This document shows positions 1 through 64,000 of a DNA stretch of 64,000 nucleotides, piece after piece. Where the stretch lies: NCBI GenBank assembly GCA_017380575.1, contig JAFODS010000069.1:1-64000 (forward strand). Reading direction: 5' to 3'. The DNA is from Clostridia bacterium. Lineage in GTDB: Bacteria > Bacillota > Clostridia > Oscillospirales > Acutalibacteraceae. A program made the translations under genes and the position numbers. The number at the start of each line of letters is the position of its first letter. Position 1 is the stretch's first letter. The notes under the pieces were generated by a model that was given only the letters and a program-made list of their open reading frames with translations, was not told the DNA's origin and did not search any database.

Positions 1-105
1 GATGAATTAAAGAAATATATTCATTACTACAACAACGAAAGAATTTCCCTGAAACTAAAAGGAATGAGTCCGGTACAATACCGAACTCATTCGCAAACAA
101 TATAA
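1..105 (+). CDS. IS3-family transposase, C-terminal fragment (window edge)
   Basis: Thirty-four in-frame codons run from the first base to a TAA at 103-105. The peptide contains IHYYNNERISLKLKGMSPVQ and ends in YRTHSQTI. The pattern Y-I-x-Y-Y-N-x-x-R-x-x-x-K-L-K-G-x-S-P-V-x-Y-R is the conserved C-terminal end of the DDE (rve-type) integrase domain of IS3-family OrfB proteins. The catalytic DDE residues would lie upstream of the window. The gene is truncated by the window edge; nothing visible suggests that it is broken in the genome. Confidence 0.85.
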   Translation, partial: DELKKYIHYYNNERISLKLKGMSPVQYRTHSQTI

Positions 106-116
106 TATTTATTTTT

Positions 117-140
117 GTCTAATCTTTGGGGTTCACTTCA
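117..140 (+). repeat. Right terminal inverted repeat of the IS3-family element
   Basis: The 24-base stretch begins GTCTAATCTTTGGGG and ends TTCACTTCA. Its reverse complement starts TGAAGTGAACCCC, the usual tip of IS150-group elements, and it sits 11 bases after the transposase stop codon. The mate repeat is outside the window. Confidence 0.75.
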
Positions 141-161
141 CTCACGCTACGGCTCATTTTT

Positions 162-875
162 TCAACTATTTTCTTTGTTCTGTCTTCTTATTTCATCCAT
201 ATATCCTGCCGTTATAACACCGGAAGGCAAAGCAATAATTGCTATACCAAAGATTGATGATACCATCGCAACAAGTTTACCGATAGTAGTTATGGGGTAA
301 ATATCGCCATAGCCTACCGTAGTCAAGGAAATTGTAGCCCAATATATCGCATCAAAAAATGTATCAAAAGACTCCGGCTCAACGTTATAAATCACAAGAG
401 CTGACATAAAAACATAAGCAACAGCCAAGGTTGCAACAGCAGCAAGAACTTTTTTCTGTTGCTTAAATACATTTGTTATGATGTCAAAGCTTTTTGAATA
501 TCTTAAAAATTTAAATACGCGCAACGCTTTTAAAAGCCTTAAAACCCTGAACAATCTGAGGCTGTTGTTGACTATAGAAACTGACGGAAGAATTGAAAGC
601 AAATCAACAATCGCCATCGGGGTGAACGGGTAGATTAAAAACGATACGGCAGATTTTTTCAGCTTTAGATCTGCTGTAATCCATCTTAGAAAATAATCAA
701 TAATGAATATTGCAACAGTTATATAATCTATCCATCTGAATACAGCGTTCGTTTCTTTAAAAGCCAGAGGAATAAGACTTGCAAGAATTGTTATTATCAT
801 AAACATATCATAAAAGTCATTGACTTTCTCTGCTTTTGGATTTGACTCAAGTATAGAATAAATCTTTCTTCTCAT
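162..875 (-). CDS. Voltage-gated-type potassium channel (6-TM ion transport protein)
   Basis: This 237-residue membrane protein has the layout of a Kv-type channel. Hydrophobic segments S1-S3 lie at about residues 24-100. An arginine-rich S4 helix (R-x-x-R-x-x-R-x-x-K-x-x-R pattern) lies at 107-125, S5 at about 144-163, and the pore helix carries the selectivity filter TTVGYGD at 185-191 before S6. The filter indicates K+ selectivity, and the S4 charges suggest voltage sensing. There is no cytoplasmic RCK domain, so it is a minimal bacterial channel. It has its own consensus promoter (891-919) and a GGTGATAAA ribosome site. No hairpin terminator is visible between its stop codon and the IS end 21 bases away, so the insertion may have displaced it. 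The physiological role is not evident. Confidence 0.9.
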   Translation of the reverse strand: MRRKIYSILESNPKAEKVNDFYDMFMIITILASLIPLAFKETNAVFRWIDYITVAIFIIDYFLRWITADLKLKKSAVSFLIYPFTPMAIVDLLSILPSVSIVNNSLRLFRVLRLLKALRVFKFLRYSKSFDIITNVFKQQKKVLAAVATLAVAYVFMSALVIYNVEPESFDTFFDAIYWATISLTTVGYGDIYPITTIGKLVAMVSSIFGIAIIALPSGVITAGYMDEIRRQNKENS

Positions 876-890
876 TTTATCACCGTGTCG

Positions 891-919
891 ATTATATCAT
901 TCATAAAATTTATTGTCAA
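891..919 (-). promoter_or_regulatory. Sigma-A promoter of the potassium channel gene
   Basis: On the minus strand TTGACA (914-919) and TATAAT (891-896) are separated by exactly 17 bases, a perfect consensus. The channel start codon is 16 bases downstream of the -10 box. Confidence 0.85.
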
Positions 920-921
920 AC

Positions 922-961
922 AAAAGAAGTGTGCAAACAGTTAAGTCTGCACACTTTTATT
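922..961 (-). terminator. Terminator downstream of the ACT-domain gene
   Basis: A 9-bp perfect stem AAGTGTGCA/TGCACACTT (927-935 with 948-956) has T-rich sequence on both sides, so it may work in either direction. It ends the unit containing the ACT-domain gene just before the channel promoter. Confidence 0.75.
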
Positions 962-967
962 ATTAGT

Positions 968-1399
968 TTATCTCGCTGAAATATCATCTGTTGTAAGGAG
1001 GGTTACGCCGCCTTTATTAAGAGCATCAATTGCTTTTGCTTCATCGTCAACACGGATAACTGTCATAGCTTTTCCGTCTGCCTTACCGATGAAAGCGTAC
1101 ATATACTCGATTACAACGTTTGCATCTGTAAGCACGCTGAGTGCCTTTGCAAGTCCGCCGGGAGCGTCATCAATAGCAATTGCAAGAACATCGCTGAGCT
1201 TTACTATTACGCCTTCTTCCTTAAGAACATCAACTGCAAGTTCGGGTTTATCAACAATAAGACGGAGAATACCAAACTCTGATGTATCTGCAAGTGAAAG
1301 AGCTGAAATATCGATTGAATTTTCTGCAAGAGCATTAATGATTTCTGAAATTCTGCCGAATTTATTTTCAACAAAAACTGAAAGCTGCTTTACGAACAT
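968..1399 (-). CDS. Tandem ACT-domain protein
   Basis: This 143-residue protein appears to consist of two ACT domains (about 1-68 and 70-143): MFVKQLSVFVENKFGRISEI and, in the second half, DDAPGGLAKALSVLTDANV. Both show the beta-alpha-beta-beta-alpha-beta pattern with the N/P-G-x-L turn that binds amino acids in this family. There is no catalytic domain, so a ligand-sensing or accessory role is inferred. It follows the phenylacetate-CoA ligase-like gene after 13 bases and is co-transcribed with it. The pairing of PaaK-like ligases with a small ACT protein is common in Clostridia and archaea and suggests that the ligand is an aromatic amino acid or a related acid. Confidence 0.85.
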   Translation of the reverse strand: MFVKQLSVFVENKFGRISEIINALAENSIDISALSLADTSEFGILRLIVDKPELAVDVLKEEGVIVKLSDVLAIAIDDAPGGLAKALSVLTDANVVIEYMYAFIGKADGKAMTVIRVDDEAKAIDALNKGGVTLLTTDDISAR

Positions 1400-1412
1400 A
1401 GTGTAGTCCTCC

Positions 1413-2714
1413 TTATATTTTTCTCTTGTCGATTACGCGCTTTGCCTTACCTTCGCTTCGTGTGATTGACTTCGGGTTAACAAGGCGTACCTTTGCACCG
1501 ATACCGAGCATTGAACGAAGCTCCTCGGTAATTCTCTTTTCGAGTCTTTCGATTGACTTAACGTCATCAGTAAACATTGACTCGTCCATTTCAACGTTGA
1601 CTTCGAATGTATCGTTATTATTAATACGGTCAACGACAATCTGATAGTTCGGTGTGATACCGCTGCCAACCTTAAGAAGAACCTCTTCAACCTGTGACGG
1701 GAATACGTTAACACCGCGGATGATAAGCATATCGTCGCTTCTGCCCTGCGGTTTGTTCATACGTACATGAGTTCTACCACAAGCACACTTTTCATAGTTA
1801 AGAGAACAGATATCTCTTGTTCTGTAACGGATAAGTGGGAAGCCTTCCTTTGTGATTGTTGTGAAAACAAGCTCACCTGAAGCACCTGCAGGAAGAACCT
1901 CGCCTGTATCGGGATCAATGATTTCAGGGATGAACATATCTTCGCAGACATGCATACCGCACTGTTCTGAACATTCATATGAAACACCGGGACCCATAAT
2001 TTCAGAAAGACCGTAGATATCGTAAGCCTTGATGCGAAGCTTTTCTTCGATAGCGTGGCGCATTTCTTCTGTCCACGGCTCAGCACCGAAGATACCTGCT
2101 TTGAGCTTAAGGTTGTCTGTCTGTCCTGCTTCTTCAATTGCTTCACCGAGGTACATTGCATAAGACGGAGTACAGCAAAGGCAGGTTGAACCGAAGTCTA
2201 CCATTGTCTGAATCTGATTTGCTGTGTTACCCGATGAAATCGGAATAACTGTTGCACCGATTTTAGTTGCACCGCCGTGAGCACCGAGACCGCCTGTGAA
2301 AAGGCCGTAACCGTAAGCAACCTGAACAAAATCTTTGTTATCAAGACCGATTGCTGTCATCATACGTGCAACACAATCTTCCCACTTGTCAAGGTCATTA
2401 CGTGTATAACCTACGACGATTTTTTTACCCGTTGTACCGCTTGAAGCGTGAACACGGACAATATTTTCCATCGGCTCCGCAAAGAGACCGTACGGATAAT
2501 AATCTCTTAAATCCTGCTTATATGAAAACGGAAGCTTATGTAAATCTTCAATTCCGTGAATATCCGAAGGTTTGAGTCCGAGTTCGTCCATTCTTTTTCT
2601 GAAAAGTTCAACTCGCTCGTACATTCTGTTTACCTGCCAGCAAAGACGCTCTGACTGAAGTTTTTCGAGCTCTTCACGCGGCATGGCTTCAATTTCCTGT
2701 TGCCACATTGCCAT
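1413..2714 (-). CDS. paaK: Phenylacetate--CoA ligase family protein
   Basis: This 433-residue adenylate-forming enzyme would activate an aryl-acetate to its CoA thioester (acid + ATP + CoA to acyl-CoA + AMP + PPi). The phosphate-binding loop HASSGTTGKK is at about residues 89-98. YGLSEIMGPGVSYEC follows near the middle, and the C-terminal lid carries the hinge GRSDDMLIIRGVNVFPSQVE, all hallmarks of the PaaK branch. Length is normal for the family. In clostridia such ligases act with aromatic amino-acid fermentation (aryl-acetates from indolepyruvate oxidoreductase), but no iorAB is present here, so the substrate is an inference. The start at 2714 has GGTGA eight bases upstream; a second Met lies two codons later. 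The gene follows fhs across a terminator, and no strong promoter of its own is visible. Confidence 0.85.
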   Translation of the reverse strand: MAMWQQEIEAMPREELEKLQSERLCWQVNRMYERVELFRKRMDELGLKPSDIHGIEDLHKLPFSYKQDLRDYYPYGLFAEPMENIVRVHASSGTTGKKIVVGYTRNDLDKWEDCVARMMTAIGLDNKDFVQVAYGYGLFTGGLGAHGGATKIGATVIPISSGNTANQIQTMVDFGSTCLCCTPSYAMYLGEAIEEAGQTDNLKLKAGIFGAEPWTEEMRHAIEEKLRIKAYDIYGLSEIMGPGVSYECSEQCGMHVCEDMFIPEIIDPDTGEVLPAGASGELVFTTITKEGFPLIRYRTRDICSLNYEKCACGRTHVRMNKPQGRSDDMLIIRGVNVFPSQVEEVLLKVGSGITPNYQIVVDRINNNDTFEVNVEMDESMFTDDVKSIERLEKRITEELRSMLGIGAKVRLVNPKSITRSEGKAKRVIDKRKI

Positions 2715-2741
2715 TTAGAATCACCTTTTTCTTTGCTTTAA

Positions 2742-2777
2742 AAATGCTTATCAGGAGTGCAGAAAACTGCACTCCTG
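2742..2777 (-). terminator. Terminator of the purine operon (after fhs)
   Basis: An 11-bp perfect stem CAGGAGTGCAG/CTGCACTCCTG (2752-2762 with 2767-2777) has an AAAA loop. On the minus strand it is followed by ATAAGCATTTTTAAAG, so the T tract starts seven bases after the stem. Termination may therefore be partial, which could let transcription continue into paaK. Confidence 0.6.
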
Positions 2778-2783
2778 TAAATT

Positions 2784-4457
2784 TTAGAACAAGCCTGAGA
2801 TTACGCCGTTTTCATCAACGTCGATTTTCTCGGCAGCCGGCACTCTCGGGAGACCCGGCATTGTCATAATGTCACCTGTAAGCACAACTATGAAACCTGC
2901 ACCTGCTGACACCTTGACATTTTTGATTGTTACTGTGAAGTTCTCGGGTGCGCCAAGCTTTGTCGGGTCATCTGAGAAGCTGTACTGTGTTTTTGCAACA
3001 CAGATCGGAAGATTTTCGAAGCCGAGCTCTTTGAGAGTTTCAATCTGCTTCTTCGCTGCCGGAAGAATACTGATACCGTTACCGCCGTAAACGCGTTTAA
3101 CAATTGCTTCGATTTTGTCCTCGATTGAGCCGTCAAGCTCATAAGAGAATGAAAAATCATTTTCTTTTTCGCAAAGTCCAACAACCTCTCTTGCGAGGTC
3201 CTCGCCACCCTTACCACCTTCAGCCCATACGTTTGAAAGAACAACGTTTACGCCGAGGTCTTTACATTTATCAATGATGAATTCAATTTCCTTGTCTGTG
3301 TCTGTCGGGAATCTGTTAACAGCGACAACACAGGGAAGCTTGTATACATTTGTGATATTTGAAACATGACGAAGAAGGTTAGGAACACCCTTTTCAAGTG
3401 CTTCAATGTTTTCTGAGCCAAGCTCTGTCTTAGCAAGACCGCCGTGCATCTTAAGAGCACGTACAGTTGCAACCATAACAACTGCTGAGGGTTTAAGACC
3501 TGCATAACGGCACTTGATATCAAGGAACTTCTCAGCACCGAGGTCAGCACCGAAGCCTGCTTCTGTAACTGCATAATCGCCAAGGCGCATTGCCATTCTT
3601 GTTGCGATAACAGAGTTACAGCCGTGTGCGATATTTGCAAACGGGCCACCGTGAACAAATGCGGGTGTGCCTTCAAGAGTCTGAACAAGGTTCGGCTTGA
3701 TTGCATCCTTGAGAAGAGCAGTCATAGCACCGACAGCCTTGAGGTCGCCTGCTGTTACGGGTTTACCGTCATATGAATAGCCGACAATGATTCTGCCGAG
3801 TCTTTCCTTAAGGTCTGTGATAGAAGTTGCAAGGCAGAAAACAGCCATAATTTCAGATGCAACAGTAATGTCAAATCCGTCCTCACGCGGAACACCGTTA
3901 ACCTTACCGCCGAGACCGTCAACAACGTTACGAAGCTGTCTGTCATTCATATCAACGCAACGCTTCCAGGTGATACGTCTTGTATCAATACCGAGAGCAT
4001 TGCCCTGATGGATATGGTTATCAAGCATAGCAGCAAGAAGGTTGTTTGCCGCACCGATTGCATGGAAGTCACCTGTGAAATGAAGGTTGATGTCTTCCAT
4101 CGGAACAACCTGAGCATATCCGCCACCTGCTGCACCGCCCTTGACACCGAAAACAGGTCCGAGTGACGGTTCACGAAGAGCAACCATTACGTTCTTGCCG
4201 ATACGGCGGAGACCGTCGGCAAGACCGATTGTTGTTGTTGTTTTACCCTCACCTGCAGGTGTGGGAGTGATAGCTGTTACAAGGATGAGCTTGCCTTCCT
4301 TCTTCTCAGTTTCGTTAAGAAGTGCATAGTCAACCTTTGCCTTATATCTGCCGTACTGCTCGATATATTTATCGTCAATATTGGCAGTTTTTGCGATTTC
4401 TGTAATGGGTTTCATTTCACACTGCTGTGCGATTTCAATATCTGTAAGGTATCCCAT
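2784..4457 (-). CDS. fhs: Formate--tetrahydrofolate ligase
   Basis: Fhs makes 10-formyl-tetrahydrofolate from formate, THF and ATP in the cytoplasm. The 557-residue length is normal. The nucleotide-binding loop [12 protein letters not shown] is at residues 65-76, followed by the family signature [10 protein letters not shown]-x-K-G-G-A-A-G-G-G; the C-terminal [16 protein letters not shown] motif is present. It is the last gene of the purine operon, 16 bases after purL. There it supplies the formyl donor for both PurN and the AICAR formyltransferase, so its position fits a purine role. In acetogens the same enzyme serves the Wood-Ljungdahl pathway; no other pathway gene is in the window. Ribosome site GGAGCGAG precedes the ATG. 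Confidence 0.97.
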
Positions 4458-4472
4458 TTTATCTCGCTCCTC

Positions 4473-7400
4473 TTATTTAAAATACTTAACAGCAGAAGAG
4501 AACATCTGCATATCATATTCGCCGTATACGTTCTTGTAAAGGCCGTAGCCTGTACGCTCAGAGTGAGCCATCTTACCGAATACACGTCCGTCAGGTGAAG
4601 TGATACCTTCGATAGCTGACATTGAGTTGTTCGGGTTGAAGTGAACGTCATCTGTTACATTGCCGTTGAGATCAACATACTGAGTAGCAATCTGACCGTT
4701 TGCGGCAAGCTCCTTGATAAGCTCTTCGCTTGCAAGGAAGCGTCCTTCACCGTGAGAAATCGGCACTGTGTAAATATCGCCTACCTCTGTACCTGCAAGC
4801 CACGGAGACTTGTTAGAAGCAATTCTTGTTCTTACCAATCTTGACTGGTGGCGTGCAATTGTGTTGAATGTAAGAGTCGGGCAATTTTCGTCTGTATCAA
4901 TAATCTTACCGTAAGGTACAAGACCAAGCTTGATAAGAGCCTGGAAGCCGTTACAGATACCGCACATAAGACCGTCACGGTTTTCAAGAAGGTCTGTTAC
5001 GCCATCCTTGATAGCAGCGTTTCTGAAGAATGCTGTGATGAACTTACCTGAACCGTCGGGCTCGTCACCGCCAGAGAAGCCACCCGGAATGAAGATCATC
5101 TGAGCTGACTTGATCTTCTCTGCGAAGTTATCAACGCTTCTTGCGATACCGTCAGCTGAAAGGTTGTTGATTACGATGATTTCAGCATCTGCACCTGCAT
5201 CGCGCATAACCTTTGCTGTATCGAATTCGCAGTTTGTGCCCGGGAATACGGGGATAAGAACCTTCGGCTGTGCAACCTTGATTGCGGGAGCCTTGCGTTC
5301 TGTTGCGCTGAATGAGAATGTCTCGATTTCCTTGTTATCAGCAGGAATGTTACAGCTGAATACGCTTTCAAGCTTATCTTCGTAAATCTTGAGAACTTCG
5401 TCTGCACAAAGCTTTTCTTCGCCGTAAGCGAATGCTTTTTCCTCTGTAACGTAACCGATGAGTGTACCGATTTCAGTATCGTCGCTGAGTTCAAGAAGGA
5501 ATGAACCGTAGCAATAGCCGAAGATATCTTCAAGGCTGAGGCCTGCATCGAATGCGAAGCCGAAACCGTTACCGAAAGCCATCTTCATAACAGCTTCTGC
5601 AACACCGCCGAATGTCGGAGTGTAAGCTGAAAGCACCTTGCCTGCTCTCATAAGCTCTACAACCTTATCAAAGAGAGCGAGAAGAGATTCTGTCTTCGGG
5701 AGTTTATTTTCATCATATTCAGGCTTAACAAGAACAACCTTGCTGCCTGCTTTTTTGAATTCGTTTGTAATTATATTGTCAACTTTTTCAGTTGTGATTG
5801 CGAAAGAAACAAGTGTCGGAGGAACATCAAGATGCTCGAAAGTACCGCTCATTGAGTCCTTACCGCCGATAGCTGCAACACCAAGGTTCTTCTGTGCCTC
5901 AAATGCACCGAGAAGAGCTGAAAGAGGCTTGCCCCAACGCTTTGCATCCTTGTTCGGTCTTTCAAAGTATTCCTGGAATGTAAGGTAAACATCCTCGTAC
6001 TTTGCACCTGCAGCAACAAGCTTTGCAACTGATTCAACAACTGCAAGATATGCACCGTGATACGGGCTCTTTTCTGTAATGAACGGATTATAACCCCATG
6101 TCATAACTGAGCAATCGTTTGTATGCTTCTTTTCAACAGATACCTTGTGTACCATTGCCTGGATCGGAGTGAGCTGATTCTTACCGCCGAAAGGCATAAG
6201 AACCGTACCTGCACCGATTGTTGAGTCAAAGCGTTCTGAAAGACCTCTCTTTGAGCAGACATTAAGGTCATCTGCAAGAGCCTTGAAGCCTTCTGAGAAA
6301 TTATCAGCAATTTCTTTATCGTAGTTTTCTACGCCTGCAGCTTCAATTGTTATATGCTTTTCAGCACCGTTTGAGTTAAGGAACTCACGGCTGATGTTTA
6401 CAATTGTGTTGCCGTTCCAGAACATTCTGAGTCTGGGTTCAGCCTTAACCTCTGCAACAACTGTTGCTTCAAGGTTTTCTTCGTTAGCAATCTTGAGGAA
6501 TGCTTCAACATTTTCCTTTTCGATTACAACAGCCATTCTCTCCTGAGATTCGCTGATTGCAAGCTCAGTTCCGTCAAGACCGTCGTACTTTTTCGGAACT
6601 GCATTGAGGTTGATTTCAAGACCGTCAGCAAGCTCACCGATAGCAACTGATACACCGCCTGCACCGAAGTCGTTACAACGCTTGATCATACGGCAAGCAT
6701 CACCGTTACGGAACATACGCTGAAGCTTTCTTTCTTCGGGAGCATTACCCTTCTGAACCTCAGCACCACATGACTCAAGAGAATCGAGTGTATGTGACTT
6801 TGAAGAACCTGTTGCACCGCCGCAACCGTCACGGCCTGTTCTGCCGCCAAGGAGGATAACGATATCACCGTCTTCGGGACGCTCACGTCTTACGTTCTCC
6901 TGCGGAGCTGCAGCAACAACTGCACCGATTTCCATACGCTTTGCAGCGTAGCCGTCGTGATAAAGCTCGTCAACCATACCTGTTGCAAGACCGATCTGAT
7001 TACCGTATGAAGAGTAGCCTGCAGCAGCAGTTGTAACAATCTTTCTCTGCGGAAGCTTACCGTCCATTGTTTCGTTAACGGGCTTCAACGGGTCAGCAGC
7101 ACCTGTTACACGCATTGCAGCGTAAACGTATGAACGACCTGAAAGCGGGTCACGGATTGCACCACCGATACAAGTAGCAGCACCGCCGAAGGGCTCAATT
7201 TCTGTCGGGTGGTTGTGTGTTTCATTCTTGAAGAGAAGGAGCCACGGCTCTTTTACACCGTCAACCTCGATCTCGATTTTAACTGTACAAGCGTTGATTT
7301 CCTCAGACTCGTCAAGCTTATCAAGCTTACCGATTTTCTTAAGATACTTAGCAGCAAGTGTACCGATATCCATAAGATTCTGCGGCTTTGTTCTGCCGAG

Positions 7401-8162
7401 GAATTCACGTGTTTTAAGATAATCGTCATATGCAGCCTGAAGAAGCTCGTCTTCAAATGTTACCTTATCAATTGTTGTAAGGAATGTTGTATGACGGCAA
7501 TGGTCAGACCAATATGTATCGATCATTCTGATTTCTGTAATTGTCGGGTTACGGTTTTCACTCTTGAAATATGCCTGACAGAAAGCGATGTCGTCATTGT
7601 CCATTGCAAGGCCGTAATCCTTTACGAAAGCTGCAAGACCGTCCTTATCAAGGTCATTGAAGCCGTCAAGAGTTTCAACAGTTGTGGGAATTTCATACTC
7701 AACCTTGAGAGTTTCAACCTTCTCAAGTGATGCTTCACGTGATTCAACGGGGTTGATTACGTATTTCTTAATCTCATCAAGTTCGTCAGCTGAAAGATTA
7801 CCGTAGAGAAGGTAAACCTTTGCTGCACTTACTGTCGGACGCTCGCCCTTTGAGATGATCTGGATACACTGAGCAGCAGAGTCAGCTCTCTGATCAAACT
7901 GACCGGGAAGGAACTCAACTGCAAAAACTGTTGCATCAGTCTGCGGAAGCTCGTCATAGATAATATCGAGCTGAGGCTCTGAGAAAACAGTTTTCTTTGA
8001 ATAATTGAACAAGTCCTCTTCGATGTTTTCAACGTCATAACGGTTGAGAACACGAACTTCTTCAAGTGATTTTATCTGAAGGATGTGTCTGATATCGTAA
8101 CGAAGGCTTCTTGCCTCGTTATCAAGACCTTTTTTCTTTTCAACATAGATGCGATATACCAT
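4473..8162 (-). CDS. purL: Phosphoribosylformylglycinamidine synthase, single-chain form
   Basis: PurL converts FGAR, glutamine and ATP to FGAM, the fourth step of purine synthesis. At 1229 residues it is the large single-chain enzyme with its own glutaminase, not the PurS-PurQ-PurL complex of Bacillus. The N-terminal part is the PurS-like linker; two AIR-synthase-type halves follow (ETHNHPTEIEPFGGAATCIG near 320, and a second around 690-900). From about residue 975 comes a class I glutamine amidotransferase domain with PVFPGTNCEFD, the nucleophile cysteine in MCGICNGFQ and the His/Glu pair in PISHGEGRF. The ATG at 8162 follows the purD TAA directly, with GGAGG upstream. This clostridial clade is distinct from the proteobacterial PurL. 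Confidence 0.96.
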   Translation of the reverse strand: MVYRIYVEKKKGLDNEARSLRYDIRHILQIKSLEEVRVLNRYDVENIEEDLFNYSKKTVFSEPQLDIIYDELPQTDATVFAVEFLPGQFDQRADSAAQCIQIISKGERPTVSAAKVYLLYGNLSADELDEIKKYVINPVESREASLEKVETLKVEYEIPTTVETLDGFNDLDKDGLAAFVKDYGLAMDNDDIAFCQAYFKSENRNPTITEIRMIDTYWSDHCRHTTFLTTIDKVTFEDELLQAAYDDYLKTREFLGRTKPQNLMDIGTLAAKYLKKIGKLDKLDESEEINACTVKIEIEVDGVKEPWLLLFKNETHNHPTEIEPFGGAATCIGGAIRDPLSGRSYVYAAMRVTGAADPLKPVNETMDGKLPQRKIVTTAAAGYSSYGNQIGLATGMVDELYHDGYAAKRMEIGAVVAAAPQENVRRERPEDGDIVILLGGRTGRDGCGGATGSSKSHTLDSLESCGAEVQKGNAPEERKLQRMFRNGDACRMIKRCNDFGAGGVSVAIGELADGLEINLNAVPKKYDGLDGTELAISESQERMAVVIEKENVEAFLKIANEENLEATVVAEVKAEPRLRMFWNGNTIVNISREFLNSNGAEKHITIEAAGVENYDKEIADNFSEGFKALADDLNVCSKRGLSERFDSTIGAGTVLMPFGGKNQLTPIQAMVHKVSVEKKHTNDCSVMTWGYNPFITEKSPYHGAYLAVVESVAKLVAAGAKYEDVYLTFQEYFERPNKDAKRWGKPLSALLGAFEAQKNLGVAAIGGKDSMSGTFEHLDVPPTLVSFAITTEKVDNIITNEFKKAGSKVVLVKPEYDENKLPKTESLLALFDKVVELMRAGKVLSAYTPTFGGVAEAVMKMAFGNGFGFAFDAGLSLEDIFGYCYGSFLLELSDDTEIGTLIGYVTEEKAFAYGEEKLCADEVLKIYEDKLESVFSCNIPADNKEIETFSFSATERKAPAIKVAQPKVLIPVFPGTNCEFDTAKVMRDAGADAEIIVINNLSADGIARSVDNFAEKIKSAQMIFIPGGFSGGDEPDGSGKFITAFFRNAAIKDGVTDLLENRDGLMCGICNGFQALIKLGLVPYGKIIDTDENCPTLTFNTIARHQSRLVRTRIASNKSPWLAGTEVGDIYTVPISHGEGRFLASEELIKELAANGQIATQYVDLNGNVTDDVHFNPNNSMSAIEGITSPDGRVFGKMAHSERTGYGLYKNVYGEYDMQMFSSAVKYFK

Positions 8163-9434
8163 TTATTTAACCTCCGCATTCAAAGCTTTACGACCGATAT
8201 CTCTTCGGCAGAAGCCGTTTTCAAAACCAACCTTATCGGTAAGTTCATATGCATTTTTAATTGCTGTTTCAAGGTTTTCTGCAACTGCTGTTACGCCGAG
8301 CACTCTTCCGCCTGCGCTGAGGAGCTTTCCGTCTTCAAGCTTTGCACCTGCAACGAAAATCTCACTTTCTGCATCAGTTTCGGGAAGTGTAAGCTCAAAT
8401 CCGCTCTGATACTTAACGGGATAACCCTTTGAAGCAAGGATTACGCAACAAGCTGATTTATTGCTGAATTTTACCTCTGTTTTATCAAGCTCACCTCTTG
8501 CAGTAGCCTTCATAACTGTGAAAAGGTCACTTTCAAGAAGAGGAAGAACAACCTGAGTTTCAGGATCACCGAAACGGCAGTTATATTCGATAACCTTCGG
8601 GCCGTCCGGAGTAATCATAAGGCCAAAGTAAAGGCAACCTCTGAACTCCCTGCCCTCTGCCTTCATTGCACGGATTGTCGGAAGGAAAATCTTTTCCATA
8701 CATTCCTCTGCAACAGCATCTGTATAATAGGGATTCGGAGCAACTGTACCCATACCGCCTGTGTTAAGACCTTCGTCATTGTCAAAAGCTCTCTTATGGT
8801 CCATTGAAGAAATCATCGGCTTTACAACGTTACCGTCTGTAAATGCGAGAACTGAAACTTCGGGACCTGTGAGGAATTCTTCAACAACAACGTTACTTCC
8901 GCTGTCGCCGAACACCTTATCTTCCATCATAGAGTAGATTGCATCCTCAGCCTCGTCACGAGTCTGAGCGATTATAACACCCTTACCGAGAGCAAGACCG
9001 TCAGCCTTGATAACTGTAGGAATCGGAGCTGTTTTGATGTACTTAAGAGCATCCTCCATATTGGTGAATACTTCGTACTTTGCAGTCGGGATATTATACT
9101 TCTTCATAAGATTTTTTGAAAAAACCTTACTGCCTTCGATTATAGCGGCATTTGCCTTGGGGCCGAAGCATTCAATGCCTGCTTCATTAAGTGCATCAAC
9201 TGCACCGAGCACCAACGGATCGTCAGGAGCAACGACAGCAAAATCAATTGCATTTTCTGTTGCAAACTTAACAAGACCGTCAATATCCTTTGCACCTACG
9301 TTTACGCAGGTTGCATCTTCTGCCATACCGCCGTTTCCGGGAAGTGCAAAGATTTCGTCGATTTCATTGCTTAATTTAAGCTTTTTTATAATAGCATGTT
9401 CACGACCGCCTGAGCCGACAACCATTACTTTCAT
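8163..9434 (-). CDS. purD: Phosphoribosylamine--glycine ligase (GAR synthetase)
   Basis: PurD joins 5-phosphoribosylamine and glycine using ATP. The 423 residues show the N-terminal pre-ATP-grasp fold starting MKVMVVGSGGREHAI, then FGPKANAAIIEGSK, the ATP-grasp lysine region VIKADGLALGKG (about 141-152), and the metal-binding YNCRFGDPETQVVLPLL. Length is normal. Its stop codon abuts the purL start, and it lies 31 bases after glyA, which makes the glycine that it uses. AAGGAG precedes the ATG. Confidence 0.96.
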   Translation of the reverse strand: MKVMVVGSGGREHAIIKKLKLSNEIDEIFALPGNGGMAEDATCVNVGAKDIDGLVKFATENAIDFAVVAPDDPLVLGAVDALNEAGIECFGPKANAAIIEGSKVFSKNLMKKYNIPTAKYEVFTNMEDALKYIKTAPIPTVIKADGLALGKGVIIAQTRDEAEDAIYSMMEDKVFGDSGSNVVVEEFLTGPEVSVLAFTDGNVVKPMISSMDHKRAFDNDEGLNTGGMGTVAPNPYYTDAVAEECMEKIFLPTIRAMKAEGREFRGCLYFGLMITPDGPKVIEYNCRFGDPETQVVLPLLESDLFTVMKATARGELDKTEVKFSNKSACCVILASKGYPVKYQSGFELTLPETDAESEIFVAGAKLEDGKLLSAGGRVLGVTAVAENLETAIKNAYELTDKVGFENGFCRRDIGRKALNAEVK

Positions 9435-9465
9435 TGTGATTTCTCCTTTTCAGCCGGGATAGTCA

Positions 9466-10701
9466 TTAATAAATCGGGAATTTAGCACAAAGCTCTGTTA
9501 CTTCCTTTGTAACCTGATCTTTGCTTCCTTCAAAGTCTGTAGCAATCTTCTTGATCCAACCTGCAATAAGAAGCATTTCTTCTTCCTTGAAGCCTCTTGA
9601 TGTTACAGCCGGTGTACCGATACGAAGACCGCTTGTTACAAACGGACTCTGTGTTTCGTTAGGAACTGTGTTTTTATTAACAGTGATGTGAACCTCGTCA
9701 AGACGGTGCTCCATCTCTTTACCTGTAATATCAAAAGCACGAAGATCAACGAGCATAAGGTGATTATCTGTACCGTCTGAAACGATTTTGAAGCCTTCCT
9801 TTTTAAGTGCATCGCAGAGAACGGCTGCATTTTTAACAACCTGCTGCTGATATGCTTTAAACTCGTCTGTCATTGCTTCGCCGAATGCAACAGCCTTTGC
9901 TGCAATGATGTGCATAAGCGGACCGCCCTGAGTTCCGGGGAAAACAGCCTTGTCAATTGCCTTTGCATATTCTTCCTTGCAAAGGATAAGACCGCCTCTC
10001 GGACCTCTGAGAGTTTTGTGAGTTGTTGAAGTAACAACGTCTGAATACGGAACCGGGTTGGGATGAAGTCCTGCAGCAACAAGACCTGCAATGTGTGCCA
10101 TATCTACCATAAGGTATGCACCGACTTCGTCACAGATTTCACGGCACTTTTTATAATCGATAATTCTTGAATATGCACTTGCACCTACAACAATCATCTT
10201 CGGCTTGCACTCAAGTGCAATACGGCGCATTTCTTCGTAATCAATTACTTCTGTTTCTGAATCAACACCGTAAGGAACGATGTTGTAATACTTACCTGAA
10301 ATATTTGCAGGAGAACCGTGTGAGAGGTGTCCGCCCTCAGAAAGGTTCATACCCATAACTGTGTCGCCCGGTTTAACAAGTGCAAAGAATGTTGCAAGGT
10401 TTGCATTTGCACCGCTGTGAGGCTGAACGTTTGCATGTTCCGCACCGAAAATTTTCTTTGCTCTTTCGCGTGCAATTTCCTCTACCTTATCAACACAGTA
10501 ACAACCGCCATAGTATCTCTTTGACGGATAGCCTTCAGCATATTTGTTTGTAAGGACACCGCCCGCTGCAAGTAAAACTGCCTTTGAAACAATGTTTTCT
10601 GATGCGATGAGCTCAATGTTATGACGCTGACGCTCAAGCTCTTCACCGCAGGCACCTGCAACTTCGGGGTCAAAATTTATAAGTTCTTCAAAAAAATTCA
10701 T
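9466..10701 (-). CDS. glyA: Serine hydroxymethyltransferase
   Basis: GlyA interconverts serine + THF with glycine + 5,10-methylene-THF using pyridoxal phosphate. The 411-residue protein shows [11 protein letters not shown] near the N-terminus, the HSGANAN motif, [14 protein letters not shown], and the PLP lysine in [16 protein letters not shown]. Its location inside the purine operon fits supply of glycine for PurD and of one-carbon units for the two formyltransferases. The C-terminal tail is ordinary. The start has AGAGG upstream. Confidence 0.97.
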
Positions 10702-10721
10702 CTTAAACCTCTGTTTATAAA

Positions 10722-11906
10722 TTAATGGTGGAACAATCTCATACCTGTGAATGCCATTGTGATACCGTACTTGTCACAGCACTCGATAACGATGTCATCA
10801 CGGATTGAGCCGCCCGGCTCTGCGATGTATGAAACGCCACTCTTCTTAGCTCTTTCAATGTTGTCGCTGAACGGGAAGAATGCATCAGAACCAACTGAAA
10901 CACCTGTAATTGTAGCAAGGTAAGCTGCCTGCTCCTCATCTGTGAACGGTTCGGGCTGAGTTGTAAAATACTTCTGCCAGTTGCCGTCTGCACAAACATC
11001 TTCTTCGTTCTTGTTGATATAACCGTCGATTACGTTGTCGCGGTTCGGTCTTGAAACGTCATCTCTGAACGGAAGGTTAAGAACCTTATCGCTCTGGCGA
11101 AGATGCCAGATATCTGCCTTATTACCTGCAAGACGTGTACAGTGAATTCTTGACTGCTGACCTGCGCCAACACCGATTGCCTGACCGTCCTTTGCATAGC
11201 AGACTGAGTTTGACTGAGTATACTTAAGTGTGATAAGAGCGATTATAAGGTCACGCTTTGCTTCTTCAGGGAACTCCTTGTTAGCTGTAACAACGTTCTG
11301 AAGCTGTGACTCATCAATCTTATAATCGTTTCTGCCCTGCTCGAATGTGATACCGTAAACAGTCTTCTGCTCGATCGGCTGCGGAACATAATCAGGGTCA
11401 ATCTTTACGATATTATAGTTACCGTTTCTCTTTGTTTTAAGAATTTCAAGTGCTTCATCTGTATAACCCGGAGCGATAACACCGTCAGAAACTTCACGCT
11501 TGATGATAAGAGCTGTTGTCTTGTCGCAAACGTCTGAAAGTGCAATCCAGTCACCGAAAGATGACATACGGTCTGTACCTCTTGCACGAGCATATGCACA
11601 AGCGAGAGGAGATTCGTCAAGGCCTTCGATATCGTCTACGAAGCAAGCCTTCTTAAGCTTTTCGGGAAGCGGATTGCCAACTGCTGCACAAGTCGGGCTT
11701 ACGTGCTTGAATGATGCTGCTGCAGGCATACCGAGAGCTTCTTTAAGCTCCTTAACAAGCTGCCATGAGTTGAAAGCATCAAGGAAATTGATGAAACCGG
11801 GTCTGCCCGCAAGAATTTCGATCGGAAGCTCTGTTCCGTCGTTCATAAAGATCTTTGCGGGTTTCTGATTCGGGTTACAACCGTATTTAAGTTCAAATTC
11901 TTTCAT
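10722..11906 (-). CDS. Stand-alone AICAR formyltransferase (PurH C-terminal-type domain)
   Basis: This 394-residue protein corresponds to the formyltransferase half of bifunctional PurH, without the IMP cyclohydrolase half. It transfers a formyl group from 10-formyl-THF to AICAR to give FAICAR. Near residue 66 it has [13 protein letters not shown], matching the catalytic Lys-His motif (KHVNP-type) of the family. [24 protein letters not shown] later in the chain is the usual folate/AICAR-site stretch, and [19 protein letters not shown] is also typical. A separate cyclohydrolase, PurO, is encoded immediately upstream, so the two steps are split between two polypeptides. It lies 20 bases after purO and 20 bases before glyA. 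Confidence 0.93.
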
Positions 11907-11926
11907 TTTCGTACACCTACCTGTAA

Positions 11927-12646
11927 TTATTTATTCTTGTTGATAAGACGGTTCTCTTCTGCACCTGTTTCAAGGTCGATGTAACGAACGTAAAGAGAAA
12001 TCTTATTATCTTCGTTGAGGTTTGTCCAGAGTGTGTTTGTGAATTCGTCGATATCGTCGGGAATCATAACTCTTTCGGGTTCACCCTGGAATGTCGGAAT
12101 AGGATTACCGTCACATACATATGTGTGGATAAAGTGACCGAGACCTGCCTTTGAGGGGTACATAAAGAGGTAACGTGCACAGTCTGAACCCTCTTCGTCA
12201 AGGCTCTTGAGGATGCTCATTTCATATTTGAAATCGTTATTTTCAAACTTGAGCATACCGCTGATTCTCGGTGTGAAGTTCGGTGCATCGGGCTCAAACT
12301 CACGAGTTTTGAGAGCACCGTTGAAGCACTTGCCTTCTTTGATGAATTCGTAAATTGTATCTGTCTGATCACCGTTTGTTACGATGAGCTTATTTTCATG
12401 CTTTCTGATAGCGGCATAAATGATAAGTGAAGGATCTTCAACCTTTGAAGCATCAAACGGCTCTGTGAAAACTGCTCCGTCCTTCTCTGAGAAAATACGG
12501 TTACGGCTGTTTTCGCTTCTGCCCATAATGAAATAAGCAGCAACTGCCTTCTTAGCGTCTGCAGTTTTACCGATAACAATACCTCTGCCTACATATGAAT
12601 TATCGCGGATAAGTTCGCCGATGTCATTAACCTTGTATATGTTCAT
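11927..12646 (-). CDS. purO: IMP cyclohydrolase, PurO type
   Basis: The 239-residue product starting MNIYKVNDIGELIRDN matches the PurO-like IMP cyclohydrolase family, first described in archaea, by YVGRGIVIGKTADAKKAVAAYFIMGRSENSRNRIF (shown here only to name the region, about residues 19-53), followed by KHENKLIVTNGDQTDTIY. It would close the ring of FAICAR to give IMP, the last step of the pathway. It is unrelated in fold to the PurH cyclohydrolase domain. ATG at 12646 is preferred because AAGGTG sits six bases upstream; an in-frame GTG three codons earlier (12655) lies inside that site. It overlaps the end of purN by 20 bases, which suggests translational coupling. Confidence 0.9.
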   Translation of the reverse strand: MNIYKVNDIGELIRDNSYVGRGIVIGKTADAKKAVAAYFIMGRSENSRNRIFSEKDGAVFTEPFDASKVEDPSLIIYAAIRKHENKLIVTNGDQTDTIYEFIKEGKCFNGALKTREFEPDAPNFTPRISGMLKFENNDFKYEMSILKSLDEEGSDCARYLFMYPSKAGLGHFIHTYVCDGNPIPTFQGEPERVMIPDDIDEFTNTLWTNLNEDNKISLYVRYIDLETGAEENRLINKNK

Positions 12647-13265
12647 AATCTTCACCTTTTTCCTTAATTTCTTTTGATACTAATTCTGCCGCTTCAGGCA
12701 GGATATTCCATTCTGCTTCCTGCATAACTCTTTTCTGCAGGGTTTCGGGAGTGTCCTGAGGCTCGATGTAAACTGCTCTTTGGAGAATAATCTGTCCGCC
12801 GTCGGGAATTTCATTTACGAAATGTACTGTTGCACCGGTAACCTTGACACCGTAAGCAAGAGCAGCTTCGTGAACCTTAAGGCCGTAGAAGCCTTCACCG
12901 CAGAAGGAAGGAATCAATGACGGATGAACGTTGATGATTCGCTTCGGGTAACTTGAAGTGAAGCTCTCCGTAAGAATACACATAAAGCCTGCAAGGATTA
13001 TAAGCTCAATTCCGTTTTCTTTAAGAACTGATTTAACCTCTGCTTCAAAAGCTTCTCTTGTATCGTATTCCTTATTATTGATAACTGCAGTTTTTATTCC
13101 TGCGTTTTCAGCTCGTGTCAAAGCGTAAGCTCCAGGCTTGTTGGAGATTACAAGCTCAATTTTACCGCTTTTTATAATGCCGCTTTTTTCGGCATCAATC
13201 AAAGCCTGAAGGTTTGTTCCGCCGCCCGAAACAAGGACAGCAATTTTTGTCGGAGCAGTATTCAT
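12627..13265 (-). CDS. purN: Phosphoribosylglycinamide formyltransferase (GART)
   Basis: PurN formylates GAR with 10-formyl-THF. From the ATG at 13265 (GGGGGAG five bases upstream) the product has 212 residues; an open frame runs 15 codons further upstream but lacks a good ribosome site and would start inside purM. Motifs: LVSGGGTNLQALID at the start, LAGFMCIL, catalytic Asn/His in INVHPSLIPSF and the Asp in GATVHFVNEIPDGGQII. It lies between purM and purO. Confidence 0.95.
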   Translation of the reverse strand: MNTAPTKIAVLVSGGGTNLQALIDAEKSGIIKSGKIELVISNKPGAYALTRAENAGIKTAVINNKEYDTREAFEAEVKSVLKENGIELIILAGFMCILTESFTSSYPKRIINVHPSLIPSFCGEGFYGLKVHEAALAYGVKVTGATVHFVNEIPDGGQIILQRAVYIEPQDTPETLQKRVMQEAEWNILPEAAELVSKEIKEKGEDYEHIQG

Positions 13266-13278
13266 AGCCTCTCCCCCA

Positions 13279-14322
13279 TTATTCAATGATAATCTTCTCG
13301 TCACCTGCAACGATTTCGCCGATTACATAAGCATCTTCGCCGTTTGCCTTGAGAATTTCAAGTGCCTTGTCTGCATCTTCTTTAGCAACAACAACGCTCA
13401 TACCAACACCCATATTGTATGTGTTGAACATATCACGCTCAGGAATGTTGCCTGTCTTTGCGATGAGGTCGAAAATCGGAAGAATACGGATTGAAGCCTT
13501 GTCAATCTTTGCACTGTATCCGTCAGGAAGGCTTCTTGGAATATTCTCGTAGAAACCACCGCCTGTGATATGAGAAACTGACTTAACAGTAACTTCTTCA
13601 AACAAAGCGAGCATAGGCTTAACATAAATCTTTGTGGGAGTAAGAAGTGTTTCGCCAAGTGACTTGCCGCCAAGCTCTTCAAGAGGAGTCTTGATGTCTG
13701 CATTTTCGATATCGAAAACTTTTCTTACGAGTGAGAAGCCGTTTGAGTGAACACCTGATGACGGGAGAGCGATGATAACGTCGCCTTCTTTAACAAGCTT
13801 GTTGTTAACGATCTTATCCTTATCAACAACGCCTACTGAGAAGCCTGCCATATCGTATTCATCAATGGGATAGAAGCCGGGCATTTCAGCTGTTTCACCG
13901 CCGATAAGAGCTGAACCTGACTGAACACAGCCTTCTGCAACACCTGCAACGATGTCTGCGATTCTTTCAGGGAAGTTCTTTCCGCAAGCAATATAGTCAA
14001 GGAAGAACAACGGCTTTGCACCACAGCAGATAACATCGTTAACACACATTGCAACACAGTCAATACCTACTGTGTCGTGCTTGTCCATAAGGAAAGCCAT
14101 CTTAAGCTTTGTGCCGACACCGTCTGTACCGCTTACGAGAACCGGCTTTGAGATACCTGTAAGGTCAAGCTCAAAAAGGCCGCCGAAACCGCCGATGTCA
14201 GATGAAACTGCATTTGTCATTGTTCTTGCGATATGAGCCTTCATAAGCTCAACTGCTTTGTAACCTGCTGTAATGTCAACGCCCGCTGCTGCGTAGCTGT
14301 CTGATTTAGAATTTGTATGCAT
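13279..14322 (-). CDS. purM: Phosphoribosylformylglycinamidine cyclo-ligase (AIR synthetase)
   Basis: PurM closes FGAM to AIR with ATP. With the start at 14322 ([25 protein letters not shown] upstream) it has 347 residues, normal for the family; a longer frame to 14367 overlaps purF and is not favoured. Motifs: [24 protein letters not shown], [24 protein letters not shown] segment and [12 protein letters not shown]. It begins six bases after purF stops. Confidence 0.96.
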
Positions 14323-14327
14323 AATTC

Positions 14328-15752
14328 TTATTCCTTTCCGTTCCAACAATATGTGCAAAGGTCGCATTCGTCAAGTCCGATTGCTTCGATGAGACCTTCA
14401 AGTGACTGAAATTCGAGTGATGAGAAGTGGAACTTCTCGCAGATTTTCTGACGAAGCATCTTTCCGCGTTCTGTTGAAGAATCGCTGTATTCATCAAGAT
14501 ACTTTTCGCCTTCCTCGCCCTCAAGCTCCATAATTGTGCTTCTTGTGATAAGGTCGAGGTCGCTTGTATTACGGGAGAAGTTAAGGTACTTACAGCCGTA
14601 CATAATCGGCGGACAAGCCGAACGCATATGAACTGCCTTTGCTCCGTTTGAATAAAGAAACTCTACAGTTTCACGAAGCTGTGTTCCCCTTACTATTGAG
14701 TCATCAACAAAAAGAAGACTCTTGTCATGAATGAGTTCACAAACCGGAACCTGCTTCATTTTCGCAACCTTTTTTCTGTCGCTCTGTTTGCTTGACATAA
14801 AGCTTCTTGGCCAGGTCGGAGTGTATTTGATAAAAGGTCTTGAGAACGGGATTCTGCTCTTATTTGCATAACCTATTGCGTGCGGTGTTCCCGAATCCGG
14901 CACACCGCTGACGTAATCAACGCCCTCTGCATTGCCGTCTTCCATATCGTGCTTTGCAAGGATTTCACCGTTACGGTATCTCATAACCTCAACGTTGACG
15001 CCTTCGTAAGTTGACGGTGAATAACCGTAATATGACCAGAGAAATGCGCATATACGTTTTTTCTTTCCCGGAACAGCAAGCTGCTTTAGTGAATCGCAGG
15101 TAAACTCTACGATTTCTCCGGGTCCGAGTTCCTTTTCATCGTCATATCCGAGTTTCTGATATGCAAAGGATTCAAACGAAACACAATAGCCGTTTTCATT
15201 CTTTCCGACAAGCACCGGAAGTCTTCCGAGTCTGTCGCGTGCCGCGATAATTGCACCGTCATTCTTAAGAATGAGGATTGATGCTGTGCCGTCGATTACT
15301 TCCTGTGCAAAGTGGATACCTGCAACAAAGTCGCTCTTCTGATTTATAAGTGCCGCAACAAGCTCGGTTGAGTTAACCTTACCGCCTGTCATTGCATTGA
15401 ACTGACCGCCGCTGAAATCAAGGTACTGCTTTATAAGATCATCTGCGTTGTTGATTACACCGACAATACAGATTGCATATGTGCCGAGATTTGAACGTAC
15501 AAGAAGCGGCTGCGGGTCCGAATCGCTAATACAGCCGATTGCGGATTTACCCTTCATTTCCTCGAAAACTTTTTCAAACTTTGTTCTGAACGGTGAGTTT
15601 TCGATGTTATGAATATCTCTTTGTAAACCGATTTCGTCGTCATACGCCGCCATACCGCCGCGACGTGTTCCGAGATGTGAATGGTAGTCTGTTCCGAAGA
15701 ATACGTCATAGACCGCATCTTCCTTACAGGCTGCACCAAAAAAGCCTCCCAT
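14328..15752 (-). CDS. purF: PurF-family amidophosphoribosyltransferase lacking the glutaminase active site
   Basis: The 474-residue protein is homologous to PurF, which makes phosphoribosylamine from PRPP and glutamine. The C-terminal phosphoribosyltransferase half is intact, with the PRPP loop [13 protein letters not shown] at 346-358 and [14 protein letters not shown] before it. The four Fe-S ligand positions known from Bacillus PurF appear conserved: Cys235, Cys387, and Cys466/Cys469 in a C-terminal CTYCWNGK. The N-terminal glutaminase half, however, starts M-G-G-F-F-G, with no cysteine after the initiator Met, and the H-V-R-Y-x-T and H-N-G-N segments are replaced by [13 protein letters not shown] and [17 protein letters not shown] six bases before the ATG fixes the start. 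Homologues of this kind are known in Clostridia and Bacteroidetes. It may use ammonia, or a canonical PurF may exist elsewhere. Confidence 0.88.
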
Positions 15753-15812
15753 TTGGTTACCTCCTATCGTTGAAAGCCGTTCGCAAGGATTTTTGCGAAA
15801 ACGGTGCCGGGT

Positions 15813-16307
15813 TTATTTATTGAATCTTTTCTCTATTTCTGCGTTCTTCTTAAGAACGTTTTCTGATGCTGACTTTCTCTGTGCATCAAGCTTTGCCGCA
15901 ACTTCCTCATCGTTTACTGAAAGAATCTGAAGAGCAAGGAGAGCTGCATTTGCCGCACCGTCGATTGCTACTGTTGCAACAGGGATACCTGCAGGCATCT
16001 GAACTGTTGAAAGAAGAGCATCAAGACCGTCAAGTGTTGAAGCCTTTACGGGAATACCGATAACGGGAAGAGTTGTGTTTGCTGCGATTGCACCTGCAAG
16101 GTGTGCAGCCTTACCTGCTGCTGCGATGATAGCACCAAAGCCGTTAGCACGTGCGTTTGCTGAAAACTCCTTTGCTTCAACGGGTGTTCTGTGTGCTGAA
16201 AATACGTGAACCTCGTAAGGAACACCAAACTCATCAAGAGTTGTCATTGCTTTTTCAACTACGGGCAAATCGCTGTCGCTACCCATAATAATTCCGATTT
16301 TTTTCAT
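15813..16307 (-). CDS. purE: N5-carboxyaminoimidazole ribonucleotide mutase (PurE)
   Basis: PurE makes CAIR, the sixth purine step. The 164-residue protein has IIMGSDSDLP at residues 6-15, VFSAHRTP ending at 42 and AAAGKAAHLAGAIAANT, which resembles class I (N5-CAIR mutase) enzymes that work with PurK. No purK is in the window, so either it lies elsewhere or this enzyme uses AIR and CO2 directly. It is the first gene of the operon, starting eight bases after an AGGAGG that abuts the riboswitch terminator. Confidence 0.95.
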   Translation of the reverse strand: MKKIGIIMGSDSDLPVVEKAMTTLDEFGVPYEVHVFSAHRTPVEAKEFSANARANGFGAIIAAAGKAAHLAGAIAANTTLPVIGIPVKASTLDGLDALLSTVQMPAGIPVATVAIDGAANAALLALQILSVNDEEVAAKLDAQRKSASENVLKKNAEIEKRFNK

Positions 16308-16320
16308 TCTGAAATCCTCC

Positions 16321-16363
16321 TAAAAATAAGCAGGACAGTCCTATATTATCAACAGGACTGCCC
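16321..16363 (-). terminator. Riboswitch-controlled transcription terminator before purE
   Basis: On the minus strand GGGCAGTCCT (16354-16363) pairs with AGGACTGTCC (16333-16342) and is followed by TGCTTATTTTTA. The left arm reuses the conserved CUGGGCA of the ZTP aptamer, so ligand binding and hairpin formation are mutually exclusive: the typical layout of a ligand-induced antitermination switch. Confidence 0.85.
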
Positions 16364-16437
16364 AGACGGTCGGCTGTAAAATTCCTTTTGCTCCCCTGTG
16401 GTTAATCCACAATTCCGTCAGTCACAAAAGGCTTTTT
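16355..16437 (-). ncRNA. ZTP (pfl) riboswitch aptamer
   Basis: The leader of purE carries the conserved parts of the ZTP riboswitch. P1 is formed by CCTTTTG (16426-16432) with CAAAAGG (16384-16390). Between them are the GTGACTGACGG segment, a GTGG/CCAC hairpin and GGGGAGC. The 3' subdomain GCCGACCGTCTGGGCA ends with the hallmark C-C-G-Y-C-U-G-G-G-C-A (16359-16369). ZTP/ZMP accumulates when 10-formyl-THF is short and the riboswitch then turns on folate and purine genes. The operon downstream contains glyA, fhs and both formyltransferase genes, exactly the expected targets. Confidence 0.92.
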
Positions 16438-16450
16438 ATATTATGGTTTT

Positions 16451-16479
16451 ATTATATCAAAAACCGCCGTCAAGGTCAA
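16451..16479 (-). promoter_or_regulatory. Sigma-A promoter of the purine operon
   Basis: TTGACC (16474-16479) and TATAAT (16451-16456) on the minus strand are 17 bases apart, placing the transcript start just before the ZTP aptamer. The -35 box sits in an imperfect palindrome GGTTAAGTTGACC. Confidence 0.85.
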
Positions 16480-16539
16480 CTTAACCAGGTGTAAAAGTTT
16501 GTCCTCTGTTTTAACTATTGTCTATCAAAATTATACAAA

Positions 16540-16959
16540 TTACTCTGCTTTTGTTTCACAATAAATGCATCTGTAAACAGCTTTTTCACCGTCAGTTGTC
16601 TTTTTGAAGACGTGCGGCAATTCCTGCTCTACAGAAGTGATACAACGCGGATTTTTGCACTTAATAACGTTAGTCAGTTTTTCAGGCAAGGAAACCTTTC
16701 TTTTTTCTACGAGAATGCTGTCCTTGATAATATCAACGGTAACACCGGGATCAACGTAACCAAGGAGTTCAACGTCAACATCGATATCAGCATCGACCTT
16801 GATTATATCCTTTTTACCCATTTTGTTACTGCTTACGTTTTTGATAATAGCAACCGAACAATCAAGCTCGTCAAGGTTAAGAAGATTATAAATCTGCATA
16901 CCCTTACCTGCTGCTATATGGTCAATAACAATACCGTTTCTGATTGAATCTATATTCAT
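16540..16959 (-). CDS. pyrI: Aspartate carbamoyltransferase regulatory subunit
   Basis: PyrI is the allosteric partner of PyrB: it binds nucleotides (CTP/ATP in E. coli) in the N-terminal domain and zinc in the C-terminal domain. The 139-residue protein starts MNIDSIRNGIVIDHIAAGKG, typical of the nucleotide domain. It ends with the zinc ligands in CKNPRC (about 104-109) and CIYC (about 133-136). Its start directly follows the pyrB stop (TAAATG), with GGAGGT upstream, so the two subunits are translationally coupled. This is the last gene of the pyr operon, and no hairpin terminator is seen after it. Confidence 0.95.
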   Translation of the reverse strand: MNIDSIRNGIVIDHIAAGKGMQIYNLLNLDELDCSVAIIKNVSSNKMGKKDIIKVDADIDVDVELLGYVDPGVTVDIIKDSILVEKRKVSLPEKLTNVIKCKNPRCITSVEQELPHVFKKTTDGEKAVYRCIYCETKAE

Positions 16960-17874
16960 TTATTTTACCTCCAGAAGCTTAAGTATCAAAGCCATTCTCA
17001 TAAACTTTCCGTTAAGTACCTGCTTGAAGTAACAAGCTCTGGGATCATCGTCAACAGCAACGCTGATTTCGTTTACTCTCGGCAACGGATGCATTACGCA
17101 AAGATCCTTCTTTGCTGTTTCAAGCTTTTCGGGAGTGAGAATATAGCTGTCCTTAAGGCGAAGATAATCCTCTTCGTTGAAGAAGCGTTCACGCTGAACA
17201 CGTGTCATATAAAGAATATCGAGCTCAGGCATTACTGATTCGAGGTCAGTTGTCTGTACATATTCAAGATTGTTTTTCTGAATTATATCCTTCTTTACAT
17301 AGCTGGGAAGCTTGAGTTCTTCAGGAGAGATGAGCACAAACTTCACGTTCTTATATCTTGAAAGAGCACTGATAAGAGAGTGTACTGTTCTGCCGAACTT
17401 GAGGTCACCGCAGAAACCGACTGTGATATCGTTGAATCTGCCCTTTTCACGGCTGATTGTAAGAAGGTCAGCAAGTGTCTGTGTCGGATGGTTATGTCCG
17501 CCGTCACCTGCATTGATAACAGGCACAGTTGCATTCATTGAAGCAACAAGCGGAGCACCCTCCTTCGGATGACGCATTGCGATAATGTCTGCATAGCAGG
17601 AAATTGTCTTTGCAGTATCTGCAACGCTTTCGCCCTTTGCAGCTGAGCTTGACTTGGCATCTGACATACTGAGTACGTTACCGCCAAGCTCGTACATTGC
17701 AGCTTCAAAGCTGAGTCTCGTTCTTGTTGAAGGCTCAAAGAAAAGCGTTGCAAGCTTCTTACCCGCACACTTATGTGCATACTTTTCGGGGTTTGCGATA
17801 ATGTCGTTCGCACAAGCAACGAGCTCGTCAAGCTCCTCAACAGAAAGATCAAGAATATCGATTACGCTTCTCAT
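16960..17874 (-). CDS. pyrB: Aspartate carbamoyltransferase catalytic subunit
   Basis: PyrB makes carbamoyl-aspartate, the committed pyrimidine step. The 304-residue protein has the carbamoyl-phosphate loop [13 protein letters not shown] (residues 45-57), the SSSAAKGES loop that reaches the neighbouring active site, and [10 protein letters not shown], plus LPRVNEI near the C-terminus. Its ATG overlaps the pyrE stop by one base (TAATG). With PyrI next door it should form the regulated dodecamer. Confidence 0.97.
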
Positions 17875-18512
17875 TATTTTACTCCTCCGATCCAGCTTTC
17901 GTCGGACGGGTTGTTTCTGAATGCGATGAGTCTCTGAATATCTTCTGTTGCGATGTAACCTTCTTCAGCAGCCACTTCTGCGATTACATCAAAGTTTGTG
18001 AGGCTATAGTTGATAACATTTGCTTCCTCAAGACGTACAAGACCCTTCTTCATACCGTATGTGAAGATTGACACGATACCGAGAACGTCTGCACCTGCTT
18101 CACGGAGAACATTTACAACTTCAATAACGCTGCCGCCTGTTGAAATAAGGTCTTCAACAACAACAACCTTCTGGCCGGGAAGAAGCTTACCTTCGATCTG
18201 ATTCTGTCTGCCGTGGTCCTTGTTGCCTGAACGTACATAACCCATAGGCAAGCCGAGGATATGAGCTGTAATTGCAGCGTGAGCAATACCTGCAGTTGAT
18301 GTACCCATAAGAACTTCTGCTTCAGGATACTTCTCTTTGATAAGTGTTGCAAGACCGTTTTCAACGTCTGTTCTTACATCGGGTGCTGTAAGTGTAAGTC
18401 TGTTGTCACAGTAAACAGGGCTCTTGATACCGCTTGCCCATGTGAACGGCTCTTCGGGACGGAAGAAAACCGCCTTGATTTTAAGTAAGTCTTTTGCAAT
18501 AAGCTTCTCCAT
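17874..18512 (-). CDS. pyrE: Orotate phosphoribosyltransferase
   Basis: PyrE attaches ribose phosphate from PRPP to orotate to give OMP. The 212-residue protein shows [16 protein letters not shown] near the N-terminus and the PRPP motif [18 protein letters not shown]. It lies between pyrF and pyrB; its stop overlaps the pyrB start. Confidence 0.96.
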
Positions 18513-18548
18513 AGTTTTAATCTCCTTTATATAAATCTTATTTTAAAC

Positions 18549-19253
18549 TTAGTCTACGAACTCTGCAATGCATCTGTTATATGCTGCAACAGGGTCAGCT
18601 GCCGCTGTGATAGGTCTGCCGACTACGATATAGTCAGAGCCGATTTTCTTAGCTTCAGCAGGAGTCATAACTCTTACCTGGTCACCGATGTCGCCGTCTG
18701 CGAATCTTACGCCCGGTGTAACTGTTACAAAATCATTTCCGCATACTTCGTGAACCTTGCCTGCTTCAAGGGGTGAACATACAACACCGTCAAGGCCTGC
18801 AACCTTAGCATTGTGTGCATAGTGCATAACAACCTTGTCGATAGGCTCGTTGATAAGAAGGTCGTTCTTCATTCTTTCTTCGCTTGTTGAAGTAAGCTGT
18901 GTTACAGCGATAAGAATCGGTCTTGTGCCGTCAGGACGTGTAAGCCCCTCAAGAGCAGCTTCCATCATAGCGATTGTACCGCTTGCGTGGAGGTTTGTCA
19001 TATCAACGTCAAGTCCTGAAAGAACAGCCATTGATTTTTTTACTGTGTTCGGAATATCGTGAAGCTTGAGGTCAAGGAAAATCTTGTGTCCTCTTTCCTT
19101 GATTTCTTTTACAATCTGCGGACCTTCAGCATAGAAAAGCTCCATACCGATCTTCACGAAAGGCTTTCTGCCTTCACCGTTGAACTTATCAAGAAAGTTC
19201 ATTACATCTGCCTTTGACGAAAAGTCGCAAGCTACAATTACATCCTTACCCAT
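18549..19253 (-). CDS. pyrF: Orotidine 5'-phosphate decarboxylase (type 1)
   Basis: PyrF decarboxylates OMP to UMP. The 234-residue protein carries the catalytic Lys/Asp set in [14 protein letters not shown] (about 58-71), followed by TNLHASG and, near the end, [12 protein letters not shown], the phosphate-gripping loop. The start overlaps the pyrD stop by one base with GGAGGAG upstream. Confidence 0.96.
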
Positions 19254-20164
19254 TAGTGTGCTCCTCCTATTATATCACTTAAATTTTCTATTGAATACTT
19301 TTCCATTACTGCAGGGAGATTATTTACGATATCTCTTGCTGCAAACGGGTCAATGAGATTTGCCGCACCGACCTCAACTGCAGTTGCACCTGCAAGCATA
19401 AGCTCGATTACATCCTCGGCACTTGAAACACCGCCCATTCCGACAATCGGAATATTAACCGCTTCATAAACCTGATAAATCATTCTGACCGCAACAGGCT
19501 TGATTGCAGGACCCGAAAAACCGCCCATTTTGTTAGCAATTACAGGTTTCTTTGTTTTAAGGTCAATCTTCATACCAAGCATTGTATTAATCATGCTGAT
19601 ACCGTCAGCACCTGCTTCTTCACAAGCTTTTGCAATTGATACGATATCCGTAACATTCGGTGAAAGCTTGATTATTACCGGCTTTGTCGTTACAGCCTTT
19701 ACTGCCTTTGTAACCTCCGCCGCAGCTTCTGCAGAAGTACCGAAAGCCATACCGCCTCCGTGTACATTCGGGCAGGAAACATTGACTTCAAGCCAGCCGA
19801 CCTGTTCTTCTTTATCAAGCTTTTCGCAGGTATAAACATAATCCTCAACAGCAAAGCCGCTTACGTTTGCCATAACAGGCTTATTGAAGCAAGCCTTGAG
19901 CTTCGGAAGCTCATTTGAGATAACAGCATCAACGCCGGGATTCTGAAGTCCGACCGCGTTGATCATTCCCCTGTCACATTCTGCAATTCTCGGAGTAGGA
20001 TTGCCGAAACGAGCATCCTTTGTTGTGCCCTTGAACGAGAATGTACCGAGACAATTTATATCATAAAGCTCTGCAAATTCATAACCGAAGCCGAATGTTC
20101 CGCTCGCAGGGATAATCGGATTATCAAGAGTGATTCCGCAAAGCTCAACTTTTGTGTTTACCAT
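19253..20164 (-). CDS. pyrD: Dihydroorotate dehydrogenase, class 1B catalytic subunit
   Basis: PyrD oxidises dihydroorotate to orotate with FMN. The 303-residue protein has the class 1 catalytic cysteine in [15 protein letters not shown] and a C-terminal [13 protein letters not shown]. The adjacent pyrK shows it is the 1B form, which passes electrons through FAD and a 2Fe-2S cluster to NAD+. Its first codons overlap the end of pyrK by seven bases. Confidence 0.96.
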
Positions 20165-20889
20165 ATGATTTCCTCCCTTTCAAGTACGGGACCATCCTTG
20201 CAGATTCGTTTGTTACCGTATTTTGTCTTGCATGAGCAACCCATACAAGCACCGAATCCGCAACCCATTCTTTCTTCAAAGCTGTACTGACCGCTTGTTA
20301 CTGCAGTTGCTTCGATAGCCTTGAACATAGGCATCGGTCCGCAGGTGAAGAAGTATGAATAATCAAGATTTTTAAGAACGTCAGTAACGAAGCCCTTTGT
20401 TCCGTAGCTACCGTCAACTGTTGTTATATAAACCTCAGCACCGAGAGCCTTGAATTCATCCTCGAAGAAGATTTCTTCTTCCTTGTTGAAGCCGAGGATA
20501 ACCTTTACTTTTTTGCCCTCTTCGATAAGCTTTCTGCAAAGATTGTACATCGGAGGCACACCTACACCGCCACCGATAAGCACCGGACTGTCACCGCTTT
20601 TTGAGAGGTTGTATCCGTTACCGAGACCGACAAGAACATCAAGTTCTGTACCGCATTCAAGATTTGCCATAACCTCTGTGCCCTCACCGACAACCTTGTA
20701 GATGATTGTGAGTGTGTTTTCGTCGTAATCACAAACAGAAATCGGTCTTCTTAAATAGAAGCCGTCAAGCTTGATATTTACGAACTGACCTGAAGCTGTT
20801 ATTGCCGAAACATCGCCTTCAAGCTTCATAAGCCAGACATCTTTTGCAATTTTTTTGTTTTCAGTAATTTTTAAAAATACCTGTTTCAT
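20158..20889 (-). CDS. pyrK: Dihydroorotate dehydrogenase electron-transfer subunit
   Basis: PyrK carries FAD and a 2Fe-2S cluster and links PyrD to NAD+. In the 243-residue protein the FAD-binding RRPISV motif is at about 68-73, the NAD-binding IGGGVGVPPMYNLC lies mid-chain, and the cluster cysteines are Cys210, Cys215, Cys218 and Cys230 (C-x4-C-x2-C-x11-C). An extra cysteine, Cys220, lies in the loop. It precedes pyrD with a seven-base overlap. Confidence 0.96.
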   Translation of the reverse strand: MKQVFLKITENKKIAKDVWLMKLEGDVSAITASGQFVNIKLDGFYLRRPISVCDYDENTLTIIYKVVGEGTEVMANLECGTELDVLVGLGNGYNLSKSGDSPVLIGGGVGVPPMYNLCRKLIEEGKKVKVILGFNKEEEIFFEDEFKALGAEVYITTVDGSYGTKGFVTDVLKNLDYSYFFTCGPMPMFKAIEATAVTSGQYSFEERMGCGFGACMGCSCKTKYGNKRICKDGPVLEREEIIW

Positions 20890-20892
20890 TTC

Positions 20893-22152
20893 TTACTCCT
20901 CGTATGCTACTTCACCGTCGGCAATTGTAAGAATACATTTCGCATTCAATTCAACACCCTCAAACGGTGTACTTCTTCCCTTTGATAAAAACTCTTCGGG
21001 ATTGACTGTGTATTTTTCATCAAGGTCAAACACAGCAAGATTTGCTTTTTCGCCAACCTTTATTCCGTTTTCAAATCCGAAACGCTTGCACGGATTTACA
21101 CTCATTATTTCAACAAGCTTTTCAAGAGTCATAAGACCTGTTTTTACAAAGTTCGTGTACATAACAGAAAACGCTGTTTCGATTCCGACAACACCCATCA
21201 TACTGTCCTTGAGGCCTTTGCTCTTCTCTTCTGCAGAATGCGGTGCGTGATCGGTTGCAATCATATCGATTGTTCCGTCGAGCACGCCCTCAACAAGTGC
21301 TTTTCTGTCCTCTTCGCTTCGAAGGGGCGGATTCATCTTGAAACGTGCATTCTCCTGCAGATCCTTATCCGAAAGAACAAGGTAATGCGGTCCTGTTTCG
21401 CAGGTTACGTCAACACCCCGTGCTTTTGCCTGACGGATGATTTCCACACTCTCTTTTGTTGAGATGTGACAGACGTGATAGCTGCAGCCTGTTTCTTCGA
21501 CGCGCTTAAGGTCACGTGCAATCGGGCCATATTCACTTTCAGAGCAAATACCCTTGTGTCCGTGTGCCTTTGCATATTCACCGTCGTGGATGTAACCGCC
21601 GTAAAGAAGGCTGTTATCTTCACAGTGAGCAACAATCATTTTGCCGAGCGACTTGGCTTTAAGCATAGCCTCGCGCATAAGCTCTTCATCCTGAACACCT
21701 CTGCCGTCGTCCGAAAAGCCTGCAACATAAGGTGCCATCGATTCCATATCCGAAAGCACTTCACCCTTTTCGCCGACAGTTATTGTGCCGTACGGACGAA
21801 CATCTATCACAGCATCTTTTTCAATAAGATCAAGCTGAACCTTAAGATTTTCAAGGCTGTCGGGTGTTGGATTAAGATTCGGCATTGAGCAGACAAGAGT
21901 GTATCCGCCGTGTGCACAAGCCTTCGTTCCTGTTTCAATTGTTTCTTTATAAGAAAAACCCGGCTCTCGCAAATGCACGTGAACATCTGCAAGTCCGGGT
22001 AAAATATACATATTTTCGCAATCAATTGCTTTTGCAGGCAATGAGCCGGTATATTCGGAAACAGAGGCAATACGACCAGAAGAAACAAGTATATCCTGCT
22101 TTACAAATCTGCCGTCAATGTAAACTTTTCCGCCTTTAAGAATGTAGTCCAT
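20893..22152 (-). CDS. pyrC: Dihydroorotase
   Basis: PyrC cyclises carbamoyl-aspartate to dihydroorotate. From the ATG at 22152 (AAGGAG upstream) it has 419 residues; the longer open frame to 22185 has no ribosome site. The zinc-binding HVHLREPG is near residue 60, followed by other metal histidines (VAHCED, HVCHIS) and IATDHAPHS with the catalytic Asp. It is the class I (PyrC long) type and is the first gene of the pyr operon. Confidence 0.95.
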   Translation of the reverse strand: MDYILKGGKVYIDGRFVKQDILVSSGRIASVSEYTGSLPAKAIDCENMYILPGLADVHVHLREPGFSYKETIETGTKACAHGGYTLVCSMPNLNPTPDSLENLKVQLDLIEKDAVIDVRPYGTITVGEKGEVLSDMESMAPYVAGFSDDGRGVQDEELMREAMLKAKSLGKMIVAHCEDNSLLYGGYIHDGEYAKAHGHKGICSESEYGPIARDLKRVEETGCSYHVCHISTKESVEIIRQAKARGVDVTCETGPHYLVLSDKDLQENARFKMNPPLRSEEDRKALVEGVLDGTIDMIATDHAPHSAEEKSKGLKDSMMGVVGIETAFSVMYTNFVKTGLMTLEKLVEIMSVNPCKRFGFENGIKVGEKANLAVFDLDEKYTVNPEEFLSKGRSTPFEGVELNAKCILTIADGEVAYEE

Positions 22153-22209
22153 AACCTGCTCCTTCCGTCGCTTAAAAAGTGACAACGTAAAGTTTTCGTA
22201 TCAATGAAA

Positions 22210-22238
22210 ATTTTATCACATTAAGGGGTTTTTGTCAA
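22210..22238 (-). promoter_or_regulatory. Sigma-A promoter of the pyrimidine operon
   Basis: TTGACA (22233-22238) and TAAAAT (22210-22215) on the minus strand are 17 bases apart. The leader to the pyrC ATG is only about 50 bases and shows no PyrR-type hairpins, so control by PyrR attenuation is not evident. Confidence 0.85.
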
Positions 22239-22321
22239 TGAAAAGCGAGTTGCAAAAACATAAATAAAAACCACAAAATAAGGCATTATTTTGTGAATAA
22301 AGACGCATTTTATGACATAAC

Positions 22322-22360
22322 AAAAATAATCCGACACCGCTTCACGATGCCGGATTTAAT
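22322..22360 (-). terminator. Terminator of the lipase-like gene
   Basis: AATCCGGCATCG and CGGTGTCGGATT (22345-22356 with 22328-22339) form a stem with two mismatches and a five-base loop; ATTTTTGTT follows on the minus strand. Confidence 0.75.
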
Positions 22361-22364
22361 TTAA

Positions 22365-24182
22365 TTAGTCAAGAGGGAGAAAATCCCAGAAATCTGCGAA
22401 GCCCTTCTTGCCGAAAATCTTAAGAAGAACGTCTGAAACAACGCCGAGAACAAGCTCAACAGCATCCATTGTCGGGTCCTCAACCTCAGGCTGATATCTG
22501 TCTTCCCAGATATTGTACTTAACGTTAAGTTCGATAAGAAGATCCTTGAGAGCAAAGATGATTTCGTCATCTGCATCACGGTCGTTGAGTGTACGAGCCA
22601 TCATAGCTTCTGCATCTGCAACAGCCTTGTCAAGCTTTGCAGCATCTGCCGGTTCAAGAGTTGAGCGGTCGATTGTTGCTGCATCGGGAAGATAGTCTCT
22701 TGTAAGTCTTCTTACGAATCTTGACTCGTTGAACTGCGGATATGTATTCTTGCAGTCTGCAACTGAATGGATGTTGCCGAGAGCGATTTCAAAAGCAAGG
22801 CTCAAAGCTGTGTTGTTGTCTGTAAGCTCGTGCTTCTGACCCTCGAAGTACCAAGATGTATCCTCGAAATAGCATGTTGAAGCGTCGATTGAGCCGTCGG
22901 GTGAAACGTTGTGTGCAGGATCTGCGATGTAAGCATCGTCAAATTTCTGACCTGCAGGAACGAATGATGTACCCGGTGCTGTTGAAGAAATCTGAATAAT
23001 TTCGTCTGAGTTTGTTGTATCGTATGTTTCAAAGAACTTGAAGAAGCCGTAGTCCTCATCACCGAAAGCAAGGTTGTAACCGCTGATGAAATAGAACTCT
23101 GTGCCGTATGTATTCTTCTGATACATAAGTCTTTCTTCAAGGTTAGCCTGAGCCTCAGCATATCTTGATGTCTGAGCCTTTACTTCAGCCATATCTTCAC
23201 CCTGAAGATACTTCTCTGCAACCTCAGCATATCTGCCTGAAGGACAGAGTGACATAAATGAAGTGTTTGTAAGGAAAAGAGTTTTAACAAGTGAATCAAC
23301 GATATCGTCAAGAATGTTTCTGAGCTCCTGCTTAGGAAGAATTCTTGCAGCAATATTGATGATTGAACCAACGTAAGGATCAACGAAACCGAGTTCGCCG
23401 AGAAGGTTTGTGTAAACCATTGCAGGTGCGTTATCGTCGAAATCGCCAAGCATAAGGTCAGCAAAAACATCACTGCCGTCCCATGCGCCTACGATACTGA
23501 TAACCTTCTGAACTCTGCCTGCATCAGGATACTGATTGAGATAGTTATTAACAACGCTTGCACCCATGCTCATCGGAACAAGGATAACCTTTGAAGCACC
23601 TGTCTGCTTAAGAACAACGTTTTCAATGAAATCGTTGAGACCTACTGCATTCTGGTCAGCGTTTGAGAAAACAGGATAGTTATAGCAATATACGTTCTCT
23701 TCACCGATTTCTTTGAGGAGGAAATCACAAGGAATTCTGTCGTCAAAGATATCTCTTGCTTCCTCGTCATACTCAGAAACAGGATACTTATGAAGCGGAG
23801 TTACAACGTTGTTGATCGGGTTGCCTTCTTCATCACTGAGATGGTCTGAGAAGAAAACCTTGAGAACGTTTTCAATGCTTGAATTAGCAATTACGTCTCT
23901 CTGAAGACCGATTGACATTACAAACTCAGCTACAAATTTGAGAAGGTTAATCCAATCGCCCAAGCCAAAGCTTGCAAAATCTGTGTTAACGTGAAGAAGG
24001 TTCCAATCTGCAACAACGTTACCTTCGTCATCATACTTGTAAGTCTGTGACTGACCGATACCGGGAACAAAGACAACAGGAACTACCTCTTCCTTTGCCG
24101 CAACAGTAAATGCTGCTGTCATAGCTGAAAATGCCATAACAACACAAAGAAGAACTGCTAACAATTTCTTTGTAATTTTCAT
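22365..24182 (-). CDS. Exported lipase-like alpha/beta hydrolase
   Basis: From the ATG at 24182 (GGAGGTC seven bases upstream) the product has 605 residues. It begins with a signal peptide: KITKK, then a hydrophobic run and a cleavage-like AFTVAAKE. An oxyanion-type VVFVPGIGQSQ follows directly. The nucleophile elbow appears to be VPMSMGAS, that is P-x-S-x-G instead of G-x-S-x-G, and KVISIVGAWDGSD comes soon after, as in serine lipases with a lid. A helical C-terminal part (about 490-605) is of unknown fold. It has its own promoter and terminator and so forms a one-gene unit. A secreted esterase or lipase is inferred; no substrate can be named. Confidence 0.7.
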   Translation of the reverse strand: MKITKKLLAVLLCVVMAFSAMTAAFTVAAKEEVVPVVFVPGIGQSQTYKYDDEGNVVADWNLLHVNTDFASFGLGDWINLLKFVAEFVMSIGLQRDVIANSSIENVLKVFFSDHLSDEEGNPINNVVTPLHKYPVSEYDEEARDIFDDRIPCDFLLKEIGEENVYCYNYPVFSNADQNAVGLNDFIENVVLKQTGASKVILVPMSMGASVVNNYLNQYPDAGRVQKVISIVGAWDGSDVFADLMLGDFDDNAPAMVYTNLLGELGFVDPYVGSIINIAARILPKQELRNILDDIVDSLVKTLFLTNTSFMSLCPSGRYAEVAEKYLQGEDMAEVKAQTSRYAEAQANLEERLMYQKNTYGTEFYFISGYNLAFGDEDYGFFKFFETYDTTNSDEIIQISSTAPGTSFVPAGQKFDDAYIADPAHNVSPDGSIDASTCYFEDTSWYFEGQKHELTDNNTALSLAFEIALGNIHSVADCKNTYPQFNESRFVRRLTRDYLPDAATIDRSTLEPADAAKLDKAVADAEAMMARTLNDRDADDEIIFALKDLLIELNVKYNIWEDRYQPEVEDPTMDAVELVLGVVSDVLLKIFGKKGFADFWDFLPLD

Positions 24183-24215
24183 ATTTTTGACCTCCATAGC
24201 CATTATTACTAAATG

Positions 24216-24244
24216 ATTGTATCAAAAAAACCAAATAAAATCAA
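24216..24244 (-). promoter_or_regulatory. Promoter of the lipase-like gene
   Basis: TTGATT (24239-24244) and TACAAT (24216-24221) on the minus strand are 17 bases apart, upstream of a GGAGGTC ribosome site. Confidence 0.7.
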
Positions 24245-24259
24245 TATACAAAAAGAAAA

Positions 24260-24937
24260 TTATGCAATTAATATATCCAGGAGTTCCTTAAGAGTACTTA
24301 TCTGATATGTAGGCTTAATTTCCGATGACGTTTTTTCACTTATCCAACAGCAGTCAATCCCATAATTCACTGCACCCAAAATATCTGAACTGAGCGAATC
24401 CCCTATAACAAGACACTTTGATTTATCCTTTTCGGGAATATTCAGAAAAACATGGTCAAAGTATTCCTTTTTCGGTTTATCAAACCCTACTTCTTCGGAA
24501 ATGAACACACCGTCAAAATACTGCATAAGCGGTAAATCCGTAAGTCTGCCCTGCTGAACGATTTTCGCACCGTTTGTGATGATGTACATTGAATAACTCT
24601 TTCTGAGTTCACGGCATATATCCTCAGCACCGTCAATAACAAACCTGCCCTGCGAAAGGAAATGCATATAATCCGCATTAGCCTTTGCTCCGTCAGCCTC
24701 AACACCGAGAGCTTTGAAAAAATCGGGAAATCGCGTTGCAAAAAGCTCCTTACGCGTAATTTCTCCCTTTTCAAGAGCTTTCCATTTTGATTGGTTTGTC
24801 AAAGAATACAACCTTTTATTTTCCTCGGTTGCAGGTAACGAATATTTCAACAGCAATTTTTCAATTGCATTTTCTTCAGCCTTTTTAAAATCCATCAATG
24901 TATCATCAAGATCAAAAAGAAGAGTTGTATACTTCAT
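24260..24937 (-). CDS. HAD-family phosphatase, YjjG-like nucleotidase
   Basis: The 225-residue protein has the HAD motifs in order: LLFDLDDTLMDF (motif I with the nucleophile Asp, residues 7-18), YIITNGA (motif II), the lysine in VGFDKPKKEYFDHV (motif III) and CLVIGDSLSSDILGA (motif IV). The helical cap and the overall pattern match the YjjG/YfnB group, known to dephosphorylate pyrimidine nucleotides, including non-canonical ones. That substrate is a family inference. GGAGGTAG precedes the ATG. It lies between a terminator and the lipase promoter, and its own promoter is not clear. Confidence 0.85.
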   Translation of the reverse strand: MKYTTLLFDLDDTLMDFKKAEENAIEKLLLKYSLPATEENKRLYSLTNQSKWKALEKGEITRKELFATRFPDFFKALGVEADGAKANADYMHFLSQGRFVIDGAEDICRELRKSYSMYIITNGAKIVQQGRLTDLPLMQYFDGVFISEEVGFDKPKKEYFDHVFLNIPEKDKSKCLVIGDSLSSDILGAVNYGIDCCWISEKTSSEIKPTYQISTLKELLDILIA

Positions 24938-24949
24938 AAGCTACCTCCA

Positions 24950-24980
24950 AAGAAAAAAGGGCTGTTTCCAGCCCTTTTAA
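24950..24980 (-). terminator. Terminator of the alkaline phosphatase gene
   Basis: A 10-bp perfect stem AAAAGGGCTG/CAGCCCTTTT (24955-24964 with 24969-24978) is followed on the minus strand by TTCTTTGG; together with the stem ends this gives a T6 run. Confidence 0.85.
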
Positions 24981-24984
24981 ATAA

Positions 24985-26109
24985 TTAAAGCTTGATTCTC
25001 GGGAAATCTTCTTCCTTAGCACCCATAATACGTGCAATCTGTGTTGAAACTTCGCAGTTTTTATAAGCTTTGCCGTCGATGAAGCCTGCATCTGTTGCAG
25101 AAACGAAAACAGGAACGTTTACGCCTGTGTGGCTGCCTGTTGTGTAGTAGTACTCATCCTTTTCAGCGTTATATGTAATACCGCCTGTTTCGTGGTCAGC
25201 TGTAACAACAACGAGTGTTTCGCCGTCCTTTGCAGCATAATCAAGAGCTACCTGAATAGCCTTATCAAACTCAGCGGTATGTGATGTTGAACCGTTGAAG
25301 TCGTTTGAATGTGAGAACTTGTCGATATGAGCACCTTCAACCATAAGGAAGAAGCCGTCTTCATCATCGTCAAGAAGGTCAATAGCCTTCTCTGTCATTT
25401 CAGCAATGTAAGGAGTATCATTATCATCCTTAACTGCAGCAACATCGTCCCAGTTGAACTGACCGAATGAACGTGAACCCTCAGAAAGAGCGTTCATTTC
25501 AGCTCTTGTTGTGAAGTAATCAAATCCGTTTTCTGCACACTTTTCCGCTGTAACACTCTCTGATGCACAGCCCCATACGAGTGTGAGGTCAGATTCCATC
25601 TGATCGTATGAAATATTTCTTTCTGATGTACGTGCAATTGCATGAGCTGAGAAAGAAGCCGGAGTTGCACCGCTTGTTTCGTCAGTTGTAACAACACCTG
25701 CAGCCTTACCGCGCTCAATAGCAAACTCGGAAAGTGAAATAGGATACTGCCAATTGTTTGCAAACGGGTTAAATGCAAAAACGCCGATTGCACCGTTATA
25801 TGTTCTTATACCGCAAGCAAGAGCTGTACCGCCGGCTGCACTGTCAGTTACCTTATTTGTAAGGCTTCTTGTTTCAGACTGGCTGCATACAGGCATTGTT
25901 TCCATTACGAGATTAACGTTCTTGAGCTTCTTTGTAGCCTCAAGAGTGTTAAATCCCATACCGTCGCCGATCATAAGAATAACATTTTTGTAAGTTTTGT
26001 AGTTTTCCTCACCTGTTGCCTTATCGCCTGTCATTCCGAACCAACCGGAAATGCAGACAAGAACAGCAAGGAGAACTGAAAGTGATGATTTTACTGCTAA
26101 CATAAACAT
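24985..26109 (-). CDS. Exported alkaline phosphatase
   Basis: This 374-residue protein belongs to the PhoA-type alkaline phosphatase family. A hydrophobic N-terminus (residues 5-26) serves as signal or anchor. VILMIGDGMGF holds the first metal Asp (49), and TDSAAGGTALACG contains the nucleophile Ser90. Further metal ligands are in VEGAHIDKFSH, VVTADHETGG and GSHTGVNVPV. It would release phosphate from monoesters outside the membrane. It is shorter than E. coli PhoA (about 450 residues). A strong sigma-A promoter precedes it; I saw no clear PhoP box. AGGAGG sits nine bases before the ATG. Confidence 0.92.
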   Translation of the reverse strand: MFMLAVKSSLSVLLAVLVCISGWFGMTGDKATGEENYKTYKNVILMIGDGMGFNTLEATKKLKNVNLVMETMPVCSQSETRSLTNKVTDSAAGGTALACGIRTYNGAIGVFAFNPFANNWQYPISLSEFAIERGKAAGVVTTDETSGATPASFSAHAIARTSERNISYDQMESDLTLVWGCASESVTAEKCAENGFDYFTTRAEMNALSEGSRSFGQFNWDDVAAVKDDNDTPYIAEMTEKAIDLLDDDEDGFFLMVEGAHIDKFSHSNDFNGSTSHTAEFDKAIQVALDYAAKDGETLVVVTADHETGGITYNAEKDEYYYTTGSHTGVNVPVFVSATDAGFIDGKAYKNCEVSTQIARIMGAKEEDFPRIKL

Positions 26110-26141
26110 AATTTTCTGCCTCCTGAAAATTTGATATTATA

Positions 26142-26170
26142 ATTATACTACATAAAAATTCCGTTTTCAA
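26142..26170 (-). promoter_or_regulatory. Promoter of the alkaline phosphatase gene
   Basis: TTGAAA (26165-26170) and TATAAT (26142-26147) on the minus strand are 17 bases apart, immediately after the preceding gene's stop codon. Confidence 0.8.
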
Positions 26171-26175
26171 GAAAA

Positions 26176-27282
26176 TTAAAACAATTTTCTTAAAAGAGAA
26201 TTTATGAAAGCCGTGTCAACATTTCCCCAGTTACGCTTAAGTGCCGCATTGTTTTCCCAACGGACAGAAAGCTTTTCAATATCCGAATCACTGAGTTTAA
26301 CATCAATCGGAGGTGTTATTTTTTCCACCGCTGTTTTAAAGCCAATCTCATCAACACGTATTTCATCAAAGAATTCTTTGGTAAGTTCAGGCTTGACATC
26401 CGCATTATAATCAATAAATTCATTGATAAAAACAGCACATGCTGTACCGTGAGCAATACCGTAGTTTTCGGTAAGGAAATAGCCGAGTGCGTGCGGAAAT
26501 GCAGTTCCCGTTATTGCAATTGCAAGACCGCCAAGAATTGATGCATTGTAAAGCTCTTCCCTGTCTTCAATTGTCAGAACGTCTGTTGATCCAGACATAA
26601 TTTTTTCAAAAACCTTCAGAAGCTTTCTTATACCTGCAACCGCATAAATTTTTGAAATATCGTTTGCAGAACGATTAAAAAAGCTTTCAACACAGTGTGC
26701 GAGTGCATCAACCGCCGTTGATCGAGTGAAAGAATCGCTGAGGCTGAGGGTGTATTTCGGATCACCGAGAGAAAGAACAGGATACGAAAGATCGTTTCTG
26801 AAGCTCTTTTTTAAGCCTTTGCTGTTTGTTATAACAGCTACACTTGTAACCTCACTTCCCGTACCCGCGGTTGTTCCTACCGCCACTACAGGAAGAGGCT
26901 GTTCCGACCAATTCATAGCATAAAGATTTTTTTCCGTAATATCAGGGTTTGCGGCAACAACAGCAATCGCCTTTGACGCATCAAGCGGAGAACCTCCGCC
27001 AATGCCGAGTATGAAATCCGCCTTTAAGTCAGAGGCGATTTTTCCTGCCTCAAAGCAGGATTCAACCGTCGGATTCTGACAAATTTTATCATAGATTTCA
27101 TACTTTACACCTGTTGAATCAAGTGCCTTGGTAACATCGTCAAGTGCTCCGCATTTTTTTGCAGATGAAGCACCTGTTACAATAAGACATCTGTCACCGT
27201 AAGAGCCGAGCCTTTCAGCATTGTTTTTAACACAGTCAACACCCGTTATAAGTCTTGTGTTAACAAAGAAATTCATATTCAT
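26176..27282 (-). CDS. Iron-containing alcohol dehydrogenase
   Basis: The 368-residue protein is a group III (Fe-dependent) alcohol dehydrogenase that interconverts an aldehyde and an alcohol with NAD(P)H. GIGGGSPLDASKA binds the nucleotide, TTAGTGSEVTSVAVI follows, and the metal ligands are in VDALAHCVE, TAFPHALGY and YGIAHGTA. Substrate range cannot be told from sequence; butanol/ethanol-type or glycerol-type enzymes are possible. It stands alone between the yebC terminator and the phosphatase promoter. The ribosome site is weak (GGTGATT). Confidence 0.92.
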   Translation of the reverse strand: MNMNFFVNTRLITGVDCVKNNAERLGSYGDRCLIVTGASSAKKCGALDDVTKALDSTGVKYEIYDKICQNPTVESCFEAGKIASDLKADFILGIGGGSPLDASKAIAVVAANPDITEKNLYAMNWSEQPLPVVAVGTTAGTGSEVTSVAVITNSKGLKKSFRNDLSYPVLSLGDPKYTLSLSDSFTRSTAVDALAHCVESFFNRSANDISKIYAVAGIRKLLKVFEKIMSGSTDVLTIEDREELYNASILGGLAIAITGTAFPHALGYFLTENYGIAHGTACAVFINEFIDYNADVKPELTKEFFDEIRVDEIGFKTAVEKITPPIDVKLSDSDIEKLSVRWENNAALKRNWGNVDTAFINSLLRKLF

Positions 27283-27347
27283 AATTAATCACCGTTTTTA
27301 TTTTAAATCAAACAGCCAAAAAACACAATAGGCTTTTCTGCTGACAA

Positions 27348-27383
27348 TGTAAAAACCCGTAAGATTTAAGAACCTTACGGGAA
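27348..27383 (-). terminator. Terminator of yebC
   Basis: CCCGTAAG/CTTACGGG (27374-27381 with 27356-27363) forms an 8-bp perfect stem followed by TTTTTAC on the minus strand. Confidence 0.85.
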
Positions 27384-27414
27384 TAATATTTCAGAAACAG
27401 AAACAGAATTAAAA

Positions 27415-28146
27415 TCAGTCTTCCATTTCCCAGTTGTGCCATACGTTCTGAACGTCGTCGTTGTCGTCAAACATATCAAGCATCTTATTCATATTTGTGA
27501 TATCGTCTTCGTTTGTAAGCTTTGTGTATGTGCTGGGTACATACTCAACCTCTGCCTGAAGGAATGAGTAGCCCTTTGCTTCAAGCTCATCGCGTACTGC
27601 ACCGAGGTCATTTGCCTCAGTACGAATTTCGAACACGCCTTCTTCATCAGTGATGAAATCTGTTGCACCTGACTCAAGAGCATCTTCCATAAGCTTCTCT
27701 TCGTCAACGCCTTCAGCTTCTACCATAATAACACCGCAACGAGAGAACATAAAAGAAACGCAACCGCTCTGTCCCATGTTACCGCCGAACTTATCGAAGT
27801 AATGACGTACGTCACCTGCTGTACGGTTACGGTTATCTGTAAGAGTTTCAACGATAACAGCGATACCTGACGGGCCGTAGCCTTCGTACATGATTTCTTC
27901 GTAGTTATCTGAGTTGCCTTCACCTGCAGCCTTTTTGATGATACGCTCGATATTATCGTTAGGTACGTTATTTGACTTTGCCTTTGCGATTACGTCCTTG
28001 AGCTTTGTGTTAACTGAGGGATCGGGACCGCCGTTCTTAACAGCAACAGCGATTTCACGGCCGATTTTTGTAAAAATCTTTGCTCTTGCGCCGTCTGTTT
28101 TTTCCTTTTTACGTTTAATTGTGCTCCATTTTGAATGTCCTGACAT
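27415..28146 (-). CDS. yebC: YebC/PmpR-family DNA-binding or translation factor
   Basis: The product begins MSGHSKWSTIKRKKEKTDG, the near-invariant start of YebC proteins, so the ATG at 28146 (GGTGAT upstream) is chosen over the six-codon longer frame. The 243-residue length is normal. It contains IERIIKKAAGEG, YEGYGPSGIAVIVETLTDN and the acidic C-terminus. Family members are described as transcription regulators and, more recently, as factors that help ribosomes at proline-rich stretches. It has its own consensus promoter. Confidence 0.96.
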   Translation of the reverse strand: MSGHSKWSTIKRKKEKTDGARAKIFTKIGREIAVAVKNGGPDPSVNTKLKDVIAKAKSNNVPNDNIERIIKKAAGEGNSDNYEEIMYEGYGPSGIAVIVETLTDNRNRTAGDVRHYFDKFGGNMGQSGCVSFMFSRCGVIMVEAEGVDEEKLMEDALESGATDFITDEEGVFEIRTEANDLGAVRDELEAKGYSFLQAEVEYVPSTYTKLTNEDDITNMNKMLDMFDDNDDVQNVWHNWEMED

Positions 28147-28178
28147 ATTTATCACCATTTTCAAAAAATTTCTTAAAG

Positions 28179-28207
28179 ATTATATACTACAAGGGTGATT
28201 TTGTCAA
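28179..28207 (-). promoter_or_regulatory. Sigma-A promoter of yebC
   Basis: TTGACA (28202-28207) and TATAAT (28179-28184) on the minus strand are 17 bases apart: a perfect consensus. Confidence 0.88.
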
Positions 28208-28221
28208 CAGCGGACAGGCAG

Positions 28222-28256
28222 AAAAATCAGCCTGCGAAATCATCGCAAGCTGAAGA
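28222..28256 (-). terminator. Terminator of the ferritin-like gene
   Basis: TCAGCTTGCG and CGCAGGCTGA (28244-28253 with 28227-28236) form a 10-bp stem with one mismatch, followed by TTTTTC on the minus strand. Confidence 0.75.
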
Positions 28257-28259
28257 AAA

Positions 28260-28694
28260 TTACAGATACGGACGGATATCTATAGCAAGACGTTCTTCAA
28301 GATTTATGAGTCTTTTTGCAATATCCTTGGACTGCTCATCTGCCGCCTTGTACTTGTTTAAATACTTGCTGAGTGATTTAACACCCATATTACAACCATC
28401 AGTCATAAGATCGGCAATTGTTTCATCAGACTCATCCATCATAAGCTTTGCATTCGTCTTAACCCAGGACATACCCTTTGAAACCGCACTCGGCTCCTTA
28501 CCCTCATCATCGTAACGCTTAAGCAGATCCTGAATTTCACAGTCAAGTGTTTCGTGATCGCGTTTGCAGTTTTCAAGATGTTTTTTCAAACCGCTTGCCT
28601 CTGCTTTTTCAACCACATCCTCGATAGAATCAATGCCCATTTTCACTCCTGCATCGCATTCGCGAAGAAGCTTTATTGTATCCTGTTCAATCAC
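28260..28694 (-). CDS. Small all-helical, ferritin-like (DUF2383-type) protein
   Basis: This protein of about 144 residues is predicted to be wholly helical, with TIKLLRECDAGVKMGIDSIE at the start and KKHLENCKRDHETL and MMDESDETIADLMTDGCNMG later. The spacing of helices and the acidic/histidine-bearing positions resemble the DUF2383 ferritin-like family; metal binding is not proven by the sequence. Two GTG codons can start it: 28694 has AAGGG at good distance, while 28703 lies inside that site. It is a single-gene unit with its own terminator. Function unknown. Confidence 0.6.
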   Translation of the reverse strand: MIEQDTIKLLRECDAGVKMGIDSIEDVVEKAEASGLKKHLENCKRDHETLDCEIQDLLKRYDDEGKEPSAVSKGMSWVKTNAKLMMDESDETIADLMTDGCNMGVKSLSKYLNKYKAADEQSKDIAKRLINLEERLAIDIRPYL

Positions 28695-28779
28695 TTGAAT
28701 CACCCTTTCATATTTCTATGAAAAGTATTCCCCGAAAACGTTTAAGAATTCAAAAAGGGCTGTAAAAATGCGCAGAATG

Positions 28780-28851
28780 AACAAACTGAGTCAAAACTTT
28801 GTTTTGAGTACCCGAAGGCGTACAAAGGTACGTCGAGAGGCGAAGTTTGTT
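28780..28851. repeat. Compact multi-branched palindromic element
   Basis: The 290-base gap between the ferritin-like and phosphodiesterase genes holds a 72-base structured stretch. An outer stem AACAAACT/AGTTTGTT (28780-28787 with 28844-28851) encloses two hairpins, TCAAAAC-ttt-GTTTTGA (28791-28807) and CGTAC-aaag-GTACG (28819-28832). No convincing coding frame covers it. It could be a small RNA, a REP/MITE-like repeat or chance. Confidence 0.45.
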
Positions 28852-28904
28852 TATAGCATAAAACACTGTTTTCGACATTATTTTATAAAACTTTTAATAT
28901 ATGT

Positions 28905-28955
28905 GTATTTTAAAAGGGTTCTTCAGATCTTAAACATCCGAAGAACCCTTTATAC
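28905..28955 (-). terminator. Terminator of the exported phosphodiesterase gene
   Basis: AAGGGTTCTTCGGAT and ATCTGAAGAACCCTT (28936-28950 with about 28914-28928) pair with one mismatch and a seven-base loop; TTAAAATACAC follows on the minus strand. Confidence 0.75.
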
Positions 28956-28993
28956 GTTTGTTTTATGCGGTCTGCACTTTTTTACAGTCCCTT

Positions 28994-29902
28994 TTATCCG
29001 TTGAACATTGTCATTTCAACTATTACAGGGAAATGATCTGACGGATACATTCCGTTAGGCTTTGATTTGTCAATTGAGCTTGACTTTACATCTTTCACAT
29101 ATGCATTTACAAAAATGTAGTCAATCGGATTAACACTGAATCTGATAAGCTTATAGTCGTTATATGTTGCACCTACATCGTAATCCTCCGTGAGGAACTT
29201 TGTATCCTTGAATCCGCAGGAAAGCACATTATCATAAAGATCTTTTGTCTGCTTGAAATTAAAGTCACCTGTAAGCACTACAGGGATATCAGGAGCAATT
29301 TCTGCTATCTTTGATGAAATAAGTGCGATTGACTCTGCCTGTGCAACTTCACCGACGTGGTCAAGGTGTGTGTTGAAGTGAGCGTAAACGAAACCTGTGG
29401 TTTTATCCTTAAGAATTACATAAGTACAGATTCTGTAGCAAGCGGCATCCCAGCCTATTGAGGGAACGTCGGGAGTTTCCGAAAGCCAGAAGTCACCTGA
29501 GTTTACAAGCTCATACTTATCTTTTTTGTAGAAAATATTGTTTGACTCACCTTCTGAAATACCGTCATCACGGTATGTTCCGAAGTAATTGTAATCCGGC
29601 ATCGCTTCACTAAGGAGTGCTATCCAGTTTTTATCAGCTTCCTGAACACCGAAAGAATCGGGTGAATATCTGTTGATATTTGCACAGATACCGTCTTTTC
29701 TGCTTTCCTGTGAATACTTGCCCTCACCGCTGCACTTGAGGTTATACGTCATAACCGTGAGATCCTGCGAGAGCACTTCCTGCTTCACGGGATTAGGATT
29801 GACATTTACCAACGGAGCTGTCGGAGCAACCGTTGCAGGTGTGAAAAATGTTGTTATTGCAGTTATTATTGAAACTATTACTCTGATAAGACCTTTAAAC
29901 AT
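28994..29902 (-). CDS. Exported endonuclease/exonuclease/phosphatase (EEP) family hydrolase
   Basis: The 302-residue protein starts with a membrane-targeting hydrophobic stretch (FKGLIRVIVSIITAITTFF) followed by a Pro/Ala-rich linker. The EEP fold then shows LTVMTYNLKC, the metal-binding Glu in FGVQEAD, HFNTHLDH, LTGDFNF and the C-terminal SDHFPVIVEM with the Asp-His pair. Members act on DNA, phospholipids (sphingomyelinase-like) or inositol phosphates; export argues for an extracellular phosphodiester. It is 16 bases downstream of the esterase gene and probably shares its promoter. Confidence 0.85.
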   Translation of the reverse strand: MFKGLIRVIVSIITAITTFFTPATVAPTAPLVNVNPNPVKQEVLSQDLTVMTYNLKCSGEGKYSQESRKDGICANINRYSPDSFGVQEADKNWIALLSEAMPDYNYFGTYRDDGISEGESNNIFYKKDKYELVNSGDFWLSETPDVPSIGWDAACYRICTYVILKDKTTGFVYAHFNTHLDHVGEVAQAESIALISSKIAEIAPDIPVVLTGDFNFKQTKDLYDNVLSCGFKDTKFLTEDYDVGATYNDYKLIRFSVNPIDYIFVNAYVKDVKSSSIDKSKPNGMYPSDHFPVIVEMTMFNG

Positions 29903-29917
29903 AAAATCACCCTTTCA

Positions 29918-30961
29918 TCAGAAAGTGAAAATCATCTTGATTGCATTGAACAACGCATTGAAGAAATCACAGATGCTTGCGAAATAAACCATACCGTCAG
30001 TATTATTACCGCCTTCAAGGTTACCCATACCTTCAACAGGTGTACCGTCATAATCTGAAGTGAACTGTGAAAGCCATGAGATCATACCGTTGGGATATGT
30101 AAGTGTTACTTCTTCGCCAAGACCGTTTACTGTTGACATATTCGGATATGCACCGTTTTCAATTGAGAACATATCGTAGTTTACAGAGAACCAAGCGTGA
30201 TGTGAGCTTGAAGTCTTTTTACCGTTTGCATAGCAAACTTTTGTAAGAGTTGAAAAACGGCAATCCTCAGCTACGTTTGATGCTGCCATAATTCTTTCCC
30301 ATGTCGGTGTAACAGCAAGATAATAGTTAACAAGCGGATCGCGTGAGCTTGATGTTAACCAAAGAGGAAGATCTGCAAGGCAGCCTACATATTCTTCAGG
30401 AACTGACCATGCGGGACAGATCGGGAACGCTGCCGCAAACATTTCGGGATATGCAACAGACATCTTGAGTGTCATCTTGCCACCCATTGAATAACCGCCG
30501 ATGTAAATTCTTGTTGTATCAACGTTATTGTTTGCAACGAAGTCTTCAATTGCAGCTCTCAAAGGTTCAACAAGGTCGTTATCCCAGAACTTTCCGTCTT
30601 CTTCACGTGAGCGTGCTGCAAGGATATATGCACCGCCTGCAGGCTGGAATCTTGCCTGGAACTCATCGCTCGCCCAATAAGCAATTTCACTCTTTGCAAC
30701 CTGCTTTCCGTCCTCGGCACCGTCACCCATACCGTGAAGCCATACAACAAGAGGATACTTTGCAGTATCGCCTTCCTTTGCAGGAGAGAAATATCTGTAA
30801 TCGATTGAATAGTCACCTACAACAGGACCTTCACCGAAAACAAACTCGTTGCAGAGTGTTCCGTAATCTGTTTCAAGCGATAACGCTGAAACGGTTGAAA
30901 CACAGCTTAACGCAAAAACGAGTGCAAGTACAACTGCCATAAGCTTTTTAAACATTTTCAT
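29918..30961 (-). CDS. Exported alpha/beta-hydrolase esterase (PHB depolymerase/feruloyl-esterase-like)
   Basis: From the ATG at 30961 (GGAGGTAGG upstream) the product has 347 residues. It has a signal peptide (FKKLMAVVLALVFALSC, which could also be a lipoprotein-type end), the oxyanion-side LVVWLHGMGDGAEDG, and the nucleophile elbow IYIGGYSMGGKMTL (G-x-S-x-G). SSRDPLVNY and a late His (SSHHAWFSV) are fitting Asp/His candidates. This pattern is seen in secreted esterases that trim polysaccharide side chains or polyesters. It heads a two-gene unit with the EEP hydrolase. Confidence 0.82.
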   Translation of the reverse strand: MKMFKKLMAVVLALVFALSCVSTVSALSLETDYGTLCNEFVFGEGPVVGDYSIDYRYFSPAKEGDTAKYPLVVWLHGMGDGAEDGKQVAKSEIAYWASDEFQARFQPAGGAYILAARSREEDGKFWDNDLVEPLRAAIEDFVANNNVDTTRIYIGGYSMGGKMTLKMSVAYPEMFAAAFPICPAWSVPEEYVGCLADLPLWLTSSSRDPLVNYYLAVTPTWERIMAASNVAEDCRFSTLTKVCYANGKKTSSSHHAWFSVNYDMFSIENGAYPNMSTVNGLGEEVTLTYPNGMISWLSQFTSDYDGTPVEGMGNLEGGNNTDGMVYFASICDFFNALFNAIKMIFTF

Positions 30962-30994
30962 AAACCTACCTCCGTATATCATAATGATGATAGA

Positions 30995-31023
30995 AGTCTA
31001 TCATATCGGATATTAATTGTCAA
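30995..31023 (-). promoter_or_regulatory. Promoter with overlapping palindrome, esterase/phosphodiesterase unit
   Basis: TTGACA (31018-31023) and TAGACT (30995-31000) are 17 bases apart on the minus strand. The -10 box lies inside a perfect inverted repeat ATGATAGACTTCTATCAT (30987-31004), a good candidate operator. Confidence 0.75.
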
Positions 31024-31031
31024 TTTAGAAA

Positions 31032-32918
31032 TTAGTATTCAGTTACGTTCTTATTATCAAAGGGTTCGTTTTCCGAAAGAATATTCTCAATATAATAGTC
31101 ACTTCTGTATGAAAATTCTTTATCAACGTACTTCCAACCATCTACTCCATTTCCATTTTCTTCCATGATAGTAGGTCTTTCAGAGAACAGATTTGTTCCG
31201 ACACCGAGTCTTTCACCATCAATTTTAACTCCAATACTCGCAAGCATAGTCGGGAACATATCTCCGTTGAACCACCAACGGTTAAAACGTCTGTCTTGCG
31301 GAATATCGTTCAATCCATCAGCAGGGTTCAGAATAAGATTAAATGTTGTACGAACATAGTTTTCATCAAAGCCAGCAAAGAACTTTTTATCCATACTCAG
31401 GTGATCACCGATGAGAACGATAGTAGTATTTTCATAAAACGGCTGATCCTGAATCCAACGTACAAATTTCGACACTTCAGACGCGCTGTATGCAATAACG
31501 TTTGCATACTGACTTTCTCTGGGAGTCGGTGTGTTTTTTCCCACATAACCGTCCGGGAAATGCGTATCCGCCGTTTCCATTACAAAATAGAACGGTTTTC
31601 CTGTTTCATCAAGCCTTGTAAGCTCTCTCTTTGCAAATTCAAAAAGTTTATCGTCTTCATAACCCCACCATTCTTTGTAGTCCTGTGGAATCCAACCATT
31701 CTTCTTTGCAGCATCATAGTCCAAAATATTGAATTTTCCATGACTTTCGTAGAAATAATTCAAGCCTCCGAACCCTGCGCTTGCGCCAAACATAAGGGTT
31801 TGTTCATATCCCTGAGCCCCAAGAATATCGCCTATAGTAACAGCTCCCGGCAAAAAACTTCCGCTTGTGCCGTAAGTGTTTTGGGCAGAAGGTACTTTCA
31901 TCGGAACACCTGTTGTCATATTAACCATAGAAGCAACTGACCAAACACAACCTTGCGTAGCGATAGGACCACCCAAGCCCCTTTCCGATTGTGAAAAACT
32001 AACACCTTCATCAACCAAATCCGTTAACGGTGCAATAAGGTTTTCATCCATATAACCACCTAAATCTTTTGAAGCATAAGTATTCTCCATTGATTCCAGA
32101 TATATATGAATAAGATTTCTCTTTTTCTTTGGGAACTGCATTTTAACTTCTCTTGGGTTAGCAAAATTATCTGCAATAAACGAGGATTCCGTAAAATACA
32201 TATCATAAAGCGTAAAAAGTTGAAACTCTTTCACTCCATAAGCTATGCCACCGAGAAAAACGCCCAAAGCAAGTATAAAGCTTATACCCCTTCTTATTCT
32301 TACAGAAAAAACACAAATTGTCTTTTCGCTTCGCCTTAAAAAAAGCAACCGTTTTGAGAATATAAAAACAATAAACAAAAATGTGACTGATATTGTATGT
32401 AAAAATGGGCCACTCCAAAATGCATTCATAACTTCTTCGCTGGTTCCTTCTGTCGGAGAAGTTAAATTAATGATCAGCTGATCCGGATCAACACCGTTAA
32501 AGCTTTCCATCCCCCATACCGTTCCTGTAAATGCCGCAGTACCAAATGCAATCAATAAAATTAAAATGATATTAAATATCACATTAGATTTTTTTCTTTG
32601 ATTTCTATCTTTATCAAAATACATTTTTTGTTCCAAAATAGCATTAACAAACAGCCACACTATTCCTACTAAAATCGAAACTACTACATAAAGAAAAGGG
32701 AATTTATCAGAGTGACCGTTTATAGGAAAAAGCATAGTCTGTGCAACTATACGAAAAGCAATATCAACCAAAAACATAGACAAAAGATTGACACCAATTG
32801 TATAAGACAAAAACAGACATATTGTTTCTTTCAAACTTTCTTTTCTTTTAAAAACCAATATATCAATCAAACCAATTATCAAACCAACTAAAAAAAGACT
32901 TGCAACAAAAATAAACAT
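31032..32918 (-). CDS. Membrane phosphoglycerol transferase (OpgB/LtaS-like), copy 1
   Basis: About 628 residues from the ATG at 32918 (AGGTG upstream; upstream in-frame ATG/GTG codons overlap that site). Five hydrophobic helices fill roughly residues 1-235 and a sulfatase-type extracellular domain follows. Landmarks are RNLIHIYLESMENTY (metal Glu), GGPIATQGCVWSVASM with the likely Thr nucleophile, FVMETADTHFPDGYV and IVLIGDHLSMDKKF (metal Asp/His). The pattern is closer to OpgB/MdoB phosphoglycerol transferases than to LtaS. It would move phosphoglycerol from phosphatidylglycerol to a glycan or glycolipid. It lies 40 bases after a close paralogue and is more AT-rich than it. Confidence 0.85.
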   Translation of the reverse strand: MFIFVASLFLVGLIIGLIDILVFKRKESLKETICLFLSYTIGVNLLSMFLVDIAFRIVAQTMLFPINGHSDKFPFLYVVVSILVGIVWLFVNAILEQKMYFDKDRNQRKKSNVIFNIILILLIAFGTAAFTGTVWGMESFNGVDPDQLIINLTSPTEGTSEEVMNAFWSGPFLHTISVTFLFIVFIFSKRLLFLRRSEKTICVFSVRIRRGISFILALGVFLGGIAYGVKEFQLFTLYDMYFTESSFIADNFANPREVKMQFPKKKRNLIHIYLESMENTYASKDLGGYMDENLIAPLTDLVDEGVSFSQSERGLGGPIATQGCVWSVASMVNMTTGVPMKVPSAQNTYGTSGSFLPGAVTIGDILGAQGYEQTLMFGASAGFGGLNYFYESHGKFNILDYDAAKKNGWIPQDYKEWWGYEDDKLFEFAKRELTRLDETGKPFYFVMETADTHFPDGYVGKNTPTPRESQYANVIAYSASEVSKFVRWIQDQPFYENTTIVLIGDHLSMDKKFFAGFDENYVRTTFNLILNPADGLNDIPQDRRFNRWWFNGDMFPTMLASIGVKIDGERLGVGTNLFSERPTIMEENGNGVDGWKYVDKEFSYRSDYYIENILSENEPFDNKNVTEY

Positions 32919-32957
32919 AATCATCACCTGTTAATCAATATAATGAATAATCATTAA

Positions 32958-34850
32958 TTAATAAATAGTTACGTTCTTATTGTCAAAGGGTTCATTATTT
33001 CCGACAAGAATTGTCTCGTTATACATATCACTCTTGCAGGAGAATGCTTCGTTGATAAAATCCCAACCCTTTCTGCCTTCACCGTTTTCTTCCATAATTG
33101 TCGGTGTACCTGAGAAAAGATTTGTACCGAGTCCAAGCCTGTCGCCTTCAATAATTACACCCATACTTGCGAGTATTGTCGGGAACATATCGCCATTATA
33201 CCACCAACGGTTAAACCTTCTTTCTTCAGGAATATACTGAAGGTCGTTAGCCGGGTTGAGTATAAGATTAAACGTTGTACGGTGATATGACTTATCCATA
33301 TCAGCAAAGAACTTTTTATCCATACTGAGATGGTCACCAATAAGGACAATTGTTGTGTTTTCATAGAACGGCTGATCCTGAATCCAACGCACAAACTTTG
33401 TTACCTCGTCAGCACTGTAAGCAATAACATTTGCATACTGGCTGTCTCTCGGAGTTGGTGTTTTCGGGCTGACGTAGCCGTCCTGACAGTGAGTGTCTGC
33501 AGTTTCCATTACGAAATGGAACGGCTTACCGGTTTCACCAAGGCGTGTAAGCTCTCTCTTTGCAAATTCATAGAGCTTATCGTCCTCATATCCCCACCAT
33601 ACTTTATAATCTTTAGGAATCCAGCCTTTCTCCTTTACACCGTCATAGTCGAGCATATTGAATCCGCCGTGGCTTTCATAGAAATAATTGAGTCCGCCGA
33701 ATTTTGCTGTAGCACCAAACATAAGTGTCTGTTCGTATCCCTGAGCTTTAAGAATATCGCCGAGAGTTACTGCACCGGGGAGGAAGTTGTTCGGAGAGCC
33801 GTAGTCGTTACCGCCCGTCGGTACTTTCATCGGGAGACCTGTTGTCATATTAACCATTGAAGCAACCGACCAAGTACAACCCATAGTTGCAACGGGACCG
33901 CCAAAACCTTCTTTGAGGTGAGAGAATGTTACGCCTTCTTCTGCAAGGTCTGAAAGCGGCTTGATGAGGTTTTCATCCATATAACCGCCCAAATCCTTCG
34001 AAAGATAGGTGTTTTCCATTGATTCAAGATAGATGTGGATAAGATTTCTCTTTTCCTTCGGGAATTTCATTTTAACTTCTCTCGGATTGGCAAAATTAGC
34101 TGCAATGAATTCCGACTCGCTGTAATACATATCGTAAAGAGTCACAAGCTGAAACTCTTTTATACCGTAAGCGATACCGCCTGAAATAAACGCAATTGCA
34201 AGAATGAGAGCAATTATCTTTCTTAATACGACTGAAAAAATACATCTTCCGTTTTCTTTAACCTTACTCTGCATATAGAGAGCACGGCTTGAAAAAACAA
34301 AAAGAGCGAAAAGGAAGGTAACAGCAACAGTCTGAAGAACAGGACCCTTCCAGAGTGTTCCCATTATCTCGCTGCTTGTACCATCTGCCGGTGAGAAGAT
34401 ATTAACAATCATCTGGTCAGGATCAACGTCGCCAAAGGTTTCTTTTGACCAGTTTGTACCCGTAAAGGCAGCCATTCCCAAAGCAACAAGCACAACAGAA
34501 AGAACACTTGTAAAAGTGAATGTCTTTTTGAATTTTACAGTTTCTTTCTTGCAGAACATTCTGCCGTCAAGAAGAGCAACCGTAAGAATCCATAAGAATC
34601 CGATACCTGCTGTAAGACCCATATAGCCGAAGCTGAGAGCTTTCGTAATCGGAGCGAGCTTGAACACAGAGCAGTCCATAAAAACTCTGTGAATCAGGTC
34701 CATTACATAAACAGAAACGATATTTGATGCAAGAACGTCACCGATTACCGCAAAAATTTTGTTGATCGGTTTCTTTCCGCGTTTGAAAACCAGAACATCA
34801 AGCAAGCCTATGACAAGTCCTGCAACAATACCCAATGAAATGAATAACAT
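32958..34850 (-). CDS. Membrane phosphoglycerol transferase (OpgB/LtaS-like), copy 2
   Basis: This 630-residue protein has the same plan as its downstream neighbour: five N-terminal helices and an outward-facing alkaline-phosphatase-superfamily domain. RNLIHIYLESMENTYLSKDL, GPVATMGCTWSVASMVNMTTG (nucleophile region) and VLIGDHLSMDKKFF are nearly identical between the two; the membrane halves differ more. Both end in N-E-P-F-D-N-K-N-V-T-x-Y. It is first in the pair and has a plausible promoter. Differences around the donor site (SSHLKEGFGG versus the SQSERGLGG of copy 1) hint at different acceptors; this is inference. Confidence 0.86.
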   Translation of the reverse strand: MLFISLGIVAGLVIGLLDVLVFKRGKKPINKIFAVIGDVLASNIVSVYVMDLIHRVFMDCSVFKLAPITKALSFGYMGLTAGIGFLWILTVALLDGRMFCKKETVKFKKTFTFTSVLSVVLVALGMAAFTGTNWSKETFGDVDPDQMIVNIFSPADGTSSEIMGTLWKGPVLQTVAVTFLFALFVFSSRALYMQSKVKENGRCIFSVVLRKIIALILAIAFISGGIAYGIKEFQLVTLYDMYYSESEFIAANFANPREVKMKFPKEKRNLIHIYLESMENTYLSKDLGGYMDENLIKPLSDLAEEGVTFSHLKEGFGGPVATMGCTWSVASMVNMTTGLPMKVPTGGNDYGSPNNFLPGAVTLGDILKAQGYEQTLMFGATAKFGGLNYFYESHGGFNMLDYDGVKEKGWIPKDYKVWWGYEDDKLYEFAKRELTRLGETGKPFHFVMETADTHCQDGYVSPKTPTPRDSQYANVIAYSADEVTKFVRWIQDQPFYENTTIVLIGDHLSMDKKFFADMDKSYHRTTFNLILNPANDLQYIPEERRFNRWWYNGDMFPTILASMGVIIEGDRLGLGTNLFSGTPTIMEENGEGRKGWDFINEAFSCKSDMYNETILVGNNEPFDNKNVTIY

Positions 34851-34883
34851 CGCAACCTCTCCTTTGACACAAATACTGATTTT

Positions 34884-34912
34884 ATTCTACTATAAACGAC
34901 AATGTTTTACAA
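34884..34912 (-). promoter_or_regulatory. Probable promoter of the phosphoglycerol transferase pair
   Basis: TTGTAA (34907-34912) and TAGAAT (34884-34889) on the minus strand are 17 bases apart; AGGAGAGG precedes the first ATG. Confidence 0.55.
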
Positions 34913-34935
34913 GAGAAAAGTTACCTATCTGTACA

Positions 34936-34971
34936 GAAAAACCGACATCGCTGCTGCAATGCCGGTTTTAT
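34936..34971 (-). terminator. Terminator of the PHP-domain/phosphoesterase unit
   Basis: AAAACCGGCAT and ATGTCGGTTTT (34959-34969 with 34938-34948) form an 11-bp stem with one G-T pair, followed by TCTGTAC; the T run is inside the stem base. Confidence 0.7.
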
Positions 34972-34973
34972 CT

Positions 34974-36320
34974 TTAAAATGCAAAATATTTTTCTCTTTG
35001 TTTTTTCATTCTACCGCTGAGTGCTTTGAGGATATCTGCCGCAGCTTCGTCACCGCAGGCATAATCCTTCATCGCTCTGCCCTCTTCATAAACAAGCTCG
35101 TCATGAAGCGGAAAAAATTCACGCAGGAGGAAGTCTCCGTATCTTATAAAGCGTGTTTCACCAACAAGTCTGTGCTCCGTGCTGATTGTATCAACAGCAA
35201 CTGAATACATATCCTTGATAGAATAAACAATCCCTTCACGGGTATTTTCGGGTGCAAAAACGATTGTTGAAGCAATCAATGCTCCGTCGTTATGTACGCT
35301 TGAATGGCTGTCTGTACTGCCGACAATCGGATAGTATCTGCCCTTTGCTCTGTCGTCATAATATCTTGCAGTCTGGAAGCCGTTCTGCTGATAATACGAC
35401 TCACCGCCGAGAACCTCAAAAGCATCAAACGGCTGAGTTTCCATCATATACTCAACAAGTGTTTCGGGAACCTGAAAAACATTAGAAATCCAATAAGGAT
35501 GACAGAAGATTCCGAGTCCGTCAGCCTTTCTGATGTGGTTAAAAATCCATACACAGGCAGCATATGTAAACTTTTCAATTCCTTCGGGGATATCAAGAGT
35601 TTCGGCAAGCTCGTTGACCTGTCTTTTATACTCTTCAACGCTGATTATTTCAGGACACTCACCGTCAAGCGAACGCAATTCCTTGCCGGGGCCGACGTCG
35701 ATATGGTGATCACCCGGCATAAGTGCATTAACGCTGTACTTGCCTCCGAAATTCACGATATGAATATCGTTATCCTCAAGGTGAACCTCCTCACCTGTTA
35801 TGAGGGTGTATTCGATAGGCACGTCTTTATAAGCATTAATTGCTTCAAGCGACGGATAGTAAGAATCATGATCAGTAATCGCAAGGAAATCGTAACCGTT
35901 CTTTCTGTACTCTGCGGCAACAATTGCAGGTGCCTGCTTTCCGTCTGAACGGCAGGTATGCATATGAAGGTCGCCCCTGAAAGGGTATCTGCCGACCATA
36001 TCGGAAGCAAGAGAATAAACTGAAAGCCTTACTACCCTCTTTGCATCTTTATAAATTTCAACAAAATGCTCCTGCTCATCGTGATAAACGTGCTTAAAAC
36101 GAAGACAACCGTCAGCATCGGGATTAACTTTGTATTCAATAAGGTTGTTTCGTTCTTTATAGTCCCTGATATTACCCTGAGTAAGTGCTTTTACCCAGAT
36201 TGTATACTCACCCTTGAATTCAACATGTGCACCGAGAGGCTTTATTGTAACCTCGGTTTCTTTTTCACACTCAAAAACTTTCGGGAAAATATCGTAATTA
36301 AAAAGCTCTAAAGAAACCAT
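34974..36320 (-). CDS. PHP-domain metallo-phosphoesterase-like protein
   Basis: About 448 residues from the ATG at 36320 (TGAGG upstream). The first ~125 residues form a beta-rich domain of unknown type. A PHP domain then begins with the metal motif RGDLHMHTCRSDGK and continues with DFLAITDHDSYYPS, TGEEVHLEDNDIHIVNFGG, IFCHPYW and GSTDSHSS, keeping the expected histidines and aspartates. PHP proteins hydrolyse phosphate esters (histidinol phosphate, nucleotides, DNA ends); which one applies here is unknown. The gene overlaps the region of the upstream phosphoesterase stop (TGA eight bases before the ATG), so the two are coupled. Confidence 0.8.
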   Translation of the reverse strand: MVSLELFNYDIFPKVFECEKETEVTIKPLGAHVEFKGEYTIWVKALTQGNIRDYKERNNLIEYKVNPDADGCLRFKHVYHDEQEHFVEIYKDAKRVVRLSVYSLASDMVGRYPFRGDLHMHTCRSDGKQAPAIVAAEYRKNGYDFLAITDHDSYYPSLEAINAYKDVPIEYTLITGEEVHLEDNDIHIVNFGGKYSVNALMPGDHHIDVGPGKELRSLDGECPEIISVEEYKRQVNELAETLDIPEGIEKFTYAACVWIFNHIRKADGLGIFCHPYWISNVFQVPETLVEYMMETQPFDAFEVLGGESYYQQNGFQTARYYDDRAKGRYYPIVGSTDSHSSVHNDGALIASTIVFAPENTREGIVYSIKDMYSVAVDTISTEHRLVGETRFIRYGDFLLREFFPLHDELVYEEGRAMKDYACGDEAAADILKALSGRMKKQREKYFAF

Positions 36321-36328
36321 AATTAACC

Positions 36329-37681
36329 TCACTTAAGTTTTAATTCAGCATTGAAATCGTCAATTCCGTAATTGCCGACAGTATGCTTCATTGTTTCATA
36401 GAAATCAAGTTCTTCACCCTGTGAGCCTTTAATAGTTTTAACGAAAGGCTTTACTTTTTTGAAAAGACGAAGAAGCATATCACCTTCCGGTGTTCCTTCA
36501 ACATAAGGCTGATTTCCGACAAAAACATAACGTACAAGTCCGATTGCAAAATCAGCAAATTTCACATTGCGGATAGATTTATCAACCTTTACAAAAAGTA
36601 ACTTTCCTAACGTTCCGAGAGTTACTGTAGAAATCTTTCTGCCGAGGAAACGCATCGGCTTATCCATTGCAGGCTTGAACTTTATACCGATTTTTCTGCA
36701 GAATCTTTCCGGGTCATCCTTGATAGCGCCTACCATTATGTTAATCATTCTGTCAAACTGATCCTGAAGATACTGTTCGCCTGTTTTTCCGCCCTTGTCC
36801 CATTCAAATTCCGGAACAGGAATACTCTTTATTTCAACAGTGCTTTCGTCTTTGACTGTAACAAGGCGCATAAATGCCGGACAGCCTATAAGAGAGCCTG
36901 TGCACACATCAAAGAATTTATTACCTTTTTCAGTTTTCACTTCATTTATACTCTGGTTGTGCATATGACCTGTGAAGATAAGATGCACACCGTTATCTGC
37001 AAGAGTTTCAATGAGCTTTTTGCCGTTTTTCTGTCTTGCATCCGGGATAAGGTTCAGAATCGGCTGACCTGCAAGCACGGGATAATGCTCCATTGCAATC
37101 ATCATTTTGCCATCCGCCTGAGCCTTCTTTGCCTGAGCTTCAATCCATGCAAGAAAATCATCGTCATACTCAACGTTTTTACGTCCGTCCATATCATTGC
37201 AGATTGAAATAAGGCGTACGTCATCCGAAAGATCAGCAACGTAAGACATATGCTCCTTATTGAATGCGATTGCATCGGTGTAACCGAAATCCTTATAAAG
37301 ATCATATAACTCTGTAAACTTGGTTCCTTCGGGAGTTATTCTGCCGGTTTCGTTGAAAGCAAACGGTTTTTCGTTGAAATCGTGACCTGCAGTTACAACA
37401 AAAATCTTCTTACCTGTTTTTTCTTTGAAATCCTTGAGAAGATTTGAAAAAGCAATATTACTCTCCTTTTCACCGTTAAAGGAAAGGTCGCCTGCGATAA
37501 GGATGATATCAGCTTCATTGCACTTTTCAAGATAAGCAAATGCTGCTTCGTTTATAGCCTGAGTTTCTGCAAAACACTTCTGCTCAAGCTCCATAAACTC
37601 TTCGTAACCCTTACCGTATGCACCGAGAGAATTTTTAAAATAATGGGTATCCGTTACAAGGAAAAATTTAAGTTCTTTCAT
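36329..37681 (-). CDS. Calcineurin-like metallophosphoesterase
   Basis: The 450-residue cytoplasmic-looking protein opens with KFFLVTDTHYF (D-x-H motif), then LIAGDLSFNGE (G-D), a VVTAGHDFNE in place of the usual G-N-H-D, MIAMEHYPVL and FTGHMHNQS (G-H-x-H). The missing Asn in the third motif is unusual, because it normally binds the second metal and the substrate. The C-terminal 200 residues are not recognised. It is first in a two-gene unit with the PHP protein and is read from a promoter divergent to sigK. Confidence 0.82.
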   Translation of the reverse strand: MKELKFFLVTDTHYFKNSLGAYGKGYEEFMELEQKCFAETQAINEAAFAYLEKCNEADIILIAGDLSFNGEKESNIAFSNLLKDFKEKTGKKIFVVTAGHDFNEKPFAFNETGRITPEGTKFTELYDLYKDFGYTDAIAFNKEHMSYVADLSDDVRLISICNDMDGRKNVEYDDDFLAWIEAQAKKAQADGKMMIAMEHYPVLAGQPILNLIPDARQKNGKKLIETLADNGVHLIFTGHMHNQSINEVKTEKGNKFFDVCTGSLIGCPAFMRLVTVKDESTVEIKSIPVPEFEWDKGGKTGEQYLQDQFDRMINIMVGAIKDDPERFCRKIGIKFKPAMDKPMRFLGRKISTVTLGTLGKLLFVKVDKSIRNVKFADFAIGLVRYVFVGNQPYVEGTPEGDMLLRLFKKVKPFVKTIKGSQGEELDFYETMKHTVGNYGIDDFNAELKLK

Positions 37682-37717
37682 AAAAATACCTCTGAAAATT
37701 ATAAATACATCAAGTTT

Positions 37718-37746
37718 AGTCTATCATAATTATTTCTTTTTGTAAA
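37718..37746 (-). promoter_or_regulatory. Probable promoter of the phosphoesterase/PHP unit
   Basis: TTTACA (37741-37746) and TAGACT (37718-37723) on the minus strand are 17 bases apart, with CAGAGG before the ATG. Confidence 0.6.
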
Positions 37747-37801
37747 TAAAATAGCTGTCAAAAAACATCGTCATTATGCATATATTTTATATGGTGATTT
37801 T

Positions 37802-38488
37802 ATGATAATTGAAGTTGTACTTAATTCTTTATCAAATCTTTTGTTTTTTGCGCTGCACCTTTCAAGTGCAAGCTCGTTCCCGCCTCCGCTTTCCGCAAAG
37901 GATGAACGTGAATATCTTGTTGCGTATAAAAACGGAGATATGAACGCAAAGAACAAGCTGATTGAACACAACCTCAGGTTGGTTGCTCACATCATTAAAA
38001 AGTATTATTCAAACTCTGCACATCAGGATGACCTGATTTCTATCGGCACTATCGGACTTATAAAAGCGATAAACACATTTGACGTTGAAAAAGGCACACG
38101 CCTTGCTACATACGCCGCACGGTGCGTTGAAAACGAAATTCTTATGTATTTCCGAGCACAGAAGAAAACTGCACAAGATGTTTCTGTCAACGAACCTATC
38201 GACACGGACAGCGAAGGAAATCCCCTGACGCTTATGGATATCATAGCGACAGAGGATGAGATTATTGACGATATTTATAAAATGACGATGATAAAAAAGC
38301 TTCGCGGAGAAATTAAAAAAATCGATAACCCGCGTGAAAGAACGATTATCATTCTGCGTTACGGACTTGACGGTAACAAGCCTTTGACTCAGCTTGAGGT
38401 TTCCGAAAGACTTAATATATCAAGGTCTTATGTTTCAAGAATCGAGAAAAAGGTTCTTACACGATTAAAAAAAGCACTTGAAGATTAA
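37802..38488 (+). CDS. sigK: Sporulation sigma factor SigK
   Basis: The 228-residue product matches the late mother-cell sigma factor. A hydrophobic pro-sequence (about 1-22) precedes SSFPPPLSAKDEREYL. Region 2 holds LIEHNLRLVAHIIKKYY, DLISIGTIGLIKAINTFD and KGTRLATYAARCVENEIL; region 4 ends in the helix-turn-helix LNISRSYVSRIEKKVLTRL. The reading frame is uninterrupted: there is no skin-type element and no split. It is the only complete gene on the plus strand. GGTGAT lies before the ATG. The region upstream contains CATATATT, which recalls mother-cell sigma -10 boxes but is not decisive. It controls spore coat genes in other species. Confidence 0.95.
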   Translation: MIIEVVLNSLSNLLFFALHLSSASSFPPPLSAKDEREYLVAYKNGDMNAKNKLIEHNLRLVAHIIKKYYSNSAHQDDLISIGTIGLIKAINTFDVEKGTRLATYAARCVENEILMYFRAQKKTAQDVSVNEPIDTDSEGNPLTLMDIIATEDEIIDDIYKMTMIKKLRGEIKKIDNPRERTIIILRYGLDGNKPLTQLEVSERLNISRSYVSRIEKKVLTRLKKALED

Positions 38489-38520
38489 AAGGAGTTGCAA
38501 CAAAGGCAACTCCTTTTACT
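38485..38520. terminator. Bidirectional terminator between sigK and the MMPL gene
   Basis: AAAAGGAGTTGC (38487-38498) pairs perfectly with GCAACTCCTTTT (38506-38517); A/T tails on both sides let it serve the two convergent genes. Confidence 0.85.
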
Positions 38521-38521
38521 A

Positions 38522-41500
38522 TTATTTGGATTTTCGTCTTCTGCGCTCTTTTGTGACAATCTTATCAAATGCCGCAAGTAAGCCCGGAAGAATAAAGATT
38601 ATAAGTAGAATTGCAGAAAGGCAGCCGACAGAAACAGTCTGGCAGATCTGTGCAATAGTCGGATCAACGGGAGCGAATCCCATAACCGCCGTTACGAACA
38701 CCATAATAAGACCTGATGTAAAAATCGTATGGCTTGCTCCTTCAAAAGCAGATTTCAGTGACTCAAGCACACCTTTCATCTTTCTATTTTCACGGTAATA
38801 GTTTGTGAAAAGTATGCCGTAGTCAATCGTTGCACCCATAAGGATACATTCAACTATGAGAAGTGCGAGGTAATACATACTGTAGCCACGAACACCGCTT
38901 GCAAACACAGTAACATAAACACCTGTCTGCACAAGAAGCACAAGCAGAAGAGGAATTACAACACTTCTGAAAGTGATTGCAACAACTGCAAAAATAGCCA
39001 ATGCCGTCAGCAAGGTTATCATAAGCAGTTCCTTATCAAAGCTCTGCTGCATTTCATAGCTCATTGGTGAATTACCGATAACGTAATATTCCTTTTTGAG
39101 TGCACCGTCGCAGTCTGCCATAAGCTTATCGATAAACGCTGTTGTTTCTTCGTTTTCAAGAGCGAGCGATGTATCAATCATCATAAGAGAATTATTCTTA
39201 CCTCTCATCTGTGAAACGCCGTCCTCAAGCTGACCCTTTGCACCAAGAATCTGTTCACGCATTGAATCGTCAATCATAACAGAAAATCGTTCATCGTTGA
39301 GCATATTGTCATAAAGATGGCTGAACAGCTCCTCAACAGTAAGCTTCCATTCGGGATTACTTTCCTTTACTGCTGAATAATAAAGATACATCAGCTTCAT
39401 TGTGTTTTCGTTAAGCTCTTCGGAGAAGCTTCCGAGCAATTCTGCAAATTCTTTTGCTGTAAATGACTTATCCGCAACGATTGCATCAATAAGCTTTTCT
39501 GCCGTAACAACCAAATCTGCCATTCCGTCTTCGATAAATGCAGAGTAGTCTTTATTCGGAAGAATCTCGTTTGAAATAAAGCTGATAAAATCTGCGAGTG
39601 AAAGCTTCCATTTGCTTGTGTCGCCCTTTTCGGCTTTATAGAGCATAAAGAGCTGTCTTAACATAGGCTCTTCAAAGCCTACAGCTTCAGCCAATTCCGC
39701 TGAAGTAAAGCTTTTGCCGTTGACAACACCGTTTACGAGAGTTTCACCCGTTTCGATGAGTGCAAGATTTTCCTCACCCATAAGCGGAGCAAAGGTTTCT
39801 TTATTTTCACCGATAAAGCCGATTACCGTCTGCAAGGAGAGCTTTTTATCAGCACCGTTTTTATCAAAATCATAAACTGAATATAAGATTTTCACAAGTT
39901 CTGGTTCCATTGAAAGGATTTCCGCCGCATCCTGCCAGGTAAGTTTTTCTTCTGCTACAACAGCGTCAATCAGCTTCTGCATCATCGGAAGCCTTGATGC
40001 AAGTTCAGCACTCTCACTGCCTGACGGAATAATTCCCGATGCAGTTACCGCACCGTCGATAAACTCTTCGAGTGACATTGTTTTTGCACCAAAGAAAATA
40101 AATTTCACAAGGCTTTCCTCAACACCGAGCATTGAAGAAATTTCTTCTGCCGTACGCTGTTTCTGTACGGATTCTTTTGTTGCAAAGTGCTTGAGAATCC
40201 CTGCCTGCGATGCAGTTTCTGCATCAAGCTGTGAAGCGAACATCGGATTTGTAACAATTTCATCCGCAAGGTAATTTATAAGCTGTGTGGCTGTTATTGA
40301 AGGCGGAGAATAAGACTCTTCACCTGCATAGTAATAGGCATAAAGAAGCTTAGCCTGCTGTTCGTCAATACTGAGTTTGGCTGACATTTCTTCTGCCGTA
40401 ATTTCAGCTGTTACCTTTTTCTTGTCGCTGAATTCAGAGAAAAGACCGAGCTGTGACTTCATTCCATCATCAATGAACGAGGAGAACATCTCATCTTTTG
40501 CGATATTGTTTACAACAAAATCCGCAAACTGCGACACAGTCATTGTTCCTGCATTTTCGCTTGTTTCGTTTGCAAAATAAAGCGACATAACCTGCTTTAT
40601 CTGCTTTTCGTCCATTTCAAAAAGATCTGCAATTTCTTTTGATGAAAGCGGAGTTGTAAGCGACTCTTTATTTTCAAACTTTTCAAGCATACCTGCCTTG
40701 TCCTTCATCGAATCGTCAATGTAGGAAGAGAACATTTTGTTTGTCATAACATTCTGTGAAAGAAATCCGAGAACTTCACTCGCACGAAGTGATTTATCCT
40801 CATCACCTGCAAAACGGTCGTAATACAAAACAGAAAGAAGCGACGGATCGATACCCATATCCGCACCGAAGCTTTCAATCATCGAAACCATTTCGTTTGT
40901 TTTGAATGCCTTGCCGAGGGTTGTTGAATATCCGAGCACACTGTTCACCTTTTCGTGACCGGTAAGATCGTTAGCAATCTTTGCTATATTTTCTTCATCC
41001 GAATTGTTGTAGACCATAATTATAGGGTTGGATGAAGGGAAAATTTCTGAAATTTCATCCTCTTTTGCAATAGTATAGGTTATCGGAGTGATATTCTGAA
41101 GGAAATACATTGCAACAAACAGGACAACAAACACAACCGCTACAAGCTTTCTTGCCTTGAAACTGAAGCTTGCCACCTTACCCATAGGGATATGAAGTTC
41201 TTTTTTTGTTGTTTTGGTAACAGCCTTATCAAATATAAGAATAAGAACAGGCAACACCGTAAAGACGCAGAGCATACTGAACAATACGCCTTTTGAAAGA
41301 ACAAGTCCGAGATCCTTGCCGATTGTAAAGCTCATAAAAACAAGCATAAGAAGACCGATAACAGTCGTCATACCGCTCGACGTTACGGAAGAAAAAGCGT
41401 TTACAAGAGCCTTTTTCATAGCTTCGTATTTATCTGCAGACGTTGTCTTTTCCTGACGGTAACGGTTCATAAGGATTATTGAATAGTCCATAGAAAGAAC

Positions 41501-42148
41501 AACCTGCAGGATTGATGAGATGGAGAAAGTCATCTGCGAAACGTGTTCAAACATTATATTGCTTCCCATATTCAAAGCAATCGCTATACCGATAGTGGCA
41601 AGGAAAAGCACGGGTTCGAACCAAGATGCACACATCGCAAACAAAACAACCATCATAAGGGCGAATGCAACAACAATTACCCATAACGGAAGAGTAACAC
41701 CCATTGCATCGTCGTTCTGATAAATTACACCCTTATCCCTGAATTCCCATCCGATTGTTTCTTCTATCGCGACTTCTTCGGGAGTATTGTATGCATATGA
41801 TGTACTTACAGTAAACAAGGTATAGCCGTCCTTGTTATGTATATCCGGATTATAGGTAACGCTGTCAACGTTTTCAATTTCCGAGAGCTGAAGCTTAATA
41901 TTGGTTTTTTCAACATCCGTCAGGTCTTTGAACATAACTCTGACCGTACTCGGAGTAGTCATATTCGGGAATTCTTCCGCAAGCACATTCATTCCCTGTT
42001 TCATTGAAGAATCGTCCGGGAGATATTTTGTCATATCCGTATTGACATTTACACCGGGTATCATGCAGACACACGCAATACACAGCGCAAGCATAACTCC
42101 CAGCACAAGATATCTTTTATCGACAATGAAATTGGCTATTCTTTTCAT
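38522..42148 (-). CDS. Giant MMPL/RND-type membrane transporter with helical repeats
   Basis: From the ATG at 42148 (GGGAGAG upstream; the open frame extends 20 codons further but across the promoter) the product has 1208 residues. It has the two-half MMPL/RND plan: a first helix, an outer domain, then helices with MDYSIILMNRYRQE (about 220-233), and a second bundle with GATIDYGILFTNYYRENR. Between the halves, where MMPL proteins usually have a short outer loop, lie about 565 residues built of six full and one partial repeat of roughly 75-85 residues (consensus around F-S-S-x-I-D-D-x-M ... E-I-A-x-L-x ... L-Y). The C-terminus is basic (KERRRRKSK). It likely exports lipid or another hydrophobic compound using the proton gradient. 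It is a single-gene unit with a perfect promoter. Confidence 0.85.
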   Translation of the reverse strand: MKRIANFIVDKRYLVLGVMLALCIACVCMIPGVNVNTDMTKYLPDDSSMKQGMNVLAEEFPNMTTPSTVRVMFKDLTDVEKTNIKLQLSEIENVDSVTYNPDIHNKDGYTLFTVSTSYAYNTPEEVAIEETIGWEFRDKGVIYQNDDAMGVTLPLWVIVVAFALMMVVLFAMCASWFEPVLFLATIGIAIALNMGSNIMFEHVSQMTFSISSILQVVLSMDYSIILMNRYRQEKTTSADKYEAMKKALVNAFSSVTSSGMTTVIGLLMLVFMSFTIGKDLGLVLSKGVLFSMLCVFTVLPVLILIFDKAVTKTTKKELHIPMGKVASFSFKARKLVAVVFVVLFVAMYFLQNITPITYTIAKEDEISEIFPSSNPIIMVYNNSDEENIAKIANDLTGHEKVNSVLGYSTTLGKAFKTNEMVSMIESFGADMGIDPSLLSVLYYDRFAGDEDKSLRASEVLGFLSQNVMTNKMFSSYIDDSMKDKAGMLEKFENKESLTTPLSSKEIADLFEMDEKQIKQVMSLYFANETSENAGTMTVSQFADFVVNNIAKDEMFSSFIDDGMKSQLGLFSEFSDKKKVTAEITAEEMSAKLSIDEQQAKLLYAYYYAGEESYSPPSITATQLINYLADEIVTNPMFASQLDAETASQAGILKHFATKESVQKQRTAEEISSMLGVEESLVKFIFFGAKTMSLEEFIDGAVTASGIIPSGSESAELASRLPMMQKLIDAVVAEEKLTWQDAAEILSMEPELVKILYSVYDFDKNGADKKLSLQTVIGFIGENKETFAPLMGEENLALIETGETLVNGVVNGKSFTSAELAEAVGFEEPMLRQLFMLYKAEKGDTSKWKLSLADFISFISNEILPNKDYSAFIEDGMADLVVTAEKLIDAIVADKSFTAKEFAELLGSFSEELNENTMKLMYLYYSAVKESNPEWKLTVEELFSHLYDNMLNDERFSVMIDDSMREQILGAKGQLEDGVSQMRGKNNSLMMIDTSLALENEETTAFIDKLMADCDGALKKEYYVIGNSPMSYEMQQSFDKELLMITLLTALAIFAVVAITFRSVVIPLLLVLLVQTGVYVTVFASGVRGYSMYYLALLIVECILMGATIDYGILFTNYYRENRKMKGVLESLKSAFEGASHTIFTSGLIMVFVTAVMGFAPVDPTIAQICQTVSVGCLSAILLIIFILPGLLAAFDKIVTKERRRRKSK

Positions 42149-42179
42149 GCCAAACTCTCCCATTTTTAAAATTATATAC

Positions 42180-42208
42180 ATTATAAGCTTGTTGTAAGCA
42201 AATGTCAA
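42180..42208 (-). promoter_or_regulatory. Sigma-A promoter of the MMPL gene
   Basis: TTGACA (42203-42208) and TATAAT (42180-42185) on the minus strand are 17 bases apart, a perfect consensus. Confidence 0.88.
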
Positions 42209-42277
42209 TATTCATATACACTTTTTGTTAAAGTGATGCTAAAAAACGACATATTTTTAAATTCATGTTGATATAGG

Positions 42278-42316
42278 ACAAAAAAATACCGAAGCAACAA
42301 GTGCTTCGGTATTAGT
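42278..42316 (-). terminator. Terminator of ftsZ and the dcw cluster
   Basis: AATACCGAAGCA pairs with TGCTTCGGTATT (42302-42313 with 42285-42296), and the minus strand continues into a T run: a strong terminator. Confidence 0.9.
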
Positions 42317-42336
42317 TAATTATTGTAAATTAAGGA

Positions 42337-43488
42337 TTATTCACCCTTCTTCTTGATGATGTCGTTAAGGATTACATAAAAATCCTCATCATCAACAGCA
42401 CCCTTCTGCGGAGCCTTCTGTGCGCTTGTTACAACGGGAGGCTCGATCGGAGCAGTTGTTGCAGAACGCATCGGAGCTGCAGGAGCTGCAGTTGCCTTAA
42501 AAGCAGGGATTGAACCGAAATCTGCTTCTGAACCGCTGTCAAAACCTGTTGCAACAACAGTGATAACGATTTCGTCTTCGAGTTTTGAATCGAAAGCAAC
42601 ACCCCAAGTGATGTTTGCATCCGGATGTGCCTTATCTGTGATTGACTCACAAGCTGTTTCGATTTCTTCAAGACCGATGTCAGGTGAAGATGTGATGCTG
42701 ATGATAACACCCTTAGCACCTGCGATTGATGTTTCAAGAAGCGGGCTTGATGTAGCCATTTCAGCTGCCTGAAGGCTCTTATCCTTACCCTTAGCTGTAC
42801 CAACACCCATATGAGCGTAGCCAGCATCTCTCATTACGCTGCAAACGTCAGCGAAGTCGAGGTTAACAAATCCCGGAACCTTGATAAGCTCAGAAATGCT
42901 CTTAACACCCTGTGAAAGAACTTCGTCAGCAACAAGGAATGCCTCTGAAAGAGTCTTGCAACGGTCGCTGAGGAGCTTAAGACGATCGTTAGGAATAACG
43001 ATAAGGCTGTCAACGTGCTCTGAAAGACGAGCGATACCCTGCTCAGCAAGTGTGCTTCTCTTCTTGCCTTCAAACTTGAAGGGCTTTGTAACAACACCAA
43101 CAGTAAGGATGCCCATTTCCTTAGCGATCTGAGCTACTACGGGAGCTGCACCTGTACCTGTGCCGCCGCCCATACCTGCGGTGATAAATACCATGTCTGT
43201 GCCTTTAAGGATTGCAGCGATTTCCTCTTTGCTCTCCTCTGCAGCCTTTTCACCAACCTCGGGACGGCCGCCTGCGCCCTGACCGCGAGTTGACTTCTCA
43301 CCGATCTGAATTCTGTGAGTTGCCTGTGAATTAACAAGAACCTGCTTGTCTGTGTTTACAACGATGAACTCAGCACCCTGCATACCCTGTGCAATCATTG
43401 TGTTAACAGCGTTACCGCCGCCGCCACCTACACCGATAACCTTTATCTGAACGGTGCTTTCAAAATCGTTATCAATTTCAAATGCCAT
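42337..43488 (-). CDS. ftsZ: Cell division GTPase FtsZ
   Basis: FtsZ polymerises at mid-cell to form the Z ring. The 383-residue protein has the GTP-binding signature [13 protein letters not shown] (G-box at 107-113), [13 protein letters not shown] at the N-terminus, NTDKQVL and the T7 synergy loop VNLDFADV. After the core there is an Ala/Pro-rich linker (about 320-360), and the end is [17 protein letters not shown] rather than the common D-I-P-x-F-[LI]-R-x-R peptide. It has its own promoter as well as possible read-through from ftsQ. AACGGAGGT precedes the ATG. Confidence 0.97.
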
Positions 43489-43531
43489 TTTATTGACCTC
43501 CGTTTTTAAAATCTATAGTAATACATTTGCT

Positions 43532-43560
43532 ATAATATCATACTTTCATATAGATTTCAA
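43532..43560 (-). promoter_or_regulatory. Sigma-A promoter of ftsZ
   Basis: TTGAAA (43555-43560) and TATTAT (43532-43537) on the minus strand are 17 bases apart, within the 138-base gap after ftsQ. Confidence 0.75.
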
Positions 43561-43626
43561 GCAAATTTATTATAAAAAGTTAAAATTTTTGTAATCTTTA
43601 ATACCAATTCGGCATTAAACAAAGAT

Positions 43627-44613
43627 TTATGCTACAGTAGTATTTCCCTCGGTATTTTCCTGACTCGGTTGTGTGGAAGTTTCTTCGTTTTCTTCCTCTT
43701 TCTGAGTCGTTGTTTCGCCATTTTCCTGTGCTACCGTATCTGTTGTCAGTTCTGTTATCGGTTCCGTTGTTTCTTCCTCAACGGGAGGTTCAAGCGAATC
43801 AAGCGGATTAACAAAAACCTTCTTAGGAATTGTAAGGTTCACTTCGGCAATCAGCTCAGGGTTTCTTTCATTTTCCTGTTCAATAGCCTTGATTCCGCCT
43901 CTGATTTTTTCGGTAAGATTATCCGAAGCTCCGAGAAGAAGTCTTAATCTGCCCTGATATATAAGCTTGATTGAGCTCTGCTGAGTAAGATCCATTTCGG
44001 TTATGTCCTTGAACATTCCTGCAGCCGTAAGCTCAGAAACAAGCTGATCGTAAATCTTCTTTTCATCTTCCTCCGAAAAAGCAAAAGCTTCACCCGGAGT
44101 TGCTGTTGCCCCTCCCTTAAGCTTAAGAAGCATAAGCTTGCTGTTTTCGGGAAGATTATTCTGCACCGCAAGCGTTTTGCCCTGTGCATCTGCGATTATA
44201 CAACCGTCATCCGATGCAATAACAATTGCCGCCTTTGTTTCGGTGATTTTTATTGTAATCTTGCCTGAAATTGTTTTGGAGATAGCCGCATCCATAACAT
44301 ACGGAAGACTTTTTTCGATACGCTCTTCAACCTTTTTAAAGTTCGTGCGTACCATATTATCTCCGACATTAAGGCCCGATGCCATAACAATTTCTTTTTC
44401 ACCGTATGTTGTACCCGTACCGGCAATTTTGATTGAGCTTATATTAAAAAGCACGGTCATACTAAGAGCAAGCACAACTGCAACAACGCCCAACGCTATA
44501 CAGACCGCACTTAATATCTTACGGTTTCTTTTAACAATTTTCAGCCTTTTTTCGTATCTCTCTCTCGCTTCGGGTCGCATTCTTGCAACCTGTTCGGGTG
44601 AAAGCTCTTTCAT
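43627..44613 (-). CDS. ftsQ: Cell division protein FtsQ/DivIB
   Basis: The 328-residue protein has a basic cytoplasmic N-terminus (RYEKRLKIVKRNRK), one membrane helix at about 34-57, then a POTRA domain starting FNISSIKIAGTGTTYGEKEI and a beta domain. The C-terminal 60 residues are a Thr/Glu-rich, low-complexity tail (TTEPITELTTDT, TTTQKEEENEETSTQ). It stabilises the FtsL/FtsB/FtsW divisome subcomplex. The start overlaps the murA stop by four bases (ATGA). Confidence 0.88.
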   Translation of the reverse strand: MKELSPEQVARMRPEARERYEKRLKIVKRNRKILSAVCIALGVVAVVLALSMTVLFNISSIKIAGTGTTYGEKEIVMASGLNVGDNMVRTNFKKVEERIEKSLPYVMDAAISKTISGKITIKITETKAAIVIASDDGCIIADAQGKTLAVQNNLPENSKLMLLKLKGGATATPGEAFAFSEEDEKKIYDQLVSELTAAGMFKDITEMDLTQQSSIKLIYQGRLRLLLGASDNLTEKIRGGIKAIEQENERNPELIAEVNLTIPKKVFVNPLDSLEPPVEEETTEPITELTTDTVAQENGETTTQKEEENEETSTQPSQENTEGNTTVA

Positions 44614-45869
44614 AAATTATCCTTCCTTCGGATTACTGCTCCAATTGCAGAAAGATTTTCCGCAAAAGCTGCATATCCCCTGTCTATGTAACTGATTTTT
44701 TCAACCGTTGTCGTTCCTTCGGCACAAAGCCCCGCAACTACGAGTGCCGCACCTGCACGAAGGTCTGTTGAATTAACAAATGCACCCTGCAGGTGTTCAA
44801 CGCCGTTAACGACGGCAATTTTATCCTGAGCCTTGATATCCGCACCCATCCGTCTTAATTCACCGATGTGTTTGAAACGGTTTTCAAAAATATTTTCACT
44901 TATAATCGTTATTCCCTTTGAAACTGAAGCAACAGCCATCATTATTGCCTGACAGTCCGTCGGAAAACCAGGATACGGCATTGTCTGTATTCTTTCAAAA
45001 GCCTTCAGTCTTTCGGGAGATGTTATTCTTAACTGTTTACCTGAGGTTTCAATTCTGCACCCTGCCTGTTCAAAGGCAGAAAACACGGGAGTTATGTGCG
45101 ACGGTATTACCTCGTCAACAACCACAGTTGAACCCGTAACCGCTGCAGCAGCCATATATGTACACGCTACAATTCTGTCGGGCATAATCGCATACTGAGA
45201 AGAGTTGAAGCGTTCAACACCCTCAATAACCACGGTACTTTCCCCCGCACCTGAAATTCTTGCTCCGCAGGAATTCAGAAACATCGCAAGATCAACAATT
45301 TCAGGCTCTCTTGCGGCATTGATTATTGTTGTTACCGTGCCCGATTTCACGCTTGCAAGAATAATGTTTTCCGTAGCACCGACACTCGGAAACGGAAGAA
45401 CTATCTTTCCGCCTTTTATTCTTCTGCATGTACAGCGGATTTCACCGTGGGATTCGGAAATATGCACACCGAGCTTCCGCATGGAAGTAAGATGTATGTC
45501 GATAGGACGAAGCCCTATGTCACAACCTCCGGGAGCCGATATCACAGCCTCACCAGTTGCACTTAACAATGCACCGAGAAAAATTATTGACGAACGCATT
45601 TCGCGCATAAGCACATCGCTTATTTTTCTTTGACTGAGGTTGCCTGCATCGACAAAAACCATTTCATCGGCACGTTGAACCTTACAGCCTAAGCACCTGA
45701 GTATTCTGATAGTTGAATCAATATCGCTCAGCTGAGGACAATTATGTATTACACAGGGTTTTCCGACCGCAACAGTAGCGGCAAGAATCGGCAAAGCACT
45801 GTTTTTAGCACCCTGCGTTTTTACCGTTCCGCCAAGGCGGTTGCAACCCTCGATTATGTACTGTCCCAT
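44610..45869 (-). CDS. murA: UDP-N-acetylglucosamine 1-carboxyvinyltransferase
   Basis: MurA adds enolpyruvate from PEP to UDP-GlcNAc, the first committed peptidoglycan step. The 419-residue EPSP-synthase-fold protein has QGAKNSALPILAAT near the N-terminus (KN pair) and, around residues 110-120, SAPGGCDIGLRPIDIH. The segment has Gly-Cys-Asp where the catalytic, fosfomycin-target cysteine (E. coli Cys115) lies. FPTDCQA appears later. Length is normal; GGGTGAG precedes the ATG. Confidence 0.96.
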   Translation of the reverse strand: MGQYIIEGCNRLGGTVKTQGAKNSALPILAATVAVGKPCVIHNCPQLSDIDSTIRILRCLGCKVQRADEMVFVDAGNLSQRKISDVLMREMRSSIIFLGALLSATGEAVISAPGGCDIGLRPIDIHLTSMRKLGVHISESHGEIRCTCRRIKGGKIVLPFPSVGATENIILASVKSGTVTTIINAAREPEIVDLAMFLNSCGARISGAGESTVVIEGVERFNSSQYAIMPDRIVACTYMAAAAVTGSTVVVDEVIPSHITPVFSAFEQAGCRIETSGKQLRITSPERLKAFERIQTMPYPGFPTDCQAIMMAVASVSKGITIISENIFENRFKHIGELRRMGADIKAQDKIAVVNGVEHLQGAFVNSTDLRAGAALVVAGLCAEGTTTVEKISYIDRGYAAFAENLSAIGAVIRRKDNL

Positions 45870-45932
45870 ATACTCACCCTTTCGGAAATATCATCTGTTG
45901 TCAGTTTATGATATAGCCGAAAAAGTGTTAAT

Positions 45933-47063
45933 TTATTTAACTATTTCACAAATGCAGGAAACGATTCGCTCTGTTGCATCGTAGATAGCCATCTTCTTTG
46001 CATTCGCACCAAGCTCTTCGAGTCTGCTTCTGTCTGCGAGCAAGCTGTCGATTTCCTTGATAAGACGCTCACCTGTAAAATCTTTTTCTTCGATGAGTAT
46101 TGCCGCGTTATTCTTGACAAGCTCCATCGCATTATAATACTGGTGATTTTCAGCCGCATACGGATACGGCACAAGAATTGAAGGCTTACCCATTGCCTGA
46201 ATTTCGCTGAGTGAGCTTGCACCTGCACGGCAGATTACAAGGTCTGCAGCTGCCATACAACGGTGCATATCGTTGATATATTCACGAAGCATAATATGCT
46301 TGTTTTCTTCGAGATTAATATTCTTTTCTTTTTCTATAACATCAAACATTCCTACACCTGCTTTACCTGTTGCATGCAGGAAGTAGCAATCCTTACGTTC
46401 ATATCTTTCTTCAATAAGCTGAGTTACGGCATTGTTGATAACTCTTGCACCGAGGCTACCGCCCATTGAAAGAATCACCGGACGTTCATCCACACCGAGT
46501 TCGGCACGTGAAAACTCACGGTCAGCATTGATAAGCTCTCCTCTTACGGGAAGACCTGTTACAACACACGGATTTTTCGGTTGCATATACTTTTCAGCTT
46601 CAGGAGCTGTTAGCATAACCTTATCAACAAGCTTTGCAAGTGCCTTGTTTGTTACACCCGGAAAAGCATTCTGCTCGTGAATTGCCGTCGGGATGCCGAG
46701 CTTACAAGCAGTTCTGAGAACAGGACCGCCAACGTAACCGCCAAAGCCGAGAACAACATCGGGACCGAATTCCTTGATTATCTTCTTCGCCTGAGAAGAT
46801 GATTTCACAAGCTTGATTACAGTACCGATATTCTGTTTGATTCCGCTCGGTGTCAGGTCACGGCTGAAGCCCTGAATATCTATTGTTTTAAAATCATACC
46901 CTGCGGCAGGCACAAGCTGTGCTTCCATTTTAACAGCTGTACCGACAAAAAGAATCTGTGCCTTCGGATAGTTTTCTCTTATATAACCTGCAACTGCGAG
47001 TGCGGGATTGATGTGACCGCCTGTACCGCCTGTTGCGATGAGGATTTTTTTGTTGTTTAACAT
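45933..47063 (-). CDS. murG: Undecaprenyl-PP-MurNAc-pentapeptide GlcNAc transferase
   Basis: MurG makes lipid II from lipid I on the inner membrane face. The ~376-residue protein has the signature ATGGTGGHINPALAVAGY at the N-terminus, FGGYVGGPV, IHEQNAFPG and the UDP-GlcNAc site region CRAGASSLSEIQAMGKPSILVP (only part quoted as landmark). ATG at 47063 is preferred because AAGAGG lies eight bases upstream; an in-frame GTG at 47072 falls within that site and overlaps ftsW. Confidence 0.96.
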   Translation of the reverse strand: MLNNKKILIATGGTGGHINPALAVAGYIRENYPKAQILFVGTAVKMEAQLVPAAGYDFKTIDIQGFSRDLTPSGIKQNIGTVIKLVKSSSQAKKIIKEFGPDVVLGFGGYVGGPVLRTACKLGIPTAIHEQNAFPGVTNKALAKLVDKVMLTAPEAEKYMQPKNPCVVTGLPVRGELINADREFSRAELGVDERPVILSMGGSLGARVINNAVTQLIEERYERKDCYFLHATGKAGVGMFDVIEKEKNINLEENKHIMLREYINDMHRCMAAADLVICRAGASSLSEIQAMGKPSILVPYPYAAENHQYYNAMELVKNNAAILIEEKDFTGERLIKEIDSLLADRSRLEELGANAKKMAIYDATERIVSCICEIVK

Positions 47064-47068
47064 TTTTG

Positions 47069-48301
47069 TCACCTCTTAGGATTTCTCGGGCCTGTTCTTG
47101 AAACACCAAGAACGAGTCCCATTTCCACCATAAGTATTACTAATGCCGTTCCGCCGTAGCTGAAAAACGGAAGCGAGATACCTGTATTCGGAATCATATC
47201 CGTAACAACAAGAATATTCAGAACAGACTGAATTCCTACCTGAAGGGAAATTCCGAGAACGAGCAATCTTTCGTACATACTCTTTGTTTTTGCCGCAATC
47301 ATAAAACCTCTTGCAACAAGAGCAAGGAACATAAGAATAATTATCATACTGCGGAAGAAACCGAGTTCTTCACCGACAATTGCAAAAATGAAGTCATTGT
47401 GAGGTTCAGGAATGTAAAGGAATTTCTGTCTTGAATTTCCGAGACCGAGACCGAAGAGTCCGCCCGAGCCGAGAGCGTAAAGCGACTGGTTGGTCTGCCA
47501 TCTTGTGCCTGTGTCTGTATAATCTTTTTCAAAGAAGCCTGTGATTCTCTTGAGCTGATAAGGACTGAGAATCTGTTCACGGAAGATTACGAAAACAGCA
47601 ATCAGAAGTACACCCGCCGCAAAGCCGAGGATAAACCATCTTCTGTCCATACCGCTGAGGAAAAGGATTCCGATACCCATTGCAAAAATCATTACGAAAC
47701 AGGAAAGATGACTTTCAGCGAAAACAAGAAGACTTACGACAATAACAATTCCGAAATAAAGAAGAGGAGCAAACATATTCTGATCAAGGAATTTCTTGCC
47801 CTTTTCAAGTCCCCACGAGAGTCCGATTATCATCGCAAGCTTTCCGATATCTGACGGTTGGAAGGACGATGCTGTTCCGGGGATCGGCATCCAACGTTTG
47901 ATGTCGGGATTTTCAGGAACAGGTACATAATAGAAGAGAACCGCGACAAGCAGTACAAAACCGACCACGCTGATAGGTATTGCAAACTTCTTTATAAACT
48001 GCGGATTGATTTTTGAAATTATAAACATTACAACAAGTCCGAACAGTGCAAAAGTTCCCTGCTTTGCAACATAGTGATACGGATCATTATTATGGAATCT
48101 GCCCCAGACATAGCTTGCAGAAGCCATCATAATTAGTCCTGTTGTGAGAAGTGCGATAACAAGGAAAAGATATATTATGTCAAAACCGCCGTCGACGAAA
48201 ACCCTTACGCCACCTATGGTCAGATTCCAGAACGGACTTCTTTTTTTAGCAGTTTTTTTGTTTTCTTCCCGGGCTGTTTCTCTGAGCTCTGACGTAGACA
48301 T
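47069..48301 (-). CDS. ftsW: SEDS-family glycosyltransferase FtsW
   Basis: The 410-residue polytopic protein polymerises septal glycan together with a class B PBP. About ten hydrophobic helices are visible after a charged N-terminus (REENKKTAKKRSPF). Signature stretches are QPSDIGKLAMI, the NSLYALGSGG-type region QSLYALGSGGLFGLGLG, NDFIFAIVGEELGF and TGISLPFFSYGGTALV. It follows mraY by 34 bases. FtsW and RodA are close relatives; the dcw setting favours FtsW. Confidence 0.92.
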   Translation of the reverse strand: MSTSELRETAREENKKTAKKRSPFWNLTIGGVRVFVDGGFDIIYLFLVIALLTTGLIMMASASYVWGRFHNNDPYHYVAKQGTFALFGLVVMFIISKINPQFIKKFAIPISVVGFVLLVAVLFYYVPVPENPDIKRWMPIPGTASSFQPSDIGKLAMIIGLSWGLEKGKKFLDQNMFAPLLYFGIVIVVSLLVFAESHLSCFVMIFAMGIGILFLSGMDRRWFILGFAAGVLLIAVFVIFREQILSPYQLKRITGFFEKDYTDTGTRWQTNQSLYALGSGGLFGLGLGNSRQKFLYIPEPHNDFIFAIVGEELGFFRSMIIILMFLALVARGFMIAAKTKSMYERLLVLGISLQVGIQSVLNILVVTDMIPNTGISLPFFSYGGTALVILMVEMGLVLGVSRTGPRNPKR

Positions 48302-48335
48302 AAAACCACTTCTCCTTTCAAAGATTTGTTTAAAA

Positions 48336-49358
48336 TTATACTGTAAAACCGCCGTAATACATTACGACTACACCTATTATACCCGCAATAAGGTTTACTG
48401 TGCAGAAAACTGCATCAATTTTCTTCTCGCTCCAACCGCACATTTCAAAGTGATGGTGAATAGGAGCCATTTTGAAAATACGTTTACCGTGAGTAATTTT
48501 ATAATAGCCGATCTGAATAACGTCAGAAAGTGCTTCAATAACATAGATAAAGCCTGTAAGAATAAGGATAACAGGACAATCAAGTGCATAAGCGATTGCA
48601 ACAACCATACCGCCGAGGAACATTGAGCCTGTATCGCCCATAAATACCTTTGCAGGGAATTTGTTCCAGATAAAGAATCCGATACAACCGCCAAGGAGAG
48701 CCGCCGCAAGAACGCCCACACCGAGGAACTTGTGAATAACGGCAATTGCGATAAACGAAACTGCAGCCGTTGCAGTAACGCTTGAGCAAAGGCCGTCAAT
48801 ACCGTCTGTGAAGTTTACGGCATTGATAGCACCGTAAATTACACAAACACCGAGAACCCAGAACCAGATTCCGAGATCAACCTTACCGATAAAAGGAATG
48901 AACATATACGGATCCTTACCCATTGCAAGGAAAAGACTTGTAAGATAGCCTGCACAGATAGCAACCTGAGCGATTGACTTCTGAACAATTGAAAGACCAA
49001 GGTTACGCTTTTTTACAACCTTGATATAGTCATCTGCGAAACCGACAAGACCGAACATAAGAGCCATTATAAGTCCTGCCCAGATTTTTGTATTCATATC
49101 GCCTGTAAGCTCAAGCTTATTGCCTGTAACATAATTCACAACAAGCATAGCAGCTGCTGAGAAGAAAATACCGATAATAAACATTATACCGCCCATTGTC
49201 GGTGTACCCTGCTTACTCTTGTGCCATTTCGGACCTTCTTCAAGGATTGTCTGACCGAATTTGAGCTTTCTGAGCCACGGAATAATACCAAAGCCGAGGA
49301 TTGCTGTTATACCGAGTGCCGCAACACCGCTTAAAATCATTGTAAGAATACTGTTCAT
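48336..49358 (-). CDS. mraY: Phospho-MurNAc-pentapeptide transferase MraY
   Basis: MraY transfers phospho-MurNAc-pentapeptide to undecaprenyl phosphate to give lipid I. The ~340-residue protein has ten hydrophobic helices, KQGTPTMGGIMFI near the N-terminus, GFADDYIKVVKKRNLG, NAVNFTDGIDGL and KVFMGDTGSMFLGG with the catalytic aspartates, and APIHHHFE near the end. An ATG at 49358 or an in-frame GTG at 49367 could start it; a small hairpin lies between the nearest good ribosome site and either codon. Confidence 0.95.
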   Translation of the reverse strand: MNSILTMILSGVAALGITAILGFGIIPWLRKLKFGQTILEEGPKWHKSKQGTPTMGGIMFIIGIFFSAAAMLVVNYVTGNKLELTGDMNTKIWAGLIMALMFGLVGFADDYIKVVKKRNLGLSIVQKSIAQVAICAGYLTSLFLAMGKDPYMFIPFIGKVDLGIWFWVLGVCVIYGAINAVNFTDGIDGLCSSVTATAAVSFIAIAVIHKFLGVGVLAAALLGGCIGFFIWNKFPAKVFMGDTGSMFLGGMVVAIAYALDCPVILILTGFIYVIEALSDVIQIGYYKITHGKRIFKMAPIHHHFEMCGWSEKKIDAVFCTVNLIAGIIGVVVMYYGGFTV

Positions 49359-49369
49359 TTTCTTCACTT

Positions 49370-49395
49370 GCGTACTGAAGTACGCTACCCCTTTC
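49370..49395 (-). promoter_or_regulatory. Hairpin between the ribosome site and start of mraY
   Basis: GAAAGGGGT (about 49387-49395) is followed by a 6-bp hairpin GCGTAC-TTCA-GTACGC (49370-49385) and then AAGTGAAGAAAATG. Folding would bring the ribosome site to a normal distance from the start; unfolded, it is about 30 bases from the ATG. Confidence 0.5.
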
Positions 49396-49402
49396 TTTAA
49401 AC

Positions 49403-50761
49403 TCAGTTCATTCTGCCGTAAAGGTTGTTTATTACATCTTCAAGTGCCATACCGCGGCTTGCTTTGAAAAGAACTGCATCACCTTCACCGAGAATTTCAA
49501 AAAGAGCATCTGCAAGCTCATTTTTATCAAGGAAGCTCTTTACAACAGGAACACCGCATTCAGTTGCCTTTGCCGCAGTTTCAAGTGACCTTTCACCGTA
49601 AGTCATAAGAACATCTATCTTATTCTTTGCTGCAACAAGACCTGCATTTCTATGAGCTTCAACGCTGATTGTGCCAAGCTCAAGCATATCACCGAGAACA
49701 GCAATTTTTCTGTTCGCATTTACTGTTGAAAGCATCTTGAGAGCTGCCTGCTGAGAATCGGGACTTGCATTGTAACAGTCTTCGATAAATCTTATTCCGT
49801 TGACTACCTTCACACGCTGACGCATTCCCGAGGGCTCATATTTCTTAAGTCCGTCAGCCGCCTGCTGAGGTGTTACCCCAAGCTGAAGTCCTGTTCCGAA
49901 GGCTGCAAGAGCATTGTAAACGTTGTGAATACCGATTGTCGGGATTGTAACATTCTGCACCTTTTCACCGTCGTAAATTATATTAAAGTTTGTTGTGTCG
50001 TCCTTCTGAACGATATCTGTTGCTCTGAAATCACAGAACTTATCGTTGATTCCGTAGTAGAATACGGGATGATTTTCGATTTTCGCACTTGCGAGGTACG
50101 GGTCGTCACCGTTTAACATAATCGGTGCACCTTCGCGAAGACCGTCAAGAATTTCAAGCTTTGCCGCACAGATATTTTCACGTGAGCCAAGGTTTTCCAT
50201 ATGTGAAACACCGATGTTGCTGATTATCGCAATTGTTGGCTCTGCTGTTTTTGACAAGACAGAAATTTCGCCCTTATTGCTCATTCCCATTTCGATTACA
50301 GCCGCCTGAGTATCTTCCTCAAAACGCATAAGTGTACGCGGAAGACCGATATCGTTATTGAGGTTACCCTCAGTCTTTATCGCATTGTACTTCTCGCTGA
50401 CAACCGCCCAGGTCATTTCCTTTGTTGTTGTCTTTCCGACACTTCCTGTAAGACCCACAACGGGAATATCAAAAGTGTTTCTTAACCAGTTTGCAAGACG
50501 GAGAAGTGCAAGTCTTGTATCGTCAACCTTTATGAACAAGCCTTCACAGTCAACGTCGTGGTGAATCATTGCGGCTGTTGCACCGTTTTCGAGAGCACTT
50601 TTTGTAAAATTATGTCCGTCAAAGTTTTCACCGTGAATTGCAATATAAAGCAAGCCCTCTTCGCACAGTCTGCTGTCTATACAGATTCCGTTAATTTCCG
50701 CCTCACCTGTTGCGGTTCCGCCTACTGCGGCGGCGATTTCACTTAACATTAATCTTTTCAT
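49403..50761 (-). CDS. murF: UDP-MurNAc-tripeptide--D-Ala-D-Ala ligase
   Basis: MurF adds D-Ala-D-Ala to the tripeptide precursor using ATP. The ~452-residue protein has the ATP loop VVGLTGSVGKTTTKEM, EGNLNNDIGLP, and IEDCYNASPDS in the central domain. The ATG at 50761 has GAGG eight bases upstream and overlaps the murE stop region. Length is normal. Confidence 0.96.
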   Translation of the reverse strand: MKRLMLSEIAAAVGGTATGEAEINGICIDSRLCEEGLLYIAIHGENFDGHNFTKSALENGATAAMIHHDVDCEGLFIKVDDTRLALLRLANWLRNTFDIPVVGLTGSVGKTTTKEMTWAVVSEKYNAIKTEGNLNNDIGLPRTLMRFEEDTQAAVIEMGMSNKGEISVLSKTAEPTIAIISNIGVSHMENLGSRENICAAKLEILDGLREGAPIMLNGDDPYLASAKIENHPVFYYGINDKFCDFRATDIVQKDDTTNFNIIYDGEKVQNVTIPTIGIHNVYNALAAFGTGLQLGVTPQQAADGLKKYEPSGMRQRVKVVNGIRFIEDCYNASPDSQQAALKMLSTVNANRKIAVLGDMLELGTISVEAHRNAGLVAAKNKIDVLMTYGERSLETAAKATECGVPVVKSFLDKNELADALFEILGEGDAVLFKASRGMALEDVINNLYGRMN

Positions 50762-50763
50762 TT

Positions 50764-52200
50764 TCAAAACCTCGCCTTGTCTTCCAACAATTTTCTTATT
50801 ATTTCTCTTTCGTTAAAGTATATTTTCTGTGTACCGAGTATCTGATATTTTTCGTGACCTTTTCCTGCTATCAGCACGGTATCCCCCGCTTTCGCAGAGT
50901 AGAGTGCAGATTTTATTGCAAGCTTGCGGTCAGTAATTTTATAATAATTCTTTGCCTCTATCCCCTGAACGATTTCATCAATGATAGTTTCGGGAGTTTC
51001 GGTTCGCGGATTATCCGATGTGACAAATACAAAATCCGAATTTTCACTCGCTATTTTACCCATAAGAGGTCGTTTTTCTTTATCTCTGTCGCCACCGCAA
51101 CCGAAAACGGTAATAAGCCGTCCGTTATAAACGGTACCGAGTGTCTTAAGTGCATTTTCAAGCGAATCAGGCGTATGGGCATAGTCGATTATCACATTTA
51201 TTCCGAGCTGATTTTCAACCTTTTCCATCCGTCCTGCTATGCCGTCAAAGCGTGCAACCGCACGCACCGCTCTGTCCGTATCAACGCCGAGCGTATTTGT
51301 TACCGCCAAAGCACCAAGCGAATTATAGACCGAAAATCTGCCGAGACCGTCAAACGTAACGTAGTGTTCTTTTCCTTTGCTGTTAAGTCTGTAGCTTACA
51401 CCGTCAGACGAAAGATTCAGCTTATCGGCAAAGAAATCTGCTTTTCCTTTTACTCCGTAAGTAACAACCTTGCCGACAGCGTGATTCTGCATAAACTCCG
51501 AAAATTCATCATCGGAATTTATAACCGAAACCTTACTGTTTTCAAACAAAACAGCTTTAGCTTCCGCATATTCCTGCATCGACTTGTGATAGTCAAGATG
51601 CTCGGGAGAAAGATTTGTAAAAACCGCACAGTCGAAGTTAATTCCGTAAACCCTGAGCTGTGCCAGAGCTTGTGAAGAAACCTCCATTACACAGGCTTCA
51701 CAGCCTGCTATCTTCATCAGCATAAGATATCTGTGAAGATCGGCAGGATCAGGAGTTGTCAGGTCTGCAGGATATTTCTCTTTGCCGATTACGACATTCA
51801 CCGTCCCGATAAGACCCGTTTTACAGCCCGAGCTTTCAAGAATCTTTCTTATTATGTAAGAAGTTGTGGTTTTTCCGTTTGTGCCTGTCACGGCAATCAT
51901 ACGAAGCTTTTTATGAGCTGAACCGTAAAACGCCGCACTGATTTGTGCATAAGCTTTCCTTGAATTTTCAACAATTATTGAATTTTTAATTCCGATGTCA
52001 CGTTCGCATATTACGGCAACAGCACCTCTGTCCATCGCCTTCTGTGCAAAGTCGTGACCGTCGCATCCATTTCCCCTAATGCACACAAACAATCCCGAAT
52101 TTCTTACTTTTTGAGAATTTTCCGTAATGTTTGTAATTTCAGGGTCAGTTGTGTAAACATTCTTTGTTTCAACATCCTGTAACAAAGCACTGAGCTTCAT
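50764..52200 (-). CDS. murE: UDP-MurNAc-L-Ala-D-Glu--meso-DAP ligase
   Basis: MurE adds the third amino acid of the stem peptide. The 478-residue protein has the ATP loop AVTGTNGKTTTSY and, in the C-terminal domain, VTSDNPRTE. The D-N-P-R motif is the mark of enzymes selecting meso-diaminopimelate rather than lysine, so the wall is probably DAP type. DYAHTPDSLENAL is also typical. CGGAGGCG precedes the ATG. Confidence 0.95.
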   Translation of the reverse strand: MKLSALLQDVETKNVYTTDPEITNITENSQKVRNSGLFVCIRGNGCDGHDFAQKAMDRGAVAVICERDIGIKNSIIVENSRKAYAQISAAFYGSAHKKLRMIAVTGTNGKTTTSYIIRKILESSGCKTGLIGTVNVVIGKEKYPADLTTPDPADLHRYLMLMKIAGCEACVMEVSSQALAQLRVYGINFDCAVFTNLSPEHLDYHKSMQEYAEAKAVLFENSKVSVINSDDEFSEFMQNHAVGKVVTYGVKGKADFFADKLNLSSDGVSYRLNSKGKEHYVTFDGLGRFSVYNSLGALAVTNTLGVDTDRAVRAVARFDGIAGRMEKVENQLGINVIIDYAHTPDSLENALKTLGTVYNGRLITVFGCGGDRDKEKRPLMGKIASENSDFVFVTSDNPRTETPETIIDEIVQGIEAKNYYKITDRKLAIKSALYSAKAGDTVLIAGKGHEKYQILGTQKIYFNEREIIRKLLEDKARF

Positions 52201-52241
52201 CCAAAACGCCTCCGAAATTTTCTGTTTACACGTCCTTGATT

Positions 52242-54551
52242 TTAATGGTCCGAAACACCTGACGTTGTTCTGAAGAATACCGTCAGAGTTGAACCGCTTT
52301 CTATTTCTTTATCTTTCGGAACGCTTTGTCTGTAAGCAACAAGTCCTGAAGCAGACAAGGCATTACCTGAAATTCTGATATTAAGACCAAGGTTTACGGC
52401 TTCATAATTCACCTGTGATACCGTCATTCCCGTAAAGTCGGGAACAATTACCTTGGATTTTTTCGCATTTTCTTCTGTGTAGACAACAACAACGCCGTCC
52501 TGCGGAATAAACTGGCTGTATGCAGGCATCTGCGAAATAACAGTTTCTCCTCCGCCCACAATCTTAAGCTTAAGATTTGACTCTTTAAGCGTTGCTCTTG
52601 CGTCGCTTACTGTTTTACCTGAAAGGTCAGGCACTTCAACATCGAGCTTACCTTTTTCTGACTCATTGTACTGTCTTTCAACATTGAGGAAGGTAAGTGT
52701 TTTTTCAATCACTTCCGCTGCAACAGGTGCCGCAACAGCACCGCCGCCTGTCTGTCCCTGAGGTTCGTTTACAACGATGATGATCGAAATTTCAGGGTCG
52801 TTAGCCGGTGCACAACCTGCAAAAGATGCAATATATTCGCCTGTTGCACCTGTCGGACCAAGAACGTCTGATGTTCCTGTTTTACCTGCAACTCTGTAGC
52901 CTGCAACGTAAGAGTTTTTAGCTGTACCCTTAGTTGAAACTTCTTCCATTGAAGCGATAATAAGATCTGACGTTGATTCAGAGATAACCTGACGTTTTAC
53001 AACAGGCTTTGTTTCGCTGATAACGTTGCCCTTTTCATCAAGAGTTTTTGCCACAATGTACGGTTGCATAAGCTTTCCGTCATTGACAACAGCATTGATT
53101 GCATTAAGCACCTGAATCGGTGAAGCCTGGAATGACTGACCGAACGAGGAACTAGCAAGGTTGACGGATGTCATATTGTCGCGAGCATGGTAGTTGATTC
53201 CTGCCTTCGGAAGGGCTTCGGCACCAAGATCGATGCCTGTTTTTTCCGTGAATCCGAATGCTTCGAAATATTTATAAAACGTATCAACACCAAGACGTTG
53301 ACCGATTGTAATAAAATACGGGTTACAGGAATTCATAAGACCCTGAGTAAGAGTCTGTGTGCCGTGACCTGAATGGTTATGGCAGTAATAACGTCTGTCC
53401 GCGATATGTATACTACCTGAGCAGTTGAATGTTTCATCGTATTCAACAACGTTTTCCTCAAGACCTGCAGCCATTGTGATTACCTTGAAAACAGAACCCG
53501 GGTCGTAAATATCGCTGACAGCTCTGTTTCTCCACTGCTGATACATAGCCTGATTATACGCTTTTTTTCGCTCGGTTTCGTCTTCAATCGCTGTTATATT
53601 ATCAATTGTACGCTGATCATAAATTGTATAAGGATCGTTAGAATCAAACGAAGCCTGAGTTGACATTGCAAGAATCGCACCGGTATCAACATCCATTACG
53701 ATACCTGTGCAGGATTTACAGTTACTTGTCTGATAACACTGATAAAGGGCTTCTTCAAGATAACGCTGAATTGTTTCGTCGATTGTAAGCACAAGGCTTG
53801 TTCCCTGTGTCGGCTCGTAAAGAGTCTGATACGCGATACTGTTCATTACGGAATTGTTAGCCTTTGTTGAAATAAGACGGCCGTCAATGCCGGTAAGAGT
53901 AGCGTTATACTTTGATTCAAGTCCCGAAAGACCGACGTTGTCTGTACCTACACAACCGAGAATCTGTGAAGCAAGTGTCGAATACGGATAATATCTCTTC
54001 ACATCATCCTCAACACTGATAACACGAGAAAAATACCACGGTTTCTCACCTTTTACACCTGTTTCATATGAGGTTTCAAGGAAAGCAAGAACCTTATCAC
54101 GAATATCTTTTTCAACCTTGTTTGCAAGTGCAAGGTTGTTGTATCCCGTTTTAGTTGCCTTTTCGACAATTGTTTCGCGTTCGATGCCGAGAATTTCAGA
54201 CATCGTATCAAAAACGATATTCTTTGCCGCTTCGGGGAAATGCTGCAATTCGCTCGGATTCATCGTAATTTTCCACGCAGATGCACTCTGAGCGAGAACA
54301 GTCATATTTCTGTCGTAGACTATGCCTCTGTTTGCAGGTACAACTGTATCGTTGAGCTGCTGCTGTTCAGCAAAGTGCTTGAACATATCCGCCTGAAAAA
54401 TCTGTGCTTTTGCAAGGCCGATGAAAGGAAAAACAAGACCTACAACGAGAAAAACGGCAAGAACGCCCCATATCCTCGACTTAACACCTTTAGTCAGGAT
54501 TTTACGGGGCTTGAAGAAGCGTATTTTCTTTAATTTAAGCTGATTTTTCAA
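52242..54551 (-). CDS. Class B penicillin-binding protein with PASTA domains (SpoVD/FtsI-like)
   Basis: The 769-residue transpeptidase has one membrane helix (about 28-50), a dimerisation domain with VPANRGIVYDRN, and the penicillin-binding active site S353-x-x-K356 (PGSVFK), S408-x-N410 (SCN) and the K-T-G in AGKTGTSD. Two PASTA domains close the protein (from about VPDLSGKTVSDARATL and VPDFTGMTVSQVNYEA to the end), as in SpoVD and PBP2x. In a spore former it may serve sporulation (SpoVD) or division (PBP2b/FtsI); only one such gene is in the cluster, so it probably does the division job. The start is a TTG at 54551 with GGAAGG eight bases upstream. Confidence 0.92.
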   Translation of the reverse strand: MKNQLKLKKIRFFKPRKILTKGVKSRIWGVLAVFLVVGLVFPFIGLAKAQIFQADMFKHFAEQQQLNDTVVPANRGIVYDRNMTVLAQSASAWKITMNPSELQHFPEAAKNIVFDTMSEILGIERETIVEKATKTGYNNLALANKVEKDIRDKVLAFLETSYETGVKGEKPWYFSRVISVEDDVKRYYPYSTLASQILGCVGTDNVGLSGLESKYNATLTGIDGRLISTKANNSVMNSIAYQTLYEPTQGTSLVLTIDETIQRYLEEALYQCYQTSNCKSCTGIVMDVDTGAILAMSTQASFDSNDPYTIYDQRTIDNITAIEDETERKKAYNQAMYQQWRNRAVSDIYDPGSVFKVITMAAGLEENVVEYDETFNCSGSIHIADRRYYCHNHSGHGTQTLTQGLMNSCNPYFITIGQRLGVDTFYKYFEAFGFTEKTGIDLGAEALPKAGINYHARDNMTSVNLASSSFGQSFQASPIQVLNAINAVVNDGKLMQPYIVAKTLDEKGNVISETKPVVKRQVISESTSDLIIASMEEVSTKGTAKNSYVAGYRVAGKTGTSDVLGPTGATGEYIASFAGCAPANDPEISIIIVVNEPQGQTGGGAVAAPVAAEVIEKTLTFLNVERQYNESEKGKLDVEVPDLSGKTVSDARATLKESNLKLKIVGGGETVISQMPAYSQFIPQDGVVVVYTEENAKKSKVIVPDFTGMTVSQVNYEAVNLGLNIRISGNALSASGLVAYRQSVPKDKEIESGSTLTVFFRTTSGVSDH

Positions 54552-54611
54552 CGCAGCTACCTTCCCTTCACATAAAAAAAGTAACGTAAAAATTCTCTCT
54601 ATAAAATCACT

Positions 54612-54640
54612 CTAAGGGCGGATATAAATCCGCCCTTTTT
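54612..54640 (+). terminator. Terminator-like hairpin oriented against the operon
   Basis: AAGGGCGGAT (54614-54623) pairs perfectly with ATCCGCCCTT (54628-54637) across an ATAA loop and is followed by TTT on the plus strand, giving a T5 run. On the minus strand, the direction of the operon, CTTAGAGTG follows and no T run is present. Confidence 0.6.
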
Positions 54641-54695
54641 ACTGTCATAAATTTATATGTTTTATGTAACTTGTACTATACATAATACACCTGTG

Positions 54696-55154
54696 TTACT
54701 GAGTCAACTGTGCACCGCTTTCATCCGAAATGTCAAAGTACTCAACCTGATAGCTTTCCCTTTTAACCATTCCGAGTTCTGACTGTGCATACTCTTCAAT
54801 TTTATCCATTGACATCATTGAGTTATACTTCATCTTCAATGAAATATTTTCGCTTTCAACAACGCTCAATTCATTCTGCTTTTTGGTAAGGTCAATCTGA
54901 AGATTTGTCAGCTGTACATGGCAGACAATGATTGCACCGATTGTAAGAAACATTGTAAGAGCAAAAGCACAGGCTCTGATTGCCATTTTTGTGCTTTCAC
55001 GTGCTTCCTGAGCTGTCTGCATTCTGCTGACAGGCTTTGTTTCAAGGAGCTTCGGCTTCTGTATTCTCTTTTTAGGCGTTTCCTGCGGTACATATGCATT
55101 CTTCTGCACATCAAACAAATCAAGATCGAGTGCAAGCATTTCGTTATTAGCCAT
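54696..55154 (-). CDS. ftsL: FtsL-like septum formation initiator
   Basis: The 152-residue protein has a basic N-terminal half (KKRIQKPKLLETKPVSR), one membrane helix at about 81-101 and a coiled coil (TNLQIDLTKKQNELSVVESENISLKMKYN region) facing outward. It ends with IEEYAQSELGMVKRESYQVE, the typical FtsL/DivIC tail. Low sequence identity is normal for the family; identification rests on topology and position between rsmH and the PBP gene. Confidence 0.8.
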   Translation of the reverse strand: MANNEMLALDLDLFDVQKNAYVPQETPKKRIQKPKLLETKPVSRMQTAQEARESTKMAIRACAFALTMFLTIGAIIVCHVQLTNLQIDLTKKQNELSVVESENISLKMKYNSMMSMDKIEEYAQSELGMVKRESYQVEYFDISDESGAQLTQ

Positions 55155-55188
55155 GGCCGTTAACTCCTTTCATTTATCTGTTTCCTTA

Positions 55189-56112
55189 TCAGAGCTTTTC
55201 AACCGCACGAAGCCGTGCACTGTGTGCTCTGAAATTTTCATCCACTTCATTCATTGACGGAGCCTTCGATTTGAACGGTAACCTACCCTTCGGAGTGTTT
55301 CCGCATACACATACCGGAAACTGCGGTGGGCAGGTGCAACCTTCACAGAATGAATTGAAACGTTTTTTCACCATTCTGTCTTCCAATGAATGGAAGGTTA
55401 TGATTGCCAATCTGCCTGAAGGATTCAGCACATCGAACATATCGTCAAGTGCTTTTTCAAGCTTTGTTAGCTCCTGATTTACTTCGATTCTTAATGCCTG
55501 GAACGTTTTTCGTGCCGGATGTCCGTCACGCTTCGCCTTCATCGGCATTGAAGCTTTTATGATTTCAACCAACTCAAAGGTTGTTTCGATCGGTTTATTT
55601 TCTCTCGCTTTAACAATGTTTTTAGCGATTGACGGAGCGAATTTTTCCTCTCCGTAAGTATAAATAATACGTCTTAATTCCGCTTCAGAGGCGTTATTTA
55701 CGATATCTGCCGCACTCATACCTGACATTGACATACGCATATCAAGCGGTGCATCTTTATGGAAAGAAAAGCCTCTGGCATCGGTGTCGAGCTGATGGGA
55801 ACTAACGCCCAGATCCGCCATCACACCGTCGACACCAATGATGCCAAGGTTATTGAGAACTGATCTGATATTGACGAAATTATCGTGAACAACCACGACA
55901 TTCGGGTTGTTTTCAAATCTTTTTGTAAGAACCGCTATAGCTTCGGGGTCCTGATCAATAGAAATAAGCTTTCCTGTCGTCAGTTTTTCGGCAACAGCTG
56001 AACTGTGACCGCCACCGCCTGCCGTACAGTCAACGTAAATCCCGTCAGGCTTCACATTGAGAGCATCAACGGTTTCATAAAATAAAACGGGAATATGTTT
56101 GAAATCCGACAT
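55189..56112 (-). CDS. rsmH: 16S rRNA (cytosine1402-N4)-methyltransferase RsmH
   Basis: RsmH (MraW) methylates C1402 of 16S rRNA. The 307-residue protein has the SAM loop YVDCTAGGGGHSSAV, DLGVSSHQLD and the C-terminal SLEDRMVKKRF. Four cysteines in CEGCTCPPQFPVCVC form the usual small metal-like cluster. Its ATG overlaps the mraZ stop (TGATG). Confidence 0.96.
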   Translation of the reverse strand: MSDFKHIPVLFYETVDALNVKPDGIYVDCTAGGGGHSSAVAEKLTTGKLISIDQDPEAIAVLTKRFENNPNVVVVHDNFVNIRSVLNNLGIIGVDGVMADLGVSSHQLDTDARGFSFHKDAPLDMRMSMSGMSAADIVNNASEAELRRIIYTYGEEKFAPSIAKNIVKARENKPIETTFELVEIIKASMPMKAKRDGHPARKTFQALRIEVNQELTKLEKALDDMFDVLNPSGRLAIITFHSLEDRMVKKRFNSFCEGCTCPPQFPVCVCGNTPKGRLPFKSKAPSMNEVDENFRAHSARLRAVEKL

Positions 56113-56549
56113 CAGAACGGCAAGACAACGTCAACAACCTTATCCTTAGCAAGTTGCTGTTCGTATTCTTCCTTATCCCAGATTTCTGCACGAGGACCGA
56201 TACCGATTGTAACAATTTCCTTTTTAAGGTTTGCTGCTTCAACAAACTTTGCAGGTAAAACAAATCTGCCCTGTGCATCAAGGTCGTATACCTTTGAATT
56301 TATTGAGAAATGTCTTTGAAGATCTGTTCTGTCGACCCCGTCATCAACATAGGCAATCTTATAAACCATCTCATCCCATTCGGAAGTGACATAAAGTCGC
56401 AGACATTTTTCGTTCGGCTTGTGGTAAATGGTGAACGACTGTCCGTAGAGGGAATCTTTAATTTTTGCAGGCATAATTATACGGTTATTCGAGTCTATTG
56501 AATGAAAATACTCGCCGTTAAAGTGCATATTCTTTGCATCCTGCATCAT
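56112..56549 (-). CDS. mraZ: Transcriptional regulator MraZ
   Basis: The 145-residue protein has two SpoVT/AbrB-like MraZ repeats: F-H-S-I-D-S-N-N-R-I-I-M-P-A-K-I near the start and DLDAQGRFVLPAKFVEAANL later, each with the D-x-x-x-R-x-x-x-P signature. MraZ binds repeats upstream of its own gene and regulates the dcw cluster. Two ATGs (56549, 56546) follow GGAGGG; the second has the better spacing. Confidence 0.95.
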   Translation of the reverse strand: MMQDAKNMHFNGEYFHSIDSNNRIIMPAKIKDSLYGQSFTIYHKPNEKCLRLYVTSEWDEMVYKIAYVDDGVDRTDLQRHFSINSKVYDLDAQGRFVLPAKFVEAANLKKEIVTIGIGPRAEIWDKEEYEQQLAKDKVVDVVLPF

Positions 56550-56585
56550 TTTCCCTCCATTTCACATCAAAATTAATGACTTTTA

Positions 56586-56600
56586 CTCCATTTACATCCA
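56586..56600 (-). promoter_or_regulatory. Candidate MraZ-binding repeats
   Basis: TGGAT (56596-56600) and TGGAG (56586-56590) recur with a 10-bp period at the transcript start, like the TGGGN repeats with 5-bp spacers bound by E. coli MraZ, though with A in place of the third G. Confidence 0.45.
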
Positions 56601-56601
56601 T

Positions 56602-56630
56602 ATTATAATTCCTGTTAGTCCAAAAGTCAA
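56602..56630 (-). promoter_or_regulatory. Sigma-A promoter of the dcw cluster
   Basis: TTGACT (56625-56630) and TATAAT (56602-56607) on the minus strand are 17 bases apart. This leads the mraZ-to-ftsQ/ftsZ unit. Confidence 0.88.
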
Positions 56631-56685
56631 TAAAAATTATGCATTTTTTCTAAAAATTCCGCAAAATTTTTTATGCAATTTTTGG

Positions 56686-56750
56686 TAAAAATAAAACCTG
56701 CCGTGTGGCAGGCCAAAAAATAAGCACTATGCCCCGAAGAGCATAGTGTA
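56686..56750 (-). terminator. Tandem terminators after rpoC
   Basis: The first hairpin CACTATGC/GCATAGTG (56741-56748 with 56725-56732) is followed by TTATTTTTTGG; the second, CCTGCC-ACAC-GGCAGG (56697-56712), follows directly and runs into TTTTATTTTTA. Two in a row insulate the dcw promoter from rpoBC. Confidence 0.85.
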
Positions 56751-56767
56751 TTATTGATTATTAATGA

Positions 56768-59700
56768 TTAATCGATTTTGCTGAGAAGTTCTGCCATAAC
56801 TGTGTTAGGAGCATCTTCCTTTTTCTTAAGCTGAACCTCAGAATAGCACTTCATACCTGTACCTGACGGAAGAAGTTTACCGATAATAACATTTTCCTTA
56901 AGACCCATAAGAGGATCAGTCTTACCCTTGATAGCTGCATCTGTAAGAACACGTGTTGTTTCCTGGAATGATGCTGCAGAAAGGAATGACTCTGTTGCAA
57001 GTGAAGCCTTTGTGATACCCATAAGAGTCGGGATGCATGTTGCATAGTTCGGCTCCTTGCCTTCTGCCTCTGCCTGTGCCTTAACCTTATCGTTAGCTGT
57101 GTAGAATTCGTGCTTCTCAACAACTGAACCCGGAAGGAAGTTTGTATCGCCGGCATCGTCAATCTTAACCTTACGCATCATCTGACGAACAATAACTTCG
57201 ATGTGCTTATCGTTGATATCAACACCCTGTGTACGGTATGTTCTCTGAACTTCACGGATAAGGTAATCGTGAACAGCTTCTACACCACGGATAGCAAGGA
57301 TATCGTGCGGGTTCGGAGCACCGTCTGTAAGTGCCTGACCCTTTGTAACCTTGTCGCCTTCCTTAACGATTTCACGGAAGCCGTACGGGATAAGGTATGC
57401 CTTTGATTCGCCGTTCTCATTATCTGTGATAACAACGTGACGGCTCTTCTTGATTTCTTCGAATGAAACCACACCTGAAATTTCTGAAAGGATTGCGAGT
57501 GACTTGGGTTTTCTTGCTTCGAAGAGTTCTTCGATACGCGGAAGACCCTGTGTGATATCGCCTGCGTCCTTAGCACCACCTGTGTGGAACGTTCTCATCG
57601 TAAGCTGTGTACCGGGCTCACCGATTGACTGAGCAGCGATGATACCAACAGCCTCACCTACTGTTACAGGTTCACCTGTTGCAAGGTTTGAACCGTAGCA
57701 CTTGATACATACGCCGTGCTCTGCCTTACAAGTAAGGAGTGAACGGATAACAACTGCAGCTGATGAGCCTTCCTCTGCCTCGCCTGCATCAATCTTAGCC
57801 TGATGTTTAGCCTTAGCATGGTCAGCAACAACCTTTGCTTCGATGTCTGTCATCATCTTGTCCTTAGACATAATGACTTCGCCTGTATCTGTATCAATAT
57901 AATCGTTGAGGAGATAACGTCCTGTAAGACGCTCTGCAAGGTCAACGATCTTTCTGTTGCCGTGGAAGATATCGTAAACTTCGATACCCTCATCGCAACC
58001 GCAATCTTCATCGTGGATGATGCATTCCTGTGAAACGTCAACAAGACGACGTGTAAGGTAACCTGAGTCAGCTGTACGAAGAGCTGTATCGGCAAGACCT
58101 TTACGAGCACCACGGGAAGAAATGAAGTATTCAGAAATATTAAGACCTTCACGGTAGTTAGCCTTGATGGGTACTTCGATTGTCTTACCTGCTGTGTTAG
58201 CGATAAGACCACGCATACCTGCAAGCTGACGAAGCTGTGAATCGTTACCACGGGCACCGGAATCAAGCATCATATTGATCGGGTTGTACTTGTCAAAGTT
58301 AGCCTTGAGTTCCTTAGCAACTTCCTGTGTACAAGCTTCCCATACTTCGATGATTCTGTCTGAACGTTCTGACTCAGTGATAAGACCGCGGTCATAGTTT
58401 CTGCTGATTTTATCAATCTTAGCTTCTGCTTCTGCAAGAAGTTCAGCCTTCTTCGGCGGAATTGTTGCGTCGCAGACAGCAACTGTGATACCGCTTCGTG
58501 TTGAATGTGTATAACCCTGAGCCTTGATATTATCAAGCATTTCAGCTGCAACTGCTGTACCGTGAACACGGATACATCTGTCGATAATCTTACCGAGGTT
58601 ACCCTTCTTAACAAGGAACTCAACCTCAAGTCTGAACATGCTGTCGATATCTTCAGGATTACGCTCAACAAAGCCGAGGTCCTGAGGAATCGGGTTGTTG
58701 AAAATAATCTTACCAAGAGTTGTAGGAACAAGTCTTGTATATTCAACGCCGTTGATTGTCTTTGTCATACGGACTTTGATTGATGAATGAAGAGTGATTG
58801 TTCCGTCGTCGTAAGCCATAGTAGCTTCATCAACGCTGCGGAAAGCCTTACCCTCACCGGGTTCACCCGGCTTTTCAAGTGTAAGGTAGTATGAACCGAG
58901 GATCATGTCCTGTGTAGGAACAGCAACAGGACGTCCGTCTGAAGGTTTCAAAAGGTTATTAGCAGCAAGCATAAGGAAGCGAGCCTCAGCCTGTGCTTCT
59001 GCTGAAAGAGGTACGTGAACGGCCATCTGGTCACCGTCGAAGTCAGCGTTGAAAGCTGTACATACGAGCGGATGAAGCTTGATTGCTCTACCCTCTACAA
59101 GAACGGGTTCAAAAGCCTGGATACCAAGTCTGTGAAGTGTCGGAGCACGGTTAAGCATTACCGGGTGATCCTTGATAACGATTTCAAGTGCGTCCCATAC
59201 TTCGGGATGTGCCTTTTCAACCATCTTTCTTGCAGACTTAACGTTACCTGCCTTTTCTGTTTCAACAAGACGCTTCATTACGAAGGGCTTGAAGAGTTCG
59301 AGTGCCATTTCCTTGGGAAGACCGCACTGATAAAGCTTGAGTTCAGGACCAACAACGATAACTGAACGGCCTGAGTAGTCAACACGCTTACCGAGAAGGT
59401 TCTGACGGAAACGACCCTGCTTACCTTTAAGCATATCTGAAAGAGACTTGAGAGCTCTGTTGCTCGGACCTGTAACAGGACGTCCGCGACGGCCGTTATC
59501 GATAAGAGCATCAACAGCTTCCTGAAGCATTCTCTTTTCGTTACGAACGATGATATCGGGAGCACCGAGTTCAAGAAGCTTCTTAAGACGGTTGTTACGG
59601 TTGATAACACGACGGTAGAGGTCGTTGAGGTCAGATGTTGCAAAACGTCCGCCGTCAAGCTGAACCATCGGTCTGATTTCCGGAGGAATAACCGGAACAA

Positions 59701-60385
59701 CGTCAAGAATCATCCATTCAGGCTTGTTGCCTGATGTACGGAAAGCTTCGATTACTTCAAGACGCTTGAGAGCCTTAGCTCTCTTCTGACCTGAAGAATT
59801 GAGAAGCTCTTCACGGAGTTCTACTGCAAGTGACTCAAGGTCAACTTCTGCAAGAAGCTCTTTAATAGCTTCAGCACCCATACCTGCCTTGAAGTCATCT
59901 TCATATCTTTCACGGTATTCTGTGTAAGCTTTTTCATCAAGAATCTGCTTCTTTTCAAGCGGTGTGTCACCCGGATCAGTTACGATGTAAGATGAGAAGT
60001 AAAGAACCTTCTCAAGATTACGGGGTGTAACGTCAAGTACAAGACCGATTCTTGACGGGATACCCTTAAAATACCAGATGTGAGAAACAGGTGCTGCGAG
60101 TTCGATGTGACCCATACGTTCACGACGAACCTTAGCCTTTGTTACCTCAACTCCGCATCGGTCACAGACGATGCCCTTGTGGCGTACTCTCTTGTACTTA
60201 CCGCAGTGACATTCCCAGTCCTTTGTGGGTCCGAAGATCCTTTCGCAGAAAAGACCGTCTTTTTCGGGTTTAAGGGTACGATAGTTTATTGTTTCGGGCT
60301 TTGTTACTTCACCGTAAGACCATTCTCTAACCTGGTCAGGTGAAGCAAGTCCGATTTTTATTGATTCAAAGGTATTGTTTTCCAA
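56768..60385 (-). CDS. rpoC: RNA polymerase beta' subunit
   Basis: The 1205-residue protein carries the N-terminal zinc site (CHCGKYKR with CDRCGVEV, about 70-90), the catalytic magnesium loop [12 protein letters not shown], the bridge-helix region [18 protein letters not shown] and the second zinc cluster (C-x-C of [10 protein letters not shown] through [13 protein letters not shown]). The trigger loop [13 protein letters not shown] is intact. Length fits Firmicutes, which lack the large inserts of proteobacteria. It is 52 bases downstream of rpoB. Confidence 0.98.
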
Positions 60386-60436
60386 AATAACTGCCCCTTT
60401 TCCTTAAATCTATATCAATTGTGTAGCAAACGCTGA

Positions 60437-63400
60437 TTATTCGTAGTCGTCCTCTGCATCCATATCCATGCCGAAATCATCTTCATAGCTTTCAGCGAAC
60501 ATATCTGCGAACTCGTCGATTTCCTCATCGTTTGCGATAGGATTGCCCTCTTCATCTTCAAGCTCATAACCTTCGGCACTTTCAGCATCGTTTACGTGTG
60601 TGAATGCCTTGTCATCTGAAGGAGCAAAGCCCATATCGTCGTCAAAGTTCTGCTTGAGGTCAATCTCCTGCTGATCCTTATCGTATACACGAACATCAAG
60701 ACCGAGTGACTGGAGTTCCTTAACAAGAACCTTGAAGGATTCGGGAATACCTGACTGCGGGACATTGTTGCCCTTTACAATAGCTTCATAAGTCTTTACA
60801 CGACCAACAACGTCGTCAGACTTAACTGTAAGAATTTCCTGAAGAGTGTAAGCTGCACCGTAAGCTTCAAGTGCCCAAACTTCCATTTCACCGAAACGCT
60901 GACCACCAAACTGAGCTTTACCGCCGAGAGGCTGCTGTGTAACGAGTGAGTAAGGACCTGTTGAACGAGCGTGAATCTTATCATCAACAAGGTGCAACAG
61001 CTTGAGGTAATACATGATACCAACTGTTACAGGGTTATCGAAGCGACGGCCTGTACGTCCGTCGATAAGGATTGACTTACCGTCTTCACTGAGACCTGTT
61101 TCACGGAGAGCTGCTCTGATATCTTCCTCGTGAGCACCGTCGAAGACCGGAGTCATAACCTTCCAGCCGAGGTGACGTGCTGCGAAACCGAGGTTAACCT
61201 CAAGAACCTGACCGATGTTCATTCGGGAAGGAACACCGAGGGGGTTAAGAACGATATCAAGCGGAGTACCATCCTCGAGGAAAGGCATATCTTCCTGCGG
61301 AAGGATTCGAGAAACAACACCCTTGTTACCGTGACGACCAGCCATCTTGTCACCTACAGAAAGCTTACGCTTCTGAGCGATGTAGCAGCGTACAACCTTG
61401 TTTACGCCGGGGCTGAGCTCGTCGCTGTTCTCTCTTGTGAACACTTCAACGTTAACAACGATACCGTATTCACCGTGAGGAACTCTGAGTGATGTATCAC
61501 GTACTTCCTTAGCCTTTTCACCAAAGATAGCACGGAGAAGTCTTTCTTCAGGAGTAAGCTCTGTTTCACCCTTAGGTGTAACCTTACCAACGAGGATATC
61601 GCCTGAGTGAACTTCAGCACCGATACGAATGATACCTCTTTCGTCGAGGTCTTTAAGAGCGTCATCACCTACGTTCGGGATATCTCTTGTAATTTCTTCA
61701 GGTCCGAGCTTTGTATCTCTTGACTCTGTTTCATACTCTTCAATATGGATTGATGTGTAGACGTCATCTCTTACGAGCTTTTCATTGATGAGAACGGCGT
61801 CCTCGTAGTTGTAGCCTTCCCATGTCATGAAGCCAATAAGAGCATTCTTACCAAGTGAAATTTCACCGTGGTCAGTTGCGGGACCGTCTGCGATAACATC
61901 GTCTTTTTCAATGTGCTGGCCGATAGCAACGATCGGCTTCTGATTGATACATGTACCCTGGTTAGAGCGCATGAACTTTGTAAGATTGTATCTGTCGATC
62001 TGACCGTCAATATCCTTCTGAATTTCAATGAAATCAGCATTTACGTGGATAACTGTACCTGCGTTACGGCAAAGAACAACTGTACCTGAGTCAACAGCTG
62101 CCTTATATTCCATACCTGTACCAACGATCGGAGAATCTGTCTTAAGAAGAGGCACTGCCTGACGCTGCATGTTTGAACCCATGAGTGCACGGTTTGCGTC
62201 GTCGTTCTCAAGGAAAGGAATCATGGCTGTAGCAACAGAAACGAGCATCTTCGGAGAAACGTCCATAAAGCTGACCTTTGAATTGTCAATCTCATGGAAT
62301 TCGTCACGGTAACGAGCCATGACCTTTCTTCTTACGAAGCGGCCTTCCTCGTCAAGAGGTTCGTTAGCCTGTGCAACGATGAACTCGTCTTCTTCGTCTG
62401 CTGTCATATAAACAACTTCGTCAAGAACTCTGCCGTCAACAACACGACGGTACGGAGCTTCGATAAAGCCGTACTTGTTAATTTTTGCAAATGTTGCAAG
62501 GTAAGAGATAAGACCGATATTCGGACCTTCAGGAGTCTCGATCGGGCACATACGTCCGTAGTGGCTGTAGTGAACGTCTCGAACTTCGAAGCCTGCACGG
62601 TCACGTGAAAGACCGCCGGGGCCGAGAGCTGAAAGACGGCGCTTGTGAGTAAGCTCAGCAAGCGGGTTGGTCTGATCCATAAACTGTGACAACGGAGAAG
62701 AACCGAAGAACTCCTTGATTGCCATAAGAACAGGACGGATGTTGATAAGTGACTGCGGAGTGATCTTATCTTCCTCTTCCTGTGCCTGAAGAGTCATACG
62801 CTCACGAACAACTCTCTCCATACGTGCAAGACCGATACGGAACTGGTTCTGGAGAAGCTCGCCGACTGAACGGATACGACGGTTACCGAGGTGGTCGATG
62901 TCGTCTGTTCTGCCGATACCGAAAGCGATTGAGTTGATATAGTTGATTGATGAGAAGATATCATCAATTGTGATATGGTTAGGAATAAGGTCGTTGCAAC
63001 GCTCTTTAAGAGTAGCGAAGAGAGTTTCGTCATCCTCTGCTGATTCAAGGATTTCCTGAAGAACAGCGAATGAAACCTGCTCGTTGATGCCGATCTTATC
63101 AAGCTCTTCCTCTGAGAACTGAGGAACATACGGCTTAATATCAACCATACCGTTTGAAATAACCTTGATTTCCTTGTCGTCAGCAACCTTAACGTATACA
63201 ACCTGTACGCCGGCCTGCTCGATGATGATAGCCTTATCCTTTGAGACTACCTCACCCTCTTCAGCGAGGATTTCGCCTGTGAGAGGAGCAATAACGGGCT
63301 GAGAAAGAGTTGCACCAACGATTCTGTCGAAAAGAGAAAGCTTCTTATTATACTTATATCTGCCGACTCTTGAAATATCGTAACGGTACTGATCAAAGAA

Positions 63401-64000
63401 AAGATTGTCAAGATGAGTCTGAGCTGTTTCGAGAGTTGCAGGCTCACCGGGACGAAGCTTTTTGAAAACTTCCATAAGAGCTTCTTCTGTGTTCTGAGTT
63501 TCGTCCTTTTCGAGTGTTGCCTCGATTTTCGGGTCGTAACCGAAGAACTCACGGATTTCAGCATTTGAGCTGAGACCTAAAGCTCTGATAAATGTTGTGA
63601 TATAGATTTTTCTGTTTTTATCGATACGGACGTAGAAAATATCGTTAACATCTGTTTCATACTCGAGCCATGCACCACGGTTAGGAATAACTGTGTTTGT
63701 GTAAAGCTCTTTACCTGTCTTATCATGGGTCATATCATAGTATACGCCCGGAGAACGAACAAGCTGAGAAACGATAGCGCGCTCTGCACCGTTAATGATG
63801 AAAGTACCACTTTCAGTCATTATCGGGAAATCACCCATATAAACTTCGCTTTCTTTAACAACACCTGTTTCCTTGTTAAGCAAACGAGTCTTAACGCGCA
63901 TAGGTGCAGAATAGGAAGTATCGCGTTCCTTACATTCTCTGATTGTGTACTTCGGCTTGTCGTCCATTCTGTAATCGACAAACTTAAGCACCCAGTTACC
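60437..64000 (-). CDS. rpoB: RNA polymerase beta subunit (5' end outside window)
   Basis: The open frame runs to the right edge: codons for G-N-W lie before the first in-frame GTG at 63991, and the sequence there ([21 protein letters not shown]) corresponds to roughly residue 75 of a full RpoB. About 1187 residues are visible. The rifampicin region ([20 protein letters not shown]), [14 protein letters not shown] and the C-terminal [10 protein letters not shown] and [23 protein letters not shown] stretches are all present. The acidic C-terminal tail is long ([20 protein letters not shown]). No rifampicin-site change was sought in detail. Confidence 0.98.

Follow-up and report, generated by a model that had tools for sequence, protein, structure and literature searches.

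PurF (EC 2.4.2.14; structures 1ao0/1gph from Bacillus subtilis and 1ecb from Escherichia coli) is the closest described system to the protein considered here. In this enzyme Arg26 has an assigned role, Arg72, Asn102 and Asp127 belong to the glutamine site, and the PRPP-site and Fe-S ligand positions are likewise known. Ammonia-dependent members of the amidotransferase families, such as NAD synthetase, illustrate that a synthase can work without a glutaminase, the glutaminase domain being wholly absent from them.

As stated in the excerpted parts of the sources cited, Cys1 mutants of PurF keep ammonia activity (PMC3261824), the yeast PurF-type enzyme also forms phosphoribosylamine (PRA) from PRPP and free NH3, with both activities implicated in vivo (PMC12017579), and, PurF apart, direct formation of PRA in the cell has been demonstrated only for TrpD (PMC3485032). 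Crenarchaea possess PurF' (Brown et al., PMC3261824), a PurF homologue that lies near purine genes and is devoid of the N-terminal Cys; in the excerpted text, each crenarchaeon studied has a true PurF besides it, and its action as an ammonia-dependent PRPP aminotransferase is put forward as the authors' (untested) suggestion. Among the titles and abstract openings that our searches of an open-access library listed, we found no bacterial group of Cys-less PurFs.

Here we describe a PurF-type protein (hereafter X) encoded in a 64,000-nucleotide stretch of a Clostridia bacterium contig (JAFODS010000069.1; the whole stretch is hereafter the window), together with its relatives. In many gut Clostridia such a PurF relative, its glutaminase half stripped of catalytic parts yet strongly conserved, appears to open the purine pathway.

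Gene and operon

Read from the window sequence, X (474 aa) is encoded on the minus strand, 15752 to 14331, with its stop codon at 14330-14328; the plus strand has no open frame over this span. The span 14328..15752 given in the initial annotation stands, and the strand, absent there, proves to be minus. Directly ahead of the ATG at 15752 lies a strong Shine-Dalgarno sequence (AGGAGGT, 15765-15759) that fixes the start, and the ATG is followed by Gly-Gly rather than Cys, as had been proposed. The open frame counts 494 codons, 20 of which stand before the ATG, and none of these 20 is an in-frame ATG, GTG or TTG; an upstream start giving X a (processed) cysteine, the objection foreseen in that annotation, is rejected on this count. 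The features of the locus are the following:

14331..15752, minus strand: X, PurF-type protein of 474 aa, stop codon 14330-14328 (sequence, profile and alignment)
15759..15765, minus strand: Shine-Dalgarno AGGAGGT of X (direct reading)
15063..15752, minus strand: X residues 1-230, Ntn/GATase-type domain without nucleophile or glutamine site (alignment)
14679..14717, minus strand: X residues 346-358, PRPP loop (alignment)
14331..15050, minus strand: stretch of X with the four Fe-S-type cysteines C235, C387, C466 and C469 (invariant in 117/117 X)
16353..16435, minus strand: ZTP/ZMP riboswitch RF01750, 70.7 bits (gathering 39), ahead of purE-X
16451..16479, minus strand: promoter-like TTGACC-17-TATAAT (consensus match only)
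16333..16363, minus strand: terminator-like stem with U-rich tail, putative riboswitch expression platform
15813..16307, minus strand: purE
13279..14367, minus strand: purM (listed ORF)
12627..13310, minus strand: purN
11927..12655, minus strand: IMP cyclohydrolase, PF07826, PurO-like
10722..11906, minus strand: stand-alone AICAR transformylase, NF005492
9466..10701, minus strand: glyA
8163..9434, minus strand: purD
4473..8162, minus strand: purL with its own glutaminase domain (PF13507 at 4479-5270)

In agreement with the first description, X takes the second place in a purine operon, after purE, within a tight unit of the order purE - X - purM - purN - purO-like IMP cyclohydrolase - stand-alone AICAR transformylase - glyA - purD - purL. 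By direct reading, the true start of purM is likely the ATG at 14322, 5 nt past the X stop. The next ORF beyond purL (2784-4457) is one that we take to be a formate-tetrahydrofolate ligase, and pyr genes (named by reading) lie upstream of the purine unit. The leader of the purE-X unit is made up of the promoter-like site, the ZTP riboswitch and then the terminator-like stem; the same riboswitch precedes purE and X in two of the eight loci scanned (L135 and L139), both from genomes in which X is the sole PurF-type match (hereafter X-only). In the window, the PurO-like IMP cyclohydrolase (11927-12655) and the stand-alone AICAR transformylase (10722-11906), both on the minus strand, occur in place of a fused PurH.

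Residues lost and kept

For the residue survey, 117 full-length X genes were aligned with 12 canonical PurFs (Cys1 being entered by hand in the B. subtilis row). Mature position 1, occupied by Cys in 12/12 canonical PurFs, is Gly in 116 of the X proteins, Ser in one and Cys in none; the start residue is a Met right before this Gly/Ser in 113/117 genes and V or L in the other four, which would correspond to GTG/TTG-type starts. Throughout the 117 proteins Arg26 has become Leu, Arg72-Tyr73 is deleted, and His101 and Asn102 are substituted; Asp127 is lost from 116, the single Asp standing in a column where the alignment is loose. Substitutions common to 117 full-length relatives (with the one exception at Asp127) are not due to chance. 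In the window protein, both segments that had been reported as replaced (HVRYxT and HNGNLxN in PurF) indeed consist of other sequence, with an 8-column gap where B. subtilis PurF has Arg72-Tyr73.

The PRPP-facing residues Lys305, Arg311, Arg321, Lys328, Asp345-Ser347 and Val349-Thr352 are kept in 117/117, Ile348 and Gln318 in 115/117, and the PRPP loop of the window protein is intact. Within the flexible loop, Asn306 is replaced by Tyr in every protein and Tyr308 (B. subtilis numbering) by Pro in 116/117, so that the loop chemistry differs. The cysteines C235, C387, C466 and C469 align with C236, C382, C437 and C440 of Bacillus, each position being Cys in 117/117, and may ligate an Fe-S cluster. 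The additional Cys463 to which the initial annotation drew attention is present and aligns with Bacillus C434 (presumably not an Fe-S ligand), but it is Cys in just 62% of 80 dereplicated members. Aligning the group with Bacillus PurF, a check suggested at the outset, found the nucleophile and glutamine site gone and, as noted there, the PRPP loop and residues and the four Fe-S-type cysteines retained.

Family and spread

The closest solved proteins to X are PurFs, that of B. subtilis first, and its routine annotation in database records is 'amidophosphoribosyltransferase'. Against TIGR01134 (the NCBIfam purF model) the window protein scores 158 bits, the cut-off being 350, and scans of 31 aligned members yielded no narrower NCBIfam or Pfam family. 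In a quick tree with 12 canonical PurFs, X makes up one side of a branch with an SH-aLRT of 100.

X was recovered from 28 of 60 relatives (window genome and one fragment included) and from 109 of 391 further Clostridia genomes (completeness floor 95%; only fragments of it in two of the 109). Further members were met on a plasmid of Peptoclostridium acidaminophilum (54%) and, at 47.5-48.7%, in records of Parabacteroides, Phocaeicola and Bacteroides. A contig labelled Coriobacteriaceae (L084) bears a Clostridia-like X (65%), through either transfer or mis-binning, and the archaeal match (L093) is an ordinary Cys-type canonical PurF. Among 46 relatives on viral contigs the best reached 38% identity over a short segment, and none was X-like by identity. 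A record labelled Bacteriophage sp. (MT836108.1, L191) has the order purE-purC-X-purF-purM-purN with an X near-identical to that of the Clostridia genome G360; this DNA is probably bacterial rather than phage.

X in place of PurF across genomes

X fills the purF slot of many operons and is the sole PurF-type PRTase found in many genomes, where it appears to have replaced PurF. It was the sole PurF-type match in 25 of the 109 X-bearing Clostridia genomes; the other 84 had more than one match, and canonical PurF was confirmed in all eight of those tested. The X-only set (n = 32) comprised these 25 genomes and seven of the relatives. The purF model passed its cut-off in 0/32 of them versus 8/8 genomes chosen as having PurF, the weaker matches in X-only genomes being as long as GlmS-, AsnB- and similar Ntn proteins or other PRTases, and a search of the seven relatives with canonical PurF as query gave the same result (no PurF).

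Of the 32 X-only genomes, 30 have PurD and 29 the glutaminase domain of PurL, whereas in genomes with neither X nor PurF PurD exceeded the cut-off in 2/24 (Fisher p about 3e-11); one such genome, G092, has a partial PurD match below cut-off. The contrast set (n = 24, no X-query match) consisted of 20 genomes listed out of 53 and four of six relatives (two less complete ones omitted), and most genomes in the comparison are drafts. MAG incompleteness is unlikely as a general cause of the X-only status, given that PurF-less genomes without X seldom have PurD and that g100 (3/3 genomes) and g178 (2/2) are X-only throughout the sample. It may explain single cases in the genera g69, g146 and g159, where other X-bearing genomes have two matches.

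The best single case of replacement is G247, a single contig (99% complete) with the order purE-purC-X-purM-purN-purB-AICARft-purD-purL (purB and purL domains confirmed), in which the purF model found no PurF. X was also the sole match in 8 of 10 genomes from named records, the Lachnospiraceae bacteria RM5 and NC2004 having a second, PurF-like one. On the gene tree the X-only label changes at least nine times along the starred branches (rows of unknown status counted as not X-only), which suggests that PurF was probably lost repeatedly. In G241 PurD, PurL and PurF were not found, and the contig reads N beyond about 56,000 in the stretch examined; in G283 X lies in two pieces with no other match. 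G056, which carries the single Ser2 member, has no purine operon in the 19 kb read, and PurD and PurL were not found in it; X can thus persist without de novo purines. That many genomes retain PurD and PurL with X as the only PurF-type PRTase found suggests that X is itself probably the PRA synthase.

Canonical PurF in the source assembly

The initial annotation had raised the possibility of a canonical PurF elsewhere in the genome, and the assembly (88.8% complete, 79 contigs) does hold one, on the 4.3-kb contig C31 (L005), and a further X gene lies on contig C45 (7.7 kb, L004); C31, however, looks mis-binned. Its tetranucleotide similarity to the window is 0.584 (minimum for equal-length window pieces 0.643) and that of C45 is 0.689 (minimum 0.726); on the other side, C31 is level with the nearest of 18 foreign loci (0.58), and C45 is nearer than any of 12 foreign loci (highest 0.62). 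The purF, carA, X and purC genes of the two contigs lie at codon-usage distances of 0.27-0.43 from the window, versus 0.09-0.19 for window genes, the exceptions being pyrG (0.19) and a C45 ORF labelled 'acs' (0.18). The assembly contains two pyrG genes (88% identity), contig C20 (L203) holds a second copy of the carB-purC block found on C45 (89% and 94%), and the pyrG-purF-carA order of C31 recurs in G012. Judging from duplicates and composition, C31 and C45 may stem from a related organism, and the window species may rely on X alone. PurF was not found in six close relatives (X at 89-96% identity) that are only 68-84% complete.

Gene neighbourhoods and the search for a glutaminase

Gene neighbourhoods were surveyed on the same strand within 4 kb of 126 distinct X genes, some of them fragments. 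Ninety-two have a purine gene nearby, with purE or purC upstream in 86 and purM downstream in 79, and canonical purF is close to eight. The remaining 34 comprise some on short loci and others that are solitary with room on both sides. X stands outside purine operons in several Lachnospiraceae, Bacteroidales and Peptoclostridium records, where it may have a second role. Downstream of X in Peptoclostridium and three Bacteroidales (L187, L188, L189, L190) comes pepT (then gcvT in the Bacteroidales), a link kept across two phyla with purine genes absent.

Such loci bear on the idea that X is a regulator, a PRPP sensor or the holder of another PRPP-dependent job, with PRA supplied by canonical PurF or by the non-enzymatic reaction of ribose-5-phosphate with ammonia. 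This would accommodate the adjacency to pepT instead of pur genes in Bacteroidales and Peptoclostridium, the persistence of X in G056 (PurD and PurL not found) and the genomes that have X and PurF together (eight confirmed); for Salmonella, PRA has been described to form without an enzyme when ammonia is high (excerpted text of PMC3485032). It fits poorly with the presence of X in the purF slot of operons in PurF-less genomes, which mostly keep PurD only when X is there, and with the retention of the PRPP-site residues examined, bar loop positions 306 and 308. We thus deem this role unlikely.

Alternatively, X could be the synthase but be fed ammonia by a separate glutaminase in trans, which might be a partner of its own or, in genomes with both proteins, canonical PurF. 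The eight of 126 X genes within 4 kb of a same-strand canonical purF speak for this idea, and so does a GlsA-type glutaminase in three of the 32 X-only genomes (G247, the cleanest of them, G390 and G100). It was not found in the other 29, none of the 32 has a PurF above cut-off, and no glutaminase was identified in the X operons, where the neighbours are mostly pur genes. The five operon ORFs that were scanned turned out to be two formate/nitrite transporters (G241 and G022), a pentapeptide-repeat protein and two without Pfam match, and among 10 genes scanned beside solitary X genes no glutaminase family was matched (all belong to unrelated families). A glutaminase in trans therefore seems quite improbable.

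X-purF tandems were seen in L140 and L117 (G360), L012, L109, L111, L112 and L191, and possibly point to a mixed complex. The transporter genes (PF01226) are placed between purM and purN in X operons (L200:7665-8270 in G241 and L202:7468-8067 in G022), and similar ORFs lie near X in L046, L073, L102 and L106; our guess is that they serve formate supply.

Constraint on the N-terminal domain

Across six close relatives (15 pairs) the dN/dS of residues 1-230 is 0.018-0.068 and that of the rest of X 0.022-0.069, ratios that are rough, synonymous sites being near saturation in several pairs and saturated in one. The identity of N-domain and PRT-domain is 0.62/0.72 in X versus 0.51/0.61 in canonical PurF. 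In 80 dereplicated X proteins 50 N-domain columns are conserved at >=97%, and 26 of these differ from the canonical consensus, the X-specific ones including D22, Y23, R45, H48, R56, D77 and N127. A degenerate relic is rejected on dN/dS and conservation, in keeping with the earlier remark that the gene is 'hardly a relic'. From its sequence, the N-terminal pocket looks rebuilt rather than merely broken, and the domain, under strong constraint, presumably has a part in shaping the oligomer, the route of the ammonia or a new site for a ligand. That the Ntn domain houses a re-invented active site (the residues above plus H26, all invariant) using another amide or amine donor would agree with these 26 columns and with a constraint like that of an active canonical domain, but we regard it as highly improbable, the N-terminal nucleophile being absent, Cys74 being Cys in only 105/117 and H24 being Asn in 3/117 (Bacteroidales).

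Proposed function

We propose, with a probability of roughly 0.62, that X is a functional PRA synthase that performs the purF step without glutamine hydrolysis. Taken separately, its identity as a PRA synthase is likely, and free ammonia is the more probable nitrogen donor, as the glutaminase half lacks its catalytic parts. As no glutaminase was identified in X operons and a GlsA-type one occurs in only 3/32 X-only genomes, the simplest mechanism would be PRPP + NH3 -> PRA. PRPP would bind the C-terminal domain, the flexible loop (KYTPTWxRSF) would close over the PRPP site, free ammonia would enter (by a putative channel) and attack C1 of PRPP, and the PRA would pass to PurD. Among the options named in the initial annotation (ammonia, a partner glutaminase or another PRPP-dependent role) the first is favoured, and the other two are weakened by the X-only genomes and by the fact that no linked glutaminase was found among the neighbours identified.

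A broader reading, which we offer tentatively, is that X constitutes a second, ammonia-fed class of PRA synthases, widespread in gut Clostridia and with members in Bacteroidales, that took over from PurF repeatedly, its former glutaminase domain having been rebuilt into a conserved site (for ligand sensing or ammonia capture), not merely inactivated.

Implications and relation to known systems

If the proposed function is true, the committed purine step of many gut bacteria uses free ammonia instead of glutamine, nucleotide synthesis is tied directly to gut ammonia, and the idea formulated for archaeal PurF' becomes testable in bacteria. The routine 'amidophosphoribosyltransferase' annotation would be corrected (affecting metabolic models of X-bearing bacteria), and the X step would be expected to escape glutamine analogues directed against the glutaminase of PurF.

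X shares with PurF the two-domain architecture, the PRPP loop, the Lys305/Arg311-type residues, the four Bacillus-type Fe-S cysteines and the operon position of purF. It differs in having no Cys1, Arg26, Arg72 or Asn102 in any member (and Asp127 in 1/117), in an extra segment around 406-431, in an altered flexible loop and in a score (158 bits) below the TIGR01134 cut-off of 350. Unlike ammonia-dependent NAD synthetase, X keeps its dead glutaminase domain, and keeps it strongly conserved. We would file it as a variant of the PurF-type PRA synthase and not as a glutamine amidotransferase. With crenarchaeal PurF', as portrayed in the excerpted text of PMC3261824, X has in common the missing Cys1 and the location beside purine genes; there a true PurF accompanies the Cys-less homologue in each crenarchaeon studied, and X is the only PurF-type match in many genomes.
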